From NCBI GenBank assembly GCA_003155655.1, contig PMDS01000077.1, positions 24,877 through 88,876 on the forward strand: a stretch of 64,000 bases of DNA, in the 5' to 3' direction. Below the pieces are notes generated by a model, which made no database searches, had not been told where the DNA came from, and was given only the letters and a program-made list of their open reading frames with translations. Position 1 is the first letter of the stretch. Each line of letters begins with the position of its first letter. The translations under genes and the position numbers were made by a program. This stretch comes from Melioribacter sp. (lineage in GTDB: Bacteria; Bacteroidota; Ignavibacteria; Ignavibacteriales; Melioribacteraceae). Positions 1-64,000 of the stretch are shown here, piece by piece.

Positions 1-342
1 GTCGGTGGTATTGGTATTATGAATATTATGTTGGTTTCTGTTACTGAAAGAACACGCGAGATTGGAATAAGGAAAGCTATTGGGGCTAAAAAAATAAATA
101 TTCTATCCCAGTTTTTAGTTGAGGCTGTTGTATTATGTTTATTTGGTGGTCTTATCGGAATTGTTCTGGGGGTTGCTATTGGTAACCTTGCCGGCACTGC
201 GCTAAATTCTCCGGCACTTATTCCTATTGACTGGGTTTTAATTGGTTTCATTTTGTGTGTAATTATTGGTGTTAGCTTTGGAACTTATCCGGCTTACAAA
301 GCTGCAAACTTGGATCCAATTGAAGCTTTAAGATATGAGTAA
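1..342 (+). CDS. MacB/FtsX-type ABC transporter permease, C-terminal part (cut by window edge)
   Basis: The reading frame is open from base 1, so the gene starts before the window. The visible 113 residues are the end of an FtsX-like permease. They begin with the conserved [20 protein letters not shown] stretch that follows the second membrane helix, then show two more hydrophobic helices and the typical ending [11 protein letters not shown]. MacB-type permeases have a large periplasmic domain and transmit force across the inner membrane to export macrolides, lipopeptides or lipoproteins, powered by a separate ATPase. Two full-length paralogues follow directly. No ATPase gene is visible; it may lie upstream. 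Confidence 0.88.
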
Positions 343-419
343 TGATTATTACTCTTTAATTGTTTAATATTTTTATCTTAAAATCGTATATTCACATCCA
401 CAAAAATATTTATTGATGA

Positions 420-1655
420 ATGAAAACACTAATTATTGAATTTCAGGAAATTGTTCTTATTGCTTTAAGAGCAATTCGAGCAAACAAATTAAGATCCGTT
501 TTAACAACTCTAGGAATTATTATTGGCATTGTTGCTGTTACAACTATGTCTACTGCTATAATAGGTTTAAAATCTGCGTTTATAAGTTCTATATCTTCAC
601 TTGGTAGTGATGTATTATACATTGACAAATATCCCTGGTTTGCAGGCGGAGATTGGAGCTTATTTAGGAATAGAAAAGATATTACATATGAGCAATACGA
701 AAAATTGCGTGCAGTTTTAAAAAATTATGAAGCAATGGCTCCAACAAAAAACACTTTTGGAGCAGGAGTTAAATACAAGAATAATTCTGTTCAGGCAACT
801 GTTATATACGGTACAACCGAAGAATACCAAAAAACCGGTAATGTAAATCCTGAAGACGGAAGATTTTTAAGTGAGCTTGATGTACGTGCCGGCAGAAAAG
901 TTTGTTTAATTGGAAAAGATATCGCGGATGGACTGTTTCCTCATGAAAGCCCCATCAGCCAAATAATTAAGATAAACAATATTCCTATGCAGGTCATTGG
1001 CGTTCTTGAAAAACAGGGCAGTGCTATGATGGGTTCTTTTAGTCTTGATGGGCAGATAATTATGCCTCTAAAAACATTTGAGACTGTTATAAGTAATCGT
1101 TTTACTAGACTGCAGATTAGCGTAAAGGTTGGCGATGTTGCAAGATTGGATGATGCAAAAGAGGAAATCTCTGCTGCTTTACGTGTTATAAGAAAAGTAC
1201 CGCTTGATAAACCTGATGATTTCGCTATTAACCAGCAGGAAGCATTAAAAGACATGTACGATAAAACGGTTGGTGTTGTAGCTGTTGCCGGAATTGTTAT
1301 TACTGCGCTTTCACTATTTGTAGGCGCTATAGGGATTATGAATATAATGTTTGTATCAGTTACAGAGAGAACAAAAGAAATAGGTGTTAGAAAGGCAATT
1401 GGGGCAAAAACCTGGTCTATTCTTCTTCAATTCTTAACCGAAGCGGCAGTTCTTTGTATAATGGGTGGTATTATAGGATTAATCATTTCATTCCCTCTAA
1501 GTCTTATAATTAATCAATTTTTACCAACTTCAATGCCTCTTGATATTGTTCTTTTGTCGTTGCTTATCTCAGCAATGGTTGGAGTCATTTCGGGCTTTTT
1601 ACCGGCATACAGGGCATCAAGATTAAACCCGGTTGATGCTCTTAGATTTGAGTGA
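420..1655 (+). CDS. MacB/FtsX-type ABC transporter permease
   Basis: A 411-residue inner-membrane permease of the MacB type. A first membrane helix at about residues 27-48 follows the RANKLRS motif typical of the family. A periplasmic domain of roughly 230 residues comes next, then three helices in the C-terminal 130 residues, including GIMNIMFVSVTERTKEIGVR and the ending RLNPVDALRFE. The gene lies 77 bases after the preceding paralogue and overlaps the next one by 4 bases, so the latter two are probably translationally coupled. No clear Shine-Dalgarno precedes the ATG. The exported substrate cannot be told from sequence. Confidence 0.88.
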   Translation: MKTLIIEFQEIVLIALRAIRANKLRSVLTTLGIIIGIVAVTTMSTAIIGLKSAFISSISSLGSDVLYIDKYPWFAGGDWSLFRNRKDITYEQYEKLRAVLKNYEAMAPTKNTFGAGVKYKNNSVQATVIYGTTEEYQKTGNVNPEDGRFLSELDVRAGRKVCLIGKDIADGLFPHESPISQIIKINNIPMQVIGVLEKQGSAMMGSFSLDGQIIMPLKTFETVISNRFTRLQISVKVGDVARLDDAKEEISAALRVIRKVPLDKPDDFAINQQEALKDMYDKTVGVVAVAGIVITALSLFVGAIGIMNIMFVSVTERTKEIGVRKAIGAKTWSILLQFLTEAAVLCIMGGIIGLIISFPLSLIINQFLPTSMPLDIVLLSLLISAMVGVISGFLPAYRASRLNPVDALRFE

Positions 1656-2890
1656 GAAATATTATGCAAATTTTTGAAAGTATTAAACTAGCGTTAAGCT
1701 CAATTAGAGCTAATAAACTAAGATCTTTTTTAACACTTCTTGGAATAGCAGTTGGACTTTTTTCTATTATTATTGTAATGACTGCAATAAGTGCAATTCA
1801 AGCAAATGTTGAAAATGTATTCAATTCTATAGGATCAAGTAATTTTGTTGTTCAAAAATGGCCTGCAATTCAACTTGGTCCTCGCGATCACGATAAATAT
1901 CGTAATCGAAAGGATATCAAATTAGAACAAGCTTATAAATTGAAAGAAATTACTCAATTACCGGTTGCTGTTGGCATTTCTATGAGTAAAAGCGGGCGGA
2001 CAATTAAATTTGGTAACATAAAAACTAATCCCAACGTACCAATTGTTGGGGTTAATCAGGATCTATTCCTTGCACGTGATTTAAAAATTGGTGAGGGAAG
2101 AAATTTGTCTGTTAATGATTATGATTATGCTCGTTACACTTGTGTAATTGGAACTGACATTGTCGATAAACTATTTAAGAATATTCCTGCTATTGGACAA
2201 GAAATTAAGATCGGAGATTTTAATTTTGAAATAGTAGGAGTCTTTGAAAAACGCGGATCAATTTTCGGACAATCACAGGATAACTTTCTAGCAATTCCAT
2301 TAAAAACATTTGAAAAATGTTACGGTACAGATAGAAGTGCAAATATAATTGTAATGTGTCAAAGTAAAGATATGATTCAAAGTACTATGGATGAAGTTAT
2401 TGGCGCAATGAGAAAATTAAGAAAAGTTGAAAGCGGGCAAGAGAATGATTTTGAGATTGTTACAAATGAACAGCTAATACAACAGTTTAACGATTTTACT
2501 AAGTATGTAAAACTTGGTGCAGCTGTAATTGCATTCATTGCTTTGTTAGCCGCCGGTGTCGGAATAATGAATATTATGCTTGTTAGTGTTACTGAAAGAA
2601 CAAGAGAAATTGGAATAAGAAAAGCAATAGGTGCGCGTAAAAAATCTATTCTTACACAATTTGTTATCGAAGCTATTTCTTTAAGCTGGGTTGGTGGCTC
2701 AATTGGCATCTTTTTAGGTATTCTTGGGGGAAATTTAGTTGCTTTGCAATTAGGGGTCTCTATTGTTATACCTATTGAGTGGATATTAATTGGATTGCTT
2801 CTTACTACTTTCGTCGGTGTAGTATTTGGTGTTTATCCTGCTGTTAAGGCTTCAAATCTGGACCCTATTGAAGCACTGCGCTATGAATAA
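1652..2890 (+). CDS. MacB/FtsX-type ABC transporter permease
   Basis: The third permease in the row, 412 residues from a GTG start overlapping the previous stop codon. An in-frame ATG at 1664 is an equally acceptable start because neither has a strong ribosome site. It has the same plan as its neighbours: a helix near the N-terminus after RANKLRSF, a large periplasmic domain, then [20 protein letters not shown], two further helices, and the ending [11 protein letters not shown]. Its C-terminus is closer to that of the truncated first permease than to the middle one, which suggests repeated tandem duplication. It may assemble as a heterodimer with a neighbour. Confidence 0.87.
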   Translation: MRNIMQIFESIKLALSSIRANKLRSFLTLLGIAVGLFSIIIVMTAISAIQANVENVFNSIGSSNFVVQKWPAIQLGPRDHDKYRNRKDIKLEQAYKLKEITQLPVAVGISMSKSGRTIKFGNIKTNPNVPIVGVNQDLFLARDLKIGEGRNLSVNDYDYARYTCVIGTDIVDKLFKNIPAIGQEIKIGDFNFEIVGVFEKRGSIFGQSQDNFLAIPLKTFEKCYGTDRSANIIVMCQSKDMIQSTMDEVIGAMRKLRKVESGQENDFEIVTNEQLIQQFNDFTKYVKLGAAVIAFIALLAAGVGIMNIMLVSVTERTREIGIRKAIGARKKSILTQFVIEAISLSWVGGSIGIFLGILGGNLVALQLGVSIVIPIEWILIGLLLTTFVGVVFGVYPAVKASNLDPIEALRYE

Positions 2891-2949
2891 CATTGATTTA
2901 TTAGGAGTATAGGTTTAGATTTATTTTACAAAATAATTTATAAATATTT

Positions 2950-5900
2950 TTGAAAAATAAACTTATCTATTTACTCTTTGTTTTGCCTTTAGCTCTCTCC
3001 GCGCAAAATTCACCTTTATCGGTTTTGGTAACTGATACTCTTTTCATAAATATTGATAATTCTTACAGAATATTATCACTTAACATTATTCCGCATTCTG
3101 ATATAATAAGGATATCCTCACACAAGTTAAATTCTTCTGATTATAACATTGATTACTCTAAAGGACAATTTTCTTTTAAGGAAAACGTGAAATATTCTTT
3201 GCGTGATTCAGTTTTTATTTCATACCTGACAATAAAACTGAACTTGAGAAAAGAGTATAGAAGGAGAAGCCTGGTCTTTAAGTTGGATGATAAATCTGCC
3301 GATACTATCAGAATTGCAAAAGTCGAATTGCCGTTAACTGCTGATTCTTTCTTTGGCAAAGATCTTCAAAAGAGCGGTGCAATTGTTCGTGGCTTTACTC
3401 TGGGTACTAATAAAGATTTTACTTTGAACAGCGGTCTCCGTTTGCAGCTTTCCGGTAAACTTTCTGATGATATTGATGTTGTTGCTGCTTTAACAGACGA
3501 AAACACTCCTATTCAGCCCGAAGGTAACACTGAGACTCTGCAGGAATTTGATAAAGTTTTTATTGAACTACGTCACAAGAATGCTATTGGTACCTTTGGA
3601 GATTATGAACTTAGTCTTAGAGATAACGAATTTTCTCAAATAACTAGAAAACTGCAAGGCTTGAAAGGTGAATTTATTTTTGGAAATACAAAAGGTACAA
3701 TTGCTATTGCTGGTTCGAGGGGTAAATTTAATACTAATCAGTTTAATGGGCAGGATGGCAACCAGGGACCTTATCACTTAAGCGGTATTAATAATGAACG
3801 TGCAATAATTATTATTGCCGGCAGTGAGAAAGTTTATTTGGATGGAGAACAATTAAAACGTGGCGAAAATAATGACTATACGATTGATTACTCAAATGCC
3901 GAAATAACTTTTACTCCTAAAAAATTGATTACTTCAGCCAGCAGGATTTCGATAGATTTTGAGTACACCGACCTTAATTACAATAGAAATTTCTTTGGGG
4001 CAGACTTTACAACAAAAGTATTGAATGATAAATTGAAAATAGGTATCGGTTATTTTCGTGAGGGCGATGATGAAACCAATCCAATTGACCTTTCACTTAC
4101 TGATAATGATGTAAATATACTTAAAGCTGCCGGCAACGACCGTTTGAAGGCAACAAAATCTGGCGTATCAGTTGCTGCTCCCGACTCAACCGGCAAAGTG
4201 CAAGGAATTTATACAAAGATTGATACGGTAATAAATTCTTTACCATTTACATATTACAAATATGCTCCAGGGAGTGCAGCTTCAATCTATATAGTAAGTT
4301 TTACTTATGTCGGGGACGGGAATGGTGACTATTTGAAAGAAAGCCTGGGTAATTACAAGTTTGTTGGTCAGAATTTAGGTTCATACCTTCCAGTCGTATT
4401 TCTTCCTTTACCTGAATTGAAACAACTTGGTAATTTATCATTAAGCGCTGATATTTTGGATGGAGTGAATTTAGATTTTGATTTCTCCGGAAGTGATTGG
4501 AATAAAAATAAATTTTCTATGCTTGATAAGGATAATGATTTTGGCTATGCAAGAAAATTATTACTTAATGTCGCACCAAGAGAAGTTGCTATCGGCAATT
4601 TATCATTAGGGAAAATTGGTTTTAGTATTAAAGACAGATTTATTCAGGGTCAATTCACATCATTGGATAGGATAGATGCTGTAGAGTTTAGCCGCTATTA
4701 TAATTTGCCGGCGCAATCTTCTCAGGATCAAACTTTAAGAGAAATATCTCTTAGCTTACTGCCGGCTAAAAATATCCTGATTGATTCAAAATATGGATTT
4801 CTTAAACAGGGAGATCAATTCACATCCAACAGAATATTTACACACATAAATGCCAATGGTAATAAAGAATATTTACTTGATTATACTCTTGATTATGTTA
4901 GTTCAACCAATACATTATCTTCTACAAGCTGGCTTAAACAAAATGGAAAAGCCTCTTATTCAATTGGAATGTTGAACCCGGGAATTGAGTTTATTTATGA
5001 AGATAAGGAAGATAAAAATCCTGAAAAGGATAGTTTATTGGTTACAAGTCTGAAGTATCAAGAGTTGGCTCCGTTTATTGAATTAAAAGGGATATCAAAT
5101 TTCGATTTGAGGATGAGCTATTCCGTTAGAGATGAATCTGCTCCTTTAAATGGTATAATGCTTAAACAATCAAATGCTTTTACTCAAAACTACCAGGCTG
5201 GCTATAGAGGACTGAAAGAATTTTCTACTAACCTTACAGTTACATTTAGAAATAAAAATTTTACTAATGATTTTCATAATCTTGGCTATGGTGATAATCA
5301 AACAATTTTAATTATGTCCCAAAGCAGGTTTAATTTTTGGAATGGATTTATACAGGGTGATCTTTACTACCAGGCAGCTACAGAGCAGTCTGCTAAATTA
5401 GAAAAAGTATTTGTACGCGTTCCTAAAGGAACCGGCAACTATATTTATCTCGGCGACCTGAACAATAATGGTATTCCGGATGAAAATGAGTTTCAGCTTA
5501 CTTCTTACGACGGAGATTTTGTTCTTGTAACAACACCAACAGATCAATTATTCCCGGTTATGGATTTGAAAACAAACACTCGCTGGCGGATTGATTTTTC
5601 CAGAATATTTAACGGTCAATCTTTTTGGGGAACTGTGCTCAAACCAATTGCAACTGAAACTTCGTGGCGCGTTGAAGAAAACAGTAAAGATACCAACACA
5701 AAACAAATATACTTGCTTAATTTTTCCAAATTTTTGAATGATTCAACAACTATACGCGGCAATCAGCAATTCCAGCAGGATATTAATTTATTTCAGAACA
5801 GCAATGAACTTTCTTTCCGTTTAAGATATATTCAAAGAAAATCTCTTAATCAATTTAGCGGGGGAATGGAACGTGGTTATTTCAGCGAGAGAGGAGTTAG

Positions 5901-6402
5901 AATTCGTTTTAAAATGATTGAGGAAGTTAGTAACCAGACTGATATAACCAATCAAAATGATAATCTAATTTCTCCTCCAACTTCAAACAGGGCAAGAACT
6001 GTAACTAGAAACGATTTTGCAACAGATTTTTCATACAGGCCAATTAAAGAATTGGAAGTCGGATTTAAAATAGGCAGCGGGCAGATCACTGATGCTTTTC
6101 CTGTAAAACCAACAAATGTAAACTTAAATTCATTGATCTTACGGGTTAATTATTCTTTTGAAAATTCCGGACGTCTAAGAGTTGAAGCGGAAAGAACAGA
6201 ACTTACCTCCAACACAAATGATTCGAATATTCCATATGAAGTTACACGAGGAAATGTTATAGGGAAAAATTATTTTTGGAGGGCATTTTTTGATTATCGG
6301 CTTTCAAGTTTTATTCAAACATCAATAAGTTATGATGCACGTTTACAGGGCAGCAACAGGGTAATTCAAACAATGAAGGCTGAAGCAAGAGCTTTCTTTT
6401 AA
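2950..6402 (+). CDS. Large secreted outer-membrane beta-barrel-like protein, function unknown
   Basis: 1150 residues from a TTG start that gives a good signal peptide (MKNKLIYLLFVLPLALSAQ). The body alternates short amphipathic beta-strand-like segments. A stretch near residues 275-340 (from GPYHLSGINNERA to ISIDFEY) resembles segments in Bacteroidota surface proteins of the SprA kind. Around residue 830 a DLNNNGIPDENEF loop looks like a single EF-hand or dockerin-type calcium site. The last residues form aromatic-rich strands ending in FF, as in outer-membrane barrels. At less than half the length of SprA it is not SprA itself. It follows the permease genes by 59 bases and may share their transcript. 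The function is unknown. Confidence 0.6.
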   Translation: MKNKLIYLLFVLPLALSAQNSPLSVLVTDTLFINIDNSYRILSLNIIPHSDIIRISSHKLNSSDYNIDYSKGQFSFKENVKYSLRDSVFISYLTIKLNLRKEYRRRSLVFKLDDKSADTIRIAKVELPLTADSFFGKDLQKSGAIVRGFTLGTNKDFTLNSGLRLQLSGKLSDDIDVVAALTDENTPIQPEGNTETLQEFDKVFIELRHKNAIGTFGDYELSLRDNEFSQITRKLQGLKGEFIFGNTKGTIAIAGSRGKFNTNQFNGQDGNQGPYHLSGINNERAIIIIAGSEKVYLDGEQLKRGENNDYTIDYSNAEITFTPKKLITSASRISIDFEYTDLNYNRNFFGADFTTKVLNDKLKIGIGYFREGDDETNPIDLSLTDNDVNILKAAGNDRLKATKSGVSVAAPDSTGKVQGIYTKIDTVINSLPFTYYKYAPGSAASIYIVSFTYVGDGNGDYLKESLGNYKFVGQNLGSYLPVVFLPLPELKQLGNLSLSADILDGVNLDFDFSGSDWNKNKFSMLDKDNDFGYARKLLLNVAPREVAIGNLSLGKIGFSIKDRFIQGQFTSLDRIDAVEFSRYYNLPAQSSQDQTLREISLSLLPAKNILIDSKYGFLKQGDQFTSNRIFTHINANGNKEYLLDYTLDYVSSTNTLSSTSWLKQNGKASYSIGMLNPGIEFIYEDKEDKNPEKDSLLVTSLKYQELAPFIELKGISNFDLRMSYSVRDESAPLNGIMLKQSNAFTQNYQAGYRGLKEFSTNLTVTFRNKNFTNDFHNLGYGDNQTILIMSQSRFNFWNGFIQGDLYYQAATEQSAKLEKVFVRVPKGTGNYIYLGDLNNNGIPDENEFQLTSYDGDFVLVTTPTDQLFPVMDLKTNTRWRIDFSRIFNGQSFWGTVLKPIATETSWRVEENSKDTNTKQIYLLNFSKFLNDSTTIRGNQQFQQDINLFQNSNELSFRLRYIQRKSLNQFSGGMERGYFSERGVRIRFKMIEEVSNQTDITNQNDNLISPPTSNRARTVTRNDFATDFSYRPIKELEVGFKIGSGQITDAFPVKPTNVNLNSLILRVNYSFENSGRLRVEAERTELTSNTNDSNIPYEVTRGNVIGKNYFWRAFFDYRLSSFIQTSISYDARLQGSNRVIQTMKAEARAFF

Positions 6403-6428
6403 TATAAAGTATGAAGGGTAGAATAGAA

Positions 6429-6893
6429 ATGAATGTTGAATCATCGTTAATTGAAGCGCATATTTTTAGAATAGTAAATGACAGGATGGAATTTCTTCTT
6501 CTCAAACGGGCAGAGTACGAAAAATATCCCGGTATCTGGCAAATGGTCACAGGTTCAATTGAAGATAATGAAAAAGCATTTGAAGCTGCTTTAAGGGAAA
6601 TAAATGAAGAAACAGGCTTGACTCCATTGAACTTCTGGGTGGTACCAAATATTAATTCCTTTTACTGGGCTGAAAAAGACGTTGTCAGTACAATTCCTGT
6701 ATTTGCTGCTTTAGTTCAACCAGACGCAAACGTTTTAATTTCTGAAGAGCATAGTATGTTCAAATGGGTTGATAAAAACGAAGCATTGAGTTTATTGGCA
6801 TGGCCGGGGCAGCATAGATCAGTTGAAATAATCCATGATTATTTTATACAAAAGAAATATTTCTTAAATTTTGTTGAAATCAACATTCGATAA
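6429..6893 (+). CDS. Nudix hydrolase
   Basis: A hydrolase of nucleoside diphosphates linked to another group. The Nudix box is complete: glycine of GSIEDNE, then the REINEETGL core carrying the catalytic Arg and Glu residues. The short single-domain form and the segment GIWQMVTGSIE resemble dihydroneopterin-triphosphate or dATP pyrophosphohydrolases, but substrate specificity is not settled by sequence. An upstream ATG at 6411 is in frame. I prefer 6429 (154 residues) because AAGGG lies about 10 bases before it, whereas 6411 has no ribosome site. The gene follows the outer-membrane protein closely and precedes the PfkB kinase by about 50 bases. Confidence 0.85.
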   Translation: MNVESSLIEAHIFRIVNDRMEFLLLKRAEYEKYPGIWQMVTGSIEDNEKAFEAALREINEETGLTPLNFWVVPNINSFYWAEKDVVSTIPVFAALVQPDANVLISEEHSMFKWVDKNEALSLLAWPGQHRSVEIIHDYFIQKKYFLNFVEINIR

Positions 6894-6942
6894 TTATATA
6901 TATTTCAAATAGAAATTTTTATAACAAAATTCTGAGGAAACA

Positions 6943-7851
6943 TTGGGACTTCTAATAGTTGGATCAATAGGCTTGGATGACATTGAAACCCCGTTCGACA
7001 ATGTAAAAAAAGCTCTAGGCGGGTCTACAACTTACATTTCTCTTGCGGCAAGTTATTTTACAGGACCTATAGAAATTGTCGGTGTTGTGGGAGATGATTT
7101 TCCACAGGAGCATATTAAGATGTTGGAAAATCATAACATTGATTTAGAAGGTTTGCAAATTGTTCCGGGTGCTAAAACTTTTCGTTATGGATGTAAATAC
7201 CATTACGATCTAAATGTGAGGGATTCTTTATTTACAGATCTTAATGTTTTTGAAAAATTCAATCCTGTTATTCCGGGAAAAAGTAAAAAAAGCAGCTTTG
7301 TAATTCTTGGTAATATTGCGCCTCAGTTGCAGATGAATGTGCTTAATCAATTAGAAAATCCAAAATTTGTAGTTTGCGATACAATGAATTTCTGGATTGA
7401 AGGGGCTAAAGATGAATTACTCAAAGTATTGCCCCATGTTAATGTTTTAATTATAAATGATTCTGAAGCGAGGCTTTTGGCAAAAGAACCTAATTTAATT
7501 AAAGCTACGCATATTATTTCCAAAATGGGTCCCAAATATTTAATAATTAAAAAAGGCGAACATGGTGCGCTATTATTTGGCGACAACATGATTTTTTCAG
7601 CACCGGCTTATCCTATGGAAAATATTTTTGATCCTACCGGCGCCGGGGATGCTTTTGCAGGTGGTTTCACCGGATATCTTAATAAGAATAGAGACTTCTC
7701 ATTCGAAAATTTAAAACGCGCAGTTATTTATGGAAGTATTATGGCTTCTTTCTGCGTTGAAAAATTCAGCACTAAAGGATTGGAGAATTTAAGCTTTCTG
7801 GAAATACATAACAGATTTATCGAATTCAGAGAATTATCAAATTTTAATTGA
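6943..7851 (+). CDS. PfkB-family carbohydrate or nucleoside kinase
   Basis: 302 residues from a TTG start with TGAGGA just upstream. The N-terminal IVGSIGLDDIETP and GGSTTYISLAAS segments and the C-terminal DPTGAGDAFAGGF signature (about residues 230-242, containing the catalytic Asp and anion hole) define a PfkB/ribokinase fold. The family phosphorylates sugars, fructose phosphates or nucleosides. Here the stop codon is one base before mtnA, so a role in methylthioadenosine salvage (adenosine-type or methylthioribose-type substrate) is an attractive inference. It is not proven: dedicated methylthioribose kinase MtnK belongs to a different family. Confidence 0.85.
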   Translation: MGLLIVGSIGLDDIETPFDNVKKALGGSTTYISLAASYFTGPIEIVGVVGDDFPQEHIKMLENHNIDLEGLQIVPGAKTFRYGCKYHYDLNVRDSLFTDLNVFEKFNPVIPGKSKKSSFVILGNIAPQLQMNVLNQLENPKFVVCDTMNFWIEGAKDELLKVLPHVNVLIINDSEARLLAKEPNLIKATHIISKMGPKYLIIKKGEHGALLFGDNMIFSAPAYPMENIFDPTGAGDAFAGGFTGYLNKNRDFSFENLKRAVIYGSIMASFCVEKFSTKGLENLSFLEIHNRFIEFRELSNFN

Positions 7852-7852
7852 A

Positions 7853-8866
7853 ATGAAAGTCCCTCTTACAGTTCAACTGAAAGACAGTAAGCTTTACATT
7901 ATCAATCAAACAAAACTTCCATTGGAAGAAGAAATTATTATTACTGATGATTACGAAAGAATTGCTGTTGCAATTGAAAAACTTGAAGTACGCGGAGCGC
8001 CTGCAATTGGTGTAACGGCTGCCTATGCATTAGCATTATCTTTTAAAATCATTCAAAAAGAAAATATCGTTGGACATTTTGATAAAGTTTTCAAGAGATT
8101 GGCTTCTACCCGTCCTACCGCAGTAAATCTTTTCAATGCACTTGACGAGATGAGAAATACTTTTGAGCAATTCAAAAATGACAACTCTCTTTATGAGAGG
8201 ATGATTGAAAGAGCAGTTTTAATTCATGATAATGATATAAAACTTTGTGATGCAATTGCAACAAACGGATTGAGCATATTCAAAAAAAAATGCAGGGTGC
8301 TTACTCATTGCAATGCCGGCAGCCTGGCAACCGGCGGTAATGGAACAGCAGTTAATGTTATTAGGCATGCTTTTGAGAACGGTTTTATTGAACACGTTTA
8401 TGTTGATGAAACACGTCCTCTTTTCCAGGGTTCCCGGTTAACCGCCTGGGAATTAAAGCAGGCTGGAATTCCATTCTCAATTAATACAGATTCTGCAGCG
8501 GCATTTTTAATGCAGCAGGGAAAAGTGGATCTTGTAATTACCGGGTCAGACAGGATTGCAGTTAATGGTGACGCCGCAAATAAAATAGGCACGTATAACC
8601 TTGCCGTGCTTTGCAATTATCATAAAATTCCATTTTATATAGCCGCTCCAACTACTACAATTGATAAAAAATGTTCGGAAGGCAGTCAAATAAAGATTGA
8701 GTTGAGAGACAAAAAAGAATTAACAATTATAGGTAACAAGGAAATTACGGATCAAGATTTCCCAGCATATTGTCCCGCATTTGATGTTACCCCTAATAAT
8801 TTAATTTCAGCGATAATTACAGAGAAACAACTTCATAAACCCCCTTTTGATTTTTCAAATGTCTGA
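7853..8866 (+). CDS. mtnA: S-methyl-5-thioribose-1-phosphate isomerase
   Basis: Converts 5-methylthioribose-1-phosphate to 5-methylthioribulose-1-phosphate in methionine salvage or its shunt variants. It has the usual family length at 337 residues. Visible signatures are RGAPAIGVTAAYALAL (substrate-binding loop), HCNAGSLATGGNGTAV with the catalytic Cys near residue 153, ETRPLFQGSRLTAWEL, and GSDRIAVNGDAANKIGTYN with the catalytic Asp near 232. This pattern separates it from eIF2B-like and ribose-1,5-bisphosphate isomerase relatives. It starts right after the PfkB kinase stop and overlaps the start of recO, so the genes form one transcription unit. Confidence 0.93.
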   Translation: MKVPLTVQLKDSKLYIINQTKLPLEEEIIITDDYERIAVAIEKLEVRGAPAIGVTAAYALALSFKIIQKENIVGHFDKVFKRLASTRPTAVNLFNALDEMRNTFEQFKNDNSLYERMIERAVLIHDNDIKLCDAIATNGLSIFKKKCRVLTHCNAGSLATGGNGTAVNVIRHAFENGFIEHVYVDETRPLFQGSRLTAWELKQAGIPFSINTDSAAAFLMQQGKVDLVITGSDRIAVNGDAANKIGTYNLAVLCNYHKIPFYIAAPTTTIDKKCSEGSQIKIELRDKKELTIIGNKEITDQDFPAYCPAFDVTPNNLISAIITEKQLHKPPFDFSNV

Positions 8867-9596
8867 GATCATCAAAACAGAAGCTATAGTCCTGCGCAAA
8901 ATTAATTTTGGAGATACAAGCCGCATCGCCCAATTCTATACCCGTGATTTTGGGAAAATATCAGCTATTATAAAAGGCGCGCGTACACATAAATCAAAAA
9001 TTGGGATGATGATCGATACTATTAATCTTGTTCAGTTAATACTTTATAAAAAAGAAACACGGGAAGTTCAACTTGTTAAAGAAGCGGATTTAATTAAGCA
9101 TTATGCCCACATAAAAGATGATTTTGATAACGTTAAATATGCATCGGCTATTATTGAACTGCTTTCATATCTTACTCTTGAAAACGAGCATAATATAAGG
9201 TTATTCGATGGAACCGTAAGAATTTTAGATTTGTTAGATACCTCAAAAAATGAAGCTCAGTTTTTATTTGCTAAATATTTTTTCTTTTTCCTAAAGGAGA
9301 TTGGTTATGAATTCCAGCTTAAACATTGTAACATTTGCGGTAAGGAGTTGGGAGCGGACAAAGGTGTCTCTTACAATTATGAAACTGGGTTAATGTGCAA
9401 TGATTGCAGTGAAGATAGATTATCAAATTTTAACTTAAAGGAGGAACTTTTCAATCTGATTCTTTGTCTAAATTCCAGACAAAATAATTTCATTTATAAA
9501 AATGAAGATTTGAATTTTATAATTAGAATGCTTGAAAAGTTTTTAATGTATAATGTGCATGAATTTAAAGGAATTAAATCATTAAAAATGGTATAG
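8859..9596 (+). CDS. recO: DNA repair protein RecO
   Basis: A RecFOR-pathway mediator that helps load RecA onto SSB-coated single-stranded DNA. The N-terminal OB-fold begins with the characteristic TEAIVLRKINFGDTSRIAQF stretch. The C-terminal half is helical and holds a four-cysteine zinc site (CNICG and CNDCS). A TTG at 8847 would add four residues; the ATG at 8859 is chosen because it matches the usual RecO start. The gene overlaps the end of mtnA by 8 bases. Length (245 residues) is normal. Confidence 0.93.
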   Translation: MSEIIKTEAIVLRKINFGDTSRIAQFYTRDFGKISAIIKGARTHKSKIGMMIDTINLVQLILYKKETREVQLVKEADLIKHYAHIKDDFDNVKYASAIIELLSYLTLENEHNIRLFDGTVRILDLLDTSKNEAQFLFAKYFFFFLKEIGYEFQLKHCNICGKELGADKGVSYNYETGLMCNDCSEDRLSNFNLKEELFNLILCLNSRQNNFIYKNEDLNFIIRMLEKFLMYNVHEFKGIKSLKMV

Positions 9597-9668
9597 GATG
9601 TAAGTTATTTTCTACCAGTGAATGAAATTAAATTTATAATTATAATAATATATGTTAGGAGTAAATAA

Positions 9669-11162
9669 ATGAGAAAGAAAAATCTAATCGGAACCATATC
9701 TTTGGTCTTTATTGGAATTGTTTTTGGGGCAGTACTTGTTTCCGGTTTTGGTTGGGTGCGCCCTGGATATGGCAATGTAAGAATTGGAGCAGATAAACCC
9801 CCTGTTGAAAAATTAAATGCTGATGCTTCAGCTTTCAACAATGCGTTTGTTGAAGTTGCTGAGAAAGTAACCCCATCAATTGTTCAGGTTAATGTTGTTA
9901 CATCTCTAAAAAATAAGATGCCTGAAGGCTTACATTTTTTCTTCCCGTTCAAGGACGATATGCCTAAAGAACAAGAAGGCGGTGGTAGCGGGATTATAAT
10001 TTCCGAGGATGGATACATTCTGACAAATAATCATGTTGTCGAGAATGCTTCAAAGGTAACAGTTACACTGCATGATAAGAGAGAATTTGATGCAACTATA
10101 GTTGGAACCGACCCTACAACAGATCTTGCAGTAATTAAAGTTGATGCGAAAAATCTACCTACATCTTATCTTGGTGATTCTGATAAAATTAAGGTAGGTC
10201 AATGGGTAATGGCTATAGGTAATCCTCTATCATTAACATCAACAGTAACTGCTGGTATCATCAGTGCAACCGGAAGAAAAATTGGTATGAAGCAGGATAG
10301 TTATGCAGTTGAAAATTTTATACAGACAGACGCGGTAATTAACCCTGGTAACAGCGGTGGTGCCTTAGTGGATTTAACCGGGGCAGTAATTGGAATTAAT
10401 GCTGCAATTGCAACAAACGGTATGACACAAAGTTATATTGGATATGGATTTGCCATTCCGGTTAATCTTGCCAAAACAGTTGTAAATGATTTAATTACAA
10501 ATGGAAAAGTAAGCCGCGGCTATATTGGTGTAAGTATTTCTGAAGTTGATGCTGCAACTGCTAAAGCGGTTGGTCTAGGCGATCCGCGTGGCGTACTTAT
10601 ACAGGAAGTTGTAAAAGACGGGGCAGCATCCAAGGAAGATATTAAAGAAGGTGATATAATTCTCAAAGTTGATGGGCTGCCTGTAAACGAACCTAATGAA
10701 CTACAATCTACTATTGCTACAAAAAAAGCAGGCTCTGTTGTTAAATTGGATATCTTCAGAGATGGTAAACAAATAGAAAGAAACGTTACGCTTAAAGCTC
10801 GTGATGATAAAAGCACAGTTACCACTACATCGTTAGACAGAAATAGAAAAGGAAAAAGTATTGATTCTAAAGAAATTACTCTTGAGAATATTGGTATAAC
10901 GGTGCGAAATATGGAAAATGATGAAAAGGAACAGTACAAGGTAGAGAACGGTGTTATAGTTACTAATGTTAAAGATTTTAGCAAAGCTTACGATAAAGGA
11001 ATTACAAGCGGACTTGTTATTTTGTCAGCTGATAGAAAAGAAGTATCATCAGTTAGTGAATTGAAATCAATTCTTGACAAAAAGAAAGGTGAAGCTGTAT
11101 TATTAAAAGTTGTGAATGATAAAGAAAATGCAAGAATTATTGGGATTGAAATTCCTAGATAA
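9669..11162 (+). CDS. degP: HtrA/DegP-type periplasmic serine protease (Do family)
   Basis: An envelope quality-control protease and chaperone. An N-terminal hydrophobic segment (about residues 7-27) acts as signal or anchor. The trypsin-like domain carries the full triad: His122 in TNNHVV, Asp152 in TTDLAV, Ser229 in GNSGGAL. Two PDZ domains follow (about 280-375 and 400-490), the DegP/DegQ arrangement rather than the single-PDZ DegS one. An AGGAG ribosome site precedes the ATG. The gene stands alone, with a strong terminator directly after it, so it is probably transcribed as a single gene. Confidence 0.93.
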   Translation: MRKKNLIGTISLVFIGIVFGAVLVSGFGWVRPGYGNVRIGADKPPVEKLNADASAFNNAFVEVAEKVTPSIVQVNVVTSLKNKMPEGLHFFFPFKDDMPKEQEGGGSGIIISEDGYILTNNHVVENASKVTVTLHDKREFDATIVGTDPTTDLAVIKVDAKNLPTSYLGDSDKIKVGQWVMAIGNPLSLTSTVTAGIISATGRKIGMKQDSYAVENFIQTDAVINPGNSGGALVDLTGAVIGINAAIATNGMTQSYIGYGFAIPVNLAKTVVNDLITNGKVSRGYIGVSISEVDAATAKAVGLGDPRGVLIQEVVKDGAASKEDIKEGDIILKVDGLPVNEPNELQSTIATKKAGSVVKLDIFRDGKQIERNVTLKARDDKSTVTTTSLDRNRKGKSIDSKEITLENIGITVRNMENDEKEQYKVENGVIVTNVKDFSKAYDKGITSGLVILSADRKEVSSVSELKSILDKKKGEAVLLKVVNDKENARIIGIEIPR

Positions 11163-11185
11163 TAAATAATATTAGATAATTTAAT

Positions 11186-11217
11186 AAAAAGCGCTCATGA
11201 TTTGAGCGCTTTTTTTA
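11186..11217 (+). terminator. Rho-independent terminator after degP
   Basis: A perfect inverted repeat AGCGCTCA/TGAGCGCT (11190-11197 and 11203-11210) with a five-base loop is followed by a run of T (11211-11216). A run of A precedes the stem, so it could also act on the other strand. It separates degP from aroC. Confidence 0.9.
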
Positions 11218-11249
11218 TATTTGCACATCAAACATAACATAGAAAAAAT

Positions 11250-12464
11250 ATGATTGAATTTACTACGGCAGGCGAATCTCACGGTAAGGGACTTGTTGCA
11301 GTTGTCTCAGGTATACCTTCAAATCTTATAATTTCTGAAGAGTATATCAACCAACATCTCAAAAGAAGGCAGCTTGGATATGGACGCGGGCTAAGAATGA
11401 AAATTGAATCCGATACTGCCGAGATACTTACAGGTGTTCGTTTTGCTAAAACATTGGGCTCACCAATTTCATTATTTATTAAGAATAAAGATTGGGAAAA
11501 CTGGATTGAAAAAATGAGTGTTGGTCTGCCTGCAAAAGATGTTGAGAAAATTTCAATACCGCGGCCGGGACACGCCGATCTTGTTGGAACAATGAAATAT
11601 GGGTATGATGATATACGTAACTCGATTGAAAGGTCAAGCGCCCGTGAAACAGCAGCCCGCGTTGCTGCCTGTTCGGTTGCCAGAAAATTATTAAGTGAGT
11701 TTGGCATTGAAGTCGGAAGTTATGTGGAAAGCATTGGCGGAATATATCCTAAAGAAAATTACGCCGGAAGGTATCTTGAAGGGAGTAATCTGAAAAATAT
11801 GTCTGCTGATAAACTTAATTTACTTGCTGATCAAAGTGACGTACGGGTAATGGATGAAGTTCAAGGGAAAAAAATTATTAGCAAAATTAAGCAGGCAAAA
11901 AAACTTGGTGATACACTTGGCGGAACATTTTATGTGATAGTTACCGGTATGCCTGCAGGTCTGGGAAGTTTTGTAGATTATAATTCCCGTTTGGATGCGG
12001 AATTATCGAAATCAATTATGTCGATACAGGCGGTAAAAGGTGTTGAAATCGGTCTTGGCTTTGCCGCAGCAAATTATTTTGGTTCTCAGGTTCATGATGA
12101 AATTATTCTTAAAGGAAATGAATTTACACGCAAGACAAACCATGCAGGCGGTATTGAAGGAAGTATTTCTACGGGACTGCCAATTATAATTCGTGGCGCC
12201 ATGAAACCGATTTCAACATTAATGTCTCCGCTCCAATCTGTTGATCTTTCAACAATGAAAAAAGTTGATGCCAGAAGAGAAAGAAGCGACTTTGTTGCTG
12301 TTCCTGCGTGTGCTGTGATAGCTGAATCAATGGCAGCATGGACAGTTGCAAAATATTTCCTTACCAAATTTGGAGGGGACTCTATTGAGGAAGTGAAAGA
12401 GAATTACAGGAATTATTACAAAAATGTATTCCGGATAACTAAAAAGAATTTTTCAAGGAGATAA
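11250..12464 (+). CDS. aroC: Chorismate synthase
   Basis: Makes chorismate from 5-enolpyruvylshikimate-3-phosphate, using reduced FMN: the last shikimate-pathway step. Family landmarks include the N-terminal GESHGKGLVAVVSGIPSNL, the RRQLGYGRGLRM FMN/substrate loop, RPGHADLVGTMKYG, RSSARETAARVAACSVAR with the catalytic His/Arg region, and near the C-terminus RRERSDFVAVPACAVIAES. Length (404 residues) agrees with the longer bacterial type. The next gene starts immediately after its stop codon. Confidence 0.96.
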   Translation: MIEFTTAGESHGKGLVAVVSGIPSNLIISEEYINQHLKRRQLGYGRGLRMKIESDTAEILTGVRFAKTLGSPISLFIKNKDWENWIEKMSVGLPAKDVEKISIPRPGHADLVGTMKYGYDDIRNSIERSSARETAARVAACSVARKLLSEFGIEVGSYVESIGGIYPKENYAGRYLEGSNLKNMSADKLNLLADQSDVRVMDEVQGKKIISKIKQAKKLGDTLGGTFYVIVTGMPAGLGSFVDYNSRLDAELSKSIMSIQAVKGVEIGLGFAAANYFGSQVHDEIILKGNEFTRKTNHAGGIEGSISTGLPIIIRGAMKPISTLMSPLQSVDLSTMKKVDARRERSDFVAVPACAVIAESMAAWTVAKYFLTKFGGDSIEEVKENYRNYYKNVFRITKKNFSRR

Positions 12465-13106
12465 ATGCTTCAAATTCAGCGTTTTGTATTTAATCCTTTT
12501 TACGAAAATACATACTTAATTTGGGATGAAGATTCTAAAGAAGCGGCAGTGATAGACCCCGGTTGTTTTGACGAAAGCGAAAAAGATGCATTAATTAAAT
12601 TTATTCATGCTAATTCACTTAAGATTAAATATTTAATAAATACTCACTGCCATATTGATCATATTATCGGCAACTCATACATAAAAGAAAAATATAATCC
12701 TTTATTTCTTGCACCTGAGAAAGATTTGTTCCTTCTTAAATCAATTGTTGAAGAAGCTGGTAAATATTACATAGAGGTAGAACCTTCACCAATGCCTGAT
12801 GAATATTTGTCCGAAAACACTTTATTAAATCTTGGTAAAAATAATTGCATTATTATTGAAACACCGGGACATACCCCGGGAGGAACCTGCCTCTATTTTG
12901 AGAAGGATAAAATTTGTTTTACAGGTGATGTTTTATTTAATAGAAGCATCGGTCGAACTGACCTCTCCGGCGGCAATTATGAATCACTTATAGATTCGGT
13001 AAAGGATAAATTATTTACTTTGCCGGATGATGTTAAAATATACTCCGGTCACGAATCTTCAAGTACTATTGGTGATGAAAAAAGATATAACCCGTTTTTC
13101 AGGTAA
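12465..13106 (+). CDS. Metallo-beta-lactamase-fold hydrolase (glyoxalase II-like)
   Basis: 213 residues with the HxHxDH dinuclear-metal motif in THCHIDH (about residues 60-66). Further ligands are His in TPGHTPGG, Asp in FTGDVLF and His in YSGHESS. This is the YcbL/glyoxalase II-like subgroup, which hydrolyses thioesters or related compounds; the exact substrate is unknown. The start codon directly abuts the aroC stop, so the two are cotranscribed. There is no signal peptide, so it is cytoplasmic. Confidence 0.88.
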   Translation: MLQIQRFVFNPFYENTYLIWDEDSKEAAVIDPGCFDESEKDALIKFIHANSLKIKYLINTHCHIDHIIGNSYIKEKYNPLFLAPEKDLFLLKSIVEEAGKYYIEVEPSPMPDEYLSENTLLNLGKNNCIIIETPGHTPGGTCLYFEKDKICFTGDVLFNRSIGRTDLSGGNYESLIDSVKDKLFTLPDDVKIYSGHESSSTIGDEKRYNPFFR

Positions 13107-13176
13107 ATATTAAGTTGATTTAACTCAAAGCAATAGATATATTTATTTTATAATCTAAAAATTAAACACTTAGAAT

Positions 13177-13932
13177 ATGGCTGAGAGAAACAAAGAATTA
13201 AAAAATAGTTTTAAACTAATTCTTACAATATTGTTCGTTTATGTTGTGCTGTTTGAATTCATTCTTCCGGTTAATAAATTTCTGCCAAAACCATCAATTC
13301 TGTTCGAATCTATTTTTTATATAATTAATGATTATAACTTATTTATATCAATTTCAGTTTCTTTCACAATTGTAATTGTTGCATTTGTAGTTGCATATAT
13401 TGGTGTATATGTACGGGCTCCATATCTTTTAAGATGGCTCACAAGATATAAAGAGTCATTTACCACACTAAATGTTTTCAGATATTTCTTAATTATTGTA
13501 GTAGTTATACTTATTAAGCAATGGTTTGAAGAAACATTGTTTTGGGAATTCTTTTTTGCAACCCTTTTTGTTTTCATTTTATCATTAAAAAAACTTTTTG
13601 ATAAAATTGAAAATGTAAAAGATGAATATGTTGTTGTTGGTAAAAATCTTGGTTTAACAGATATGGAGATCAGTGAGGATATACATTGGAAATATTTGCA
13701 GCCGGTTCTAATAGGTTACTATGAAAAACTCAATATTTCCTTATGGAGTATTATTTTGGTTTTTGAATTTATTGGCGATACAAATGGACTTGGACACGCA
13801 TTCCATAAAGCATTAGTTTATAAAGATCTTAATGCAATAATACTTTTCAGCTTTATACTTTTTGTGCTTGTTTGGGTTACAACTTTTATTATTAAAGTTA
13901 TTAAAAGAAAATATTTCAACTGGGCAGATTGA
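13177..13932 (+). CDS. NitT/TauT-type ABC transporter permease-like protein
   Basis: 251 residues with about six hydrophobic helices. The N-terminal LPKPSILFESI and the cytoplasmic loop region VVGKNLGLTDMEI...GLGHAF resemble the EAA-loop region of SsuC/TauC permeases, which import sulfonates, nitrate or related anions. The gene overlaps the following ATPase gene by 4 bases. No periplasmic binding-protein gene is nearby, which normal importers of this class need. With a partner ATPase that has lost key residues, the pair may have drifted to another role. Confidence 0.7.
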   Translation: MAERNKELKNSFKLILTILFVYVVLFEFILPVNKFLPKPSILFESIFYIINDYNLFISISVSFTIVIVAFVVAYIGVYVRAPYLLRWLTRYKESFTTLNVFRYFLIIVVVILIKQWFEETLFWEFFFATLFVFILSLKKLFDKIENVKDEYVVVGKNLGLTDMEISEDIHWKYLQPVLIGYYEKLNISLWSIILVFEFIGDTNGLGHAFHKALVYKDLNAIILFSFILFVLVWVTTFIIKVIKRKYFNWAD

Positions 13933-14681
13933 TTATGGTAGAGATAAAAAAAATATCATTTGAAGATTCTACAAGTGCCATAAAGAAACTACCTTGTTTA
14001 AAAAATATTTCTCTAGAAACTTTTGAAGGTAAAATAACTTCCTTTATTGCTCCGAAGAATTCCGGTAAATCCTTATTATTAAAAATTATTGCAGGTATTG
14101 AAGCTCCATCTTCAGGAGAAATAGTAAATATCGGCGGCAAAAAAATTGTTTATATTCCCGGCAAGTCTTCATCTTTCCCATGGCTGAATGTTTATGAAAA
14201 TGTTTCCTTTGGTTTAAGAAAGCCCGATGTAGTTGAAATTAAAAGAATAATTAATCTTGTTGGATTAGAGGGTTACGAAAAACACCGCCCAAACAATAAA
14301 AGTTATGGTTTCAGATTCAGGATATCTCTTGCACGTTCATTGGCACAAAACCCTTCGTTAATTCTTTTAGACGATCCGTTTTCACAGATGGATGACATTT
14401 CAAAAAAAGAAATATTCCAGCTTGTTCGACTGGTCAGTAAAAATAGTAAAGTTTGTTTTTTGCTTGCTTCATCAAATATAACAGAAGCCCTTTTCTTATC
14501 TGATAAGATTTATTTGATGAAGATAAATCCGCTTGAAATATTTCACGAAGAGGATATTAAATTTGCCGGTGAAAGAAAAGTATCACTTCTAAAATCTAAA
14601 AAATTTATCCAGCTTTGCAGTCAATTCTATAATCTCATCAAATTAAAAGATCCACAAAATCTATTTAACATTTCTATCTAA
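13929..14681 (+). CDS. Divergent ABC ATPase of the NitT/TauT (SsuB-like) type, several catalytic residues replaced
   Basis: 250 residues with the overall SsuB/TauB layout. Walker A reads APKNSGKS, keeping Lys and Ser but with Ala for the first Gly. The Q-loop position around VYIPGKSSSFPW lacks the usual Gln. The signature region reads KSYGFRFRISLARSLA instead of LSGGQ. Walker B is LILLDDPF, with Asp for the catalytic Glu. The H-switch region is LLASSNITEA, with no His. ATP may bind, but hydrolysis should be weak or absent by family rules. An N-terminal in-frame ATG at 13935 is an alternative start. It is coupled to the upstream permease by a 4-base overlap. Confidence 0.75.
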   Translation: MIMVEIKKISFEDSTSAIKKLPCLKNISLETFEGKITSFIAPKNSGKSLLLKIIAGIEAPSSGEIVNIGGKKIVYIPGKSSSFPWLNVYENVSFGLRKPDVVEIKRIINLVGLEGYEKHRPNNKSYGFRFRISLARSLAQNPSLILLDDPFSQMDDISKKEIFQLVRLVSKNSKVCFLLASSNITEALFLSDKIYLMKINPLEIFHEEDIKFAGERKVSLLKSKKFIQLCSQFYNLIKLKDPQNLFNISI

Positions 14682-14700
14682 CTAAATTGGAAGTTAGAAA

Positions 14701-16245
14701 ATGAAAGATAAATTTGAGAAGCTCGAGGGTTTGCGTTTAGAAGCAAAACTTGGAGGCGGTGAAAATAAAATAAAATTGCAACATGAAAAGGGAAAATTGA
14801 CTGCAAGAGAAAGAGTACAATTGCTAGTTGATGAAGGCAGTTTCCAGGAGATTGACGCATTTGTTAAGCATAGGAGTAATGATTTTGGCTTAGAAAAACA
14901 GCACATTCCCGGGGATGGTGTTGTTACCGGTTTTGCTAGAATTGAAGGAAGACAGGTTGTATTATACAGTCAGGATTTTACAGTTCTTGGCGGTTCACTT
15001 TCAGAGACAAACTCACTTAAGATCTGTAAAGTGATGGATATGGCAATGAAGATCGGTGTGCCTGTAATTGGGTTAAATGATTCCGGAGGTGCAAGGATTC
15101 AGGAAGGTGTGGTTAGTCTTGGCGGTTATGCAGATATATTTTTAAGGAATACACTTGCTTCAGGAGTAATACCACAAATTTCAGCTATTTTGGGGCCATG
15201 TGCAGGCGGAGCGGTATATTCGCCGGCAATTACAGACTTCATTTTCATGGTTAAAAATACAAGCCATATGTTTGTTACCGGTCCAAGCGTGGTTAAAACA
15301 GTAACTCATGAAGAAGTAAGCTTTGAAGACCTGGGTGGTGCTGAAACACATGCTTCTAAAAGTGGTGTCGCCCATTTTGTTTTTGATAACGAAGTTGAAA
15401 CGCTTGCCAATGTAAGAAAACTGTTTGGATTTCTTCCACTGAACTGGAAAGATCAAGCTCCTGAAAAAGAATTCGATTTTAAGAAGGATTTAGTTAATGA
15501 AAAATTGGATGGAATAATTCCAGCCAATCCTAACAAACCTTACGATATGAAAGAAATCGTCAGGTTATTAATTGACGATTCAGACTTTTTTGAAGTTCAT
15601 TCAAACTATGCACAAAATTTAATAGTAGGCTTTGGAAGAGTAGGCGGCTTGGTCGTTGGCGTTATTGCTAATCAACCTGAAGTATTGGCTGGTGTGCTGG
15701 ATATTAATTCGTCTATAAAAGGTGCAAGGTTTGTTCGTTTTTGCGATGCTTTTAATATTCCTCTTTTAATATTGGAAGATGTACCCGGATTTTTGCCTGG
15801 TACGGAACAAGAATGGAATGGAATAATACGTCATGGTTCAAAGCTGCTTTTTGCGTTTTGCGAAGCTACTGTGCCAAAAGTGACTGTAATTATACGGAAA
15901 GCTTATGGAGGCGCTTATGACGTAATGAATTCAAAACATATCAGGGGAGATTTTAATTTTGCCTGGCCTTCTGCAGAGATTGCTGTTATGGGACCGAAAG
16001 GGGCTGTAGAAATTATTTTCAAAAAAGAGATTTCTTCTTCTAAAAATCCTGATGAAAAAATGAATGAAAAACTTGAAGAATATATTGAGAAATTTACAAA
16101 TCCGTATATAGCTGCTGAAAGAGGATACATCGATGAAGTAATTTTACCCAGGGAGACAAGAATACGCATTGTTCAGGCTTTCCAACTGCTTAAAACTAAG
16201 GTGGATTTTAACCCAAAAAAGAAACATTGTAATATTCCATTATAA
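14701..16245 (+). CDS. pccB: Acyl-CoA (propionyl-CoA type) carboxylase, carboxyltransferase subunit
   Basis: 514 residues, matching the beta subunit of propionyl-CoA/acyl-CoA carboxylases, which move CO2 from carboxybiotin onto an acyl-CoA. Visible landmarks: [20 protein letters not shown] at the N-terminus, [16 protein letters not shown] and [11 protein letters not shown] (oxyanion hole of the first crotonase-like half), and [20 protein letters not shown] with AYGGAYDVM in the second half. No biotin carboxylase is adjacent; the likely partners are the genes at 44056-46045. Chain specificity (propionyl versus acetyl) cannot be fixed from sequence alone. Confidence 0.88.
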
Positions 16246-16307
16246 AAATTTAAAAACCTAACTCCTTTAATAACAATTACTAAAGTTAACTGATTTAATA
16301 AACTAAC

Positions 16308-16336
16308 TTGACAATCCGTTTATAAGGACTTAAATT
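16308..16336 (+). promoter_or_regulatory. Sigma-70-like promoter for the LysM transglycosylase gene
   Basis: TTGACA (16308-16313), a 17-base spacer and TAAATT (16331-16336) lie about 30 bases before the GTG start at 16367. The -35 box is perfect and the spacing ideal; the -10 box matches only in part. Confidence 0.45.
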
Positions 16337-16366
16337 GCAAAAGAAATTTAAGAAAACGGAGCCTGT

Positions 16367-18967
16367 GTGAAAAAGCTGCTATTTTTATCAATAGTACTCT
16401 TTTCTATTTTTGTCTTTTCATCATGCAGTTCAATAAAATCCACCACTCAGACCCAGACAAAAACTATTGTCTCTAATGATACTTTAAAAGTTGCCGAAGT
16501 TCCTTCTAAAATGAACGAAATGTTAGAAAGTGCTCGCAGGGATTACGTTAATGCACTTTACCAGCAAAAGCTCGGTTTCAAAGTTGAAACTCTTAATTAT
16601 TTTGAATCTGCTCTTTCTACAATAAATAAACTTAGTTATTATCCAAATATTGAGGAAAATACTACATTCAATGATTTAGAAAATTCAATTGTACAGGATT
16701 ATCAAATGTACGTTGAAAGTCTTGACGAATTACCCGAAAACGCCTCAATAAACGCATTTGAAGAGTGGATGAATAAAAAGATTCCTGATGTTATCCAAGA
16801 AGATGAGGATAGTACCAGCGTTAAAGTTGAGAAGGTAACTAGTACTATTGTTGTTGTCGGTGATTTTCCTCTTGAAGTTAACAGGTACGTTGAACAATAT
16901 ATTGAATACTTTACAGGCAGGGGAAGGCATTACATTGAGAGCTGGTTATCACGTTCAGGAAAATATTTCCCTTTAATGGCTAAAATTTTTGCAAATGAAA
17001 AAGTACCTCAGCAACTGATCTATTTAAGTATGCCTGAAAGCGGATTAAATCCAAATGCGCGTTCCTGGGCAAAAGCTGTTGGTATGTGGCAGTTTGTTAA
17101 AGGAACTGCTAGATTATATGATTTGGGCGTTGGTTTTGATATTGATGAAAGAAAAGATCCCGAGAAGGCTACAAGAGCTGCTGCAAAACATCTTAGGGAT
17201 CTATATACATCTCTTGGTGATTGGTACCTGGCATGTGCTTCATATAACAGCGGCGAAGGCAGAGTCAGAAAAGCTATGCGTAGGGCAAACTCAAGTGATT
17301 TTTGGGAAATACGCCGGTTTCTTCCTCGAGAAACTAGAAATTATATTCCACAATATATTGCCGTTACTCTGATAGCCAGCCAGCCGGATAAATACGGATT
17401 TGCAAATATTCAATACGAAAAACCGCACGAATATAAAATTTATAATATCAAGGAAGCTGTTGACCTGATTATTCTTGCTAAATGTGCCGGTGTTAGTGTT
17501 GAACTTATGCGTGAAATGAATCCGGAACTTTCACAAAATATTACACCTGCTAATTTTGAAGGCGGTTATCCTTTGCGTGTTCCGACAAAATCTTATGATG
17601 CATTTGTTAAGAATCTGAAAAACGTTCCGGATAGCGCTAAAATTCTGTTTATGACTTATACAGTTAAACACAATGAAAAACTTTCTACGATTGCATCCAA
17701 ATATGATGTAAGTATTTCAAAACTTGCAGATTTTAACGGAATATCTACACGAGGAAAATTAAAAGCAGGAACTGAACTAAGAATACCGGTTTCTAACTTT
17801 AGTCCGGATGATTTGTCAATTAATACTGATGTACTACCCGCTATTGAAGAAGAAATAAATACGTTGGATCAGAATCCTTCCTATAAATTGGAGTTGACTA
17901 ATAACACTGATCAGTCAAAATTTTCAAAAATGTATCTGGAAATGTCAGGTGATTCGGTTAAATATTTAATCCCTGAAGGAAAAGATACTGTTAAATACAA
18001 TGTTAAAAGTAAAGATAACCTAATTGATATCGCTGATTTATTCAAAGTTCGTGTCTCTGATATTAGAAACTGGAATAATCTTCCATATACATCAACAGTT
18101 CGTGTCGGTCAACAGCTGATTATTTTTGTCCCTAATGATAAAGTTGAATATTATTCATCGATTGACAAGATGAGTGAATCTGAAAAAGGGAATTTATTAT
18201 TTGTCAATTCAGGCGATACTTCGGTTGAACACAGGATTAGAAACGGTGAATCTCTTGCAAGTATAGCCTCAAGATATGGAGTAACAGTAGCGCAGATCAA
18301 AGAATGGAATAACTTAAGAAGCAATAATCTGGTACGTGGCAAGAAATTAGTGATCTATTCAGGAGATAATAGAAAATCATCCAACCATAGTTTAGCATCA
18401 GGAAACAGTACAACTAAATATAAAGTTAGAAGAGGTGATTCTCTTGGTAAAATTGCTGAAAAAAATGGTGTTACTATCGCTCAGCTAAGAAAATGGAATA
18501 ATTTGGGGTCCAGTAAAATTGCCGTTGGAAACGTTTTAATTGTTCATGGAAAAGAAACAGCTTCCTCTTTAGGTGATAATACTACAAGAAAAGATGGAAA
18601 TGTTATTAGCTATACGGTTCAAAAAGGTGATGCAATTGGTAGTATTGCTGAAAAATTCAAAGTATCTACAACAGAAATTAAAAAATGGAATAACTTAACT
18701 TCAAATAAAATTGTAGCTGGTAAATCATTATCAATTTATTCAGATGAAGAAGCTGACAAATCTGTTAAATCTTCAAATACTAAAAAGTCATCTCCGTTAA
18801 AAAAGGACAACAAAGATGTTAGCAGTAAAGTCCATAAGGTTATTGAAGGAGAATCATTATGGACCATTGCCAAGAATAATAATGTTCAAGTTTCCGATTT
18901 AATGGAATGGAACAATTTGAAAAATGACCGTGTTAAAGTAGGACAGAAATTAAAAATTCAAAATTAA
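16367..18967 (+). CDS. mltD: Lytic murein transglycosylase lipoprotein with six LysM repeats (MltD-like)
   Basis: Cuts the glycan strands of peptidoglycan. The GTG start gives a lipoprotein signal with lipobox FSSC near residue 22. A predicted helical region is followed by the SLT domain: [12 protein letters not shown] with the catalytic Glu near residue 224, [16 protein letters not shown] and [11 protein letters not shown], the family 1D pattern. Six LysM modules then bind peptidoglycan, starting near residues 429, 544, 623, 685, 744 and 823, with repeated WNNL motifs. E. coli MltD has only two. A low-complexity Ser/Lys linker separates the last module. The gene appears monocistronic. Confidence 0.9.
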
Positions 18968-18989
18968 ATCGTTCTTTAAATTAAAATAA

Positions 18990-19078
18990 GTCGTTAGGGG
19001 TGCCCTCGAATGTACATGAGCGGCTGAGAGTAGACCCTTGAACCTGATCTGGGTAATGCCAGCGTAGGAAAGCGGGTT
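18990..19078 (+). ncRNA. TPP (thiamine pyrophosphate) riboswitch, THI element
   Basis: The conserved THI-box parts appear in order: GGGGTGCC near the 5' side, GGCTGAGAGTAGACCC, the ACCTGATCTGGGTAATGCC core, and GCGTAGGAAAGCG closing P1 (CGTT near 18991 pairs with AGCG near 19071). TPP binding normally switches downstream gene expression off. The location, just before a TonB receptor and thiamine pyrophosphokinase, agrees with this. A terminator hairpin directly follows and forms the likely expression platform. Confidence 0.95.
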
Positions 19079-19094
19079 TGGAATATTTGAGTTA

Positions 19095-19117
19095 CCGTTT
19101 TCCAAAAACGGCTTTTT
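19095..19117 (+). terminator. Terminator hairpin of the TPP riboswitch (expression platform)
   Basis: CCGTTTT (19095-19101) pairs with AAAACGG (19105-19111) across a three-base loop, followed by CTTTTT. It lies between the riboswitch aptamer and the ribosome site AAAGGAG of the TonB receptor. This fits control by premature transcription termination when TPP is bound. I did not identify a clear antiterminator pairing. Confidence 0.75.
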
Positions 19118-19148
19118 ATTTCTTAATTAAATTCAAAGGAGAAATAGA

Positions 19149-21641
19149 ATGAAAAACTTAATTATTCTTTTTTTATTTATTGCAAATCTTATTTCTGCAC
19201 AGACACTTCTAAAAGGAAGAGTGTTAAACGCCGCAGATAATTCACCTCTTAATTATTCGCACATATCTATTGAAAACAAAAACATTTCATGCTGGACTGA
19301 TAAAGATGGTTTCTTTTCATTATCAGGAGAAATTGAAAAAGTTGATTTCCTTCTTGTAAGCCACATTGGTTTTGAAACTGAAAAAATTAGGGTGGATAGT
19401 TTTCAAAATTCAGCATCTAAAGATATTCTTATTGAGAACACAAATATCACAAGTCAAACTATTCTTGTAAGGGGTAGTATTGCCAAAGAGGGTGTTACAC
19501 CAATGAGTTTCTCTAAAATCGATCAATCAATCATAAAAAAGACTTATACTGCACAGGATATACCTGAAATTCTAAGCTACCAGCCTTCAGTTACTTTTTA
19601 TTCCGAGAACGGAAATGGAATTGGCTATAATTACCTGAGCATAAGAGGATTTGACCAGAGAAGGATTTCCGTTGCAGTTAACGGGGTTCCTCAAAATGAT
19701 CCGGAAGATCATAATGTCTATTGGATTGATTTCCCGGATCTGCTTGAAAGCAGCGATTTAATTCAAATTCAACGCGGTGCAGGTTCGGGTATGATTGGGT
19801 ACCCGGCTATTGGAGGATCAATTAATATTATTACTTCATCATTTTCTGATAAACCACGGGTTGATTTTTCAACTTCACTTGGTGCTTATAATACCCGTAA
19901 ATATTCTGCATTGTACTCAAGCGGGTTGATTGAAAATAAATATTCTGTTTATGTAAAAGTCTCCGATTTATTAAGCAGCGGCTACAGAAATTCAAGCTGG
20001 ACCGATCTAAAGTCTTATCATGTAAGCTTTGCCCGTTATGATGACAACGTTACAACACAAATTAACTTTTATGGCGGACCAATTGAAGACGGGTTAGCAT
20101 ATACGGGATTACCAAAATTTGCAATCAATGATAAAAATTTAAGAAAAGCTAATTACTCAGATTGGGGTGAAGACAGAGGACAATACACATATTTTGTAGA
20201 AAGGCGGCCCGGGGAAATTGAAAATTTTACCCAGCCACATTTTGAATTGCTGAATGATATCAAACTGAGCAATAAAATTTCTATAAATTCAACGCTTTAT
20301 TATGTACGGGGATATGGATTTTTTGATTACGACGGCTCCTGGGCAGACACTAATTATTTTCGTTTAACAAAAGAATTCGGATTTCATCCAACCCAGAATC
20401 CATCCAATGCATTAATACATGCAATGGTTGATAATAATCAATGGGGATGGGTTCCACGTTTCAGTTATAAACAAGACGATGGAGAGTTAATACTTGGCGG
20501 TGAAATTAGAATTCACAGATCATCGCATTGGGGAAGTATCAAATCTGCCGATGATCTTCCACAAGATTATTATGACGGATACAGATATTATTCGTTCAAT
20601 GGAGCAAATAATATTTACAGTTTCTATGCGCATGAAGATATGAATTTATCGCCACAATTTAAGTTATTGGCAGAGGCGCAAGTTGCCTATCATCAATATA
20701 GGCTATATAACGAGATATACCTGGGAAATGATTTTACAGTCGGAAATCTTTTCTTCAATCCAAAGCTTGCATTTAATTACAGTTTTTCTTCGGGATTGAG
20801 CTTTTATATTTCATTAGCAAGGGTATCACGTGAACCAAGTTTAAATAATTATTATGATGCCGGCGAATCAAGCGGTGGCTCCGTTCCACAATTTCAAATT
20901 AAACAGAATGGACAATATGATTTTAGTCAGCCTTTGGTCAAACCCGAAACAATGAACGATATTGAAATTGGCTCAACATTCATAAAAGATAATATTACAT
21001 CTTCTTTCAATATGTATTATATGTCTTTTAATAATGAAATAGTAAGTCAGGGACAGGTAGATAGATTTGGCCAGCCTATAACAGGAAATATGGAAAGGAC
21101 TATTCATTATGGAATTGAAGGCAGTGTAACTTCTAAATTAAATAAATATTTTGATATTACATTAAATGGTACAGTGAGCAGGAATTATGCAGCTAAAGGC
21201 ATGTCTTATCAAAATTATACTGATCCCGTGACGGGAAATGATAATGTAGCATCAATAAATATGGAAGGAAATTCAATAAGCGGTTTTCCTGATTTTACTT
21301 TTAACGGGATATTTAAATTAAATCTTGATAACTTTTTTGCACAAATTAACTTAAAATATGTCGGTTCATTCTATACTGACAATTTTGGTAATAAACTTCA
21401 GGATTACATTAATCTTTACCCGGGCATTGTTGATTATCCGGATAACAAAGTTGATTCATATTTTGTGGCTAATGCCTATGTTTCTTACAATCTGGAAACT
21501 AATATATATCCCAAAGAAATTAAATTGTTTTTACAAGTAAATAACATTTTTGATAATTTGTATGCAGCTTATGGAATTGGTAAAGAATTTTTCCCGGCTG
21601 CAGAAAGAAATTTACTATTCGGAATCAAGTTAGGCATGTAA
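19149..21641 (+). CDS. TonB-dependent outer-membrane receptor, probable thiamine uptake receptor
   Basis: 830 residues. A signal peptide (about 1-18) is followed by a carboxypeptidase-regulatory-like domain (about 20-95; LLKGRVLNAADNSPLNYSHI), then a plug domain (about 125-230; LSIRGFDQRRISVAVNGVPQ, IQRGAGSGMIGYPAIGGSIN) and a 22-strand-type barrel with many aromatic residues. TonB receptors take up scarce nutrients across the outer membrane using energy from ExbBD-TonB. The TPP riboswitch in the leader and the thiamine pyrophosphokinase directly after it make thiamine or a precursor the likely ligand, as in the OMthi receptors predicted in Bacteroidota. Confidence 0.88.
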   Translation: MKNLIILFLFIANLISAQTLLKGRVLNAADNSPLNYSHISIENKNISCWTDKDGFFSLSGEIEKVDFLLVSHIGFETEKIRVDSFQNSASKDILIENTNITSQTILVRGSIAKEGVTPMSFSKIDQSIIKKTYTAQDIPEILSYQPSVTFYSENGNGIGYNYLSIRGFDQRRISVAVNGVPQNDPEDHNVYWIDFPDLLESSDLIQIQRGAGSGMIGYPAIGGSINIITSSFSDKPRVDFSTSLGAYNTRKYSALYSSGLIENKYSVYVKVSDLLSSGYRNSSWTDLKSYHVSFARYDDNVTTQINFYGGPIEDGLAYTGLPKFAINDKNLRKANYSDWGEDRGQYTYFVERRPGEIENFTQPHFELLNDIKLSNKISINSTLYYVRGYGFFDYDGSWADTNYFRLTKEFGFHPTQNPSNALIHAMVDNNQWGWVPRFSYKQDDGELILGGEIRIHRSSHWGSIKSADDLPQDYYDGYRYYSFNGANNIYSFYAHEDMNLSPQFKLLAEAQVAYHQYRLYNEIYLGNDFTVGNLFFNPKLAFNYSFSSGLSFYISLARVSREPSLNNYYDAGESSGGSVPQFQIKQNGQYDFSQPLVKPETMNDIEIGSTFIKDNITSSFNMYYMSFNNEIVSQGQVDRFGQPITGNMERTIHYGIEGSVTSKLNKYFDITLNGTVSRNYAAKGMSYQNYTDPVTGNDNVASINMEGNSISGFPDFTFNGIFKLNLDNFFAQINLKYVGSFYTDNFGNKLQDYINLYPGIVDYPDNKVDSYFVANAYVSYNLETNIYPKEIKLFLQVNNIFDNLYAAYGIGKEFFPAAERNLLFGIKLGM

Positions 21642-22294
21642 TGAATAAGTGTTTAATACTTGCAAATGGCGATCCACCCGCAAAGAAGGTAATTGATTAT
21701 CTGGATAAAAAAGGATTTCATACTTTAATTTGCGCGGATGGAGGGGCAAATTCTGCCCTGAAATATGATTTATTACCTGATTTTATTATAGGCGATCTGG
21801 ATTCCATACGTCCTGAAGTCTATGATTACTTTTACGATAAATGCGAAATAAAGCATATTAAAAGCCAGAATGATACAGATGTTGAGAAGTGTATTAAGTT
21901 TGCAATTAAAAAGAAATATGATGAAATAATACTTCTTGGAGTTACCGGCGATAGGCTTGACCACACTTTCTGCAACCTGGGAATTGTACTTAAATTTTTT
22001 GATAAAGTGAAATTAAGTATAGTACATAAAAATTCATATTTAGCCGCATTTAAAGGCAATATAGTTCTTAAAACAATTCCAAAAGAAACAATTTCAATTT
22101 ATGCAATTGATAAGAAGACGAAAATAACATCGGAAGGATTAAAGTATCCGCTTAAAAATATTTCACTCCCTTTTGGTGAAAAAGAAAGCACAAGCAATGT
22201 TGCTATAGGTCACCAAATGAAGCTTAAAACCAGGAACGGTAAAATATTTGTCATCCGTGATTTTAATGTTATGAAAAAATATGGCCTCTTTTAG
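21641..22294 (+). CDS. thiN: Thiamine pyrophosphokinase
   Basis: Converts thiamine and ATP to thiamine pyrophosphate and AMP. 217 residues with the typical motifs: ICADGGANSALKYDLLPD, IIGDLDSI (metal-binding Asp pair), SQNDTDVEKCIKFA and GVTGDRLDHTFCNLG. The C-terminal beta domain that binds thiamine (about 140-217) includes the usual SNVAIGH-type ending. Its ATG overlaps the TonB receptor stop by one base and its end overlaps the symporter gene by 14 bases, so all three form one riboswitch-controlled operon that imports and activates thiamine. Confidence 0.93.
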   Translation: MNKCLILANGDPPAKKVIDYLDKKGFHTLICADGGANSALKYDLLPDFIIGDLDSIRPEVYDYFYDKCEIKHIKSQNDTDVEKCIKFAIKKKYDEIILLGVTGDRLDHTFCNLGIVLKFFDKVKLSIVHKNSYLAAFKGNIVLKTIPKETISIYAIDKKTKITSEGLKYPLKNISLPFGEKESTSNVAIGHQMKLKTRNGKIFVIRDFNVMKKYGLF

Positions 22295-23675
22295 TGTACT
22301 TGACGTTATAATAATATTTATCTTTTTCTCAGTGGTATTACTGATTGGATTCCTTCCAAAGAAAGAAAAAAAAGGCGACACACTTGAATATCTCCTTTCA
22401 GGCAGAAGGGTAGGGCTTTTTCTTTTTGTTATGACTAATGTTTCATCATGGTATGGAGGTATACTTGGCGTAGGGGAATTCACTTATAGATATGGATTGT
22501 TAAGCTGGTTTACTCAGGGACTGCCTTATTATATTTTTGCAATTCTATTCGCATTCCTTTTTGCAAAAAAGATCCGCAATGCCACTTTATACACTATACC
22601 TGATAAGCTGGAAAAAGTATTCGGGCGGCAAGTCGGTTTCTTTTCTTCAATACTGGTTTTTGTATTGGTCTCACCGGCTCCTTATATACTTATGGTAGCA
22701 AATTTATTTATGATGATTTTCAATCTTCAACTCCTTCCGGCATTAATATTAAGCGTATTATTATCGAGTATGTATTTATTAAGAGGCGGCTACAAAACTG
22801 ACCTTTATACTGATGTGTTCCAGTTTTTTGTAATGTTTGCCGGCTTTTTTATGCTCTTGTTCATTTCAATCAAAAGCTATGGCGGAATTGATTTTCTTGT
22901 TCAAAAACTACCGCCTGCTCACTTAAAACTTACATCAAATGTTTCTCCTGTCTACATTATTGTTTGGTTTTTAATTGCATTATGGACCTTTGCTGACCCT
23001 GGGTTTCACCAACGGTGTTACGCCGCACGGGATGGCAAAACGGCATATCATGGAATTTTGATCTCTGTATTTTTCTGGATGCTTTTTGATTTTTTAACAA
23101 CATCAACGGGATTATTTGCCCGTGCAACTCTGCCTGACCTTGCCAACCCGGTGCAGGCTTTTCCAATGTATGCTGAAAAAGTATTAGGCAGTGGAACAAA
23201 AGGAATATTTTACGCGGCAATGTTTGCAACAATAATGTCAACACTTAACAGTTTTATTTTTCTTAGCGCTACTACGTTTGGAAGAGATTTCATTTTTAAG
23301 TTCAAAAATGAAAAAACCGAAAAAAATATTCCTTTATATACAAGGATTGGAATAATATTCTCAGCAATTGCAGCAATTATTTTTGCTTATTATGTTCCAT
23401 CTGTAATTTCCCTATGGTATATAATTGGGAGTATTTGTATCCCGGGGATTGTTTTGCTTGTGGTTGGGGCATATTACGATAAATGGAAAGTATCAGGTTC
23501 CTTTGCTTTAATAGAATTAATTGGAAGTGTACTTGTATCAATAATATGGTTCCTTGTAAGAAATAATTTTGAGGGAACAATACTGAGTGAAGTTGAACCT
23601 ATGATAGCAGGGTTATTATTTGCTGCTTGTGTACACACAATTGGAATTGTTAAGCTGAGACGTGCTTCTTTCTGA
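22281..23675 (+). CDS. Sodium/solute symporter (SSS family), candidate thiamine transporter
   Basis: 464 residues with about 12-13 hydrophobic helices. SSS features include the first helix, then LLSGRRVGLFLFVMTNVSSW, GEFTYRYGL, and the seventh-to-ninth-helix region ADPGFHQRCYAARDGKTA. This superfamily imports sugars, amino acids, vitamins (PanF, SMVT) and others with Na+. Because it is the third gene of a TPP-riboswitch operon and overlaps thiN, inner-membrane uptake of thiamine or its pyrimidine precursor is the natural inference. Bacteroidota usually use PnuT here. Its end overlaps the convergent terC gene by 26 bases. Confidence 0.8.
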   Translation: MASFSVLDVIIIFIFFSVVLLIGFLPKKEKKGDTLEYLLSGRRVGLFLFVMTNVSSWYGGILGVGEFTYRYGLLSWFTQGLPYYIFAILFAFLFAKKIRNATLYTIPDKLEKVFGRQVGFFSSILVFVLVSPAPYILMVANLFMMIFNLQLLPALILSVLLSSMYLLRGGYKTDLYTDVFQFFVMFAGFFMLLFISIKSYGGIDFLVQKLPPAHLKLTSNVSPVYIIVWFLIALWTFADPGFHQRCYAARDGKTAYHGILISVFFWMLFDFLTTSTGLFARATLPDLANPVQAFPMYAEKVLGSGTKGIFYAAMFATIMSTLNSFIFLSATTFGRDFIFKFKNEKTEKNIPLYTRIGIIFSAIAAIIFAYYVPSVISLWYIIGSICIPGIVLLVVGAYYDKWKVSGSFALIELIGSVLVSIIWFLVRNNFEGTILSEVEPMIAGLLFAACVHTIGIVKLRRASF

Positions 23676-24579
23676 ATAACAATGAAATAATAATTGATAT
23701 TATAAGGCAGAAAATTATAAAGCCCAATGAAATAAGGGTTGGAATTTCATAATAATCGGTAATTAGCATCTTAAACCCAACATAGGTTAATATAATTGCA
23801 ACTCCATATTTCAAATATTTAAAGAGATCAACTATTCCTGCCAAAGCAAAATAAAGCGCCCGCAAACCAAGTATCGCAAATATATTCGAAGTAATTACAA
23901 TAAATGAGTCTGTTGTTATTGCAATTACCGCCGGGATAGAATCAATATTAAAAATAACATCTGCAGATTCAATTAGAATAAATGTTAAAAAAATTGGTGT
24001 AAAAAATATTTTCCCGCTTTGTTTAATGAAGAAATTTTTTCCTTTATAATCAGTCTTGATATTGAAAAATTTGGAAATGAATTTAACTATTTTATTATTC
24101 TTCAAATCTATTTGAGCATCTTCTCCAAAAGCCATTTTATAAGCGGCATAAATCAAAAGCACACCAAAGAAATAAATTATTGGGTGAAATAATTTAATCA
24201 ATGTAATCCCTGCCAGAATAAAGATGATTCTCATTATGATGGCAGAAATTATGCCCCATTTCAGTACGTGAGGCTGATTTTCATCTTTTATTCCCATAAC
24301 ACTGAAAATCATTAGGAAAACAAAAAGATTATCAACCGAGAGGGACTTCTCAACAAGGTATCCGGCAAGATACTCAATTGCTTTTTGCTGCCCGTTCTCC
24401 AAAAAAAGAAGGATTAAAAGATTAAAAAAAAGAGCGGCAGAAATCCAAATGCCGCTCCATTTTAAACTTGATTTAATTCCAATTTTCCCTTTTCTGCGCT
24501 CTGTTACGTATAGATCTATATAAAACATCCCAATAATCAAAGCAGAAAAAATGACCCAAAAGAGAATATGATTATGCAT
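23650..24579 (-). CDS. TerC-family integral membrane protein
   Basis: 309 residues with about nine helices and the TerC/Alx pattern: EYLAGYLVEKSLSVDNLFVF, VLKWGIISAIIMR, and IESADVIFNIDSIPAVIAIT, with acidic residues inside helices. Related proteins (Alx, YceF, MeeF/MeeY) export manganese or help load metal into exoenzymes, and the family also occurs in tellurite-resistance clusters. The original tellurite label should not be taken as function. It lies 9 bases after pdaD on the same strand, suggesting cotranscription with tyrS and pdaD. Its 3' end overlaps the symporter gene. Confidence 0.88.
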   Translation of the reverse strand: MHNHILFWVIFSALIIGMFYIDLYVTERRKGKIGIKSSLKWSGIWISAALFFNLLILLFLENGQQKAIEYLAGYLVEKSLSVDNLFVFLMIFSVMGIKDENQPHVLKWGIISAIIMRIIFILAGITLIKLFHPIIYFFGVLLIYAAYKMAFGEDAQIDLKNNKIVKFISKFFNIKTDYKGKNFFIKQSGKIFFTPIFLTFILIESADVIFNIDSIPAVIAITTDSFIVITSNIFAILGLRALYFALAGIVDLFKYLKYGVAIILTYVGFKMLITDYYEIPTLISLGFIIFCLIISIIISLLFRKKHVSA

Positions 24580-24588
24580 CAGTTTCTC

Positions 24589-25149
24589 TTAGGTTAATAA
24601 AATTGCTACTGATATAACAGTTGTCCAGAGTCCGTTTTTATCGCCCTGAGCTGATTGTGTGATATTAAATGAATTTACAATTTTACCTGACATTTTATAT
24701 ACCTGCTCACGTTCATTCCATGCTTTTTCAGGGTCAAAATCAATTCCTAAAGTTGTAGCTAACATAGTTGCAGCAAGATCTTCAGCATATTCACCGGCAA
24801 ATTTTTCTGTCTGACCATATGGATGATGTTCCGAAAGATATCCGTACATCAGTTTATTAGCCGGAAGTGCAACCCCTAAAGAAGAAGCAATTAATCTGTT
24901 AGGTTCATTTGTAGAATTACGAGCCATAACACAATGTGTAATCTGACCTGGTTTTAGTAATTTCAAACCTGCTTCACGCGTAATTCTCTTGCATCCAACC
25001 GGGTAGATACTGCTAACCGAAACAAGATTACAAATTTGAATACCTGCACCACGTAACGCCAATTCAAATGATGCCAGATATTCTTTATGTTTTCCTACAC
25101 CTTTAGTAAAAAAGATTTTAGTTGGTACGTACAATTCGGGTTCCTCCAT
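24589..25149 (-). CDS. pdaD: Pyruvoyl-dependent arginine decarboxylase
   Basis: Makes agmatine from arginine, a first step to polyamines. 186 residues with the family hallmark VSVSSIYP. Self-cleavage is expected between Ser46 and Ser47, turning Ser47 into the pyruvoyl cofactor. Other landmarks are the N-terminal [40 protein letters not shown], and the C-terminal acid residues of [14 protein letters not shown]. The start is set at the ATG two bases after the tyrS stop; a TTG at 25161 would give an overlapping longer form. Known from archaea, chlamydiae and the Chlorobi/Ignavibacteria line. Confidence 0.93.
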
Positions 25150-25151
25150 GC

Positions 25152-26384
25152 TTAAATGCAATTTAGTTTAATAAACTTACGCTTTCCGACCTTTAAAATT
25201 TTATTTTTATCGAGAATTATTACTTCTTTAATATCATCAATTTTTTCCCCATCAATAGTGACACCTCCTTGGGTTACAAGCCGCCTTGCTTCACTTTTCG
25301 AGGGAGCAAGCCCTACTGTTACAATTAGATCTAGTATTTCTAATGATTTCATCCCGGAATCTATCTTAAACTCTTCTATTTCGTCCGGAAGGCCTTTTTT
25401 GACAAAGATATTATCGAATTCCTTCTCAGCAGTTTCAGCAGCTTCAATTGAATGGTACATCTCAACTAATTTCCTTGCTAGGTTTCTCTTTATATCACGC
25501 GGGTTAACTGATTCATTTTTAAGGTCTTTTTCGATTGATTTAAGTTCATCATTCGCAACGTCAGTTGTTAGAACAAAATATGAATATAATAAATTATCGG
25601 GGATTGATAGAGTTTTTCCATAAATCTCTTTAGCGCTTTCGTTTATCCCTATGAAATTATCCAAAGACTTGCTCATCTTTTCAACTCCATCTGTTCCAAG
25701 TAAAAGTGGCAAGGTGAGGATAACCTGGGGTTCAATTCCAAACTCACGCTGGATGTCTCTTCCAACAAGCAAATTGAATTTTTGATCCGTGCCACCAAGC
25801 TCTACATCACTCTTTATTGCAACAGAATCCATAGCCTGTGCTAATGGATAAAGAATCTCATGCATACTAATTGGAATACCGGTTTTATATCTTTTAGTAA
25901 AATCATCCCGTTCCAGCATTCTGGCTACAGTATATTTTGAAGAAAGCTTTATTACATCCTCAAAAGTCATTTTACCGAGCCATTCGGAATTATGTACTAT
26001 ATTGGTTTTTTCTTTATCCAGTATTTTCGATGCTTGTTCAAAGTATGATTTTCCATTTTCATGGGCTTCTTCAAAAGAAAGAGGCGGGCGGGCAGTATTT
26101 CTTCCTGATGGATCTCCAATCATTCCGGTAAAATCACCGATAATTAAAATTGCCTGATGTCCAAGCTGCTGAAATTGAGCCAGCTTTCTTAAAACAACAG
26201 AGTGACCAAGATGAAGATCCGGACGTGTAGGATCACAGCCAAGCTTTATGTTAAGAGGTTTATTTTCTTTAATTGATTTTTCTAGTTTCTGAAGTAATTC
26301 TTCTTCTGGAACAATTTCAGAGGTTCCCCTTCTAATCAAATCCATTTGCTCATTAAGAGGGGGGAAGAGTATTTTTTTCTCCAA
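25152..26384 (-). CDS. tyrS: Tyrosyl-tRNA synthetase
   Basis: Charges tRNA-Tyr. 410 residues of the class I TyrRZ-like subtype: [18 protein letters not shown] (HIGH-equivalent HLGH), the substrate pocket around [18 protein letters not shown], and KMSKS near residue 235. A C-terminal S4 RNA-binding domain follows ([18 protein letters not shown]). The start is a TTG with CAGGAGA six bases before it. It is the first gene of a minus-strand group with pdaD and terC and follows smpB. Confidence 0.95.
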
Positions 26385-26401
26385 TATTTTCTCCTGTACA
26401 G

Positions 26402-26857
26402 CTACTTGAATTTTCTTTCCATTTCTCGTTTGAGATCTCTTTTTGCTATTTCTTCACGCTTGTCGTATTTTCTTTTTCCTGTTGCTACAGCAAGTTCCAC
26501 TTTTACTTTACCGTCCCTAAAATATAGTCTTAATGGAATTAATGCATTCCCTTTTTCAGACACTGCTTTATTTAATTTTCTAATCTCACTTTTATTCAAA
26601 AGCAGCTTTCTTTTTCTAACTGGGTCATGATTGTTTATACTTCCCTGATCGTATGTGGAAATATTAAGGCTATGCAGCCATACTTCACCGTTTACAATCA
26701 TTCCATAGGCATCAACAAGATTTGCTTTGTTTTGTCTTAATGCTTTTACTTCAGTTCCGACTAAAACTATACCAGCTTCATATGACTGGAGTATAAAGTA
26801 CTCGTGTTGTGCCTTTCTATTGACGGTTATGTTTTTTTCTGCTGCTTGCTCTATCAT
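26402..26857 (-). CDS. smpB: SsrA-binding protein
   Basis: Binds tmRNA and takes it to stalled ribosomes for trans-translation. 151 residues with the family start [20 protein letters not shown], the [19 protein letters not shown] motif and a basic C-terminal tail ([20 protein letters not shown]) that enters the empty mRNA channel. It stands upstream of tyrS on the same strand, divergent from the methyltransferase gene. The tmRNA gene itself is not visible in this window. Confidence 0.95.
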
Positions 26858-27016
26858 AATCTCAAAATTGACTGCAAAATTTATTTTTATTGTAAGTTAA
26901 TTGCAAGAAATATTGAAAACTTAGAAAAATAGTTCATAATTGTTCCATTTTGTGTAAATCTTTGGTAGGGACAAAATCTTTGATTAAATTTTAACCCAAC
27001 TTATTAAATATTTATT

Positions 27017-27766
27017 ATGGCAGAGAAACATTTTTACGAGCAAGTGAAATATACGAAAGAATACCTGCTTCCTTATCTTCAAAAGCAAATACCTGAATTC
27101 CATAAGAGAAAAGTGTTTGAAGTGGGATGTGCAGAAGGTGGCTTACTTTCAGTTTTACAAGAAATGGGAATGCAGGTTACCGGGCTTGAGCTTAGCGATG
27201 AAAGAGCTCAAATTGCAAAGGAAAAAAATCCGGCTCTTAAAGTTATTGTCGGCGACATTACAGACCCTTCTTTATCTGAAAAAGTTGGCGAAGTCTATGA
27301 TGTGATAATAATGAGGGAAGTCATTGAACACGTACAAAATAAATATGCCGCCTTTAGCAATCTTGAAGCATTACTGAAGAATGACGGTTACTTGTTTATT
27401 AGTTTTCCTCCAAAGCATTCTCCGTTTGCAGGGCATCAGCAAATTGGCAAAAGCTTTTTGAAAGCAATACCGTACCTGCACAGACTTCCAAAACCATTTC
27501 TTAAAATAATTGCCTCATTATTTAAGGAAGAGTACGGATATATTGATGAAATTAAACTTCACTATAGTACCGGATGTTCTATTAAGGAATTTGAACTGCA
27601 TTGTGCAATAAGAAATTTTAAGCCTGTCAAGAAAGATTTATACTTGTTTAGACCAATTTATGCTCTGCGGTTTGGGCTGCCAACTATCAAACTGCCCAAA
27701 ATTCCGGTTTTACATGAAATTGTCTCGTTTGGTTGTGAGACCTTATTACAGAAAAAATCTTTTTAG
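27017..27766 (+). CDS. Class I SAM-dependent methyltransferase
   Basis: 249 residues. The SAM site is clear: motif I VFEVGCAEGGLLSVLQEMG (about 33-51), the acidic LELSDERAQIAKEK after it, and VYDVIIMREVIEHVQN (motif IV with the conserved Glu-His). The profile is that of Methyltransf_11/UbiE-like enzymes that often act on glycans, quinones or lipids. The substrate cannot be named. There is no operon partner: the next gene encodes a secreted protein after a 49-base gap, and the upstream gene diverges. Confidence 0.8.
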   Translation: MAEKHFYEQVKYTKEYLLPYLQKQIPEFHKRKVFEVGCAEGGLLSVLQEMGMQVTGLELSDERAQIAKEKNPALKVIVGDITDPSLSEKVGEVYDVIIMREVIEHVQNKYAAFSNLEALLKNDGYLFISFPPKHSPFAGHQQIGKSFLKAIPYLHRLPKPFLKIIASLFKEEYGYIDEIKLHYSTGCSIKEFELHCAIRNFKPVKKDLYLFRPIYALRFGLPTIKLPKIPVLHEIVSFGCETLLQKKSF

Positions 27767-27815
27767 AAATGCTCATTAATTATATTGGCTTACCAGAGTT
27801 ATAGGAGTTGGTAAA

Positions 27816-28658
27816 ATGAAATATTTCAAATTATTTATTGCAATATTTTTTATATGTGTCGGAATTAATTATTCGCAGGTGAATAAACAGCAATTTCAAG
27901 TCGATTTTAATGAGATTCAAGGAGAACTGACTTCCAAGGATTTGTACAAAAAAGATTTTGGCAGGTATCACGGTTACGAAATTGAATTATACGAAGGAGA
28001 GGCAATAAATTTTGTCGTTTATACAAAAAATTTTCAACCAAGCATTGCATTGGTAAACCCAACTGGAGAAATCTACCAACAAAGTTCAAGGAATGATAAA
28101 GGCTATGCTAATATTGTCACTATAGTTCCAAAAAGCGGAAATTGGGTTTTATATGTTATTGGAGACCAATCTTCTCGCGGAGGCTATACACTTCAGTCTG
28201 CAATTGCTGAACCAAATTCTTTGAGCCTGGATAAGGATGCTGATTTTTGTATAACATTAAATTTTCTGCTTGCACACTCAAACGCTTACTTTTTTTTGCT
28301 TGAAAATTCTTTATCCGGAAAACAATTAGTTAAAATGAATGGTGCTGTAGATTCCTTCCTTGATGAAGAAAGCGGGTCATATAATGCAATTTTTTATGAT
28401 GGAAATGAAAAAGATAAAGCTGAAATCGAATTCAAAAATGTTTGGACTAAAATTAAATCATGTGTAGATACTAAGTGGCAGGAGAATATAAGCGACTGGC
28501 AAAAAATAGGAGATCATAAAGAAAAAAAGATGATTTTTACTGAACAAGTTGAAAATAAAGCAAGAATTATTATTATTACTATCCAGGATAATGAAAACAC
28601 AAAACAAAAGAATAAGAATCGTTTCAATGTTTTTATTGAGATTAAACGTGAGCGTTAA
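27816..28658 (+). CDS. Secreted protein of unknown function
   Basis: 280 residues starting with a signal peptide (about 1-21, ending YSQ). Residues about 35-130 have a beta-rich stretch with YEIELYEGEAINFVVYTKNF and GNWVLYVIGDQSSRGGYTL, which resembles the PPC (bacterial pre-peptidase C-terminal) or similar jelly-roll accessory domains. The C-terminal half shows no family I recognise. A GGAG ribosome site precedes the ATG. There is no enzyme domain, so I assign no function. Confidence 0.5.
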   Translation: MKYFKLFIAIFFICVGINYSQVNKQQFQVDFNEIQGELTSKDLYKKDFGRYHGYEIELYEGEAINFVVYTKNFQPSIALVNPTGEIYQQSSRNDKGYANIVTIVPKSGNWVLYVIGDQSSRGGYTLQSAIAEPNSLSLDKDADFCITLNFLLAHSNAYFFLLENSLSGKQLVKMNGAVDSFLDEESGSYNAIFYDGNEKDKAEIEFKNVWTKIKSCVDTKWQENISDWQKIGDHKEKKMIFTEQVENKARIIIITIQDNENTKQKNKNRFNVFIEIKRER

Positions 28659-28783
28659 GCCTGATTTTTAGAGGCAATATTTAAGGGGAGTTTTATTTTA
28701 ATAAAATATTGGTTTAAAAGTTACCGGATTAAGTAAGAATCTCATCTATAATTTTTTTTTGATATAAATAAAAGTAATTATTA

Positions 28784-29824
28784 ATGACTCAAAGTAAAAC
28801 ATCTATTAGAAAAAAAGATCATATTAAACTTTGTCTAACTGATGAAGTAGAATATATATCCAAGACTAATGGTTTTGATAAATATGAATTTGAGCATTAT
28901 GCGGTAACTGAAATAGACTACAACAAAATAAATCTCAATTCAAAATTTTTCTCAAAGAAAATTAATTACCCATTTTTAATTTCCTGCATGACAGGAGGTA
29001 CAAAAGAGGCTAAGGGTATAAATGAAAAACTTGCAATCGTTGCAAAAGAATTAAACATTCCAATTGGTGTCGGCAGCCAGCGCCAGGCTCTTGAGAATAA
29101 TTCATTTCATTCATCATATAAAGTTGTAAGGCAAAATGCCGGTGATGTTCCTATTATCGGAAATATTGGAGCTGCACAGGTTGCAAAATCCAAAAATATC
29201 ATTAAGGATATACGGCAGTTGATTGCTATTGTAGAGGCTGATGCAATGGCAGTTCATGTTAATCCTTTGCAGGAATTATTACAATCAGAAGGGGAACCGG
29301 ATTTTAGCGGATTACTTAAGAATTTGGAATTGATTTGTTCAAAAATTCAAATACCTGTTATTGTTAAAGAAGTTGGTTCCGGAATAAGTATGCATGCTGC
29401 TAAAAAGCTTTTAGAAGCCGGAGTTAAGTGCATTGATGTTGCCGGGGCTGGCGGAACTAGCTGGGCTTCCGTTGAGTTAAAGAGGAACCGGCAGGAAAAT
29501 AGTTTTTTTAGCGAGTGGGGTTTACCCACTTCTTATTGTATAAGAACAGTAAACCAATTAAGAAAATATTTTTATTTTACTCTTGTTGCTTCAGGGGGTA
29601 TTAATAATGGTGTTGATATTGCTAAAGCTCTTGCTCTCGGCGCTGATTTATGCGGGTCGGCACGAATTATTTTGCAGGAAATAGTTAAAAACGATGTTGA
29701 AGGTGTAATAGAACTAATTAGATCCTGGTTTACAACTGTAAAAAATATTATGTATTTAACAGGGTGTAGTAACACTAAAAATTTTATTGGTATTGGATTA
29801 ATTAAAAAAGAGGAATTGTATTGA
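28784..29824 (+). CDS. fni: Type 2 isopentenyl-diphosphate delta-isomerase
   Basis: FMN- and NADPH-dependent isomerase that interconverts IPP and DMAPP, the building blocks of isoprenoids. 346 residues with [10 protein letters not shown] at the start, [51 protein letters not shown], and the FMN-phosphate site [20 protein letters not shown]. This flavin type is unrelated to the type 1 Idi. It overlaps the next gene, a polyprenyl synthase that uses its product, by four bases. Confidence 0.95.
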
Positions 29825-30813
29825 TAGTCTATTCAGATAAATGTGAAAAAATTTTCAAGAATGAAATTTCCGGGATTGATAAAAAACTTAATGAACTTTT
29901 TGCTGGGAAGGAACCATTATCACTTTACGAACCATGCTCTTATTTTTTAAAAGGCGGTGGAAAAAGGCTGCGTCCTATTCTTGTTATTGCATCTGCTCAA
30001 ACTGTTAATGGAAATTTGAAACACGTTTTTAATGCCGCAGTTGCAGTTGAATTACTTCATAATTTTACATTGGTTCATGACGACATTATGGATAATTCAT
30101 CAAAAAGAAGAGGTCGCGCAACTCTCCATACAAAATATGATTTAAGCACGGCAATTCTTACCGGTGATAGTTTGATTGCGCAGGCCTATCAGAATTTGTT
30201 AAAAGATTCGAAAATTAACGTAAATAAAATAGTTTTAACATTTACAAATACTATCATCGAGATTTGCGAAGGACAAAGTCTTGATAAGGAATTTGAAACT
30301 CGAAATAATGTTTCTATTGATGAATACAAAAAGATGATTTATAAAAAAACTGCAGCTTTATTGGAAATGTGTTGTTCTATTGGAGCGCAATTAAGCGGAG
30401 CATCACAAAAATATATTAAAGCTGTTTCAAATTACGGGAATTATCTTGGCATGGGATTTCAAATACAGGATGATCTTCTTGATATAATAGGAGAAGAAAA
30501 TGAGTTTGGTAAGAAAATAGGCAACGATTTAATTGAAGGGAAGAAAACATATCTATTTTTGCGCGCACTTGAAAAAGCAAAGAGAAAGGATAAACTTGAA
30601 CTTTTAAAAGTAATAAAAAACAATGGAATCAAGCCTAATGAGGTGGATAAATACAAAAATTTATATATTAAGCTTGGGGTTATTCAGGATGCCGAGCATG
30701 AAATAATGAAATACACTAAATTGGCATTGAAAAATTTATCTATTTTACCTAACAGAGACGGTAAAGATTTGATGATATGGCTGGCTAAAATTTTAATTAA
30801 CAGGAAAAAATGA
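29821..30813 (+). CDS. Polyprenyl diphosphate synthase (geranylgeranyl/octaprenyl type)
   Basis: Joins IPP units onto an allylic diphosphate to make longer isoprenoid chains. 330 residues from a TTG overlapping the fni stop. Key motifs: GGGKRLRPIL, the first Asp-rich motif LVHDDIMDNSSKRRG with DDxxD, RGRATLHTKYD, and the second Asp-rich motif GFQIQDDLLDIIG. Product chain length is set by residues before the first motif and cannot be read safely here; a quinone side chain is likely. It ends with a four-base overlap with ptsH. Confidence 0.92.
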   Translation: MIVYSDKCEKIFKNEISGIDKKLNELFAGKEPLSLYEPCSYFLKGGGKRLRPILVIASAQTVNGNLKHVFNAAVAVELLHNFTLVHDDIMDNSSKRRGRATLHTKYDLSTAILTGDSLIAQAYQNLLKDSKINVNKIVLTFTNTIIEICEGQSLDKEFETRNNVSIDEYKKMIYKKTAALLEMCCSIGAQLSGASQKYIKAVSNYGNYLGMGFQIQDDLLDIIGEENEFGKKIGNDLIEGKKTYLFLRALEKAKRKDKLELLKVIKNNGIKPNEVDKYKNLYIKLGVIQDAEHEIMKYTKLALKNLSILPNRDGKDLMIWLAKILINRKK

Positions 30814-31076
30814 TAGAACGTAAACTCACAATAATAAATAACGCAGGTCTTCATACAAGGCCGGCGGCAACTATTGTCAAATTAGCTTCAAAATATAAAT
30901 GTGATTTCTTTCTCAACAAGGATGGTTTCCATATTAATGGTAAAAGTATTATTGGTGTAATGACTTTAGCCGCAGAGAAAGGATCAGAAATTACTCTTAT
31001 CTTTGACGGCGAAGATGAAGAACCAGCCTCCCGGGAGATTATTGACTATTTTCAAAGAGGATTTGACGAGTTATAA
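30810..31076 (+). CDS. ptsH: HPr phosphocarrier protein
   Basis: Takes phosphate from enzyme I in the phosphoenolpyruvate:sugar phosphotransferase chain. 88 residues with phosphorylatable His15 in GLHTRPAATIV. Ser46, in NGKSIIGVMTLAA, is the site that HPr kinase modifies in bacteria that have it. The gene is packed between polyprenyl synthase (4-base overlap) and enzyme I (one-base gap). No sugar permease EIIB/EIIC is in the window, so a regulatory, mannose-type or nitrogen-type PTS is possible. Confidence 0.93.
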   Translation: MIERKLTIINNAGLHTRPAATIVKLASKYKCDFFLNKDGFHINGKSIIGVMTLAAEKGSEITLIFDGEDEEPASREIIDYFQRGFDEL

Positions 31077-31077
31077 T

Positions 31078-32832
31078 ATGAAAACAGAAAATGAAAATAT
31101 ACTTAAAGGTATTGGCGCAGCACCGGGCATTGCTGTCGCAAAGGCATTTCTTTACAAAAAAGAGAAAGAAGAAATAGCCGATGAATTGGTATCTGACGTT
31201 GAGGAAGCTCTTGCCAACCTTGATATAGCACTTGAAAAATCGAAAAAAGAACTGAGAAAAATTTTCTCCCTGGCAGTTGATAAACTTGGTGAAAAACGCG
31301 CTGCAATTTTTGAAGCGCAAATTATGATTCTTGATGACCCTATTCTTGTTACAGCTATTAAAGAAAGAATAAATAAGGAAAAGAGAATTCCCGAGTTCAT
31401 TGTTAATGATGAAATATCCAAGTATACGAATTTGATGAATCTTTCACACGAAGCCTTCATGAAAGAACGTTCTCATGATATTGAAGATATAAAAAATAGA
31501 ATAATTAGAAATCTTAAAAAGAAAAAGTGGAAATCAAGAATTACAAGTGATGTAGTAGTTGTTACTACAACAGTCTCACCATCCGACACGATTTTATTTT
31601 CAAGGGTGAATGTTAAGGGCTATGTGACAGATTTTGGCGGTTTAACATCGCATGCGGCAATAGTTGCACGGTCATTGAACATTCCTGCTGTAGTCGGCCT
31701 GCATGAAGCAACTAATAGAATAAAGGACGGGGATTTAATCATTATTGACGGCTTCCGGGGGGAAGTGATTATTAATCCGGATGAAGAACAACATAAAATC
31801 TATGATAAAAAAATTGAACGGCTTCATAAACAGGATGTTGAATTAGACCTGATGCATGGCTTACAGGCTGAAACGACTGACGGAAGGGAAATACAACTAT
31901 TAGCTAATCTTGAGCTTACTGATGAAATAGAAGTCATTCTTCAAAGTGGAGCTAAAGGAATTGGTCTTGTACGTACCGAACAATTATTCGAAGAGTATGA
32001 AGCATTCCCTGATGAAGAGGAACAGTACAATGTTTACAAAATTATTGCCGAAAGGATTTACCCGGAATCAGTTATAATTCGTTCTTTTGATATTGGCGGA
32101 GATAAAGTATTGCCCGTTGATTTAAAAGAACCAAATCCTTTTTTAGGGTGGCGTGGTATCAGGCTCATGCTTGATAATCCTAAAATGCTGAAAACTCAAA
32201 TACGCGCAATTCTTAGAGCAAGTTCTCACAAGAATGTTAAGTTTATGCTTCCAATGATTGCATCTATCTGCGAGGTTAGGTCGACAAAAGAAATAATTAA
32301 CGAATGTAAAGCGGAATTGAAAAAAGAAGGAAAACATTTTGATAATCACATGGATGTAGGTATAATGATCGAAGTGCCTTCTGCCGCTGTGCTTATAAAA
32401 GATTTTGCCGAAGAAGTTGATTTTGTTAGTATTGGTACAAATGATCTTATTCAATATCTGTTAGCTGTTGACAGGGGTAATGAGATTGTTTCAAGTATTT
32501 ACCAAGAGTTTCACCCTTCTGTTGTTAGAACCTTGAATAATATAATACAAGAAGGTAAAAAAGCTAAAATACTTGTAAGTATGTGCGGCGAAATGGCAGC
32601 AGATCCTGTTGCCGTTCCGCTGTTAGTTGGATTTGGGATTAAATCTTTGAGTGTTTCTTCCTCAGCAATTCCTTTAATAAAAAAAGTAATAAGAAGTCTC
32701 AGTTATAAAGAATTACAGCCGTTGGTTGATGAGTGTCTTGCATTAAAAACCGAAAAGGAAATAAACGAGCTTCTTCACAAATTTTACAATAGTAAATTAG
32801 TAAACAAGATTAAAAATCTATATGAGGCTTAA
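31078..32832 (+). CDS. ptsI: PTS enzyme I (phosphoenolpyruvate-protein phosphotransferase)
   Basis: Autophosphorylates with PEP and passes phosphate to HPr. 584 residues from the ATG one base after ptsH; a longer frame from 31003 lies inside ptsH and is rejected. The phosphohistidine domain holds GGLTSHAAIVARSLNIPAVV with His192. The PEP-binding barrel shows LVRTEQLFE, RSFDIGGDK, FLGWRGIRLML, GIMIEVPSAAVL and SIGTNDLIQYLLAVDR, then SMCGEMAADP with the catalytic Cys. There is no GAF domain, so it is the plain sugar-type EI rather than PtsP. The downstream isomerase starts at the next base. Confidence 0.95.
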   Translation: MKTENENILKGIGAAPGIAVAKAFLYKKEKEEIADELVSDVEEALANLDIALEKSKKELRKIFSLAVDKLGEKRAAIFEAQIMILDDPILVTAIKERINKEKRIPEFIVNDEISKYTNLMNLSHEAFMKERSHDIEDIKNRIIRNLKKKKWKSRITSDVVVVTTTVSPSDTILFSRVNVKGYVTDFGGLTSHAAIVARSLNIPAVVGLHEATNRIKDGDLIIIDGFRGEVIINPDEEQHKIYDKKIERLHKQDVELDLMHGLQAETTDGREIQLLANLELTDEIEVILQSGAKGIGLVRTEQLFEEYEAFPDEEEQYNVYKIIAERIYPESVIIRSFDIGGDKVLPVDLKEPNPFLGWRGIRLMLDNPKMLKTQIRAILRASSHKNVKFMLPMIASICEVRSTKEIINECKAELKKEGKHFDNHMDVGIMIEVPSAAVLIKDFAEEVDFVSIGTNDLIQYLLAVDRGNEIVSSIYQEFHPSVVRTLNNIIQEGKKAKILVSMCGEMAADPVAVPLLVGFGIKSLSVSSSAIPLIKKVIRSLSYKELQPLVDECLALKTEKEINELLHKFYNSKLVNKIKNLYEA

Positions 32833-33864
32833 ATGAACTTAAACGGACTCATCTTGAAACTGGATCCAGAGGATCAGTTCAATGTTCTAATAGATTCTTA
32901 CAAGCAAATTGAATACGCCTGGGAAAATAAATTTGATTGTTCATCAATTGACACTGCTAAAATTAAAAATATTATTGTAACCGGGTTGGGCGGTTCAGCA
33001 ATTGGAGGGGACCTGATTCAAAACTATTGTAGAAAAGAATTAAAACTACCGTACTCGGTAAATAGAAATTATGAACTTCCTGCTTATGCTAATAATGAAA
33101 CATTAGTTATTGCTTCTTCCTATTCAGGAAATACTGAAGAAACTATTTCTGCTTTGAACCAGGCTATAGAAAGAAAATGCCAGGTTGTATGTATTTCCAC
33201 AGGTGGAAAAGTTGAAGAAATTTCAAAAAGAAACAATGTTCCGTTTGCAAGGTTAAAAACCGGATTTCAACCCCGGTACGCCCTTTGGATTAATTTTTTT
33301 ACATTGCTAAAAACATTCCATTTATTGAAATTGGTCCCGGATCAAAATGAAAATGTTGCGCAGGCAATTATTTTACTAAAAAGAAAAGGAGAATTATACT
33401 CAAAACTTCCGGCAAACACCGCAAGCAATCTTGCTGAAGAATTATTGGGATTTATTCCTGTAATATATTCTGTTAGTGATTATACTTCTGCAGTAGGAAC
33501 CAGATTGAAAGGAGAGTTCAACGAGAATTCAAAACAGCATGCGTTTTATGGATATTTACCCGAGCTGAATCACAATGAAATTCTTGGCTGGGAAGGTTAT
33601 AAACCTGCTATGAATTTGAAGCTGATAAATATCCTTGATGAAGATTATCATCCCCAGGTTAAAAAAAGAATAGAACTTACTTCACAGCTAATTGAAAAAG
33701 CGGGTGTAGAAATTATAAATCTTAAAAGCTCAGAAGCTGACGTAAAATTAAGATTGATTGATTTGATTTATCTTGGAGACTGGATAACATATTATTACGC
33801 ATTAATGCGTGGACAAAGTCCGACATCCATTGACAGCATAAACTACTTAAAAGAACACCTTTAA
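32833..33864 (+). CDS. Bifunctional phosphoglucose/phosphomannose isomerase
   Basis: 343 residues with two SIS sugar-phosphate isomerase folds. Motifs: VTGLGGSAIGGDLIQNYC, ASSYSGNTEETISAL, a catalytic Glu in GEFNENSKQHAFYG, and ELNHNEILGWE. This small form of PGI/PMI is known from archaea and some bacteria and interconverts glucose-6-P or mannose-6-P with fructose-6-P. It follows ptsI with no gap and is the last gene of the isoprenoid-PTS operon. I find no clear terminator in the 150 bases after it. Confidence 0.9.
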   Translation: MNLNGLILKLDPEDQFNVLIDSYKQIEYAWENKFDCSSIDTAKIKNIIVTGLGGSAIGGDLIQNYCRKELKLPYSVNRNYELPAYANNETLVIASSYSGNTEETISALNQAIERKCQVVCISTGGKVEEISKRNNVPFARLKTGFQPRYALWINFFTLLKTFHLLKLVPDQNENVAQAIILLKRKGELYSKLPANTASNLAEELLGFIPVIYSVSDYTSAVGTRLKGEFNENSKQHAFYGYLPELNHNEILGWEGYKPAMNLKLINILDEDYHPQVKKRIELTSQLIEKAGVEIINLKSSEADVKLRLIDLIYLGDWITYYYALMRGQSPTSIDSINYLKEHL

Positions 33865-34016
33865 ATAAAGTTTGGCTATTTAATTTACAAGTTCCTTGCA
33901 GATTAATTAAAGCAAATCTCTTTGTTTTTATTCCTGGCAGGCAACAGTTTAGGTATACCGAAAGTTTATTATAAAATTAATCTTTCATATATTTTTTATG
34001 TTAAAAGAGAAACATA

Positions 34017-34319
34017 ATGAAAAACTATTCTTCATCTGATATATTGGAAATTCTTGAACAGAACAATGATTTATTAAGAAAATACAGTGTAAATAAAATT
34101 GGTTTGTTTGGATCATTTTCAAGGGATGAAGCGGATATCAGTAGCGATATTGATTTATTAGTAGATTTTGAACAAAAATCATTTGATAATTTTATTGATC
34201 TTTCCTTTGAACTTGAGAAAATATTTAATAGAAAGGTTGATCTTCTAACTGAAAAGGGGATTAGCCCATACATACTTCCATACTTACAAAATGAAATTCG
34301 CTGGTATGAAGCACGATAA
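34017..34319 (+). CDS. MNT-type nucleotidyltransferase (antitoxin-like partner of HEPN)
   Basis: 100 residues with the minimal nucleotidyltransferase pattern GLFGSFSRDEADISSDIDLL: the GSF...R and DxD catalytic motif. MntA proteins neutralise HEPN toxins by AMPylating them. The expected HEPN gene does begin, overlapping the end of this one at 34306, but breaks off after about 18 codons. So the antitoxin seems to have outlived its toxin. A GAGAAA ribosome-site-like stretch precedes the ATG. It may now be a decaying orphan. Confidence 0.85.
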   Translation: MKNYSSSDILEILEQNNDLLRKYSVNKIGLFGSFSRDEADISSDIDLLVDFEQKSFDNFIDLSFELEKIFNRKVDLLTEKGISPYILPYLQNEIRWYEAR

Positions 34320-34361
34320 AGTATATTTACAGCATATACTTGATGAACAATTAAAATTATC
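34306..34361 (+). pseudogene. Truncated HEPN (DUF86-type) toxin gene, 5' remnant
   Basis: An ATG overlapping the MNT gene opens with MKHDKVYLQHILDEQLKL, which looks like the first helix of DUF86 HEPN proteins. From about 34362 the frame runs into a copy of the polA 3' end read on the opposite strand, and it stops at 34413 after 35 codons in total. The catalytic RxxxxxH region, normally near residue 100, is absent. This is a broken toxin cut at the junction with the duplicated polA segment. Confidence 0.7.
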
Positions 34362-34394
34362 TAATGTGCATTCAGCCAATTATTGCCAACTCCG
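34362..34394 (-). repeat. Displaced copy of the polA 3' end (left direct repeat)
   Basis: 33 bases match polA's terminal bases at 35977-36009 at 31 of 33 positions, in the same orientation. Read on the minus strand it still encodes GVGNNWLNAH and a stop; real polA ends GVGNNWLDAH. One mismatch is silent and the other changes Asp to Asn. Similarity ends sharply at the right. With the right copy it flanks the Phd/PIN and VapB/PIN genes, the layout left by integration at a gene 3' end. Confidence 0.85.
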
Positions 34395-34413
34395 TTTTAT
34401 GCCCAGTCATTAA

Positions 34414-34456
34414 TTGCTATTCATCCCGCTGTAGTTTATATTATGAAGTATAAACT
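34414..34456 (+). promoter_or_regulatory. Promoter and operator-like inverted repeat of the Phd/PIN operon
   Basis: TTGCTA (34414-34419), a 17-base spacer and TATATT (34437-34442) form a sigma-70-like promoter. The perfect inverted repeat AGTTTATA/TATAAACT (34433-34440 and 34449-34456) overlaps the -10 box. This is the expected place for autorepression by a Phd-type antitoxin complex. Confidence 0.55.
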
Positions 34457-34473
34457 CATAAGAAGGTAAAATA

Positions 34474-34713
34474 ATGCATTCTACAGCTAAAGAACTTAGA
34501 TTTAATACAAAAGAACTTCTTGAATCAGTAGCCCGCGGTGAAGAAGTGATAATAACATTCCGGGGAAAACAATGTGCAAAATTAGTCCCTATGAAGCAAT
34601 CTAAAAATAACGCTGAAAAGAACGATGAACTATTCGGTATATGGAAAAACCGGACTGATTTGAAAAATGTTGATTTATACGTTCGTGAACTAAGAAAAGG
34701 GAGGTTCTTATGA
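34474..34713 (+). CDS. Phd/YefM-type antitoxin
   Basis: 79 residues. The N-terminal MHSTAKELRFNTKELLESV and GEEVIITFRGKQCAKLVPM match the Phd/YefM DNA-binding fold that dimerises and represses its own promoter. The C-terminal tail (FGIWKNRTDLKNVDLYVREL) should wrap and block the toxin. The stop overlaps the PIN gene start by four bases, the standard antitoxin-first order. An inverted repeat over the promoter just upstream fits autoregulation. Confidence 0.87.
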   Translation: MHSTAKELRFNTKELLESVARGEEVIITFRGKQCAKLVPMKQSKNNAEKNDELFGIWKNRTDLKNVDLYVRELRKGRFL

Positions 34714-35090
34714 TAATGATAGATACAGATGTTTTAATATGGTACATGAGGGGCAATTCTAAAGTTAAAGAAGTGATTGAAAAGTACAACAATTTTTTTA
34801 TATCGGTAGTTACGTATATGGAATTAGTTCAAGGAATGCGGGATAAGTATGAGCTAATATTATTAAGAGGTGCATTAAGAAAATGGAATGTAAAAATACT
34901 TTTTATAAATGAGGATATTTCGGCTAAAGCAATGTTTTTAGTAGAGCATCATTATCTTAGCGCTTCATTAGTATTGGCAGATGCCCTAATAGCTGCAACA
35001 GCTATTACAAACGGTCTGAAGTTACTTACGGGAAACATTAAGCATTATAAAATAATTAAGAATATTGAACTTGATGGATTCAAACCATAA
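34710..35090 (+). CDS. PIN-domain toxin (VapC-type ribonuclease)
   Basis: 126 residues. The acidic PIN residues are present: Asp in MIDTDVLIWYMRG, Glu in TYMELVQGMRDKYEL, and Asp in LVLADALIAATAI, with a fourth acidic position (usually in the GNxKHF region) replaced by LTGNIKHYKII. VapC enzymes cut tRNA or rRNA to halt growth. The ATG at 34710 has AGGGAGG five bases upstream; 34716 is a second in-frame ATG. It is coupled to the Phd antitoxin by a four-base overlap. Confidence 0.88.
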   Translation: MIMIDTDVLIWYMRGNSKVKEVIEKYNNFFISVVTYMELVQGMRDKYELILLRGALRKWNVKILFINEDISAKAMFLVEHHYLSASLVLADALIAATAITNGLKLLTGNIKHYKIIKNIELDGFKP

Positions 35091-35205
35091 TACAAGAAAA
35101 ACCGTGTATAATCAGCAGTTCAATAAAAGGGTATTTGATCCTGCATCAGCTAAAAAAATAGAGAATGCATTTTGGACTAACCACACTAAAAAACAGCGAG
35201 ACTGA
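35074..35205 (+). CDS. Possible small protein or gene remnant (43 residues)
   Basis: An open frame from an ATG within the end of the PIN gene to a TGA at 35205. It encodes a basic, polar peptide (central part NQQFNKRVFDPASAKKIENA). It has no clear ribosome site and no family I can name. The sequence looks protein-like, without the stop-dense character of the following bases, so it may be a remnant of a gene lost from this island. Chance is possible. Confidence 0.25.
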   Translation: MDSNHNTRKTVYNQQFNKRVFDPASAKKIENAFWTNHTKKQRD

Positions 35206-35248
35206 TGGATTAAAAGCTATACTGTTATTTGCAATTCAAATATATTAG

Positions 35249-35297
35249 TTGATTAATTGTATAGGAATGTGTATAATAACACTATACAATACACATT
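35249..35297 (+). promoter_or_regulatory. Promoter with two interleaved operator-like inverted repeats before vapBC
   Basis: TTGATT (35249-35254), 17 bases, then a perfect TATAAT (35272-35277). Two nine-base perfect inverted repeats interleave over it: ATTGTATAG/CTATACAAT (35256-35264 and 35282-35290) and AATGTGTAT/ATACACATT (35266-35274 and 35289-35297). This is a strong candidate site for VapBC autorepression. The AAAGGAA ribosome site and ATG follow. Confidence 0.75.
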
Positions 35298-35311
35298 AGA
35301 AAGGAAATCAA

Positions 35312-35506
35312 ATGAGAACAAACATTGTAATTGACGATAAATTAATGAATGCTGCTCTTAAAACCTCCGGTCTTTTAACAAAAAAAGATGTCGTGGAGGA
35401 GGCATTAAAGCTCCTTGTACAAGTTAAAAAGCAGAGCAGACTTAAGAAATTACGCGGAAAATTGAAGTGGGAAGGAAATCTTGATGAGATGAGAACAACA
35501 AAATGA
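35312..35506 (+). CDS. vapB: VapB-type antitoxin
   Basis: 64 residues beginning MRTNIVIDDKLMNAALKTSG, with GLLTKKDVVEEALKLLVQ: the ribbon-helix-helix of VapB antitoxins of the DUF2191 kind that pair with PIN toxins. The short C-terminal tail (RKLKWEGNLDEM region) is the toxin-binding part. Its stop overlaps the PIN gene start by four bases. The promoter upstream carries interleaved inverted repeats, so the complex probably represses itself. Confidence 0.88.
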   Translation: MRTNIVIDDKLMNAALKTSGLLTKKDVVEEALKLLVQVKKQSRLKKLRGKLKWEGNLDEMRTTK

Positions 35507-35895
35507 TTCTAGTAGACTCTTCAGTATTCATTGACTACTTCAATGGAAAAAATAATTGGCATACTGATGAATTAAATTCTTTATTAGGTAACGAATTAGT
35601 AATAATTGGAGATTATATATTAGCAGAGGTTTTGCAAGGTTTTAGAAATGATAAGGATTTTAAGTTTGCTAAAGAAATAATGCAATCTTTTCCCTGTTTT
35701 AATATTTGTAATCAAGAATTAGCAATAAAAAGTGCCGGGAATTTCAGATATCTCAGAACAAAAGGAATAACTATTAGAAAGACAGTTGATTTAATAATAG
35801 GAACATTCTGTATCGAAAATGAAATAGAATTATTACACAATGATAAAGATTTTGAATTAATGGGACAGCACTTAAATCTGAAAATTAGAAAATAA
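35503..35895 (+). CDS. vapC: VapC-type PIN-domain toxin
   Basis: 130 residues with PIN acidic residues: Asp in MILVDSSVFIDYFNG (also Asp in FIDYF), Glu in YILAEVLQGFRNDKDF, Asp in KTVDLIIGTFCIEN, and Asp in LLHNDKDFELM. This is a complete four-acid nuclease site, so the toxin is probably active. It lies in a four-base overlap with vapB. The gene ends 80 bases before the polA stop codon, convergent to it, inside the segment bounded by the polA direct repeats. Confidence 0.92.
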   Translation: MILVDSSVFIDYFNGKNNWHTDELNSLLGNELVIIGDYILAEVLQGFRNDKDFKFAKEIMQSFPCFNICNQELAIKSAGNFRYLRTKGITIRKTVDLIIGTFCIENEIELLHNDKDFELMGQHLNLKIRK

Positions 35896-35975
35896 TTTTA
35901 AACACAATCCATACATCATATTATATTTAACGCACTCAATAACTTTATCATACCATTTGATTTTCCCAATTTTAA

Positions 35976-38819
35976 TTAATGCGCATCCAGCCAATTATTG
36001 CCAACTCCGGTCTCCGCAATAACAGGAACATTTACCGGCAGTGCATTTTCCATTAATTTAACAATTAACGGTCTAAGTTCATCAACTTCATCTTTATGGG
36101 CATCAAAAACCAATTCATCATGGACTTGTAAAACCATTTTTGTCTTGGCTTTCTTCTTTTCAAGCATCTTGTGAATTTTTATCATTGCGAGTTTTATCAT
36201 ATCGGCTGCAGAGCCCTGTATTGGCATATTAATAGCCACACGGGCTTCAAACTGCTGTACAACCCTGTTCTTACTGTTTATGTTCCTCAAGTAGCGCCTG
36301 CGACCGTATAAAGTCTCAGCATAGCCCTTTTTCTTTGCGCTGGCAACACAATCATCCATGAATTTTCTAACATTCTTAAACGAGTTAAAATATCCGTCAA
36401 TAATTTCCTTAGCTTCAGACTGAGTAATACCCAATCTTATTTTTAGACCAAATGGACCTAGACCATATAGAATTCCAAAATTAACCTCTTTAGCTTTGCG
36501 CCGCATATCCTGGGTTACATCTTTAGGATCAACTTTGAAGATTAACGCAGCAGTTCTTCTATGTATGTCTTCGCCGGAATTAAATGCTTTGGTTAATGCT
36601 TCATCACCGCAAATGCTTGCCATTATCCTCAATTCAATCTGACTGTAATCTGCAGAAAGTATAACATAATTTTTATCGCGGGGAACGAAAGCTTTTCTAA
36701 TCTCTTTTCCCAATTCAGTTCTAATTGGAATATTTTGAAGATTCGGATCATTACTCGACAATCTTCCTGTTGAAACAGCAGCTTGATTGTAAGACGTATG
36801 CAGTCTTCCGGTTTTAGAGTGAATTAAGTTAGGTAGTGAATCTGCATAAGTAGATTTTAGTTTTGAAACCTGCCTGTAATCTGATATAACATCAATAATT
36901 GGGTGCAATCCTTTAAGTAATTCTAATGATCTTGCATCGGTAGAAAAACCAGTTTTAGTTTTATTAGTTTGAGGTAGCTTTAGTTTTTCAAATAGAATTT
37001 TTTGAAGCTGCTGGGTCGAATTAATATTAAAGTTCTCACCGGCATGCTTAATTATTTCTTTTGAATAGTTATCCAGAAGAATTTGAAGATCATCACTGAA
37101 TGCCTTCAAACTTTTCGTATCTATTCTTATACCGGTACGTTCCATATCTTCAAGAACGGGAACAAGAGGGAATTCAATATCGTAAGCAAGTTTTTCAAGA
37201 TTCTCTTTTTTTAATATCCCCTGGAGCAAGTTGTAAAGTCTGAAAGTAATATCAGCATCCTCACTTGAATAATCAGAAAGCCTGTTGGGGTCAATTTCAA
37301 AGATTTTTTCAGGGGTCTTTTTTGAACCTATTAAGTCAAGAAGAGGAATTGGTTTATAATGCAGGTATTTTTCAGAAAGATCATCCATGCCGTGTTTCTC
37401 GTCAGGATCAATTACGTAACTTGCCAGCATTGTATCAAAATAAAAATTGCGTGTTTCAATTCCAAAAAGTCTTAGAACCCCAATATCATATTTACCATTC
37501 TGACAAACTTTTTTGATCTTTTCATTTTCAAATACCGGTTTGAATATTTTTACAAAATCATCAACCGGCAGCCTGTCGCTTGTATCAAAAGAAAATAATG
37601 TTGAGGATTCCTTTGAGGGATTTGTTGCAACATAGAAAGCTTCTTTGGGTTTCATTGCAAAGGAACACCCTGCAAGATTTAAATTAAGCGTATCAAGTCC
37701 GTCTGTCTCAGTATCAAAAACAAATAAATCACAGGCAGAAAGTTTACTGGCAAGCTCTTTTGCTTCTTTGAATGATAATATCAGTTTGTATTTTACTTTG
37801 CTTTTTTCAAATGAACTAATTTCCTTAACATCAACAATATCTACTGGTTCCTGTACTTCAATTTTTTCAACCTTTGATTCTATTTGTTTCTCGATCCCGG
37901 TTTCTACAAATATTTTCTTTAGTTTGCCTGCAAACGACTTAAATTCAAGTTCACCAAATATTTTTAATAGTTTCTCAATATTTGGGTTATGGAATTTTGC
38001 TTCATCAAAATTCATGTGAAAAGGGGTATCGGTCTTTATTGTTGCCAATTCTTTTGAAAGGAATGCATTTTCCTTATTCTCGGAAAGTTTAGTAACAGTA
38101 CCTGCTTTGCTTATTTGATCCAAATTTTTATAAATATTCTCAAGAGTCTTAAATTGCTGTATTAACGGTACAGCAGTCTTTGGACCTATTCCTGCAACAC
38201 CAGGAATATCATCGCTTGAATCGCCTACAAGCGCCAAATAATCAATCATTTGAATGGGATCAAACCCCATATCTTCGCGAACTTTATTCTCATCAATAAT
38301 TTCAATTTCATCTGTCGATTTTCCCGGTTTTACAACTCTTATATTGGGAGAAATGAGTTGGATGTAATCCTTATCGGGTGTAATGGCATAGCAGTCAAAT
38401 CCTTTCTTTTCTGCTTCTTTAACTGCGGTTCCAATTAAATCATCAGCCTCATAACCCGGAAGGATGTAAAGTGGAATGTTAAATGCTTCAATTATTTCTT
38501 TAATTCTCTGAATCTGAGGAATCATATCTTCCGGCATTGCCTGGCGGGATGATTTGTAATTCTCATACCGTTCATGACGAAACGTTTTTTCTTTGGAATC
38601 AAAACCAACGGCAAGGTATTCAGGCTTTGTATCCTCTATAATTTTAAATAACTGATTTAAGAAACCATAAACAGCAGAAGTTGGTTCTCCGGAAACGGTT
38701 AGCAGTGGTCTTGATATGAAAGCATAATAACCTCTGTAAGCGAGAGCCATTGCATCTATAATTACAAATTTTTTCTTTGGAAGCGATGCTTCCTTAGAAG
38801 GTTTTTTGACTGGTTTCAT
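35976..38819 (-). CDS. polA: DNA polymerase I
   Basis: 947 residues with all three domains. The 5' nuclease occupies about residues 15-300 (FVIIDAMALAYRGYYAF, LPGYEADDLIGT). The 3'-5' proofreading domain is about 340-540 and has intact exo motifs (FDTETDGLD, DTMLASYVIDP, YSSEDADI). The polymerase domain is about 560-947 (ILSADYSQIELRIMA, KAKEVNFGILYGLG, VLQVHDELVFDAH). It fills gaps in repair and replaces Okazaki primers. Its last 33 bases occur again at 34362-34394, beyond the toxin-antitoxin genes that lie downstream of it. Confidence 0.97.
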   Translation of the reverse strand: MKPVKKPSKEASLPKKKFVIIDAMALAYRGYYAFISRPLLTVSGEPTSAVYGFLNQLFKIIEDTKPEYLAVGFDSKEKTFRHERYENYKSSRQAMPEDMIPQIQRIKEIIEAFNIPLYILPGYEADDLIGTAVKEAEKKGFDCYAITPDKDYIQLISPNIRVVKPGKSTDEIEIIDENKVREDMGFDPIQMIDYLALVGDSSDDIPGVAGIGPKTAVPLIQQFKTLENIYKNLDQISKAGTVTKLSENKENAFLSKELATIKTDTPFHMNFDEAKFHNPNIEKLLKIFGELEFKSFAGKLKKIFVETGIEKQIESKVEKIEVQEPVDIVDVKEISSFEKSKVKYKLILSFKEAKELASKLSACDLFVFDTETDGLDTLNLNLAGCSFAMKPKEAFYVATNPSKESSTLFSFDTSDRLPVDDFVKIFKPVFENEKIKKVCQNGKYDIGVLRLFGIETRNFYFDTMLASYVIDPDEKHGMDDLSEKYLHYKPIPLLDLIGSKKTPEKIFEIDPNRLSDYSSEDADITFRLYNLLQGILKKENLEKLAYDIEFPLVPVLEDMERTGIRIDTKSLKAFSDDLQILLDNYSKEIIKHAGENFNINSTQQLQKILFEKLKLPQTNKTKTGFSTDARSLELLKGLHPIIDVISDYRQVSKLKSTYADSLPNLIHSKTGRLHTSYNQAAVSTGRLSSNDPNLQNIPIRTELGKEIRKAFVPRDKNYVILSADYSQIELRIMASICGDEALTKAFNSGEDIHRRTAALIFKVDPKDVTQDMRRKAKEVNFGILYGLGPFGLKIRLGITQSEAKEIIDGYFNSFKNVRKFMDDCVASAKKKGYAETLYGRRRYLRNINSKNRVVQQFEARVAINMPIQGSAADMIKLAMIKIHKMLEKKKAKTKMVLQVHDELVFDAHKDEVDELRPLIVKLMENALPVNVPVIAETGVGNNWLDAH
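35977..36009 (-). repeat. polA 3' end, right direct repeat
   Basis: The final codons of polA and most of its stop codon, matched 31 of 33 by the copy at 34362-34394, giving a repeat period of 1615 bases. If the segment was inserted by site-specific recombination, this would be the junction that restored a functional polA end. Confidence 0.85.
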
Positions 38820-38895
38820 CTAAACTCGTTAATTTATTTTGGTTATATTTATCGTGTTAATATAAATACATTCAAATTATAATGGCAAAGACAAT

Positions 38896-39945
38896 ATGAA
38901 ATATTTGAAATCTAACTTTTTAGTAAAATGCTTCATTATTTGCTTCTTGCTCACGGTTGCTTTATTTGGACAGGCAACTAAGAAGGATTCCATTTATGTT
39001 GCCAATTGGAACCTTGAAAACCTATTTGATATAATGAAAGACTCTGTGAAAAATGATAAAGATTTTTTGCCCGGCTCTCCTAAGAGATGGAATTATGAAA
39101 GATTTGAGCATAAATTAAATAACCTTGCTAAAGTTATTAATTATATGAATGATGGCTGCGCTCCTGATATTATAGCTTTTGAAGAAGTCGAAAATATTTA
39201 TGTTGTTAAAAAATTGATTTATACTATAAAAGGTAGTCGTGATTATATAGTTTGCCACCGGGATTCACCTGATGAACATGGATTGGATGTTGCATTGATT
39301 TATGACAGAAATATTTTTTCAATTGACAGCATTGCTGCACTTCATGTAGAACTGCCGGATCACCATCCCACAAGAGATATTCTGCACGTTGTTCTTATAC
39401 ATAAAACCAACGGTGAAAAATTTCATTTTTATGTTAACCATTGGCCGCAAAAGTATGCAGACAAAGTACGTTCAGAAAAGAATTTTTCCGCTGCTGCTCA
39501 TGTTTTAAGAAGTAGTCTTGATACTTTAAATCAATCAGCTCCTAATAGTAATGTTATTGTATTGGGCGATTTTAATGTCGATCAGGATAATAATTCTATT
39601 GTCAACATTTTAAAAGCAAATGTATTTAACTGCAAGCAGGATGTATTTTTCCAAAATGAACTTCTAAACTTGAGTGAAAAAGAGTTTGTTTGGGAAAAGG
39701 GTACCTATTTGCTAAATAATAAATGGATGAGATTTGATCAAATTATGATATCAATTTCTATATTAAATAATAAAAATGTTAAATATGACTGCTCTTCATT
39801 TAATATAATCAAACCTCCTTTTATGATTGATCCGAAAAGTAAAAATGAAGGAGCATTGCCAACTTATAGGGGTAACAAATATATTGGCGGGTATAGTGAT
39901 CACTACCCGGTTGCAGCTAAATTTTATTTGAAAGAAAACAAATGA
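38896..39945 (+). CDS. Secreted endonuclease/exonuclease/phosphatase-family protein
   Basis: 349 residues. An N-terminal signal peptide (to about residue 26) is followed by the EEP fold: VANWNLENLFDIM (metal-binding Asn), APDIIAFEEVEN with the catalytic Glu, HFYVNHWPQK, VIVLGDFNVDQDNN, and the ending YSDHYPVAAKF with the Asp-His pair. Such proteins act as secreted DNases, RNases or phosphodiesterases. The substrate is open. It stands divergent from polA, and the SDR gene overlaps its stop by four bases. Confidence 0.85.
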   Translation: MKYLKSNFLVKCFIICFLLTVALFGQATKKDSIYVANWNLENLFDIMKDSVKNDKDFLPGSPKRWNYERFEHKLNNLAKVINYMNDGCAPDIIAFEEVENIYVVKKLIYTIKGSRDYIVCHRDSPDEHGLDVALIYDRNIFSIDSIAALHVELPDHHPTRDILHVVLIHKTNGEKFHFYVNHWPQKYADKVRSEKNFSAAAHVLRSSLDTLNQSAPNSNVIVLGDFNVDQDNNSIVNILKANVFNCKQDVFFQNELLNLSEKEFVWEKGTYLLNNKWMRFDQIMISISILNNKNVKYDCSSFNIIKPPFMIDPKSKNEGALPTYRGNKYIGGYSDHYPVAAKFYLKENK

Positions 39946-40628
39946 ATTCTAAAAAAGTATTTTTACTATTTGGTTCATCCGGTGATTTGGGCAAAGCTGC
40001 TATTGATTATTTTTTAAATCAGGAGTATGATAACTACTATTTGTTTACACGAAAAGACATTGCAATTCAAAAAAAAGGCAAGAATGTAGAAATTGTTAAA
40101 ATTATTGACTTATCTATTGAAGAAAATATAAAAACTGCATTTTTAAAAGTTGATAGGGATAAAAATGCAGAATATTTTCTATTCAGCACAATTGGAGGTT
40201 TTTTAGGCGGGCAGTCGATCGCTGACACCGGTTATATTGACTGGCTGAACATGATGAATATAAATTTAAACGTAGCGTTCTTAATAGCAAAGTATTTCTT
40301 AAAATTAATTGATGGGACACTGGGTGGGTCAATTTGTTTTACGAGCGCTATGTCAAGTTTAAAGGAAGAAGCCAATAAATCAGCATATAACATTTCAAAA
40401 AATGGATTAAATTATTTAGTTAGAACACTTGCATTAGAAGGAAAAGAAGCCGGCTTAAGCGCAAATGCCGTTGCTCCATTTATTATTGATACATCTGCAA
40501 ACCGTGAATGGGTTAAAGATAAAACTCTATTGGTAAATCCATTAAGCATTTGTTCTTCTGTTCAAATGCTTTTTAATAATAGAATAATTATAAGTGGGAA
40601 TATAATTGAACTCCCTTACTCGTTATAA
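39942..40628 (+). CDS. Short-chain dehydrogenase/reductase (SDR) family protein
   Basis: 228 residues of a Rossmann fold: the cofactor loop LLFGSSGDLGKAAIDYFL (TGxxxGxG variant), the tetrad-like SAMSSLKEEANKSAYNISK with YxxxK and an upstream Ser, and an active-site region FSTIGGFLGG in place of NNAG. SDRs oxidise or reduce alcohols, sugars, lipids and cofactors with NAD(P)H; the substrate is unknown. It overlaps the preceding nuclease gene and is followed by a 73-base gap before the YqeY gene. Confidence 0.82.
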   Translation: MNSKKVFLLFGSSGDLGKAAIDYFLNQEYDNYYLFTRKDIAIQKKGKNVEIVKIIDLSIEENIKTAFLKVDRDKNAEYFLFSTIGGFLGGQSIADTGYIDWLNMMNINLNVAFLIAKYFLKLIDGTLGGSICFTSAMSSLKEEANKSAYNISKNGLNYLVRTLALEGKEAGLSANAVAPFIIDTSANREWVKDKTLLVNPLSICSSVQMLFNNRIIISGNIIELPYSL

Positions 40629-40701
40629 TAAGCGAAAATAAATCAAATGATTTTTTTATCTTACTACCAGGCATAAAAATATTTTTTAATTTGAGGAAGA
40701 T

Positions 40702-41154
40702 ATGAATCTTAAAGACAAGATCAATGAAGATCTTAAAAACTCAATGAAATCAGGAGATAAGGTTCGGCTTGAGACAATACGTTCAATTCGTGCCCTCATT
40801 CTTGAATTTGAAAAAAGTGGAACTGACAAAGAATTGACCCCTGAAGATGAGATCAGGATGCTTACTTCTGCAGCTAAAAAAAGGAAAGAATCAATTGAGC
40901 AGTTCCGTGCAGGGAATAGACCTGAACTTGCTGATAAGGAAGAAACTGAACTCAAAATTATTGAAGAATATTTACCCAAACAGCTTTCAACGGCGGAAAT
41001 TGAAGTGGAAATTAAAAAAATTGCCTTAGAAGTTGGAGCAAAAACTAAAGAAGATTTCCCAAAGCTTATGCCTATTGCAGCTAAGGCATTAAAAGGAAAA
41101 GCTGACGGCAAAGTTATTAAAGAAATAGTTGAAAAAATTCTGGGTAGTAATTGA
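40702..41154 (+). CDS. GatB/YqeY domain-containing protein
   Basis: 150 residues, all of it the YqeY fold: LKDKINEDLKNSMKSGDKVR at the N-terminus, SIEQFRAGNRPELADKEETE, EEYLPKQLS and a C-terminal KALKGKADGKVIKEIVEKIL. It resembles the tRNA-binding tail domain of GatB amidotransferase. Its own role is not established. An AGGAAG ribosome site lies just before the ATG. The stop overlaps the cvpA-like gene, a common neighbour arrangement of yqeY, cvpA and mutS2 in this group. Confidence 0.93.
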   Translation: MNLKDKINEDLKNSMKSGDKVRLETIRSIRALILEFEKSGTDKELTPEDEIRMLTSAAKKRKESIEQFRAGNRPELADKEETELKIIEEYLPKQLSTAEIEVEIKKIALEVGAKTKEDFPKLMPIAAKALKGKADGKVIKEIVEKILGSN

Positions 41155-41705
41155 ATTACCTTGATTACATAATTATTCTTATTGTTCTTGTTGGTTTTCT
41201 TCTTGGATTCAAAGACGGACTGGTAAGAAAAATAATTGGAATAATTGGTTTAATAGCCGGTGTTGCTCTTGCTTTTCAATTTTCGGGCAAACTGGGGAAA
41301 ATTCTAATTGGATTTCTTAACAACGATGAATATTTGTCCAATCTTGTTGCTGGAATCTTAATATTTCTGGCGGTTATCCTAATTGCTACAATATTGAAAA
41401 GAATTATTCACCCATTTGATAAAGTAAACAGACTGATAAACCAATTTCTTGGAGGAATTATTGGAGCAATTCAAATAATTTTCTTCCTGAGTGCTGTATT
41501 TTTATTCCTTAATGTTTTTAGTTTCCCAAAAGCAGAACAAAGAAAAGGTTCTCTAACATATAATTTTGTTTCAGACTTGATTCCAAAAACTATCGATTTT
41601 GTAATGGGTACAAGTTCAAAGGCTGCTGATTACATTAAGCAATACATTGAAAAAAATGATTCGGAACTAACTCCACAAATAGATACTCTCCATCAAAAAA
41701 AATGA
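41151..41705 (+). CDS. CvpA-family membrane protein
   Basis: 184 residues from a TTG overlapping the yqeY stop. Four hydrophobic helices lie in the first 120 residues, with the family pattern YIIILIVLVGFLLGFKDGLV, GLIAGVALAFQFSGKLG and the glycine-rich INQFLGGIIGAIQII, followed by a polar tail. CvpA was named from colicin V production. Family members help envelope homeostasis, but the mechanism is unknown. It overlaps mutS2 by four bases. Confidence 0.88.
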   Translation: MNYLDYIIILIVLVGFLLGFKDGLVRKIIGIIGLIAGVALAFQFSGKLGKILIGFLNNDEYLSNLVAGILIFLAVILIATILKRIIHPFDKVNRLINQFLGGIIGAIQIIFFLSAVFLFLNVFSFPKAEQRKGSLTYNFVSDLIPKTIDFVMGTSSKAADYIKQYIEKNDSELTPQIDTLHQKK

Positions 41706-44050
41706 TTACTCAAGACATCCTGGAAAAATTAGAATACAAAAAAGTCATTTCTCAAATTGAAAAATACTGTTCAACTGAAAATGGGAAAATTGCTGTCAAT
41801 AATTTGCTCCCGCTTGAATCAATTGAATTAGTTAGGCGCAGCGGATTACAGGTAAATGACGCTAAAGAAATTTTAATTAAAAATGACATTCCTCCCATTG
41901 ATTATTTACCCAACCTTTATGATTCTCTTTCAAAGTCTAGAATTGAAGGTGTTGTACTGCAGGCAAGACAAATAAGGGATATACTTAAACTTGCTGAAAC
42001 TTCCCGTAAATTATTCCAATTCTTAAAACCACGGGATGGAAACGGAGAATATCTGAATGAACATACTTCCCGTCTTTTTGTTGATAAAGTTTTTGAGCAT
42101 TTTATAGGAAAAGTATTTAATGAAAATGGTGAAATACGCGATGATGCAAGCGCAAGGCTTAGAGAAATAAGAATTGAATTAAGAGAAAAGGAAACTGCAC
42201 TTCAAAAGCTAATGCAGAAGCTTTTAAAGCAGTTAAGTGATTCATACCTTGTGCAGGAAGAATATATTACCCAAAGAGACGGAAGAATAGTTTTACCGGT
42301 AAAAGCAGAACACAAACGCCATGTTCGCGGTTTTGTGCATTCTGAATCTTCAACGGGTCAAACTGTCTATATTGAACCTGAAGAAACACTTGAGATAAAC
42401 AATGATATTCTCTCTTTAGGATTTGCTGAAAAACGAGAAATTGAAAAAATCCTTAAAGGATTGACAGAAAGAATTGGAGAGTTAAGCAGCGAATTAAAAA
42501 ATTCGCTTTCGGCAATTGCAGAGATTGATTCAATTTTTGCACGCGCCAAATATTCAATCGAAATTATTGGCTCACATCCGTCTTTTGATCTTTCCAAGCC
42601 TTTTGAAATGATTGATGCACGTCATCCGATTCTTGTAAAACGTCTTGGTCAGTTGAATACAATTCCGATGAATTTAAAATTGGATGATGTAAATATTGTT
42701 CTTATAACCGGACCAAATGCTGGTGGTAAAACAGTAACTCTAAAAACAACAGGTTTGTTAACATGCCTTGCTCTTGCAGGAATTCCAATACCGGCTCATC
42801 CGGATTCTAATTTCCATTTTTTTCAGAAAGTTTTAGTTGATATCGGTGATGCTCAATCAATTGAAGATGATCTTAGCACATTTAGTTCTCATCTTAAAAA
42901 TATTAAATACATAATTGAAGAATCAGACGCCGATTCGCTTGTTCTTCTTGATGAAGTTGGAACAGGGACCGACCCAGCAGAAGGCTCGGCAATCGCAGCA
43001 GGAATGCTGATTACATTACGAGATAAAAATGCCAGTGTTCTTGCTACAACACATCATGGCAGTTTAAAAATAATTGCAAACCAACTGCAAGGATTTCAAA
43101 ATGCATCAATGGAATATGATACCGAACATTTAAAGCCGACCTACCGTTTTAAACAAGGTATGCCAGGTTCCAGCTACGCTTTTGAAGTAGCAAACAGGAT
43201 AGGATTTGATGATAAATTCATACAACTTGCAAAGGAATATTTAGATACAGATAAGACAAAAGTTGAGGACTTTTTAGTATCTCTTGAGAAAAAATCGAAA
43301 GATCTGAAGGAACAGTTGAATCATCTTGAAATAGAAAACTCACGCTTAAAGGGATTGACAAATTTATATCAAACGAAAATTGAAAAGTTGGAAGAACAGA
43401 AAAAAGAGATTCTTTCTGATGCTAAAATAAAAGCCGAGACATATTTAACCGGCGTTAACAAAAAAATTGAAAGCGCAATTAAAAATATCCGTGAGTCACA
43501 GGCAGATAAGAATGTGATAAAGGAAGAAAAAAAGAAAATTGAAGAGATTAAAAAGGAAAGCGCCGTAGTTTTTAAGAAACAAAAAAAAGAAAAAGAGAGT
43601 GCAATTGAACTTAGTATTGGTGATTATGCTTCTATAAAAGATACTTCTTCTGTAGGTGTTATTTCCGAGCTGGATAAAGATAAAAACAAGGCTGTTTTAA
43701 CTGTAGGCACTTTAAAAATAAAAACTAAATATTCTGATCTTGTTTCTGCAAAAAAATCTGAAATAGAGCATGGAAATCATAGGACTTATACTGCCGATCA
43801 AAATGATATAAGTTATAGGCTGGATATAAGAGGCAAGCGAGCAGATGAAGCTGAATTTGATGTGATTAAATTTTTGGATGCGGCAAACATGAATGGTTCC
43901 GACAGGGTGGAAATTTTGCATGGTAAAGGAACAGGTGCATTAAAACAGCTTGTACACGGCATTTTAAGAAATAATGGTACCGTAAAAAATTACTATTTTG
44001 CAAATATAGAGTTCGGTGGAGATGGAATTACAATTGTAGAATTCAAATAA
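41702..44050 (+). CDS. mutS2: MutS2 (Smr-domain) ATPase/endonuclease
   Basis: 782 residues. A MutS-like clamp and core precede the ATPase: GPNAGGKTVTLKTTG (Walker A, about residue 341), DDLSTFSSHLKNI, and LLDEVGTGTDPAEG (Walker B and signature). A coiled coil covers about 520-640. A C-terminal Smr nuclease domain (about 700-782) has LDIRGKRADEAE and ILHGKGTGAL; the usual DLR core is DIR here. MutS2 suppresses homeologous recombination and, in Bacillus, splits collided ribosomes. It ends 5 bases before accC. Confidence 0.95.
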   Translation: MITQDILEKLEYKKVISQIEKYCSTENGKIAVNNLLPLESIELVRRSGLQVNDAKEILIKNDIPPIDYLPNLYDSLSKSRIEGVVLQARQIRDILKLAETSRKLFQFLKPRDGNGEYLNEHTSRLFVDKVFEHFIGKVFNENGEIRDDASARLREIRIELREKETALQKLMQKLLKQLSDSYLVQEEYITQRDGRIVLPVKAEHKRHVRGFVHSESSTGQTVYIEPEETLEINNDILSLGFAEKREIEKILKGLTERIGELSSELKNSLSAIAEIDSIFARAKYSIEIIGSHPSFDLSKPFEMIDARHPILVKRLGQLNTIPMNLKLDDVNIVLITGPNAGGKTVTLKTTGLLTCLALAGIPIPAHPDSNFHFFQKVLVDIGDAQSIEDDLSTFSSHLKNIKYIIEESDADSLVLLDEVGTGTDPAEGSAIAAGMLITLRDKNASVLATTHHGSLKIIANQLQGFQNASMEYDTEHLKPTYRFKQGMPGSSYAFEVANRIGFDDKFIQLAKEYLDTDKTKVEDFLVSLEKKSKDLKEQLNHLEIENSRLKGLTNLYQTKIEKLEEQKKEILSDAKIKAETYLTGVNKKIESAIKNIRESQADKNVIKEEKKKIEEIKKESAVVFKKQKKEKESAIELSIGDYASIKDTSSVGVISELDKDKNKAVLTVGTLKIKTKYSDLVSAKKSEIEHGNHRTYTADQNDISYRLDIRGKRADEAEFDVIKFLDAANMNGSDRVEILHGKGTGALKQLVHGILRNNGTVKNYYFANIEFGGDGITIVEFK

Positions 44051-44055
44051 AATTA

Positions 44056-45552
44056 ATGATAAAAAAAATATTAATTGCAAATAGAGGAGAAATAGCCCAC
44101 AGAATAATTAAAGCCTGCCGGGAATTAAATATAATTTCTGCGGCAATATATTCTGAAGCAGATAAAACTGCCCTCCATGTCAGACGTGCTGATGAAGCTT
44201 TTTTAATTGGTCCGCCGCCTGCCAGCGATTCCTATCTTAATAAAGAAAAAATAATTAAGCTCGCAAAAGAAATTGGAGCTGACGCAATCCATCCCGGATA
44301 CGGATTCCTTTCTGAAAATTCAGAATTTATTAAGATGGTTGAAGATTCCGGATTAATTTTTATTGGTCCATCTTCCACATCAGCCATGATGATGGGAGAA
44401 AAAACTTCTGCCAGAAGATTGATGAAAGAAAATAATGTTCCAATTGTGCCCGGAACTACCGAACCCATTTACACTGTAAATGAAGGGAAAAAGATAGCTG
44501 AAGAAATAGGTTATCCTGTGATGTTGAAAGCTGCGGCAGGAGGTGGAGGAAAGGGAATGAGAAAAATTTCCTCCGGTGATGAGTTTGAATCTTCTTTTAG
44601 TCAGGCAAGAAATGAATCTCTTAAAGCATTTGGAAGTAATGAAGTTTATCTCGAAAAATTTATTGAAAATCCTAAACATATAGAAGTTCAAATATTTGCG
44701 GATAAATATGGTAACTATGTTCACTTATTTGAACGCGAATGTTCAGTTCAACGGCGACATCAAAAGGTAATTGAAGAAGCTCCTTCGATTTCTGTTGATG
44801 ACTCTACACGTAATAAAATTACACGGGCTGCTGTTAAGGCTGCAAAGGCATGTAATTATTTCAATGCAGGTACTATAGAATTTTTGATGGACAATGATAA
44901 AAATTTCTATTTTTTAGAGATGAATACACGTTTGCAGGTGGAACATCCGGTCACAGAAATGATTACAGGACTGGATATTGTTAAACTGCAAATCAAAATT
45001 GCATCTGGTGAAAAATTATCTATTAGGCAGGAAGATATAAAAATTCATGGTCATGCTGTTGAATGCAGAATTTACGCTGAAGATGTTGATAATAATTTTG
45101 CTCCGTCAACAGGTAAAATTACACACCATCGTTTAACATCAGGCCCGGGAATTAGGATTGACAGAGGAATTGATGTTATGAGCGAGGTACCAATTTACTA
45201 TGATCCAATGCTTGCCAAGGTAATCGCTTGGGGAATTGATAGGGAAGAAGCGCTTGCAAGAATGAAACGAGCATTGAGTGAATATCAAATTGGAGGTGTT
45301 ATAACAAACATTCCTGCATTTAATTGGATGCTCAAACAAAAATCCTTTCTAGACGGCTCTTTCGACATTAATTTCCTTGATAAAGAATTCCTTCCTCTTC
45401 TACCCGGCAAATGGAAAGACTCATCATCAGAAGAGTATGAAGAAATAGCAGCTGTACTTGGTGCAATTTTGAAAGAAGGAGAACTACAAACAACAATTTC
45501 ACAAAATAAAGTCGGCCATTGTAATTTATGGAAAGGACAGAATTATGAGTGA
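44056..45552 (+). CDS. accC: Biotin carboxylase (acyl-CoA carboxylase alpha-type subunit)
   Basis: ATP-grasp enzyme that carboxylates biotin. 498 residues: KILIANRGEIAHRIIKACRE at the start, HPGYGFLSEN, the ATP lid AAAGGGGKGMRK, ECSVQRRHQKVIEEAPS, FLEMNTRLQVEHPVTEMITG and the C-terminal FDPS-like region. About 45 residues longer than E. coli AccC, with an extra tail as in acyl-CoA carboxylases. It overlaps the biotin carrier gene by 8 bases. Its carboxyltransferase is probably the distant gene at 14701-16245. Confidence 0.94.
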   Translation: MIKKILIANRGEIAHRIIKACRELNIISAAIYSEADKTALHVRRADEAFLIGPPPASDSYLNKEKIIKLAKEIGADAIHPGYGFLSENSEFIKMVEDSGLIFIGPSSTSAMMMGEKTSARRLMKENNVPIVPGTTEPIYTVNEGKKIAEEIGYPVMLKAAAGGGGKGMRKISSGDEFESSFSQARNESLKAFGSNEVYLEKFIENPKHIEVQIFADKYGNYVHLFERECSVQRRHQKVIEEAPSISVDDSTRNKITRAAVKAAKACNYFNAGTIEFLMDNDKNFYFLEMNTRLQVEHPVTEMITGLDIVKLQIKIASGEKLSIRQEDIKIHGHAVECRIYAEDVDNNFAPSTGKITHHRLTSGPGIRIDRGIDVMSEVPIYYDPMLAKVIAWGIDREEALARMKRALSEYQIGGVITNIPAFNWMLKQKSFLDGSFDINFLDKEFLPLLPGKWKDSSSEEYEEIAAVLGAILKEGELQTTISQNKVGHCNLWKGQNYE

Positions 45553-46045
45553 GTATGTTGTTTCAATAAATCAGAGAAAATATTCAATTCAACTTTTAGG
45601 AAATAATGAAATTATTGTAAACAGCAAAAAAATTAATGTGCATGTGTCTAAGGTCAGTGATTATTCTTTTCTTTTTCATTTAGGGAATAAGGTTTTTGAA
45701 ATAACTACAAACAAAATTGATCAAAACAGATTTGGGCTGCTGATTGACGGATGGTATTATGATACAATTGTTAGAACAACTTTACAGGAAACAGTAAACG
45801 AACTGCAGCAAATTAAAAGTAAAACTAAACATCATTCCGATGTAAAAGCCCCTATGCCAGGTCTATTATTAAAATTAATAAAGCAAATAGGAGATGAAGT
45901 TAAACTGGGTGAACCGATTTTGCTTCTTGAAGCGATGAAAATGGAAAATGAATTAAGGTCTCCATCAAGCGGAAGAATAAAAAATATCTTTTATAAAGAA
46001 GGACAGTCTGTCGAAAAAGACTCAATAATTTTGACAATTGAGTAA
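45545..46045 (+). CDS. Biotin carboxyl carrier protein
   Basis: 166 residues. The C-terminal lipoyl/biotinyl domain (about 95-166) contains APMPGLLLKLIKQIGDEV and the biotinylation site EAMKMENEL (Lys between the two Met). The N-terminal 90 residues form a beta-rich domain like that of propionyl-CoA or oxaloacetate carboxylase carriers, not the Ala/Pro-rich linker of classical AccB. It overlaps accC. No acyl-carrier or carboxyltransferase gene adjoins, so the complex must be assembled from separate loci. Confidence 0.92.
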   Translation: MSEYVVSINQRKYSIQLLGNNEIIVNSKKINVHVSKVSDYSFLFHLGNKVFEITTNKIDQNRFGLLIDGWYYDTIVRTTLQETVNELQQIKSKTKHHSDVKAPMPGLLLKLIKQIGDEVKLGEPILLLEAMKMENELRSPSSGRIKNIFYKEGQSVEKDSIILTIE

Positions 46046-46116
46046 GAAAACTTATTTGCTTTTAGAATACAATTACTTATATTTTCTTGGAAATTTCACT
46101 AAACAAAGGAGGTTGT

Positions 46117-47376
46117 GTGAAGAGACTAATTACTCTGTTGTTATTCTGTACCCTGTTTGTAAATAGTGCATTTGCAAGCGGATTTCAATTAAATGAACAT
46201 GGTGCTCGTGCTATGGCTATGGCAGGTGCATTTGCCGGGTTAGCAAATGATCCTTCTGCAATATATTTTAACCCTGCTGGTATTACTCAGTTAAGCGGCT
46301 GGCAATTCTACGCCGGTGCGACTATGATTATGCCAATCTCATCTTATACTACACCTAAGCCAACATCAAGTGAAACTGAAATGGTTAGCCAAATTTTCAC
46401 ACCGGTTAACTTTTATGTCACTAAGCAGTTGAATGACAAACTTTATGTTGGTTTGAGTATTAATAACCAGTACGGACTCGGCACAAAATGGGATTCAAAC
46501 TGGTTAGGCAAATATTTAGCTGTTGAAACATCTGTAAAAACATTTTTCTTTACTCCGGTAGTTGCATACAAATTAGGGAATCTGTCTGTTAGTGCAGGCC
46601 CAACTATTGCTATTGCATCAATTAAATTATCAAGCAGAGTTCATAACCCTGTACCACCACAACCAGATCCATTAGTATCTTTAGTAGGTGATAATGTAAC
46701 AGGGTATGGTTTTACTGTTGGTATTCTTTATAAGGTAAGTGACAAATTTCAAGTTGGCGCAAGTTATAGAAGCCAAACAAAGTTTGATTTAACCGGTACT
46801 GCGTCAAGCGATCCTGCTACCTTTTATCACCCTTTGTTAAAGACTAACCTGAATTTCCCAAATGGCAGCATTTCTTCATCGCTTACTACTCCACAAAATG
46901 CTACAATTGGATTTGCATATATGCCTGACATGAATTGGACTGTAACTTGTGACTTCCAATATGTTGGCTGGTCAAGTTATGATAATTTAGCTGTTACATT
47001 TAATAATTATAACCTTGCAAATCCTCTTTCTACAAGTGCTTCATCAGAAACTATTCCTAGAAACTACAATGATTCTTTCATTGCAAGATTGGGATTTGAA
47101 TACAAGGCAACCGATGCATTTGCTGTAAGATTCGGTGCATTGTATGATAAAAATCCTGTTCCAGACATGTATGTTGAACCAACATTACCGGATGCAGATA
47201 GAGTTGGTTTAAACATTGGATTTGGCGGAAAATTAACTGAACACATTGGAATTGATTTTTCTTATATGTTCTTATACTTCCCGGATAGAATTGTCAGCAA
47301 TTCATATTTTGGATTAAATGGAACATATTCCAACCAGGCTCACCTGATCGGTGTAGATTTATCTTATAGCCTGTAA
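46117..47376 (+). CDS. OmpP1/FadL-family outer-membrane transporter
   Basis: 419 residues from a GTG that directly starts the signal peptide (VKRLITLLLFCTLFVNSAFA), with AAAGGAGG at 46105-46112. A longer frame from TTG 46087 would precede this ribosome site and is rejected. The mature start SGFQLNEHGARAMAMAGAFA with NDPSAIYFNPAGITQL is the hallmark of FadL barrels, which import long-chain fatty acids or other hydrophobic compounds. It ends in barrel strands and a terminal aromatic-Ser-Leu. A strong terminator follows. Confidence 0.92.
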   Translation: MKRLITLLLFCTLFVNSAFASGFQLNEHGARAMAMAGAFAGLANDPSAIYFNPAGITQLSGWQFYAGATMIMPISSYTTPKPTSSETEMVSQIFTPVNFYVTKQLNDKLYVGLSINNQYGLGTKWDSNWLGKYLAVETSVKTFFFTPVVAYKLGNLSVSAGPTIAIASIKLSSRVHNPVPPQPDPLVSLVGDNVTGYGFTVGILYKVSDKFQVGASYRSQTKFDLTGTASSDPATFYHPLLKTNLNFPNGSISSSLTTPQNATIGFAYMPDMNWTVTCDFQYVGWSSYDNLAVTFNNYNLANPLSTSASSETIPRNYNDSFIARLGFEYKATDAFAVRFGALYDKNPVPDMYVEPTLPDADRVGLNIGFGGKLTEHIGIDFSYMFLYFPDRIVSNSYFGLNGTYSNQAHLIGVDLSYSL

Positions 47377-47384
47377 TATTTTTA

Positions 47385-47417
47385 AAATAGGGATGGTTTA
47401 AACCATCCCTATTTTTT
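47385..47417 (+). terminator. Terminator after the FadL-type gene
   Basis: A perfect 15-base-pair inverted repeat (arms 47385-47399 and 47400-47414, centred on GGTTTAAACC) runs into a T-run ending at 47417. The A-run on the upstream arm means it could also work on the other strand. Confidence 0.9.
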
Positions 47418-47449
47418 GTGGGGTTGAAAGATTGTAATTTTAGTAAATT

Positions 47450-47475
47450 AGGGATGAGATAATCGTCCCTTTTTA
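47450..47475 (+). terminator. Second hairpin with T-run downstream of the first
   Basis: AGGGATGA (47450-47457) pairs with TCGTCCCT (47463-47470) through one G-T pair, leaving a five-base loop, then TTTT. It shares the AGGGATG start of the first terminator, as if copied from it. It lies just 20 bases before the SPOR lipoprotein start, so it might also be a leader structure. Confidence 0.5.
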
Positions 47476-47495
47476 ATTTTTATTAAGGTGCAGTG

Positions 47496-47951
47496 ATGAA
47501 AATTATTAATTACTGTTTAATTCTTATTACAATAATGTTTTACGCATGTGCATCTTCACACGAAACTACCCAAACTCAACAAATTCCTAAAAAAGAACCG
47601 GAAGTTTATATTTTTGATGATGCGGGCAAGATTGATACTGCAAAAGTTGAAAAACCAAAAGAGGTTGTTAAAGAACCTGTTTCTGTTGAAAAGAAGGAAA
47701 CTAATCAGCCTGTAACAAAAAAATTCATAGTTCAGGTTGGTGCATTTACTTCAAAAGAGCGTGCTCAAATTTTTATTAATGAAAATAAGACGAAAATTGA
47801 GCAGTTAATGAGCATTACTTTCAGGGATCAGGATAAACTCTGGCTTGTACAGCTGCCTGCTTTCAGCTCCCGTGAAGAAGCTGAAAAGGTGCGCAACAGC
47901 ATCTGGCAAATACCTTCTTTTAAAGATGCTTTTATAATTACTTCGGAATAA
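47496..47951 (+). CDS. SPOR-domain lipoprotein
   Basis: 151 residues. The signal peptide ends with lipobox FYAC (Cys near 18), so the protein should be lipid-anchored. A charged Pro/Lys/Glu-rich linker (about 22-75) precedes a C-terminal SPOR domain (KKFIVQVGAFTSKERAQIFI, LWLVQLPAFSSREEAEKVRN) that binds denuded peptidoglycan at the septum. A GTG at 47493 is in frame; the ATG at 47496 behind AAGGTG is preferred. Exact role unknown, probably cell-wall or division related. Confidence 0.88.
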   Translation: MKIINYCLILITIMFYACASSHETTQTQQIPKKEPEVYIFDDAGKIDTAKVEKPKEVVKEPVSVEKKETNQPVTKKFIVQVGAFTSKERAQIFINENKTKIEQLMSITFRDQDKLWLVQLPAFSSREEAEKVRNSIWQIPSFKDAFIITSE

Positions 47952-47955
47952 TTTG

Positions 47956-48642
47956 ATGAATGCTATCTTTCAAAATATAATTGTAACGTTTGCTGCATTA
48001 ATTTATGTATTTGGTGTTGTTGCTTTAATGGATTATGCAGTTAAAAAAGGATTTTCACAAGATCTTTCTAGAAAAGTTGTTCATATTGCCGCTGGTTCAT
48101 GGCTAATATTTTGGCCTCTTTATAATCAATCCCATTGGACTAAATTTCTAAATATTACTCCTGCTTTGATATGGACAATCTTGCTTCTAATTAAAGGATT
48201 TACAGCAAAACCGGATGACCAGGCAGTTAAAACAATGACACGCACAGGTGACAGAAAAGAATTATTACGCGGACCTCTGTATTTTACACTTGTTATGAAT
48301 ATAATGGGTACATTTTTCTTCTATTCACCGGGAGCTTTAATGTCTATGGGTTTTCTTGGATGGGGCGACGGTTTGGCGCCAGTCTTTGGTAAAAAGTTTG
48401 GCAAGCACAAATATCATATATTATCAGAAAAATCTTTAGAGGGCAGTATAGCATTTTTCGTATTTGGAGTAATTGGCGCTGCGCTCTTCAGCTATATTTT
48501 CTTCAGCGAAATTAATTTTTCATTTTTATTAATATGTGGATTGGTAACTACAATTGTTGAAGGAGCAAGTCCTAAAGATTTTGATAATATCTTAATCCCT
48601 GTATCTTCAATGATTGTATATTACTTTTTCGCAAGAAGTTGA
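47956..48642 (+). CDS. Membrane protein of the dolichol/phytol kinase-like (CDP-alcohol kinase) superfamily
   Basis: 228 residues with about seven helices. The pattern LSRKVVHIAAGSWLIFWPL, MGFLGWGDGLAPVFGKKFGK and LSEKSLEGSIAFFVFGVIG matches the phosphatidate-cytidylyltransferase/dolichol kinase/phytol kinase superfamily. The conserved Arg-Lys-x-x-His and Gly-Asp-Gly motifs are expected to bind the nucleotide and lipid substrate. Which alcohol is phosphorylated cannot be told. A TTG at 47953 is an alternative start. The gene follows the SPOR gene by four bases. Confidence 0.78.
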   Translation: MNAIFQNIIVTFAALIYVFGVVALMDYAVKKGFSQDLSRKVVHIAAGSWLIFWPLYNQSHWTKFLNITPALIWTILLLIKGFTAKPDDQAVKTMTRTGDRKELLRGPLYFTLVMNIMGTFFFYSPGALMSMGFLGWGDGLAPVFGKKFGKHKYHILSEKSLEGSIAFFVFGVIGAALFSYIFFSEINFSFLLICGLVTTIVEGASPKDFDNILIPVSSMIVYYFFARS

Positions 48643-48722
48643 TAATGTTTTTATTGAAATATTGTAATTCTTATTAATAAATCAGCAATCCTATTCATTA
48701 ATTAACAAAAAAGGTGATTAAA

Positions 48723-49160
48723 TTGGCGTTTACACTTAACAAAGTGATGCTTATTGGCAATCTTGGCAATGATGCCGAAACACGCTTCACAACTAATAAC
48801 CTATCGGTTACTTCGTACTCAATTGCTACTTCAAACAGTTACAAGGGCAAAGACGGCAATTGGGTCAATGAAACTACATGGCATAATGTTGTTTCTTTTA
48901 ATCTCCCTGATTTCTTTAAGGAATCATTAAAAAAAGGAAAAAAGTTCTATGTTGAAGGGAGAATTCAGAAAAGAGATTATACTGATAAGGATGGCGTTAA
49001 ACGTTACGTTACTGAAATTATTTCTGACAAATTGATTCCTCTTGAGGGGCGTGAAGGCCGGGAAACCAGCAGCGAATCTTATGGGGATAAATCTGGAGGA
49101 TATTCAACTGCTGAACCGGATGTTGCTGCCGCCGGAACAGATGACGATCTTCCTTTCTAG
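48723..49160 (+). CDS. ssb: Single-stranded DNA-binding protein
   Basis: 145 residues. The OB-fold starts NKVMLIGNLGNDAETRFTTN, with WHNVVSFN and YVEGRIQKRDY typical of SSB. A flexible Gly/Ser tail ends with DDDLPF, the acidic tip that recruits RecO, PriA and other partners. The start is the TTG at 48723, with AAGGTGA five bases before it. The GTG at 48714 lies within that ribosome site and is rejected. The gene seems to be monocistronic. Confidence 0.95.
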   Translation: MAFTLNKVMLIGNLGNDAETRFTTNNLSVTSYSIATSNSYKGKDGNWVNETTWHNVVSFNLPDFFKESLKKGKKFYVEGRIQKRDYTDKDGVKRYVTEIISDKLIPLEGREGRETSSESYGDKSGGYSTAEPDVAAAGTDDDLPF

Positions 49161-49370
49161 AAATAATAACTAGTTATTACTCTATTGTAAATTCTGAACT
49201 TTTGCTCAAAACTTACTTGCAGCAAGTTTGAGAGGGGAGTACTTTTTATTTTTCATATAAAAACTTGTATGTAATAATTTCATTTTATGGACAATAAATA
49301 TAAATTTACTAAGTAATAAGTAAAAAATTTACTTATTATTATTCTAACAGTTTATATTTAACTAAAAAAA
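49161..49370. other. Intergenic segment with a palindrome and an imperfect hairpin
   Basis: Contains the 16-base palindrome TAATAACTAGTTATTA (49164-49179), just after ssb, and an imperfect inverted repeat CTCAAAACTT/AAGTTTGAG (49205-49214 and 49224-49232) followed further on by a T-rich stretch. One may end ssb transcription, but neither is a textbook terminator. No convincing small ORF was seen. Confidence 0.35.
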
Positions 49371-49748
49371 ATGAAAAAAGGCTGTTTTGTAGGCGGAATA
49401 ATTATTTTCACTACTGTTGTAATTATTGGGTTATATTTTTATAAAACTCATAAAACATTTTTCACTGAATTTGGCAGGGACCGGATAATTAGTAAAGGTC
49501 TGAGTGAAATTTCTGAAAGAATAGATTCTACAATACATTCTCCGTATAAAGACTCTTTGAATACTCTTATTCACGCTTACAAATTGAAAAAAAAGGATCC
49601 AAAATTTGAAAATGCAATGGAAGATTTTTCAGACTTTATAAGAAAGATACAAATTGCAATTAAAGATAAACAAGTTGATTCACTTGAATTTGCAGAACTT
49701 AAACATTTTGTGAAAGATTATGAAAGATCAAAAAAAGACAGAAATTAA
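49371..49748 (+). CDS. Small single-span membrane protein, unknown
   Basis: 125 residues. One N-terminal hydrophobic helix (about 6-25) is followed by a charged, helical domain with many Lys, Asp and Glu (KDSLNTLIHAYKLKKKDPKF, FSDFIRKIQIAIKDKQVDSL). I recognise no family. Its end overlaps the MCE gene by 29 bases, which implies translational coupling and perhaps a physical partnership at the inner membrane. No enzyme motif is present. Confidence 0.65.
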   Translation: MKKGCFVGGIIIFTTVVIIGLYFYKTHKTFFTEFGRDRIISKGLSEISERIDSTIHSPYKDSLNTLIHAYKLKKKDPKFENAMEDFSDFIRKIQIAIKDKQVDSLEFAELKHFVKDYERSKKDRN

Positions 49749-50634
49749 AGTTGGCGCTACTGTTGTACTCGGACTGCTAATTTTTTTGTGGGTTCTAGGA
49801 TGGGCAAAAAACTGGACTGTAAACTCGCAAAGAAATGAATTATGGGTAGAATTTAGTTCGGTTGCAGGTCTTGCAATTAATGATCCCGTTACTATCAACG
49901 GTGTACGGAGAGGTTATGTTGAAGATATTATACTGAAAGCCGACAAAGTACAGTGCTTATTGAACATTGACCCTGCTGTTGCCCTTAAAGAGGATTCTAA
50001 ATTTTCTGTTATGATGCTTGATTTAATGGGAGGCAAAAAAGTTGAAGTGTATCCCGGTATTTCTTTGAATGGAATAGATTTTAAAAAATTACAGCAAGGA
50101 CAGTTTCTTGGAGATATAGCTTCTGCAATGGCTATGCTGGGATCTGTACAAAATGATTTGGTGGATGTAATTAAAGATGTTAAGATCTCTCTAAATTCTA
50201 TAAATAAAACTATTGCAGATGAGAAATTTTCTTCTGATCTCAAAATGTCTGTTGCTAATCTAACAGAAATTTCTACAAACCTGAATTTGTTATTAAAGAA
50301 TAACAGTGCAAATCTTACTAAACTTATAAAATCCAGTTCAGAATTAACCACCAACGCTAACGATTTTATTGTTTCAAATAAAGATTCAATTTCGCAAACA
50401 ATTTCAGCAGTAAAAAGCACTTTGAACACTTCGAAAGAATTATTGGCAAAGATCAATGATTTCATGGATAAAACGAACAACAGTCAAAATAACTTTGGAA
50501 AGTTTTTAAATGACAAGGATTTGATGAACGATCTAAAAACTACGATACAGCAGGCAAAGGATCTTACAAAACTGCTTAATGACCAATTAAAGGCAGATGG
50601 GTTCAAAGTTGATGCGCACATAAAGATTTTCTAA
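49720..50634 (+). CDS. MCE (MlaD-like) lipid-transport domain protein
   Basis: 304 residues. An N-terminal anchor helix (about 10-28, VGATVVLGLLIFLWVLGWA) is followed by one MCE domain (about 38-115; SSVAGLAINDPVTINGVRRG). A long helical, Ser/Asn/Lys-rich tail (about 130-300), likely a coiled coil or needle, comes last. MlaD-type proteins hold phospholipids or other hydrophobic molecules between the membranes. The usual MlaE permease and MlaF ATPase genes are not beside it. The upstream small membrane protein is its only close partner. Confidence 0.87.
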   Translation: MKDQKKTEIKVGATVVLGLLIFLWVLGWAKNWTVNSQRNELWVEFSSVAGLAINDPVTINGVRRGYVEDIILKADKVQCLLNIDPAVALKEDSKFSVMMLDLMGGKKVEVYPGISLNGIDFKKLQQGQFLGDIASAMAMLGSVQNDLVDVIKDVKISLNSINKTIADEKFSSDLKMSVANLTEISTNLNLLLKNNSANLTKLIKSSSELTTNANDFIVSNKDSISQTISAVKSTLNTSKELLAKINDFMDKTNNSQNNFGKFLNDKDLMNDLKTTIQQAKDLTKLLNDQLKADGFKVDAHIKIF

Positions 50635-50656
50635 TAAAAAAATTGGTTTCACTCGG

Positions 50657-50680
50657 CTGTCGAGGACCATTCCTCGACAG
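50657..50680. repeat. REP-like hairpin 1
   Basis: A perfect 10-base inverted repeat CTGTCGAGGA/TCCTCGACAG with the four-base loop CCAT. Its top part (AGGACCATTCCT) is nearly the reverse complement of the top of hairpin 2 (AGGAGTGGTCCT). No long T-run follows, so it is not a simple terminator. Confidence 0.8.
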
Positions 50681-50691
50681 AAAATGTTTGT

Positions 50692-50717
50692 GCAGTCAAG
50701 GAGTGGTCCTTGACTGC
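50692..50717. repeat. REP-like hairpin 2
   Basis: An 11-base perfect inverted repeat (arms 50692-50702 and 50707-50717) with loop GTGG, starting 12 bases after hairpin 1 and partly an inverted version of it. Two such elements in opposite orientation recall the paired form of REP sequences. Confidence 0.8.
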
Positions 50718-50735
50718 CTGGAAATAAAATAATTC

Positions 50736-50783
50736 GTAAAGACGGGACCACGCCATAGGCGGGTAAACATGTCCCGTCTTTAC
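50736..50783. repeat. Long REP-like palindrome 3
   Basis: GTAAAGACGGGAC (50736-50748) pairs perfectly with GTCCCGTCTTTAC (50771-50783). The 22-base loop holds a smaller CGCC/GGCG hairpin. The form (GTAAAGACG... CGTCTTTAC) resembles GTAGAGACG-type palindromes common in Bacteroidota and cyanobacteria. It ends 19 bases before the acpS start. Confidence 0.85.
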
Positions 50784-50802
50784 ATGATAAGAATATAGAA
50801 TT

Positions 50803-51180
50803 ATGGTACTTGGAATTGGAATTGACATAATAGAAATTGAACGCATAAAAGAAAGCGTTGATAAATTTGGCGAAAGCTTCCTAAAAAAAATTTACACCCA
50901 GACTGAATTAGATTATTCACTTTCCAGAAAAAGCAAATATCAACATCTTGCGGCGCGTTTTGCGGCTAAAGAAGCCATATATAAAGCGCTTTCCTCCGAT
51001 ACAGATAAAGTTTACAGCTGGCAGGATATTGAAATATATAACGAAGTAAACGGCTTGCCAAAAGTAAAACTTTATGGGCAATTGAAAGATTATCTTGGCA
51101 CTGGCAAAGAATTAAAGATATCAATGAGCCATTCAGAAAATTATGTTACGTGTGTGGCTATAGTTAGTACTAACATATAA
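50803..51180 (+). CDS. acpS: Holo-[acyl-carrier-protein] synthase
   Basis: Transfers 4'-phosphopantetheine from CoA to acyl carrier protein. 125 residues with both family motifs: GIGIDIIEIERI (catalytic Asp) and HLAARFAAKEAIYKAL (Glu and Lys), plus the C-terminal KISMSHSENYVTCVAI. Codon use looks like its neighbours. The bases encoding the last about 30 residues reappear in diverged, frameshifted form at 51755-51837. Unlike in many genomes, it is not next to pyridoxine or alanine racemase genes here. Confidence 0.95.
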   Translation: MVLGIGIDIIEIERIKESVDKFGESFLKKIYTQTELDYSLSRKSKYQHLAARFAAKEAIYKALSSDTDKVYSWQDIEIYNEVNGLPKVKLYGQLKDYLGTGKELKISMSHSENYVTCVAIVSTNI

Positions 51181-51342
51181 CAATAATTCCCCAGTAGATT
51201 CAGTACTTTAGTGCTAGTTTATGGCATGCAATGCTTTAAGGTTCGTATTATGAGATTACTATTAATAGACAAAATATAGATAATATAATTAATCTTGTAC
51301 TTCATTTAAATTTGGTCAACAATGTAATGAGTAAGTATTGAT

Positions 51343-51666
51343 ATGAACATTTTCTTTATAATATTGATTGTCTTTATTGGTTTGATCGGACTATTATTCC
51401 TTTTAAAATTAGTAAGCAATCTATTCCAGAAACCAATTGAACGTTCAGTAGAATATATTTTAAGAAATATGTTAAAAATAAAAGAAGCAAATTATGATAA
51501 TGAATATGAAGAGTTTATTAGTATACCTATAAATGACAAATATTATGAGGGAATTAGAAAATTTTGCATTCAGTTATATGAACATGGGAGTTATGCCAAT
51601 GATGCTTCAGAAAGTGAAAAGAAAATATTTGAAGAATATTTATTAGAATTAAAAAGCCGCTTATAA
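51343..51666 (+). CDS. Small membrane protein of unknown function
   Basis: 107 residues. A strongly hydrophobic N-terminal helix (about 2-24; IILIVFIGLIGLLFLLKLV) is followed by an acidic cytoplasmic-type domain (ISIPINDKYYEGIRKFCIQL). I recognise no family. It lies alone between acpS and a relic of an acpS 3' end, in the only low-density stretch of this half of the window, so it may be an accessory gene acquired with that rearrangement. Confidence 0.5.
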   Translation: MNIFFIILIVFIGLIGLLFLLKLVSNLFQKPIERSVEYILRNMLKIKEANYDNEYEEFISIPINDKYYEGIRKFCIQLYEHGSYANDASESEKKIFEEYLLELKSRL

Positions 51667-51754
51667 ACAACTGCCCAAGACTGACCACCGAAACGATTTG
51701 AAGTAAGCACATTTTTTAAGCCACCTTCTATGGTTCTCAATTCGATTTCATTTT

Positions 51755-51837
51755 AAGATTACCTTGGTATTGATAAAAAATTAAAAATATCCATGAGTCA
51801 CTCTGAATATTATGTAACGCGTGGCGATAGTAAGTAC
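51755..51837 (+). pseudogene. Relic of an acpS 3' end
   Basis: These 83 bases align with 51086-51170 of acpS, about 79 percent identical by hand count, with one two-base gap that shifts the frame. The relic reads DYLGIDKKLKISMSHSEYYV, against DYLGTGKELKISMSHSENYV in acpS. Roughly half of the differences are silent third-position changes, so it comes from a diverged functional gene rather than a recent local copy. The rest of that gene is missing. Confidence 0.8.
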
Positions 51838-51850
51838 GACCCTGCAGTGA

Positions 51851-51946
51851 AATATTTTTGACTTCTGGGAAAGAAGAGGTACTCCTCCAAACAAAACTAA
51901 TCTTGACGCTTGTATCTTAAAGCTTGATGCTAAAGAGGAATACTAA
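51851..51946 (+). other. Open fragment without start, possible gene remnant
   Basis: A 31-codon frame between stops reads ERRGTPPNKTNLDACILKLD in its centre. It has no start codon and no known family. It sits in the 333-base gene-poor gap between the small membrane protein and mnmA, next to the acpS relic, and could be the tail of another lost gene. The rest of the gap shows nothing I can interpret. Confidence 0.25.
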
Positions 51947-52000
51947 ACTTATTTTTTATATTTGTTGTTAGTATAATAAGCTATTTGCAGAAAGGTTCAA

Positions 52001-53104
52001 TTGAACAATAAAAGAGTAATTGTTGCAATGAGCGGCGGAGTAGATTCATCAGTTGCTGCCGCACTGCTTCATAAACAGGGATATGAAGTTATCGGCATAA
52101 CAATGAAAACGTGGGGATTTATGGAAGTTGGCGGCGCGCCAAAGCATGAATCCGGCTGCTGCTCTCTTGATGCTATTTATGACGCAAAAAATGTTGCATC
52201 AGCATTCGGCATCCCGCATTACACGGTCGATTTTACAAAAGCATTTGAAGAGACAGTAATAAATGATTTTGTTGATGAATATCTTAGCGGAAGAACTCCT
52301 AACCCATGTGTTGTATGCAACAGAAAAATTAAATGGGAAGAACTGTTAAAGAAGGCAGATTCTCTTGATGCACAATATGTTGCAACAGGGCATTATGCTA
52401 CAGTAGAATATAATCCCGGAACAAACCGTTATACACTTAAACGATCTTCCGACCCGAAAAAAGACCAGACCTATGCTCTTTGGGGTTTAACTCAGGAAAG
52501 TTTGAGCAGAACAATATTCCCATTAGGCGGGTATACAAAAGAAGAAGTAAGGAAAATGGCCCAGGAGTTTAATTTGAAAACTGCCGCCAAACCTGATAGC
52601 CAGGAAATTTGCTTTGTTGCCGATGATAATTATGAAAGATTTTTAAGAGAGAGAATTCCGGATGTTATTAATGAAGTTAAAGAGGGAGAATTTATCTATC
52701 ACGGAAAAACAGTTGGCAAACATCATGGCATTCCTTTTTATACCGTTGGTCAGAGAAGGGGACTTGGCGTAGCGGCAGGCAAACCTGTATATGTAAAAAA
52801 TATTGATAATATAACTAATGTTGTAGAATTAGGTGATAAAGAAGAATTGTTGGAAAGTGTTTGTTCTGCAAACGAAATAAATTTTGTAAGTACTAATGGT
52901 CTAAGAAAAGGTGACATCGTTTTTTGTAAAATCCGTTATAATGACAAAGCCGATGCTGCAGAAATTGTTGAATCTGCCAATGATAAAATTGAAATAAGAT
53001 TTCTTGAACCCAAAAATGCAATTACTCCCGGGCAATCCCTGGTATTATATGATGAACAAGGCTATGTACTTGCCGGCGGAATCATTCAGAAAAAAACTGA
53101 TTAG
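52001..53104 (+). CDS. mnmA: tRNA-specific 2-thiouridylase MnmA
   Basis: Thiolates U34 of Lys, Glu and Gln tRNAs. 367 residues from a TTG with AAAGG upstream. The PP-loop VAMSGGVDSSVAALLHKQGY binds ATP. Catalytic cysteines are in NPCVVCNRKIKW and DSQEICFV. KRSSDPKKDQTYALWGL and FYTVGQRRGLGV are typical of the central and C-terminal parts. The sequence SGCCSLDAIYDAKNVA fits the bacterial family. It stands alone, with gene-poor gaps on both sides. Confidence 0.95.
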   Translation: MNNKRVIVAMSGGVDSSVAAALLHKQGYEVIGITMKTWGFMEVGGAPKHESGCCSLDAIYDAKNVASAFGIPHYTVDFTKAFEETVINDFVDEYLSGRTPNPCVVCNRKIKWEELLKKADSLDAQYVATGHYATVEYNPGTNRYTLKRSSDPKKDQTYALWGLTQESLSRTIFPLGGYTKEEVRKMAQEFNLKTAAKPDSQEICFVADDNYERFLRERIPDVINEVKEGEFIYHGKTVGKHHGIPFYTVGQRRGLGVAAGKPVYVKNIDNITNVVELGDKEELLESVCSANEINFVSTNGLRKGDIVFCKIRYNDKADAAEIVESANDKIEIRFLEPKNAITPGQSLVLYDEQGYVLAGGIIQKKTD

Positions 53105-53342
53105 GTTTTATATTGGAAAAAGAAAACAAGGGATAAATTGATTAATAGCTTTAATTTGAATAACTAAAGAAATAACTGAAAAAAAATGCTGATATACTTT
53201 CATTATTTCATTCAAATTACGATATTTGCACTGTTATTGAGATATTGACTATTAATAAACTAATAAAACATAAGCTATATTTAACGCAGGGAGGAAAGTC
53301 TTCGAACAAAAATTTGGAACAAATGGATCACTCAATGCAAGA

Positions 53343-53834
53343 GTGCTTCTTCTCAACCAAAGTTATGAGCCACTCACTATCTGCAATGTTAAAAAAGCAG
53401 TAATTCTTATTGTGCTCGGTAAGGCAGAACTTATTGTTAATAATGAGAAAAAACAAATCCACTCTGTAAAAGAGTCATTTCCCTGGCCAAGTGTAGTCCG
53501 TTTAAATGATTATATCAAAGTGCCTTATAAAAAAATAATACTGACTAGAAGAAACATCTTGAAAAGAGACGGGCATAAATGCGCTTATTGCGGCAGGGCA
53601 GATTTACCATTGACAATTGATCATGTTATTCCAAAATCTAAGGGCGGAGATGATAGCTGGGATAATTTAGTTGCCGCTTGTTTACCCTGTAATAACAGGA
53701 AAGGAAATAGAACTCCGGAAGAATCAAAATTGAAATTAAAAATCAAACCATATACTCCAAATCATATTATGTTTATGCGCAATAGTGCAGGCCGTCTTGA
53801 TGAAACCTGGAAACAATATCTATTTCAGGCATAA
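53343..53834 (+). CDS. HNH endonuclease
   Basis: 163 residues with a complete HNH/McrA-type site: KRDGHKCAYCGRADLPLTID, HVIPKSKGGDDSWDNLVAAC and CNNRKGNRTPEE, where two Cys pairs bind zinc and the His-Asn-His set binds the catalytic metal. This stand-alone type (LNQSYEPLTICNVKKAV start) is common in Bacteroidota, and its role is unknown. The start is uncertain. The GTG used here encodes what is usually an internal Val, and the open frame continues upstream to a good AGGGAGG site at 53288-53294 without any ATG, GTG or TTG. Confidence 0.87.
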   Translation: MLLLNQSYEPLTICNVKKAVILIVLGKAELIVNNEKKQIHSVKESFPWPSVVRLNDYIKVPYKKIILTRRNILKRDGHKCAYCGRADLPLTIDHVIPKSKGGDDSWDNLVAACLPCNNRKGNRTPEESKLKLKIKPYTPNHIMFMRNSAGRLDETWKQYLFQA

Positions 53835-53897
53835 ACTCAACTAAATTTTCATTATTATTGCACATCAAATTTAAACGTTTCACTAAATCTTTGGATT

Positions 53898-54884
53898 ATG
53901 CCAAAAAAACGAATACTTAGCGGAATGCGGCCAACTGGAAAACTTCATTTGGGAAATTACGTTGGAGCGCTTGAAAACTGGATTAATTTGCAGGATGAAT
54001 ATGAAAATTATCACCTGGTTGCAGATTATCACGTATTAACAACAGATTTAGATACTACTGATATATTCAACAATACAATTGAAATGGTAATGGACTGGCT
54101 TGCTGCCGGGTTAGACCCGGTAAAGTCGCCAATGTTTCGTCAGTCACAAATTAAAGAGCATGCAGAACTGTTCTTGATTTTTTCAATGCTTATAACAAAA
54201 GCAAGACTTGAAAGAAACCCAACTTTAAAAGAGCAGGTACGCGATCTGAATATTGAAAATTTGGTTTATGGTCATCTTGGTTATCCCGTGCTCCAGGCAG
54301 CAGATATATTACTTTATAAAGGCGAAGTAGTACCTGTTGGTGAAGATCAGCTTCCTCATATCGAAATTACACGCGAAATAGCCCGTAAATTTAATATGCA
54401 ATATTCTTCGGATAAGCCCATTTTTGTTGAACCGGAGGGAAAAATAACAAACTTTGCACGCCTGCCCGGACTTGACGGACAAAGAATGAGCAAATCGGTA
54501 GGTAATACAATTTTGCTTTCAGATAAGCCGGATGTTGTAACTCAAAAATTACGCAAAGCAGTTACTGATCCTCAAAAACTTAGAAAAAATGATCCCGGAA
54601 GACCGGAAGTTTGTCTGGTTTTTACATATCATAAAAAATTTAATCCTTCTGAAATACCTTCAATAGAGACTGATTGCAGAAGCGGAGTTCTGGGATGTGT
54701 TGATTGTAAAATGAAATGTGCATCAAAGATAAATTTGATACTGGAACCAATCCTTGAAAAAAGAAAGACTTACGAAAATAATATTGAAAGTGTAAAAGAA
54801 ATTTTGATTGAAGGTGAAAAGAAAGCACGTTCTGTTGCCCAACAAACAATGAGTGAAGTTCATAACAAAATGTTGATGGGTTAA
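53898..54884 (+). CDS. trpS: Tryptophanyl-tRNA synthetase
   Basis: Charges tRNA-Trp. 328 residues, class I: SGMRPTGKLHLGNYVGAL (HIGH as HLGN), GHLGYPVLQAADILLYKGEV, VPVGEDQLPHIEITREIARK and RMSKSVGNTI (KMSKS). A CVDCKMKCASKI segment (about residues 270-283) adds a possible metal site, seen in some TrpRS. The scpA start follows after one base, so trpS, scpA, scpB and rluB probably share a transcript. Confidence 0.95.
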   Translation: MPKKRILSGMRPTGKLHLGNYVGALENWINLQDEYENYHLVADYHVLTTDLDTTDIFNNTIEMVMDWLAAGLDPVKSPMFRQSQIKEHAELFLIFSMLITKARLERNPTLKEQVRDLNIENLVYGHLGYPVLQAADILLYKGEVVPVGEDQLPHIEITREIARKFNMQYSSDKPIFVEPEGKITNFARLPGLDGQRMSKSVGNTILLSDKPDVVTQKLRKAVTDPQKLRKNDPGRPEVCLVFTYHKKFNPSEIPSIETDCRSGVLGCVDCKMKCASKINLILEPILEKRKTYENNIESVKEILIEGEKKARSVAQQTMSEVHNKMLMG

Positions 54885-54885
54885 T

Positions 54886-55605
54886 TTGTATAAGATAAGG
54901 TTACAAGAATTTGAAGGTCCTCTAGATCTTCTTCTTTTTTTTCTAAGAAGAGATGAATTGGATATTTATGATATTCCGATATCCAAGATTACTAAAGAAT
55001 TTATGAGTTACCTTCATTTGCTTGAACAGCTGGATCTTGAAGTTGCAGGCGATTTTATTTTGATGGCTGCAACGCTTATGCAAATTAAGGTAAAAATGCT
55101 TTTACCTAAAGAGATTGATGAAAAGGGGGAAGAAGTTGATCCGCGCGCTGATTTAGTTAAAGCCCTTCTCGAATACAAACGTTATAAAGAAATGTCTGAA
55201 GAAATGGCTTTTATGGAAGCTAACATGCGCAAATTTAATTACCGCGGAAATTATGATGAGGACCCTATCCAGGTTCCTAATGATTATAATACTCTTCTTA
55301 AGAACATTACTCTTTATGATTTGATAAAAGCATTTAAAAATGTTTTGCTTGACAGACCACCTGAACCTGTTCATCAAATAAGAAAATTTAATGTAACAAT
55401 TGATGAACAAATGAATTATATAACTGGTAAATTAAAAGACAAAAATTCGGTCGCTTTTTTTGAGTTGATGCTGGATATGCATGATAGAATTAGAATTGTT
55501 GTAACATTTATTGCAATATTGGAGATGGTTAAAGCCGGAACAATCGGATTACGCGAATCATATAACCTGAATGATTTTGTTATATACGGACTGGCAAATG
55601 GATAA
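54886..55605 (+). CDS. scpA: Segregation and condensation protein A
   Basis: The kleisin subunit of the SMC condensin complex, which bridges the SMC heads during chromosome segregation. 239 residues from a TTG: LQEFEGPLDLLLFFLRRDEL is the family start, with ISKITKEFMSYL and LEVAGDFILMAATLMQIKVK; the winged-helix C-terminal part ends VKAGTIGLRESYNLNDFVI. It overlaps scpB by eight bases. The SMC gene is not in this window. Confidence 0.94.
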   Translation: MYKIRLQEFEGPLDLLLFFLRRDELDIYDIPISKITKEFMSYLHLLEQLDLEVAGDFILMAATLMQIKVKMLLPKEIDEKGEEVDPRADLVKALLEYKRYKEMSEEMAFMEANMRKFNYRGNYDEDPIQVPNDYNTLLKNITLYDLIKAFKNVLLDRPPEPVHQIRKFNVTIDEQMNYITGKLKDKNSVAFFELMLDMHDRIRIVVTFIAILEMVKAGTIGLRESYNLNDFVIYGLANG

Positions 55606-56290
55606 TATATATAACTCTGTAATAGAAGCTTTAATATTTGCGTCGGATGATCCAATAACGCAAAGTGAAATTATTAATGCAATTAAAGCGATTGACGGAC
55701 TAGACATAGATATAACTGCTGAAGATGTTGAAATAGCAGTTGACGAACTTAATGCAAATTACATAAGCTTTGGCAGCGCTTTTATAATTTTAAAAATTGC
55801 ACACGGGTATATTCACGCTACAAAGCAGGATCATGCAAAATATGTCGGTTATTTATCTTCTGAAAAAACAAAAAGAAGGTTAAGCCCTGCAGCTCTTGAA
55901 ACTTTGGCAATTGTTGCATATAAACAGCCGCTTACTAAGCCTGAACTTGAACACATCCGCGGTGTTAATTCTGATTATACTTTAAATACCTTGCTTGAAA
56001 AGAACCTTGTTACAATTTCAGGAAGGGCAGAAACAGTTGGACGGCCGCTTTTATACGTAACAACCGATGAGTTCCTAAAATACTTTGGTCTTAGAGAAGT
56101 AAGTGACTTGCCTAAACCAAGAGAAATAGAAGAAATTATGAAAGATGAGGATTTTCTTGAGCAGAAAAGAAGAATTATGATGGCAGGCGTAGAGGAAAAA
56201 GCGGAAGAAGAGGAACTGCAATCGGAACTTGAACAAAATAACGAAATGGAATTGGAGTCTGATCTAGAAAATGAAAATTCGTCTGAATAG
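55598..56290 (+). CDS. scpB: Segregation and condensation protein B
   Basis: Dimeric winged-helix partner of ScpA in the SMC complex. 230 residues from the ATG at 55598; a longer in-frame start at 55571 lies deep inside scpA and is rejected. Landmarks: IYNSVIEALIFASDDPITQS, RRLSPAALETLAIVAYKQPL, IRGVNSDYTLNTLLEKNLV and GRPLLYVTTDEFLKYFGL. The C-terminal tail is very acidic (Glu-rich), as in many homologues. It overlaps rluB by 20 bases. Confidence 0.94.
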   Translation: MDNIYNSVIEALIFASDDPITQSEIINAIKAIDGLDIDITAEDVEIAVDELNANYISFGSAFIILKIAHGYIHATKQDHAKYVGYLSSEKTKRRLSPAALETLAIVAYKQPLTKPELEHIRGVNSDYTLNTLLEKNLVTISGRAETVGRPLLYVTTDEFLKYFGLREVSDLPKPREIEEIMKDEDFLEQKRRIMMAGVEEKAEEEELQSELEQNNEMELESDLENENSSE

Positions 56291-56984
56291 ATACCTATCT
56301 GAGTGCGGTATTGCATCACGCAGAAAATCTGAAGAATTTATCAATGAGGGAAGAGTTCAGGTTAATGGCAAAGTTGTAATTGACCTGGCTTTTTTTGTGG
56401 ACCCTGAGAGCGATATAATTTCTTTAGATGGCGAAAAAATCAAACAGCAGAAAAAAGTTTATTTCCTGCTTAATAAGCCTAAAGGATACATTACTACAAC
56501 TTCCGATGATAAAGGAAGAAAAACTGTAATGGATTTAATTGATACCAACCAAAAAATATTTCCTGTTGGCAGGCTGGATTACGATACTACCGGCGTGCTT
56601 TTACTGACTAATGACGGCGATTTCACAAATTTTCTTACTCATCCCGGCAATAAAATCCCAAGAGAATATAAAGTTGTATTAAGTAAACCATTGGAAGATG
56701 AAGATAAACAAAGATTGCTAAAGGGAATTAACCTGGATAGAAGAAAGAGCCGCTTTGAATCTGTATATTATCTGAATAAAAATGTCAGAGAAAAAGTGAC
56801 TGTTACAACAACTGAAGGAAGAAATCATTTTGTAAAAAATATGTTTTCTTCTCTTGGGTATTTTGTAGATAAGCTGGAAAGAACAAGTTTCGGAAGCTTT
56901 AATGTCAAAGGAATTCCAATCGGCGCATATAAAAAATTGTCTTACATAGAAATTAAAAGAATTTATGATGAATATTCTAAATAA
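56271..56984 (+). CDS. rluB: rRNA pseudouridine synthase (RluB/RsuA type)
   Basis: 237 residues. An N-terminal S4 domain (RLNRYLSECGIASRRKSEEF) precedes the catalytic domain: LNKPKGYITTTSDDKGRKTV, and PVGRLDYDTTGVLLLTNDGD with the catalytic Asp in GRLDYDT. RluB modifies U2605 of 23S rRNA and RsuA U516 of 16S; the neighbourhood with scpAB is typical of RluB. It overlaps the dacB-like gene by 20 bases. Confidence 0.93.
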   Translation: MKIRLNRYLSECGIASRRKSEEFINEGRVQVNGKVVIDLAFFVDPESDIISLDGEKIKQQKKVYFLLNKPKGYITTTSDDKGRKTVMDLIDTNQKIFPVGRLDYDTTGVLLLTNDGDFTNFLTHPGNKIPREYKVVLSKPLEDEDKQRLLKGINLDRRKSRFESVYYLNKNVREKVTVTTTEGRNHFVKNMFSSLGYFVDKLERTSFGSFNVKGIPIGAYKKLSYIEIKRIYDEYSK

Positions 56985-58473
56985 ATCTTTTTTATTTCTG
57001 TCCATCCTTGGCACTTTATCTTATGCACAGCAGATTGACTCGGTAACAGAAAAAAAGAATACGCCGGGCATTAATTCTTTACACGAATTGCGTTATCAGC
57101 TTGATGACTATTTTAGCGATAGAAATTTTAGTGACGCATTGTGGGGAGTGATGGTTAAGTCATTGCGGACAGGCGAAGTGCTTTATAAACGTAATGAAGA
57201 TAAACTATTTATGCCCGCATCAGATATGAAACTATTTACAAGTGCTGCTTCACTTATTTTACTTGGTTCTAGTTATTCGTATGAAACAAATTTCTATGTT
57301 AATGGTGATCTTGAAAAGGGAGTTATTAAGGGAGATTTGATAATTCACGGTTCAGGCGATCCTACAATTTCAAACAGGTTTTACGAAGGCAATGAAACAG
57401 TACTTTTTGAAAATTGGGCTGATTCACTTAAATCAAAGGGGATATGGGTTATTGATGGAAGCATACTTGGCGATGATTCTGAGTTTGATAATGAAGGATA
57501 TGGTAAAGGCTGGAGCCAGGATTACGAATCAAGCTGGTTTGCAGCGCCAAGCAGTGCATTGAGCTATAATGATAATTGTATCGAAATTAAAATAGAACCG
57601 TCTGAAATAAATTATCCTGCAAAAATTACCCTTTTACCAGACACAAAATTTGTTACGTTAATATCAAAGGTAGTTACAACAGATGATAATTCACAAAATT
57701 CAATTTCAGCCAGACGTCTACGAGGAACAAATTTAATAAGTGTAACTGGTAACATTAAAAAGAATTCCATGACGGTGGTTGAGCATATTTCAATTTCAGA
57801 CCCTACAATGTATTTTCTTACTGTGCTTAAAGAAGTTTTTGCAAGAAAGGGAATTACAGTTAAAGGTAGAGCCGGAGGTATCGAAAGCGCTAACAAGAAT
57901 ATCTCTTCAGATGATTTAACTCTTATATATACTCATAAATCAAATTCTCTTGGTTTAATTATTAAAGAACTGAATAAGAACAGTAATAATTTTTATGCTG
58001 AACAAATTTTAAAATCAATAGGACTTGAAGAATATAATTTTGGCTCGGTTGAAAATGGAGTTAAAGCCTGTAAAGAATTATACAGCTCGATGGGTATAAA
58101 CCCGGACAATCTTGTTATGGCAGATGGTTCAGGATTATCAAGATTAAATTTGGTAACGCCAAGACAAATTGTGAATTTACTTTCATATATGTATAAAAGA
58201 GAAGAATACACAAAATTTTATGAATCATTACCAATAGCCGGAGTTGATGGAACATTAATCGATAGGATGAAAAAGACTGTTGCAGAAAATAATGTAAGGG
58301 CAAAAGCCGGTTATAATACAAATGTCTCTTCGCTTTCAGGCTATCTTAAAACTATCTCCGGTGAACCGCTCGTTTTTTCAATTATGGTAAATAATTTTTT
58401 AGCACCGCCGGCTCTTGCTAATTATATACAGGATAACGTTTGTAACCGTTTAATAAATTTTAATAGAAATTAA
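56965..58473 (+). CDS. dacB: D-alanyl-D-alanine carboxypeptidase/endopeptidase (PBP4/DacB type)
   Basis: Trims peptidoglycan peptides in the periplasm. 502 residues with a signal peptide (about 1-22). The penicillin-binding motifs are SDMK (SxxK, in MPASDMKLFTSAAS, near residue 90), SNN in KNSNNFYAEQ (SxN) and KAG in RAKAGYNTNVSSLSG (KTG position). A long insert between the first and second motifs is typical of class C PBP4. It overlaps rluB and precedes lysS by about 30 bases. Confidence 0.92.
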   Translation: MMNILNKSFLFLSILGTLSYAQQIDSVTEKKNTPGINSLHELRYQLDDYFSDRNFSDALWGVMVKSLRTGEVLYKRNEDKLFMPASDMKLFTSAASLILLGSSYSYETNFYVNGDLEKGVIKGDLIIHGSGDPTISNRFYEGNETVLFENWADSLKSKGIWVIDGSILGDDSEFDNEGYGKGWSQDYESSWFAAPSSALSYNDNCIEIKIEPSEINYPAKITLLPDTKFVTLISKVVTTDDNSQNSISARRLRGTNLISVTGNIKKNSMTVVEHISISDPTMYFLTVLKEVFARKGITVKGRAGGIESANKNISSDDLTLIYTHKSNSLGLIIKELNKNSNNFYAEQILKSIGLEEYNFGSVENGVKACKELYSSMGINPDNLVMADGSGLSRLNLVTPRQIVNLLSYMYKREEYTKFYESLPIAGVDGTLIDRMKKTVAENNVRAKAGYNTNVSSLSGYLKTISGEPLVFSIMVNNFLAPPALANYIQDNVCNRLINFNRN

Positions 58474-58504
58474 CTTCTCTATTTGAGAAAAATCCGGAGG
58501 AAAT

Positions 58505-60037
58505 TTGGAACAACATAATAATAATTCAGCATCCACCAGCGGACAAGAACCCGATATTAATACGCTTGTACAAAGACGTCTTGAAGAATTAAAAGAACTT
58601 AACGGTAAGGGTATTTTAACATTTGCATATAGTTATGATGTAGATTCTTATTCATCCATTATAAAAGATAATTTTGAACAGTATGAAAATAAAACTGTAA
58701 GAATAGCCGGAAGAATTATGGCTATCAGGAGGATGGGTAAGGCATCTTTTGCTCATATACAGGATGATAAAGGAAAAATTCAAATCTATATGAAGAAAGA
58801 TGATATTGGCGATTATTATGATGTATTTAAATTGCTTGATATTGGAGATATAATAGGTGTTGAGGGATATATATTCAAAACGAAGACAGGCGAAACCTCT
58901 GTGCATACAAAATCATTTGTCCTTTTATCCAAATCCATTCAGCCGATCCCAATACCGAAAGAAACAACTGATGAGCTGGGTAACAAAATTATTCATGATC
59001 AATTTGCTGATAAAGAATTACGGTACCGTCAGCGTTATCTCGATTTAATATTAAATCCTGATGTTAAAAATGTATTTAAGACCCGTTCTAAAGTTGTAAC
59101 TGAAATTAGAAAATATCTTGATGACAACGGTTTAGTTGAAGTTGAAACTCCAATTTTGCAGCCATTATACGGCGGCGCAACAGCTCGTCCTTTTGTTACT
59201 CACCACAACGCTCTTGATATAGAATTATATCTTAGAATTGCGGACGAACTTTATTTGAAACGTCTAATTGTTGGAGGGTTTGACGGTGTTTATGAAATAT
59301 CAAAAGATTTTAGAAATGAAGGAATGGATAAAACACACAATCCTGAATTCACAATGCTTGAACTTTATGTTGCATACAAGGATTATTTCTGGATGATGGA
59401 GTTTGTTGAGAACATGATTGCCAAACTGGCTCAAAACGTTTTTGGTAAAACAGAATTTGAAATTGAAGGAAATAGAATAAACTTCAATCCACCCTGGAAA
59501 AGAATTTCGATGGTAGATGAACTTAAGGAAAAAGTTGGTGTTGATGTCTTAGCCTCATCAAATGAAGAGTTAATAAAGATTTTAAAAACCAAAAATATTG
59601 ATATGGAAGGCGGGGAAAGTAAAGGCAAATTAATTGATCTTTTATTTGAAGCTGCAATTCAGCCATCCTTAATTCAGCCGACTTATGTGATGGATTACCC
59701 GGTTGAGCTTTCACCTTTAGCAAAAAAACACAGGAGCAGGGCCGGACTTGTTGAAAGATTTGAAGGCTTTGTACTTGGAAGGGAAATTTGCAACGCTTTC
59801 AGCGAGCTGAATGACCCTATTGATCAATTAGCCCGTTTTAATGAGCAGGCTAAAATGATAGAAGAAGGGGATGAGGAAGCGCACCAAATAGATGATGATT
59901 ATGTCCATGCGCTTGAATATGGTATGCCGCCAACTTCCGGTCTTGGAATCGGAATCGACAGATTGATAATGCTTCTAACTAATCAGCCTTCGATACGTGA
60001 TGTAATTTTGTTTCCACAAATGCGTCCTCAAAAATAA
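58505..60037 (+). CDS. lysS: Lysyl-tRNA synthetase, class II
   Basis: Charges tRNA-Lys. 510 residues from a TTG with CGGAGGA six bases before. The anticodon-binding OB-fold (about 65-165; VRIAGRIMAIRRMGKASFAH) is followed by the class II core: motif 1 region FKTRSKVVTEIRKYLDDNGL, motif 2 ISKDFRNEGMDKTHNPEFTM and motif 3 GLGIGIDRLIML. LysRS rather than AspRS or AsnRS is indicated by EVETPILQPLYGGATARPF. A short Ser/Asn-rich N-terminal extension is present. Confidence 0.96.
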   Translation: MEQHNNNSASTSGQEPDINTLVQRRLEELKELNGKGILTFAYSYDVDSYSSIIKDNFEQYENKTVRIAGRIMAIRRMGKASFAHIQDDKGKIQIYMKKDDIGDYYDVFKLLDIGDIIGVEGYIFKTKTGETSVHTKSFVLLSKSIQPIPIPKETTDELGNKIIHDQFADKELRYRQRYLDLILNPDVKNVFKTRSKVVTEIRKYLDDNGLVEVETPILQPLYGGATARPFVTHHNALDIELYLRIADELYLKRLIVGGFDGVYEISKDFRNEGMDKTHNPEFTMLELYVAYKDYFWMMEFVENMIAKLAQNVFGKTEFEIEGNRINFNPPWKRISMVDELKEKVGVDVLASSNEELIKILKTKNIDMEGGESKGKLIDLLFEAAIQPSLIQPTYVMDYPVELSPLAKKHRSRAGLVERFEGFVLGREICNAFSELNDPIDQLARFNEQAKMIEEGDEEAHQIDDDYVHALEYGMPPTSGLGIGIDRLIMLLTNQPSIRDVILFPQMRPQK

Positions 60038-60045
60038 GGATGATA

Positions 60046-61653
60046 ATGAAAAAAATTTTGAAACTGCTTCCATATTTTATTATAGTATTAGTTTTGGGTG
60101 TCTATCTTGGGATTATATTAAGTGACTATATTTATCTTTCAGATAAGAAACAACAAATAAAAAAGATTGGTGATGTATTAAACTTTACAGAAAAATATTA
60201 TGTCGATTCTGTCAGTTCACAAAAACTTGCTGAAGATGCAATCAAGGGGATGTTCAGCGGTCTTGATCCGCATACTGTTTATATTTCACAAAAAGAAGAA
60301 GCATCGGAAGAAGAATCTTTCCGTGGTAACTTTGAAGGAATTGGAATCGAGTTCCAGCTAATTAGAGATACAATTACTGTTGTTTCTGCAATAACAAATG
60401 GTCCAAGTGAATCTGTAGGAATTATTTCCGGTGATAGAATTGTAAAAATAGATAATCAGAATTGCATTGGATTGAAAAATCAAGATGTAATGAAGAAACT
60501 GCGCGGTGCAAAAGGAACGCAAGTTAATCTTACAATTTACCGCCCGTCTACAAAAAATTTGCATAATTTTAAAATAATTAGAGATAGAATAAATCTCAAT
60601 TCTGTTGATGCTTCTCTGATGTATGATAAAGAAACCGGGTATATAAACCTTACCCAGTTCATGGAAACTTCGACCGACGAGATGAAATCTTCTTTACAGG
60701 ATTTATTATCTAAGGGCATGAAACGATTAGTACTAGATTTAAGAAATGACCCGGGCGGTTATTTATATCAAGCGAGTAATATTGCTGATTTGTTCATTGA
60801 TGGGAATAAAATGATTGTTTATACAAAAGGGAGGACAAAGAATGCCGATGAAGAATTCCGTGCAGAAAAAAGTTATCCATATGAAAAAATTCCATTAATA
60901 ATTTTGGTTAATAAGGGAACAGCATCTGCTAGCGAGATTGTCTCCGGCGCAGTGCAAGATTGGGACCGTGGACTAATTGTGGGAGAAACTACTTTTGGAA
61001 AGGGATTGGTTCAAAGACCAATTCAGCTTTCTGATGGTTCTGCTGTTAGAATTACAATTGCCAAATATTATACTCCATCAGGCAGACAAATACAAAGAGA
61101 TTATAAGGACAAGGGTAATTATTATAAAGAAGTAATTGACCGCCTTGAAACAGAAGGGGAAAATGTTGATCATAAAACAGAAAAGGATACTGTAAGACCA
61201 AAATATAAAACAAAAAACGGACGAATTGTTTACGGGGGCGGAGGAATTACTCCTGATTACATTGTAGAACCCGGGACAGTTTCTAATTATTCGGTTGAGT
61301 TAAGAAAAAATAACGCATATTACCTTTTTGTAAGAAAATATCTTGATCAAAACGGAAATATGCTGAAAAATAAATATCAGAATAACTTAAAATTGTTTGT
61401 TGACGAATTTCAATTTAATGACACTCAGATTAGAGAATTTGCAAGATATGCAGAATCCTTAAAAGTTAAATTTGATGCAGCGGGATTTGAAAAAGATAAA
61501 GAAGATATTCGTTCTAGGCTTAAAGCTTTTGTTGGAAGGGATATATTTAAAAATAATGGCTGGTATTTAACACTTCTTAAGTCGGACCGCCAGTTTCAAA
61601 AAGCTATTTCACTTTTCAGCGAGGCTGAGAAAATAAGCGGTCTTAAAGAATAA
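60046..61653 (+). CDS. ctpA: Carboxy-terminal processing protease (S41 family)
   Basis: A periplasmic Tsp-like protease, 535 residues. An N-terminal anchor helix (about 6-24) is followed by a PDZ domain (about 95-175; IGIEFQLIRDTITVVSAI, GDRIVKIDNQN) and the S41 catalytic core, with Ser in NKGTASASEIVSGAVQD and Lys in GETTFGKGLVQRPI. The start is taken at 60046 because AAGGA touches the ATG at 60040 but is properly spaced from this one. It closely follows lysS. Confidence 0.93.
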   Translation: MKKILKLLPYFIIVLVLGVYLGIILSDYIYLSDKKQQIKKIGDVLNFTEKYYVDSVSSQKLAEDAIKGMFSGLDPHTVYISQKEEASEEESFRGNFEGIGIEFQLIRDTITVVSAITNGPSESVGIISGDRIVKIDNQNCIGLKNQDVMKKLRGAKGTQVNLTIYRPSTKNLHNFKIIRDRINLNSVDASLMYDKETGYINLTQFMETSTDEMKSSLQDLLSKGMKRLVLDLRNDPGGYLYQASNIADLFIDGNKMIVYTKGRTKNADEEFRAEKSYPYEKIPLIILVNKGTASASEIVSGAVQDWDRGLIVGETTFGKGLVQRPIQLSDGSAVRITIAKYYTPSGRQIQRDYKDKGNYYKEVIDRLETEGENVDHKTEKDTVRPKYKTKNGRIVYGGGGITPDYIVEPGTVSNYSVELRKNNAYYLFVRKYLDQNGNMLKNKYQNNLKLFVDEFQFNDTQIREFARYAESLKVKFDAAGFEKDKEDIRSRLKAFVGRDIFKNNGWYLTLLKSDRQFQKAISLFSEAEKISGLKE

Positions 61654-61670
61654 AATTTAATCATTTAAAT

Positions 61671-62228
61671 ATGAGCATAAAAGAAATAAAATTATTTCCA
61701 TATAAAGATTCGTTTCCAAAGCTACATCAAACTGTATTCCTGGCTTCAGGTACAAAGATTATAGGAGATGTCGAGATTGGGGAATATTCATCAGTTTGGT
61801 ATAACTCAGTAATACGCGGTGATGTTAATTATATAAAGATTGGTACAATGACAAATGTCCAGGATTGTTCAATGCTGCATGTCACAAATAATAAATATCC
61901 GTTAAAAATTGGGAACCAGGTTACCATTGGGCATAGTGTAACACTTCATGGATGCACTCTTAATGATCTTTGTCTTATTGGGATGAATGCAACAGTTTTA
62001 GATGATGCTGTTGTAGAAACTAATGCAATGGTAGCAGCGGGTGCAGTTGTAAAACCCGGATTTTTAGTGCCATCATATAAACTTGCAGCAGGTGTCCCTG
62101 CTAAAGTAGTTCGTTCATTAACTGATAGTGAAGTCATTGAATTTATAAATGCTGCTAATAGATATGTTGAATACACAAAAATTACAATAGACTCTTTAAA
62201 AAAGAATAATTTTCAAACTGATTGGTGA
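61671..62228 (+). CDS. Gamma-carbonic-anhydrase-family hexapeptide-repeat protein
   Basis: 185 residues folding as a left-handed beta-helix of hexapeptide repeats (for example IGEYSSVWYNSVIRGDVNYI). The three expected metal-binding His residues are present in MLHVTNNKYP, IGHSVTLHG (two). Arg and Asp of VIRGDVN fit the carbonic anhydrase pattern. Many such proteins (YrdA, CaiE-like) show little activity, so real carbonic anhydrase function is unproven. It lies between ctpA and ybeY, close to both. Confidence 0.88.
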   Translation: MSIKEIKLFPYKDSFPKLHQTVFLASGTKIIGDVEIGEYSSVWYNSVIRGDVNYIKIGTMTNVQDCSMLHVTNNKYPLKIGNQVTIGHSVTLHGCTLNDLCLIGMNATVLDDAVVETNAMVAAGAVVKPGFLVPSYKLAAGVPAKVVRSLTDSEVIEFINAANRYVEYTKITIDSLKKNNFQTDW

Positions 62229-62232
62229 TTTT

Positions 62233-62679
62233 GTGAAAGATATTACAATCTTTTCTGAAAAGAGAATTTCTCTTAAAAAGAAAAACATCAGAAAGATTAT
62301 CGAGGTATTAATAAAAGAGTTAAGCCTGAAAGTGAATTTTCTTGAATTTAACTTTGTTACTTCAGAAACCATAATATTGATAAATAAAGAGCATTTGGAA
62401 CATAATTTCTCAACCGATATAATAACCTTTGATTATTCGTCCGAAAAAAATATTTTAGACGGCGAAATTTTTATCTCTTTGCCGGATGCTGAGGAAAACA
62501 GTAAAAAATATAAAGTATCTGTCGATAATGAATTATCGAGATTAATTATTCATGGAATTCTGCATTTAATTGGATACGATGATATTACACCGGCAAAAAG
62601 AAAAAAGATGAAACTTGTTGAAGATGAATTTGTAAAAAAACTAGAGAAATACTCTAAAAATTTAATAGTAAGAAAATGA
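62233..62679 (+). CDS. ybeY: Endoribonuclease YbeY (rRNA maturation)
   Basis: Helps process 16S rRNA 3' ends and assures ribosome quality. 148 residues from a GTG. The metal motif is HGILHLIGYDD. The first two His ligands are standard and the third position is Asp rather than the His of E. coli; members from Bacteroidota commonly have Asp here, so activity is likely kept. STDIITFDYS (usual TDVLSF region) and DGEIFISLPDAEENSKKYKV also fit. It overlaps smg by four bases. Confidence 0.92.
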   Translation: MKDITIFSEKRISLKKKNIRKIIEVLIKELSLKVNFLEFNFVTSETIILINKEHLEHNFSTDIITFDYSSEKNILDGEIFISLPDAEENSKKYKVSVDNELSRLIIHGILHLIGYDDITPAKRKKMKLVEDEFVKKLEKYSKNLIVRK

Positions 62680-63134
62680 CATCAAAAATTGTAGAAGTGT
62701 TGGCAAAAATTCTTGAAGGATTAAGTAATAACTCTTCAATAGAAGAAGTCAACCGTTCACTTATAAAAAGCCGGAAGTTTGACCGCCAAATTCTTGGTAT
62801 TGCTTTCAGTTTGATTTATGATAAAGTACTTGTAAGAAAATCTTCGCATGACGCTGATATTAAATCACCCAGAACAGGAATCCGTGTTTTATCTGAAAAA
62901 GAGAAGGATATTCTTGGGGTTGATAACTATAACTATCTTTTACATCTAATCAATGTAGGTCTGCTTGACCCCGAGAATTTGGAATTAATTTTAGATCAAA
63001 TTACAATATTTCCAGAGACAAGGGTTACAAGAAAAGAAATTAATTGGATTATACTTCTTTCGCTGGTGGAATTCGACTCAGAAATCCTGCCGGGAAGCAG
63101 AGTGTTATTATACTCATCCGATACTGTCAATTAA
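62676..63134 (+). CDS. smg: Smg-family (DUF494) protein
   Basis: 152 residues: VEVLAKILEGLSNNSSIEEV at the start, TGIRVLSEKEKDILGVDNYN in the middle and DQITIFPETRVTRKEINWII near the end match the Smg/DUF494 family. Its function is unknown. It is often encoded beside topA and dprA, and here too topA follows by 13 bases. It is smaller than a usual enzyme and has no catalytic motif. Confidence 0.88.
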   Translation: MTSKIVEVLAKILEGLSNNSSIEEVNRSLIKSRKFDRQILGIAFSLIYDKVLVRKSSHDADIKSPRTGIRVLSEKEKDILGVDNYNYLLHLINVGLLDPENLELILDQITIFPETRVTRKEINWIILLSLVEFDSEILPGSRVLLYSSDTVN

Positions 63135-63147
63135 AAGGTTATCCTGA

Positions 63148-64000
63148 ATGAACAAAGATCTTATACTTGTGGAGTCTCCCTCCAAAGCAAAGACTATTAA
63201 TAAATATGTTGGCAAGAGTTACATTGTAGAAGCTACTGTTGGACATATAAGAAATTTGCCCAAGACTAAATTAGGTATTGATATAGAGAATGGTTTTGAA
63301 CCAAATCTTGTTAACATACGCGGAAAAGGCGATGTAATTAAGAAAATAAAATCTCTTGCCGGCAAATCAAATAAAATTTTTATTGCGACTGATCCGGACC
63401 GTGAAGGAGAAGCAATTGCTCAGGATGTAGTTGATATTTTAACCGACGCGCAAAAAACAAAGATTGAACGTGTTCTTTTTAACGAGATTACAAAAAAAGC
63501 TGTTAACGAGGCACTTAAGAATACAATTAAGATAGATGAACATCTAGTTACATCCCAGCGTGCAAGAAGAGTAATGGATAGAATTATTGGCTACCAGGTT
63601 AGTCCTTTTCTATGGTATGCTGTTATTGAAGCTTATGGCAGCTCGCTGTCTGCAGGGCGTGTACAATCAGTTGCGTTACGTTTAATTTGCGAACGTGAGG
63701 AAGCCATAGATAGTTTTATACCTACAGAGCATTGGTCTATTGTTGCTGTCTTTACAACAGACAAAGGGCAAGAAATACGGGCAAAGTTTTCGGAAGTTGA
63801 CGGCAAACAAATTAAAATTCCACCTAAGCCTCAAATGTCTGAAACAGACTGGGAAGAATTTTTCAAGACAAATTTTGCAATTACAAGTAAAGATTTAGCA
63901 GATAAAATACTTTCGGCAATAAAGGCTAAACAAGAATTCAAAATCTCAGATCTCACCAAGAAAGAAAGTAAAAGGAATCCATTCCCGCCGTTTATTACAA
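63148..64000 (+). CDS. topA: DNA topoisomerase I, N-terminal part (cut by window edge)
   Basis: Relaxes negative supercoils. The visible 284 residues begin with DLILVESPSKAKTINKYVGK, the start of the Toprim domain, and include FIATDPDREGEAIAQDVVD with the acidic triad and the active-site Glu in VESPSK. RVMDRIIGYQVSPFLWY and SAGRVQSVALRLICEREEAI belong to the domain II/III gate. The catalytic Tyr (YMRTDS region) lies beyond the end. It is probably cotranscribed with smg and ybeY. Confidence 0.95.
   Translation, partial: MNKDLILVESPSKAKTINKYVGKSYIVEATVGHIRNLPKTKLGIDIENGFEPNLVNIRGKGDVIKKIKSLAGKSNKIFIATDPDREGEAIAQDVVDILTDAQKTKIERVLFNEITKKAVNEALKNTIKIDEHLVTSQRARRVMDRIIGYQVSPFLWYAVIEAYGSSLSAGRVQSVALRLICEREEAIDSFIPTEHWSIVAVFTTDKGQEIRAKFSEVDGKQIKIPPKPQMSETDWEEFFKTNFAITSKDLADKILSAIKAKQEFKISDLTKKESKRNPFPPFIT

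Follow-up and report, generated by a model that had tools for sequence, protein, structure and literature searches.

Two toxin-antitoxin (TA) pairs in a Melioribacter genome stand between the true 3' end of polA and a second, displaced polA 3' end, and we consider it rather probable that they arrived on foreign DNA, a gene end with its cargo, that entered by host homologous recombination and left the old end behind. The window (the whole 64,000-nt stretch of DNA analyzed, from the genome labeled G000) contains a direct repeat at 34362-34394 and 35977-36009, the copies of which are identical at 31 of 33 bases, share one orientation, and lie ~1.6 kb apart. Translated from the minus strand, the right copy reads GVGNNWLDAH-stop (TAA) and is the true polA end; the left copy reads GVGNNWLNAH-stop (TAG), so that Asp to Asn is the sole peptide change, and the copies differ only at 2 of the 33 bases and in the stop codon. 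The original prediction, made from the sequence alone, had described the repeat and the Asp to Asn change in just this way, and its claim that the interior holds only Phd/PIN, a small frame, and VapB/PIN was borne out by open reading frames and Pfam matches (Table 1).

Table 1 Features in and around the segment between the two polA ends (positions in the window)
Feature	Position	Strand	Basis
Sugar isomerase (bact-PGI_C), conserved neighbor	32833..33864	+	PF10432
MNT nucleotidyltransferase, intact, partner of cut gene	34017..34319	+	PF01909
Gene stump, cut after about 14-19 codons at second polA end	34306..34361	+	Intact homologues behind MNT elsewhere
Displaced second polA 3' end with own stop (TAG)	34361..34394	-	Repeat comparison, translation
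Segment separating the two polA ends	34395..35975		Repeat and ORF positions
Phd/YefM antitoxin	34474..34713	+	PF02604
PIN-domain toxin partner	34710..35090	+	PF01850
33-codon frame, outside both recurring blocks	35104..35205	+	Read by eye
VapB antitoxin	35312..35506	+	PF09957
VapC-like PIN toxin	35503..35895	+	PF01850
True polA 3' end, right repeat copy	35976..36009	-	Part of polA 35976-38819; Pfam DNA_pol_A

When each genome's polA tail was scored against its own downstream DNA (up to 3 kb, a length reached in full by 86 of the 98 genomes), the best match scored 28.0 in G000, 102.5 in its genus mate G010, and 15.0 in the next of the 98 genomes. Since 300 mismatched pairs reached at most 19.5, the second polA tail in the window is not due to chance. 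Only these two genomes carry a second tail within this distance behind polA, and it is absent from the other 96 of 98; a pattern search of 164 genomes also found two polA tails in G036, G048, G095, and G130, in each case on different contigs. Empty sites with a single polA end, where polA directly adjoins the sugar-isomerase gene, are present in G005 and G006, and the cargo between the polA tails of G010 is unlike that of G000. Both observations had been named in advance as support for an insertion, and to this extent the original prediction is supported: cargo inserted at the 3' end of polA, with a displaced end. The dedicated site-specific enzyme that it also entertained fares worse, as discussed below. 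Identity in the flanks of the MazF block is 78% on the left and 67% on the right.

The most informative case is G010, in which the two polA ends resemble different clades. Over the last 108 nt, the functional end matches G011, G004, G003, and G007 at 92 to 94 positions versus 76 for G005 and G001; the displaced end matches G005 and G001 at 93 to 94 positions and the former four genomes at 77 to 86. The remainder of G010 polA is closest to that of G005 (83 to 92% in the eleven windows that precede the last 216 columns), compared with 67 to 82% to G003, G004, G007, and G008 in the same windows. Judged by these identities, the functional polA end of G010 is foreign and the displaced end is native to its own clade. 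Between positions -195 and -109, the displaced copy shows no clear fit to any clade, and there are 11 differences in 87 nt between the two copies, which appears to fit a single crossover better than homology-facilitated illegitimate recombination; the foreign functional end is also compatible with one homologous and one illegitimate junction.

The 33 bases of the window's own copy cannot show the donor, nor can G000 alone decide whether two lineages are represented. Both copies may in fact come from one lineage, because each has the Asn codon of GVGN, a position occupied by a different residue in the 11 genus mates. Identity of G000 polA to that of its genus mates is flat (about 62 to 83%), an uninformative result in which no mosaicism was detected. 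We infer for G000 a history like that of G010. Incoming DNA comprising a polA 3' end and the two TA pairs would have recombined with the resident polA; the arriving end would have become the working end, and the former end would have stayed behind the cargo. If the fragment had been closed into a circle by ligation of its ends, one crossover inside the polA end would suffice, and no element-encoded enzyme would be needed. In E. coli, linear DNA was ligated into circles and entered by a single crossover (PMC3240628). A close alternative to this route would involve one homologous and one illegitimate junction.

The layout is not confined to polA. Of 111 TA loci, 27 are bounded by long direct repeats, a figure that pools four scans (score threshold 20 in three and 22 in the fourth, a list of 60 loci minus two, the MazF loci next to polA in G010 and G011, which were already known). 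Repeats were found at 6 of 404 pseudo-modules from the same loci (threshold 20) and at none of 30 acetyltransferase loci (threshold 22), and in mismatched-flank controls scores were at least 20 in 3 of 360, at most 21.5 in 210, and at least 22 in 1 of 400. The repeats measure 33 bp in G000, 195 bp in G010, and 30 to 213 bp at the other TA loci. In nine of the 27, the repeat is the end or the start of a flanking gene, and the genes involved are unrelated. For this reason we dropped the idea that all of these repeats are attC sites; the 18 that are not gene ends include two that resemble integron-type arrays, and for these an attC reading is likely (G090, with an integron integrase ~3 kb away, and G057, with a five-copy array). 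A gene of 222 aa forms a second such locus within the genus: its displaced tails follow NnrU-like cargo in G003 and in G004, where the arrangement spans two contigs, and MNT-HEPN in G011.

Gene-end repeats allowed the copies to be compared codon by codon. The pool of nine coding pairs consisted of the two polA ends of G010 together with eight of the nine gene-end repeats from the TA loci; it excluded the gyrase-start pair of G010, which has a single difference, as well as presumed chance frames in G045, G115, and G090. Differences at codon positions 1, 2, and 3 numbered 22, 8, and 76, respectively. Local duplication followed by drift of one copy would place an estimated maximum of one half at third positions, and the observed 76 of 106 exceeds this (p = 5e-6), so that such drift does not fit the pooled pairs. 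Because the differences fall mostly at third positions, we conclude that most of the coding copies diverged in separate lineages.

These counts bear directly on what we regard as the strongest, though unlikely, alternative, a true long target duplication in which an unidentified mechanism duplicates 30 to 200 bp of recipient DNA around the cargo. Restriction-modification genes have been described as inserting with long, variable (~100-bp) target duplications (Nobusato 2000 and Furuta 2010, as cited in PMC3874152, PMC3031569, and PMC1643837), and the layout, the variable repeats, and the addictive nature of the gene pairs are similar here. Relatives lacking the cargo do have a single copy, and the G000 copies could represent one lineage. 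A duplicated target, however, predicts that both copies derive from the recipient, which is not so in G010, with its polA ends of different clades, or in the pooled pairs, with their excess of third-position differences. Moreover, in six 3'-end cases homology breaks off no more than 8 nt from where the coding frame ends, the pattern expected of two alleles with unrelated downstream DNA; in a further 3'-end case, G157, it is lost 34 nt short of the stop codon.

We consider it improbable that the TA pairs form a site-specific mini-element, in which the repeats would be attL and attR, located at the 3' end of polA, and the integrase would be supplied from another locus. The 3'-end location, the intact gene end, the compact cargo, and the occurrence of different cargo at this site in G010 are what such an element would leave, but there is no constant crossover core (in the only two cases, the repeat begins 33 nt from the polA end in G000 and 195 nt in G010), and different genes, by their 5' starts as well as their 3' ends, serve as sites. 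No recombinase gene lies between the repeats, which enclose only Phd, PIN, the small frame, VapB, and PIN. A genome-wide search, which was for integron integrases, found none over the curated cutoff in G000 (best TIGR02249 match, 1.5e-24), whereas 57 of 164 genomes of this order have one; no attC sites were seen by eye in the window sequence. Together with the finding that the relatives' copies are mostly alleles of different lineages, these results do not support a dedicated integrase for the TA segment.

The left flank counts against recombination as the best explanation. Immediately left of the second polA tail is the truncated start of a gene, preceded by an intact MNT gene; intact homologues of the cut gene stand behind MNT in other genomes. 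The stump itself had no match in a Pfam search, and from the MNT context we take the gene to be HEPN. Its truncation beside the second tail requires one more event beyond recombination. Local repair is another reading: the 33-base polA end would be filler copied when the neighboring gene was cut, with the TA pairs already in place. The short tail, its odd junctions to left and right, the truncation of the gene at exactly this point, and the GVGN Asn codon common to both copies are in keeping with such an event, yet it leaves unexplained why the copy ends at the stop codon, as well as the arrangements seen in G010 and at other genes, and we regard it as decidedly improbable. An assembly artifact, in which polA-TA from one strain would have been fused to a polA tail from a different strain, is scarcely credible: the genomes are mostly drafts, and misjoins of this type occur at places of strain divergence, but in-frame stops in the displaced copies of G063, G156, and G150 mean that these are not working gene ends of co-occurring strains, and TA loci are enriched for repeats over pseudo-modules from the same loci.

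TA pairs move between genomes, and those outside plasmids, phages, and transposons do so without an obvious vehicle. The two blocks of the window recur separately, the Phd/PIN block (34430-35091) without the VapBC block at 72 to 77% identity in the 15 best genomes and the VapBC block (35224-35897) without the Phd block at 85 to 87% identity in G137, G069, G045, and G111. With two candidates scored per genome in 164 genomes, no donor of the G000 insert was found, only separate modules matched, and none of these matches lay beside polA in another genome. Because the working gene end of the clearest relative derives from another lineage, our results suggest that ordinary DNA recombination can spread such genes even when they encode no enzyme for the purpose. 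More tentatively, TA pairs and small accessory genes of the Ignavibacteriales may spread quite generally as recombinase-free cassettes: the end or start of a housekeeping gene would serve as the homology arm, the fragment would replace that end in another species and displace the old one, and repeated rounds would stack cargo and ends behind a single gene. A displaced gene end of another lineage would then be a readable footprint of TA entry, one through which the question could be settled by counts in any group of related genomes.

In Neisseria, minimal mobile element loci hold variable cargo between conserved genes, swapped by homologous recombination; the window shares the variable cargo, but those loci are not known to leave behind a second gene end of the kind seen here. 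Integron cassettes with TA modules (PMC2654758) likewise place TA modules between repeats, whereas in the window a gene end forms the repeat and G000 has no integrase over the cutoff. A Microcystis TA pair next to MaOC1 (PMC7935541) also lies between long direct repeats, of 152 bp; those repeats are identical, lie 14 bp behind the gene, and contain internal inverted repeats. The circularized DNA with single crossover and the homology-facilitated illegitimate recombination of PMC3240628 would yield cargo between two homologous copies or between one homologous and one illegitimate junction, as proposed here, but in laboratory conjugation of plasmids rather than with natural TA cargo. The closest known kind is the long-target-duplication insertion of restriction-modification genes, which reportedly shares addictive gene pairs, variable-length direct repeats, and no link to a known mobile element. 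Here the cargo is TA and the relatives' copies are mostly alleles of different lineages instead of a duplicated target. For restriction-modification genes, too, the reported long target duplications could thereby be read in another way.

The 33-base direct repeat that the original prediction placed around two toxin-antitoxin (TA) modules in the Melioribacter sp. genome (G000) is real, with 31 of 33 bases identical in the same orientation. The right copy is indeed the end of polA, which carries a DNA_pol_A domain, while the left, displaced copy encodes GVGNNWLNAH followed by a TAG stop, and the interval holds, as described, Phd/PIN, a 33-codon frame, and VapB/PIN. ARAGORN found no tRNA gene in the window; the assembly consists of 137 contigs. 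The modules recur separately among other genomes of the order Ignavibacteriales, the VapBC block in G137, G069, G045, and G111 (85 to 87%) and the Phd/PIN block elsewhere (72 to 77% in the 15 best genomes). The 33-codon frame lies between the modules, outside both recurring blocks.

Features at polA and gene-end or gene-start repeats at TA loci (G000 positions are those of the window)
Feature	Genome	Location
polA (minus strand)	G000	35976-38819
Gene-end repeat, polA, functional copy	G000	35977-36009
Gene-end repeat, polA, displaced copy	G000	34362-34394
33-codon frame	G000	35104-35205
Y1-type transposase gene behind polA	G007	L034:794-1321
Y1-type transposase gene behind polA	G003	L035:15157-15699
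Y1-type transposase gene behind polA	G009	L011:406-960
MazF block	G010	L036:1504-2235
MazF block	G011	L041
Gene-end repeat, P-type ATPase	G156	
Gene-end repeat, gene without assignment	G061	
Gene-end repeat, short-chain dehydrogenase	G063	
Gene-end repeat, 222-227-aa gene without Pfam match	G011	
Gene-end repeat, dihydroorotase-like amidohydrolase	G157	
Gene-start repeat, hsdM	G150	
Gene-start repeat, enoyl-CoA hydratase-family gene	G158	
Gene-start repeat, gyrase/topoisomerase A	G010	

The DNA behind polA is a hot spot of turnover in the genus (12 genomes compared, G000 included). Both the empty site and the different cargo that had been sought in relatives were found: in G005 and G006, a sugar-isomerase gene (recognized by the likeness of its frame to the window gene) comes right after polA, and in G010, polA is followed by a CBM48 gene, a 195-nt second polA tail, and then a MazF pair. 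G001, G002, and G004 have a conserved 201-amino-acid gene after polA (the G004 copy, the one scanned, had no Pfam match), and three genomes have a Y1-type (IS200-like) transposase gene directly behind it, above the Pfam cutoff in G003 and G009 and just below it in G007. In G011, polA is followed by an antitoxin-like gene and MazF; in the G010 homologues of this pair, MazF matches PF02452 and its partner has no Pfam match. In both genomes, this MazF block starts immediately after the polA stop; it is 97% identical between them, versus 78% for the left flank and 67% for the right. The G008 sequence ends 66 bp behind polA; draft contigs also end within 100 bp behind polA in G048, G130, G136, and G137, which would fit strain variation there.

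In 98 genomes of the order, the DNA behind polA was scanned over at most 3 kb (86 genomes offered the whole length), and only two carry a second polA tail, G010 (score, 102.5) and G000 (28.0); the next best score was 15.0, and the maximum among 300 mismatched controls was 19.5. When 164 genomes were searched with a degenerate pattern matching the final 33 bases of polA, six had two occurrences, side by side in G000 and G010 and on separate contigs in G036, G048, G095, and G130; in the last three of these, the two copies were identical and one lay near a contig end.

The account best supported is entry of a gene end plus cargo by host homologous recombination: foreign DNA would join the resident gene through the shared end, and the old end would stay behind the cargo. 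The G010 polA body is nearest to that of G005 (83 to 92% in the eleven windows that precede the final 216 columns, versus 67 to 82% for G003, G004, G007, and G008). In the final 108 nt, the functional copy matches G011, G004, G003, and G007 at 92 to 94 positions and G005 and G001 at 76, whereas the displaced copy matches G005 and G001 at 93 to 94 and the other group at 77 to 86. By these clade matches, the functional end is foreign and the displaced end native. A single crossover would leave donor sequence in the displaced copy at −195 to −109, whereas one homologous plus one illegitimate junction would leave both copies native and alike there. The copies differ at 11 of these 87 sites, which points to a single crossover, although this part of the displaced copy is not a good match to any known clade.

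In G000, 33 bases are too few to trace a donor lineage. The Asn codon of GVGN is present in its two copies but in none of the 11 genus mates, and the differences between the copies (1, 0, and 2 at codon positions 1, 2, and 3) are uninformative alone. The weakest point of the recombination account is the left-side junction of this insert: the second tail abuts a gene, located behind an MNT partner, that is truncated after about 14 to 19 codons and has intact homologues in G041, G011, and others, so that an earlier or coupled deletion is required.

We scanned TA-module flanks for direct repeats, with a threshold score of at least 20 in three sets and at least 22 in the Pfam-found set. Repeats occurred at 8 of 20 TA loci, 2 of 14 further modules, 4 of 19 MNT-HEPN loci, and 13 of 58 MNT and MazF loci found through Pfam (60 before 2 were omitted), thus at 27 of 111 loci, G000 included, with 84 lacking them. 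Controls gave 6 of 404 for pseudo-modules taken from these loci and from the window, 0 of 30 for acetyltransferase loci, and, for mismatched flanks, 3 of 360 at the lower threshold and 1 of 400 at the higher. The Fisher values for enrichment (2e-14 and 7e-4) are a guide only, because thresholds and flank lengths vary between sets and because the loci are best hits per search rather than a random sample, with some genomes counted more than once.

Nine of the 27 repeats consist of the end or the start of a flanking gene, and the G010 polA copy, with its CBM48 cargo, makes a tenth gene-end case. In six 3'-end cases, the homology and the coding frame end no more than 8 nt apart; in G157, the homology stops 34 nt earlier than the frame. 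If the repeats had arisen by local duplication and one copy had then drifted, at most about half of the differences should, by our estimate, fall at position 3. Over nine pairs (all but the gyrase start, with one difference), differences numbered 22, 8, and 76 at codon positions 1, 2, and 3, a third-position share of 0.72 (p=5e-6; p=0.005 without G010 and G063). This excess indicates that the copies diverged mostly as functional sequence in separate lineages. The displaced copies of G063, G156, and G150 contain in-frame stops and thus are not working-gene ends from mixed strains. Among the other 18 repeats, that of G123 includes simple repeats, and two lie at VapBC modules that are probably integron-type cassettes: L182 (G090), with an integron integrase about 3 kb away, and L181 (G057), within a five-copy repeat array. 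The order looks rich in integrons; the integrase scored above the curated cutoff in 57 of 164 genomes.

Stacking was also seen at the 222-amino-acid gene, where NnrU-like and BanI-like cargo shows that cargo is not limited to TA modules. In G003 (L408), the gene is followed by NnrU-like cargo (PF07298) and then a displaced tail; G004 has the same layout split over two contigs (L407 and L409), with adjacency inferred. The G004 tail is succeeded by sequence that, judged by eye, is like the DNA following the single gene of G005, with a BanI-like restriction gene (PF24447) next; G006 has a comparable frame adjoining its 222-amino-acid gene. In G011 (L411), the order is MNT-HEPN, displaced tail, and NnrU-like gene (recognized by the likeness of its start). 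No second tail was found in G007, G000, G001, or G002, where another gene comes next.

In a partial literature search, we recognized no report of displaced gene ends around TA modules. In Escherichia coli, linear DNA ligated into circles enters by single crossover, a laboratory route for such recombination (PMC3240628). Restriction-modification genes are described as inserting with long, variable target duplications on the order of 100 bp (PMC3874152, PMC3031569, PMC1643837, PMC4978471), and a TA pair lies between 152-bp repeats near MaOC1 (PMC7935541).

Follow-up and report, generated by a model that had tools for sequence, protein, structure and literature searches.

A diverged acpS 3' end downstream of the intact gene in a Melioribacter genome: a probable scar of recombination between species

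A displaced 3' end of acpS, the essential gene for holo-ACP synthase, lies 569 nt downstream of the intact acpS in a Melioribacter sp. genome, behind an accessory gene for a small membrane protein and just upstream of mnmA. It differs from the intact gene mainly by silent changes, to the extent expected between species, and similar stubs stand behind other genes in this genome and its relatives. The acpS stub is probably a scar of inter-species recombination, in which a donor allele would have come in together with downstream cargo, leaving the end of the other allele in place.

Results

The acpS locus

The window, a stretch of 64,000 nt from contig PMDS01000077.1 (assembly GCA_003155655.1, positions 24,877 to 88,876), belongs to a 4.6-Mb draft genome of 137 contigs, which was estimated to be 100% complete with 1% contamination. 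The local gene order is ssb, a small protein gene, an mlaD-like gene, acpS, a 107-aa ORF, the stub, mnmA, an HNH gene and trpS. The intact acpS (50803–51180, plus strand) encodes 125 aa matching Pfam PF01648 (E 4e-18) and AcpS chains in the PDB (E 8e-15), and the nearest named relatives of its product are from Melioribacter, Stygiobacter and other Melioribacteraceae/Ignavibacteria MAGs. Among the genomes compared, which are mostly draft MAGs, acpS is single-copy in nearly all relatives.

Before acpS (50655–50783) there are perfect or near-perfect inverted repeats, e.g. GTAAAGACGGGAC / GTCCCGTCTTTAC, which resemble small repeat elements. Elsewhere in the window, a perfect 32-nt palindrome between two genes (47384–47415) is probably a terminator or a repeat element, and positions 1–2890 hold three tandem paralogs, one cut at the window edge, whose C-terminal parts are 52–65% identical as proteins.

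The preliminary description, made by reading the sequence, had matched positions 51755–51837 to the end of acpS at about 79% with a frameshift. Local alignment (51750–51837; 85 columns, a single 2-nt gap) gave 78.8% identity at E 1e-14 to 1e-16. Its score was 48, and none of 1000 dinucleotide-preserving shuffles scored above 20. The homology survived a translated search, as tblastn with AcpS matched the same place at 81% over 21 aa. The stub is longer than was first reported: once the 2-nt deletion near codon 117 is allowed for, the frame reads through VAIVSTTLQ to a TGA at 51847–51849, so the stub retains its own stop codon and consists of about the last 33 codons of acpS plus that stop (51750–51849, plus strand). 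The homology starts abruptly at about 51748–51750, near acpS codon 94–95. Truncation is one-sided, with the natural stop codon and the natural downstream neighbour both retained.

That neighbour, mnmA (52001–53104, plus strand; PF03054), is the usual gene downstream of acpS within the genus. The spacer between the stub and the mnmA start (51850–52000, plus strand) is 151 nt long, compared with 83–132 nt from acpS to mnmA in the four congeners in which the two genes are directly adjacent. Within the spacer, positions 51942–51975 are conserved before mnmA throughout the genus; they include TATATTTG, a putative promoter by its resemblance to the Bacteroidetes type. With the spacing close to that of the congeners and the conserved motif before mnmA present, the stub sits about where an acpS end belongs. 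No acpS stub was found in the other genomes of the family (79 in all), including before the mnmA of relatives.

Such a layout could also arise if contigs of two co-occurring species had been joined inside acpS during assembly, and the fragmentation of this genome and the MAG origin of most relatives would allow for it. However, the frameshift and an unusual residue of the stub (SEYYVT, with a Y absent in the relatives compared) fit a dead fragment and not the working gene of a second species, several such joints in one genome and two others are not to be expected, and the contamination estimate is low. An assembly chimera is an improbable explanation.

Divergence between the stub and the intact gene

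Over 29 comparable codons, 12.5 silent and 6.5 replacement changes separate the stub from the intact acpS (pS 0.66, dN 0.10), so that the earlier estimate of about half silent was correct and slightly understated. The silent divergence is on the level of species (0.55–1.0 between the acpS of this genome and those of other species of the genus in the same codons), and the replacement divergence is below that between species in the same codons. When neutral decay since the split was simulated at fixed silent divergence, the median was about 36 replacements compared with the 6.5 observed (P ≤ 0.001); at fixed total divergence, about 6 silent changes were obtained compared with 12.5 (P ≤ 0.002). 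The data agree with models in which the stub spent most of the time since the split as a working gene.

Because the differences are mainly silent and such a pattern is rare under simulated neutral decay, the core of the preliminary description stands, namely that the relic descends from an acpS that diverged under selection and not from a recently decayed copy. Judging from its codons, the stub lineage remained functional for the greater part of its independent history, and the stub would be either an allele from a sister lineage, diverged to the level of species, or an old, long-kept copy, not a recent decayed duplicate. A recent duplication followed by neutral decay of one copy would agree with the sister grouping and the longer relic branch reported below, but it leaves too few replacements for the silent divergence in both simulation designs (P ≤ 0.002) and is hardly credible; a simple decayed duplicate is excluded by the dominance of silent changes.

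Phylogenetic position of the two copies

In the acpS tree that had been suggested beforehand, the stub and the intact gene were sisters (support 98/96; 99/92 on the 3' columns only), with branch lengths of 0.34 for the relic and 0.039 for the intact copy, and separating the two copies was not rejected by the AU test (p 0.17–0.30). The copies do cluster, as those of a recent duplication would, but recency was not borne out, given their species-level silent divergence; the split could have occurred within the lineage or between sister lineages, and is in either case not recent. The tree did not single out the native copy. Every window gene examined is about equally far from all congeners compared, and in the trees of mnmA, hnh and trpS the genome is unplaced within the genus, as an isolated branch. 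As the genome is equidistant from all congeners, with no close relative in the set, native and foreign acpS are not separable. Inside acpS, the 3' part is slightly more divergent than the 5' part, at a ratio (1.15) that lies within the range of other species, and this mosaic check resolved no recombination breakpoint within the gene.

The sister grouping is also what would be expected of a long-lived tandem duplication in the lineage, in which both acpS copies were functional for a long time before the downstream one was truncated. Against it stand the single acpS of nearly every relative and the lack of a stub in the other genomes of the 79. The same history would have to recur for polA, rarA and other genes that are single-copy as a rule, and it leaves the clade switch in the polA of G010, described below, unexplained. 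We consider a long-lived duplication unlikely.

The cargo gene and the acpS-mnmA interval

The segment between acpS and the stub (51181–51747, no strand assigned) is without counterpart behind acpS in any relative compared. The small membrane-protein gene noted there in the preliminary description is confirmed as an ORF of 107 aa (51343–51666, plus strand), with an N-terminal hydrophobic helix and a soluble part. None of the other 78 genomes searched in the family has the protein, and a distant relative (35% over 83 aa) occurs in another family of the class. It matched nothing in Pfam or PHROG, nor any phage, plasmid or viral contig, and an origin from one of the latter three was discarded on this result. 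A decayed copy of mnmA between acpS and the stub was also rejected, the single 29-nt match (51271–51299) being judged chance. No donor was found among the genomes compared.

Congeners in which acpS and mnmA are not adjacent carry unrelated inserts of 1.1–5.4 kb. In loci L034, L038, L041, L044, L045 and L157, the interval ranges from under 0.1 to 5.4 kb and contains toxin-antitoxin, outer-membrane protein, radical SAM and MarC-type genes; among the congeners it is an insertion hotspot without visible recombinases.

Further 3' stubs behind intact genes

The scan for stubs covered about 1.4 Mb (705 kb from this genome, the rest from congeners), with each ORF compared with 8 kb of downstream and upstream DNA; pairs sharing only a C-terminal domain and response-regulator or repeat paralogs were discounted, and stubs were called partly by eye. 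Six further 3'-end stubs were found behind intact genes. One of them, found by the intergenic scan of the window, consists of the last 38 nt of polA (34362–34399, minus strand; 35/38 identical) and lies about 1.58 kb behind the intact gene (DNA polymerase I, 947 aa; 35976–38819, minus strand; PF00476, E 1e-158). Its cargo is two PIN-domain (VapC-like) toxin genes (34474–35895, plus strand; PF01850, E 4e-13 and 2e-7) with small antitoxin-like ORFs (region 34474–35975).

Elsewhere in this genome, stubs on the reverse strand belong to rarA (57 nt after a 540-nt segment, with mainly silent differences; L205 1377–3279, contig C18), an mgtE-like transporter gene (37 nt, only 76 nt downstream; L211 2760–3865) and a HAD acid phosphatase gene (about 145 nt, 71%; L216 12513–14102). 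The relatives contributed two stubs. That of an NFACT-type gene is in G007 (42 nt, with five differences, every one of them silent; L245 44–1761, reverse strand, the ORF being cut at the stretch end), and that of polA is in G010 (about 196–210 nt, 80%, separated from the intact gene by a small CBM48-like one; L173 19178–19905). A hairpin sequence similar to the repeats before acpS occurs in the rarA segment of L205.

The stubs amount to 1–26% of the gene length. Together, the seven 3' stubs show 63.5 silent differences and 43.5 replacements (P 3e-14 when 25% silent is assumed), a P value that is to be read loosely because the stubs were pooled post hoc and that of the phosphatase, taken alone, is not silent-biased (14 silent vs 19 replacement). 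Upstream of housekeeping genes, no 5' stub as convincing as these was seen in the same 1.4 Mb, in a comparison of few cases judged partly by eye, and the 5' matches that were seen resemble response regulators, repeats and phage-type families. This could be because a 5' stub parts the gene from its promoter and would be selected against.

The polA gene of G010

In G010, a sister species whose closer relatives are G005 and G001, the direction of the exchange can be read. The body of its polA is 86–91% identical to that of G005 vs 74–82% to those of G003/G004, in agreement with the species tree; for the last 200 nt, the values are 80% to G005 and 83% to G003/G004. Diagnostic sites place the intact gene with G005/G001 up to nt 2731 and then with G003/G004 at 10/11 sites from 2744 to 2785; the stub agrees with G005/G001 at 11/11 of those sites. 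The tail of the intact gene is therefore from another clade and the stub from the resident clade, which supports, from the pattern of sites, a present gene end that came from outside and a stub that is old. The stub starts abruptly near nt 2632–2646, upstream of the clade switch of the intact gene at 2731–2744. Over nt 2646–2735, the two copies are both of the resident-clade type although they differ from each other, for the most part silently, and more than one exchange is therefore needed. Homologs of the G010 cargo are common in the family, and among the places listed none is near the polA coordinates of its genome.

The foreign tail of the intact G010 polA is a point in favour of an integrative element, which in the case of acpS would have used the 3' end of the gene as its attachment site, supplied a new end and later lost all but one cargo gene. 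An intact gene with a displaced end is the usual trace of such elements, and an attachment-site mechanism predicts short stubs such as those found here, biased to the very 3' end. However, no integrase or recombinase gene was seen among the ORFs of the inserts behind acpS or between genes and stubs, and near-identical attachment repeats are missing: the two acpS ends are 79% identical and a repeat finder returned no direct repeats of at least 12 nt in 50600–52100. RNA families or tRNA genes that could be integration targets were not found nearby. Moreover, the stubs start at different relative places from gene to gene, and at two places in polA, with unrelated cargo each time. An integrative-element scar is for these reasons unlikely.

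Discussion

For acpS, we favour recombination between species. DNA with one acpS allele and a downstream accessory gene, that of the 107-aa membrane protein, would have met a chromosome with the other allele. The first joint could have been made by ordinary homologous recombination in or before a conserved gene; the second would have needed no homology and fallen near codon 95, within the 3' end of the resident acpS. The outcome would be an intact acpS, a new cargo gene and, in their ancestral place before mnmA, the ~33 terminal codons of the other allele. There the stub, freed from selection, could then have gained its 2-nt deletion and a few replacements. The case is built on the homology, the gene order, the silent-dominated divergence, the finding of like stubs at other genes and the change of clade within G010 polA. 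Similarity is lost at about 51748, as a joint without homology would have it, and the G010 polA stub is likewise abrupt. The joining mechanism itself, and the direction at acpS, we infer.

As mlaD-acpS and acpS-mnmA are both ordinary arrangements of the genus, the joint at ~51748 fuses two ordinary haplotypes and could have been formed from either side. By analogy with G010 polA, it is more likely that the stub is the old resident end and the end of the intact acpS the incoming one. At the acpS locus, the mirror image, with a native acpS and orf107 joined to a foreign acpS end and mnmA, would fit equally well.

Against a recombination scar, no donor was found, the bias towards short stubs (1–26%) is not predicted by a randomly placed non-homologous joint, and G010 polA needs more than one step. 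There is an outside chance that small units combining the 3' end of a housekeeping gene with a cargo gene spread between Ignavibacteria species without a recombinase of their own, repeatedly entering conserved genes at their last part, restoring them and leaving behind a readable archive of displaced ends.

Should the pattern hold genome-wide, stub counts would measure gene gain beside conserved genes in uncultured bacteria, and the shortness of the stubs would hint at how the DNA was joined. That a gene has given way to the version of a relative is usually deduced from trees alone. Here the displaced end itself offers silent changes from which to date it and sites that tell its clade, and the newly gained gene lies between it and the intact gene.

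Integrative elements such as e14 in icd, and others in icd or guaA, supply the target gene with a new 3' end. As with these elements, an intact chimeric gene would here be accompanied by the displaced original end; unlike them, the stubs have no recombinase and no common attachment core, and the inserts are very small.

The joints proposed here are those of homology-facilitated illegitimate recombination (HFIR), which is described for bacteria under natural transformation (PMC3240628; see de Vries and Wackernagel 2002, cited by PMC5361080). HFIR combines one homologous with one non-homologous joint and places foreign DNA beside a conserved gene, and a stub of the resident gene may remain. It is known from laboratory transformations and E. 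coli conjugation, whereas here it would be deduced from the anatomy of loci in uncultured bacteria, and HFIR is not known to favour the final few percent of a gene.

Displaced 3' ends of T6SS effector genes, with orphan immunity genes in Vibrio T6SS and Rhs loci, have been attributed to HFIR (PMC5361080). As is proposed for our loci, a new allele arrives with a new downstream gene and the old 3' end is pushed downstream. Those genes encode polymorphic toxins under diversifying selection, in contrast to the housekeeping genes described here, whose product is hardly changed. Finally, in xenologous gene displacement (PMC1274311), an ortholog from another lineage replaces the resident gene, as is proposed for acpS; there the event is inferred from trees, whereas here the displaced gene would have left a piece of itself behind.
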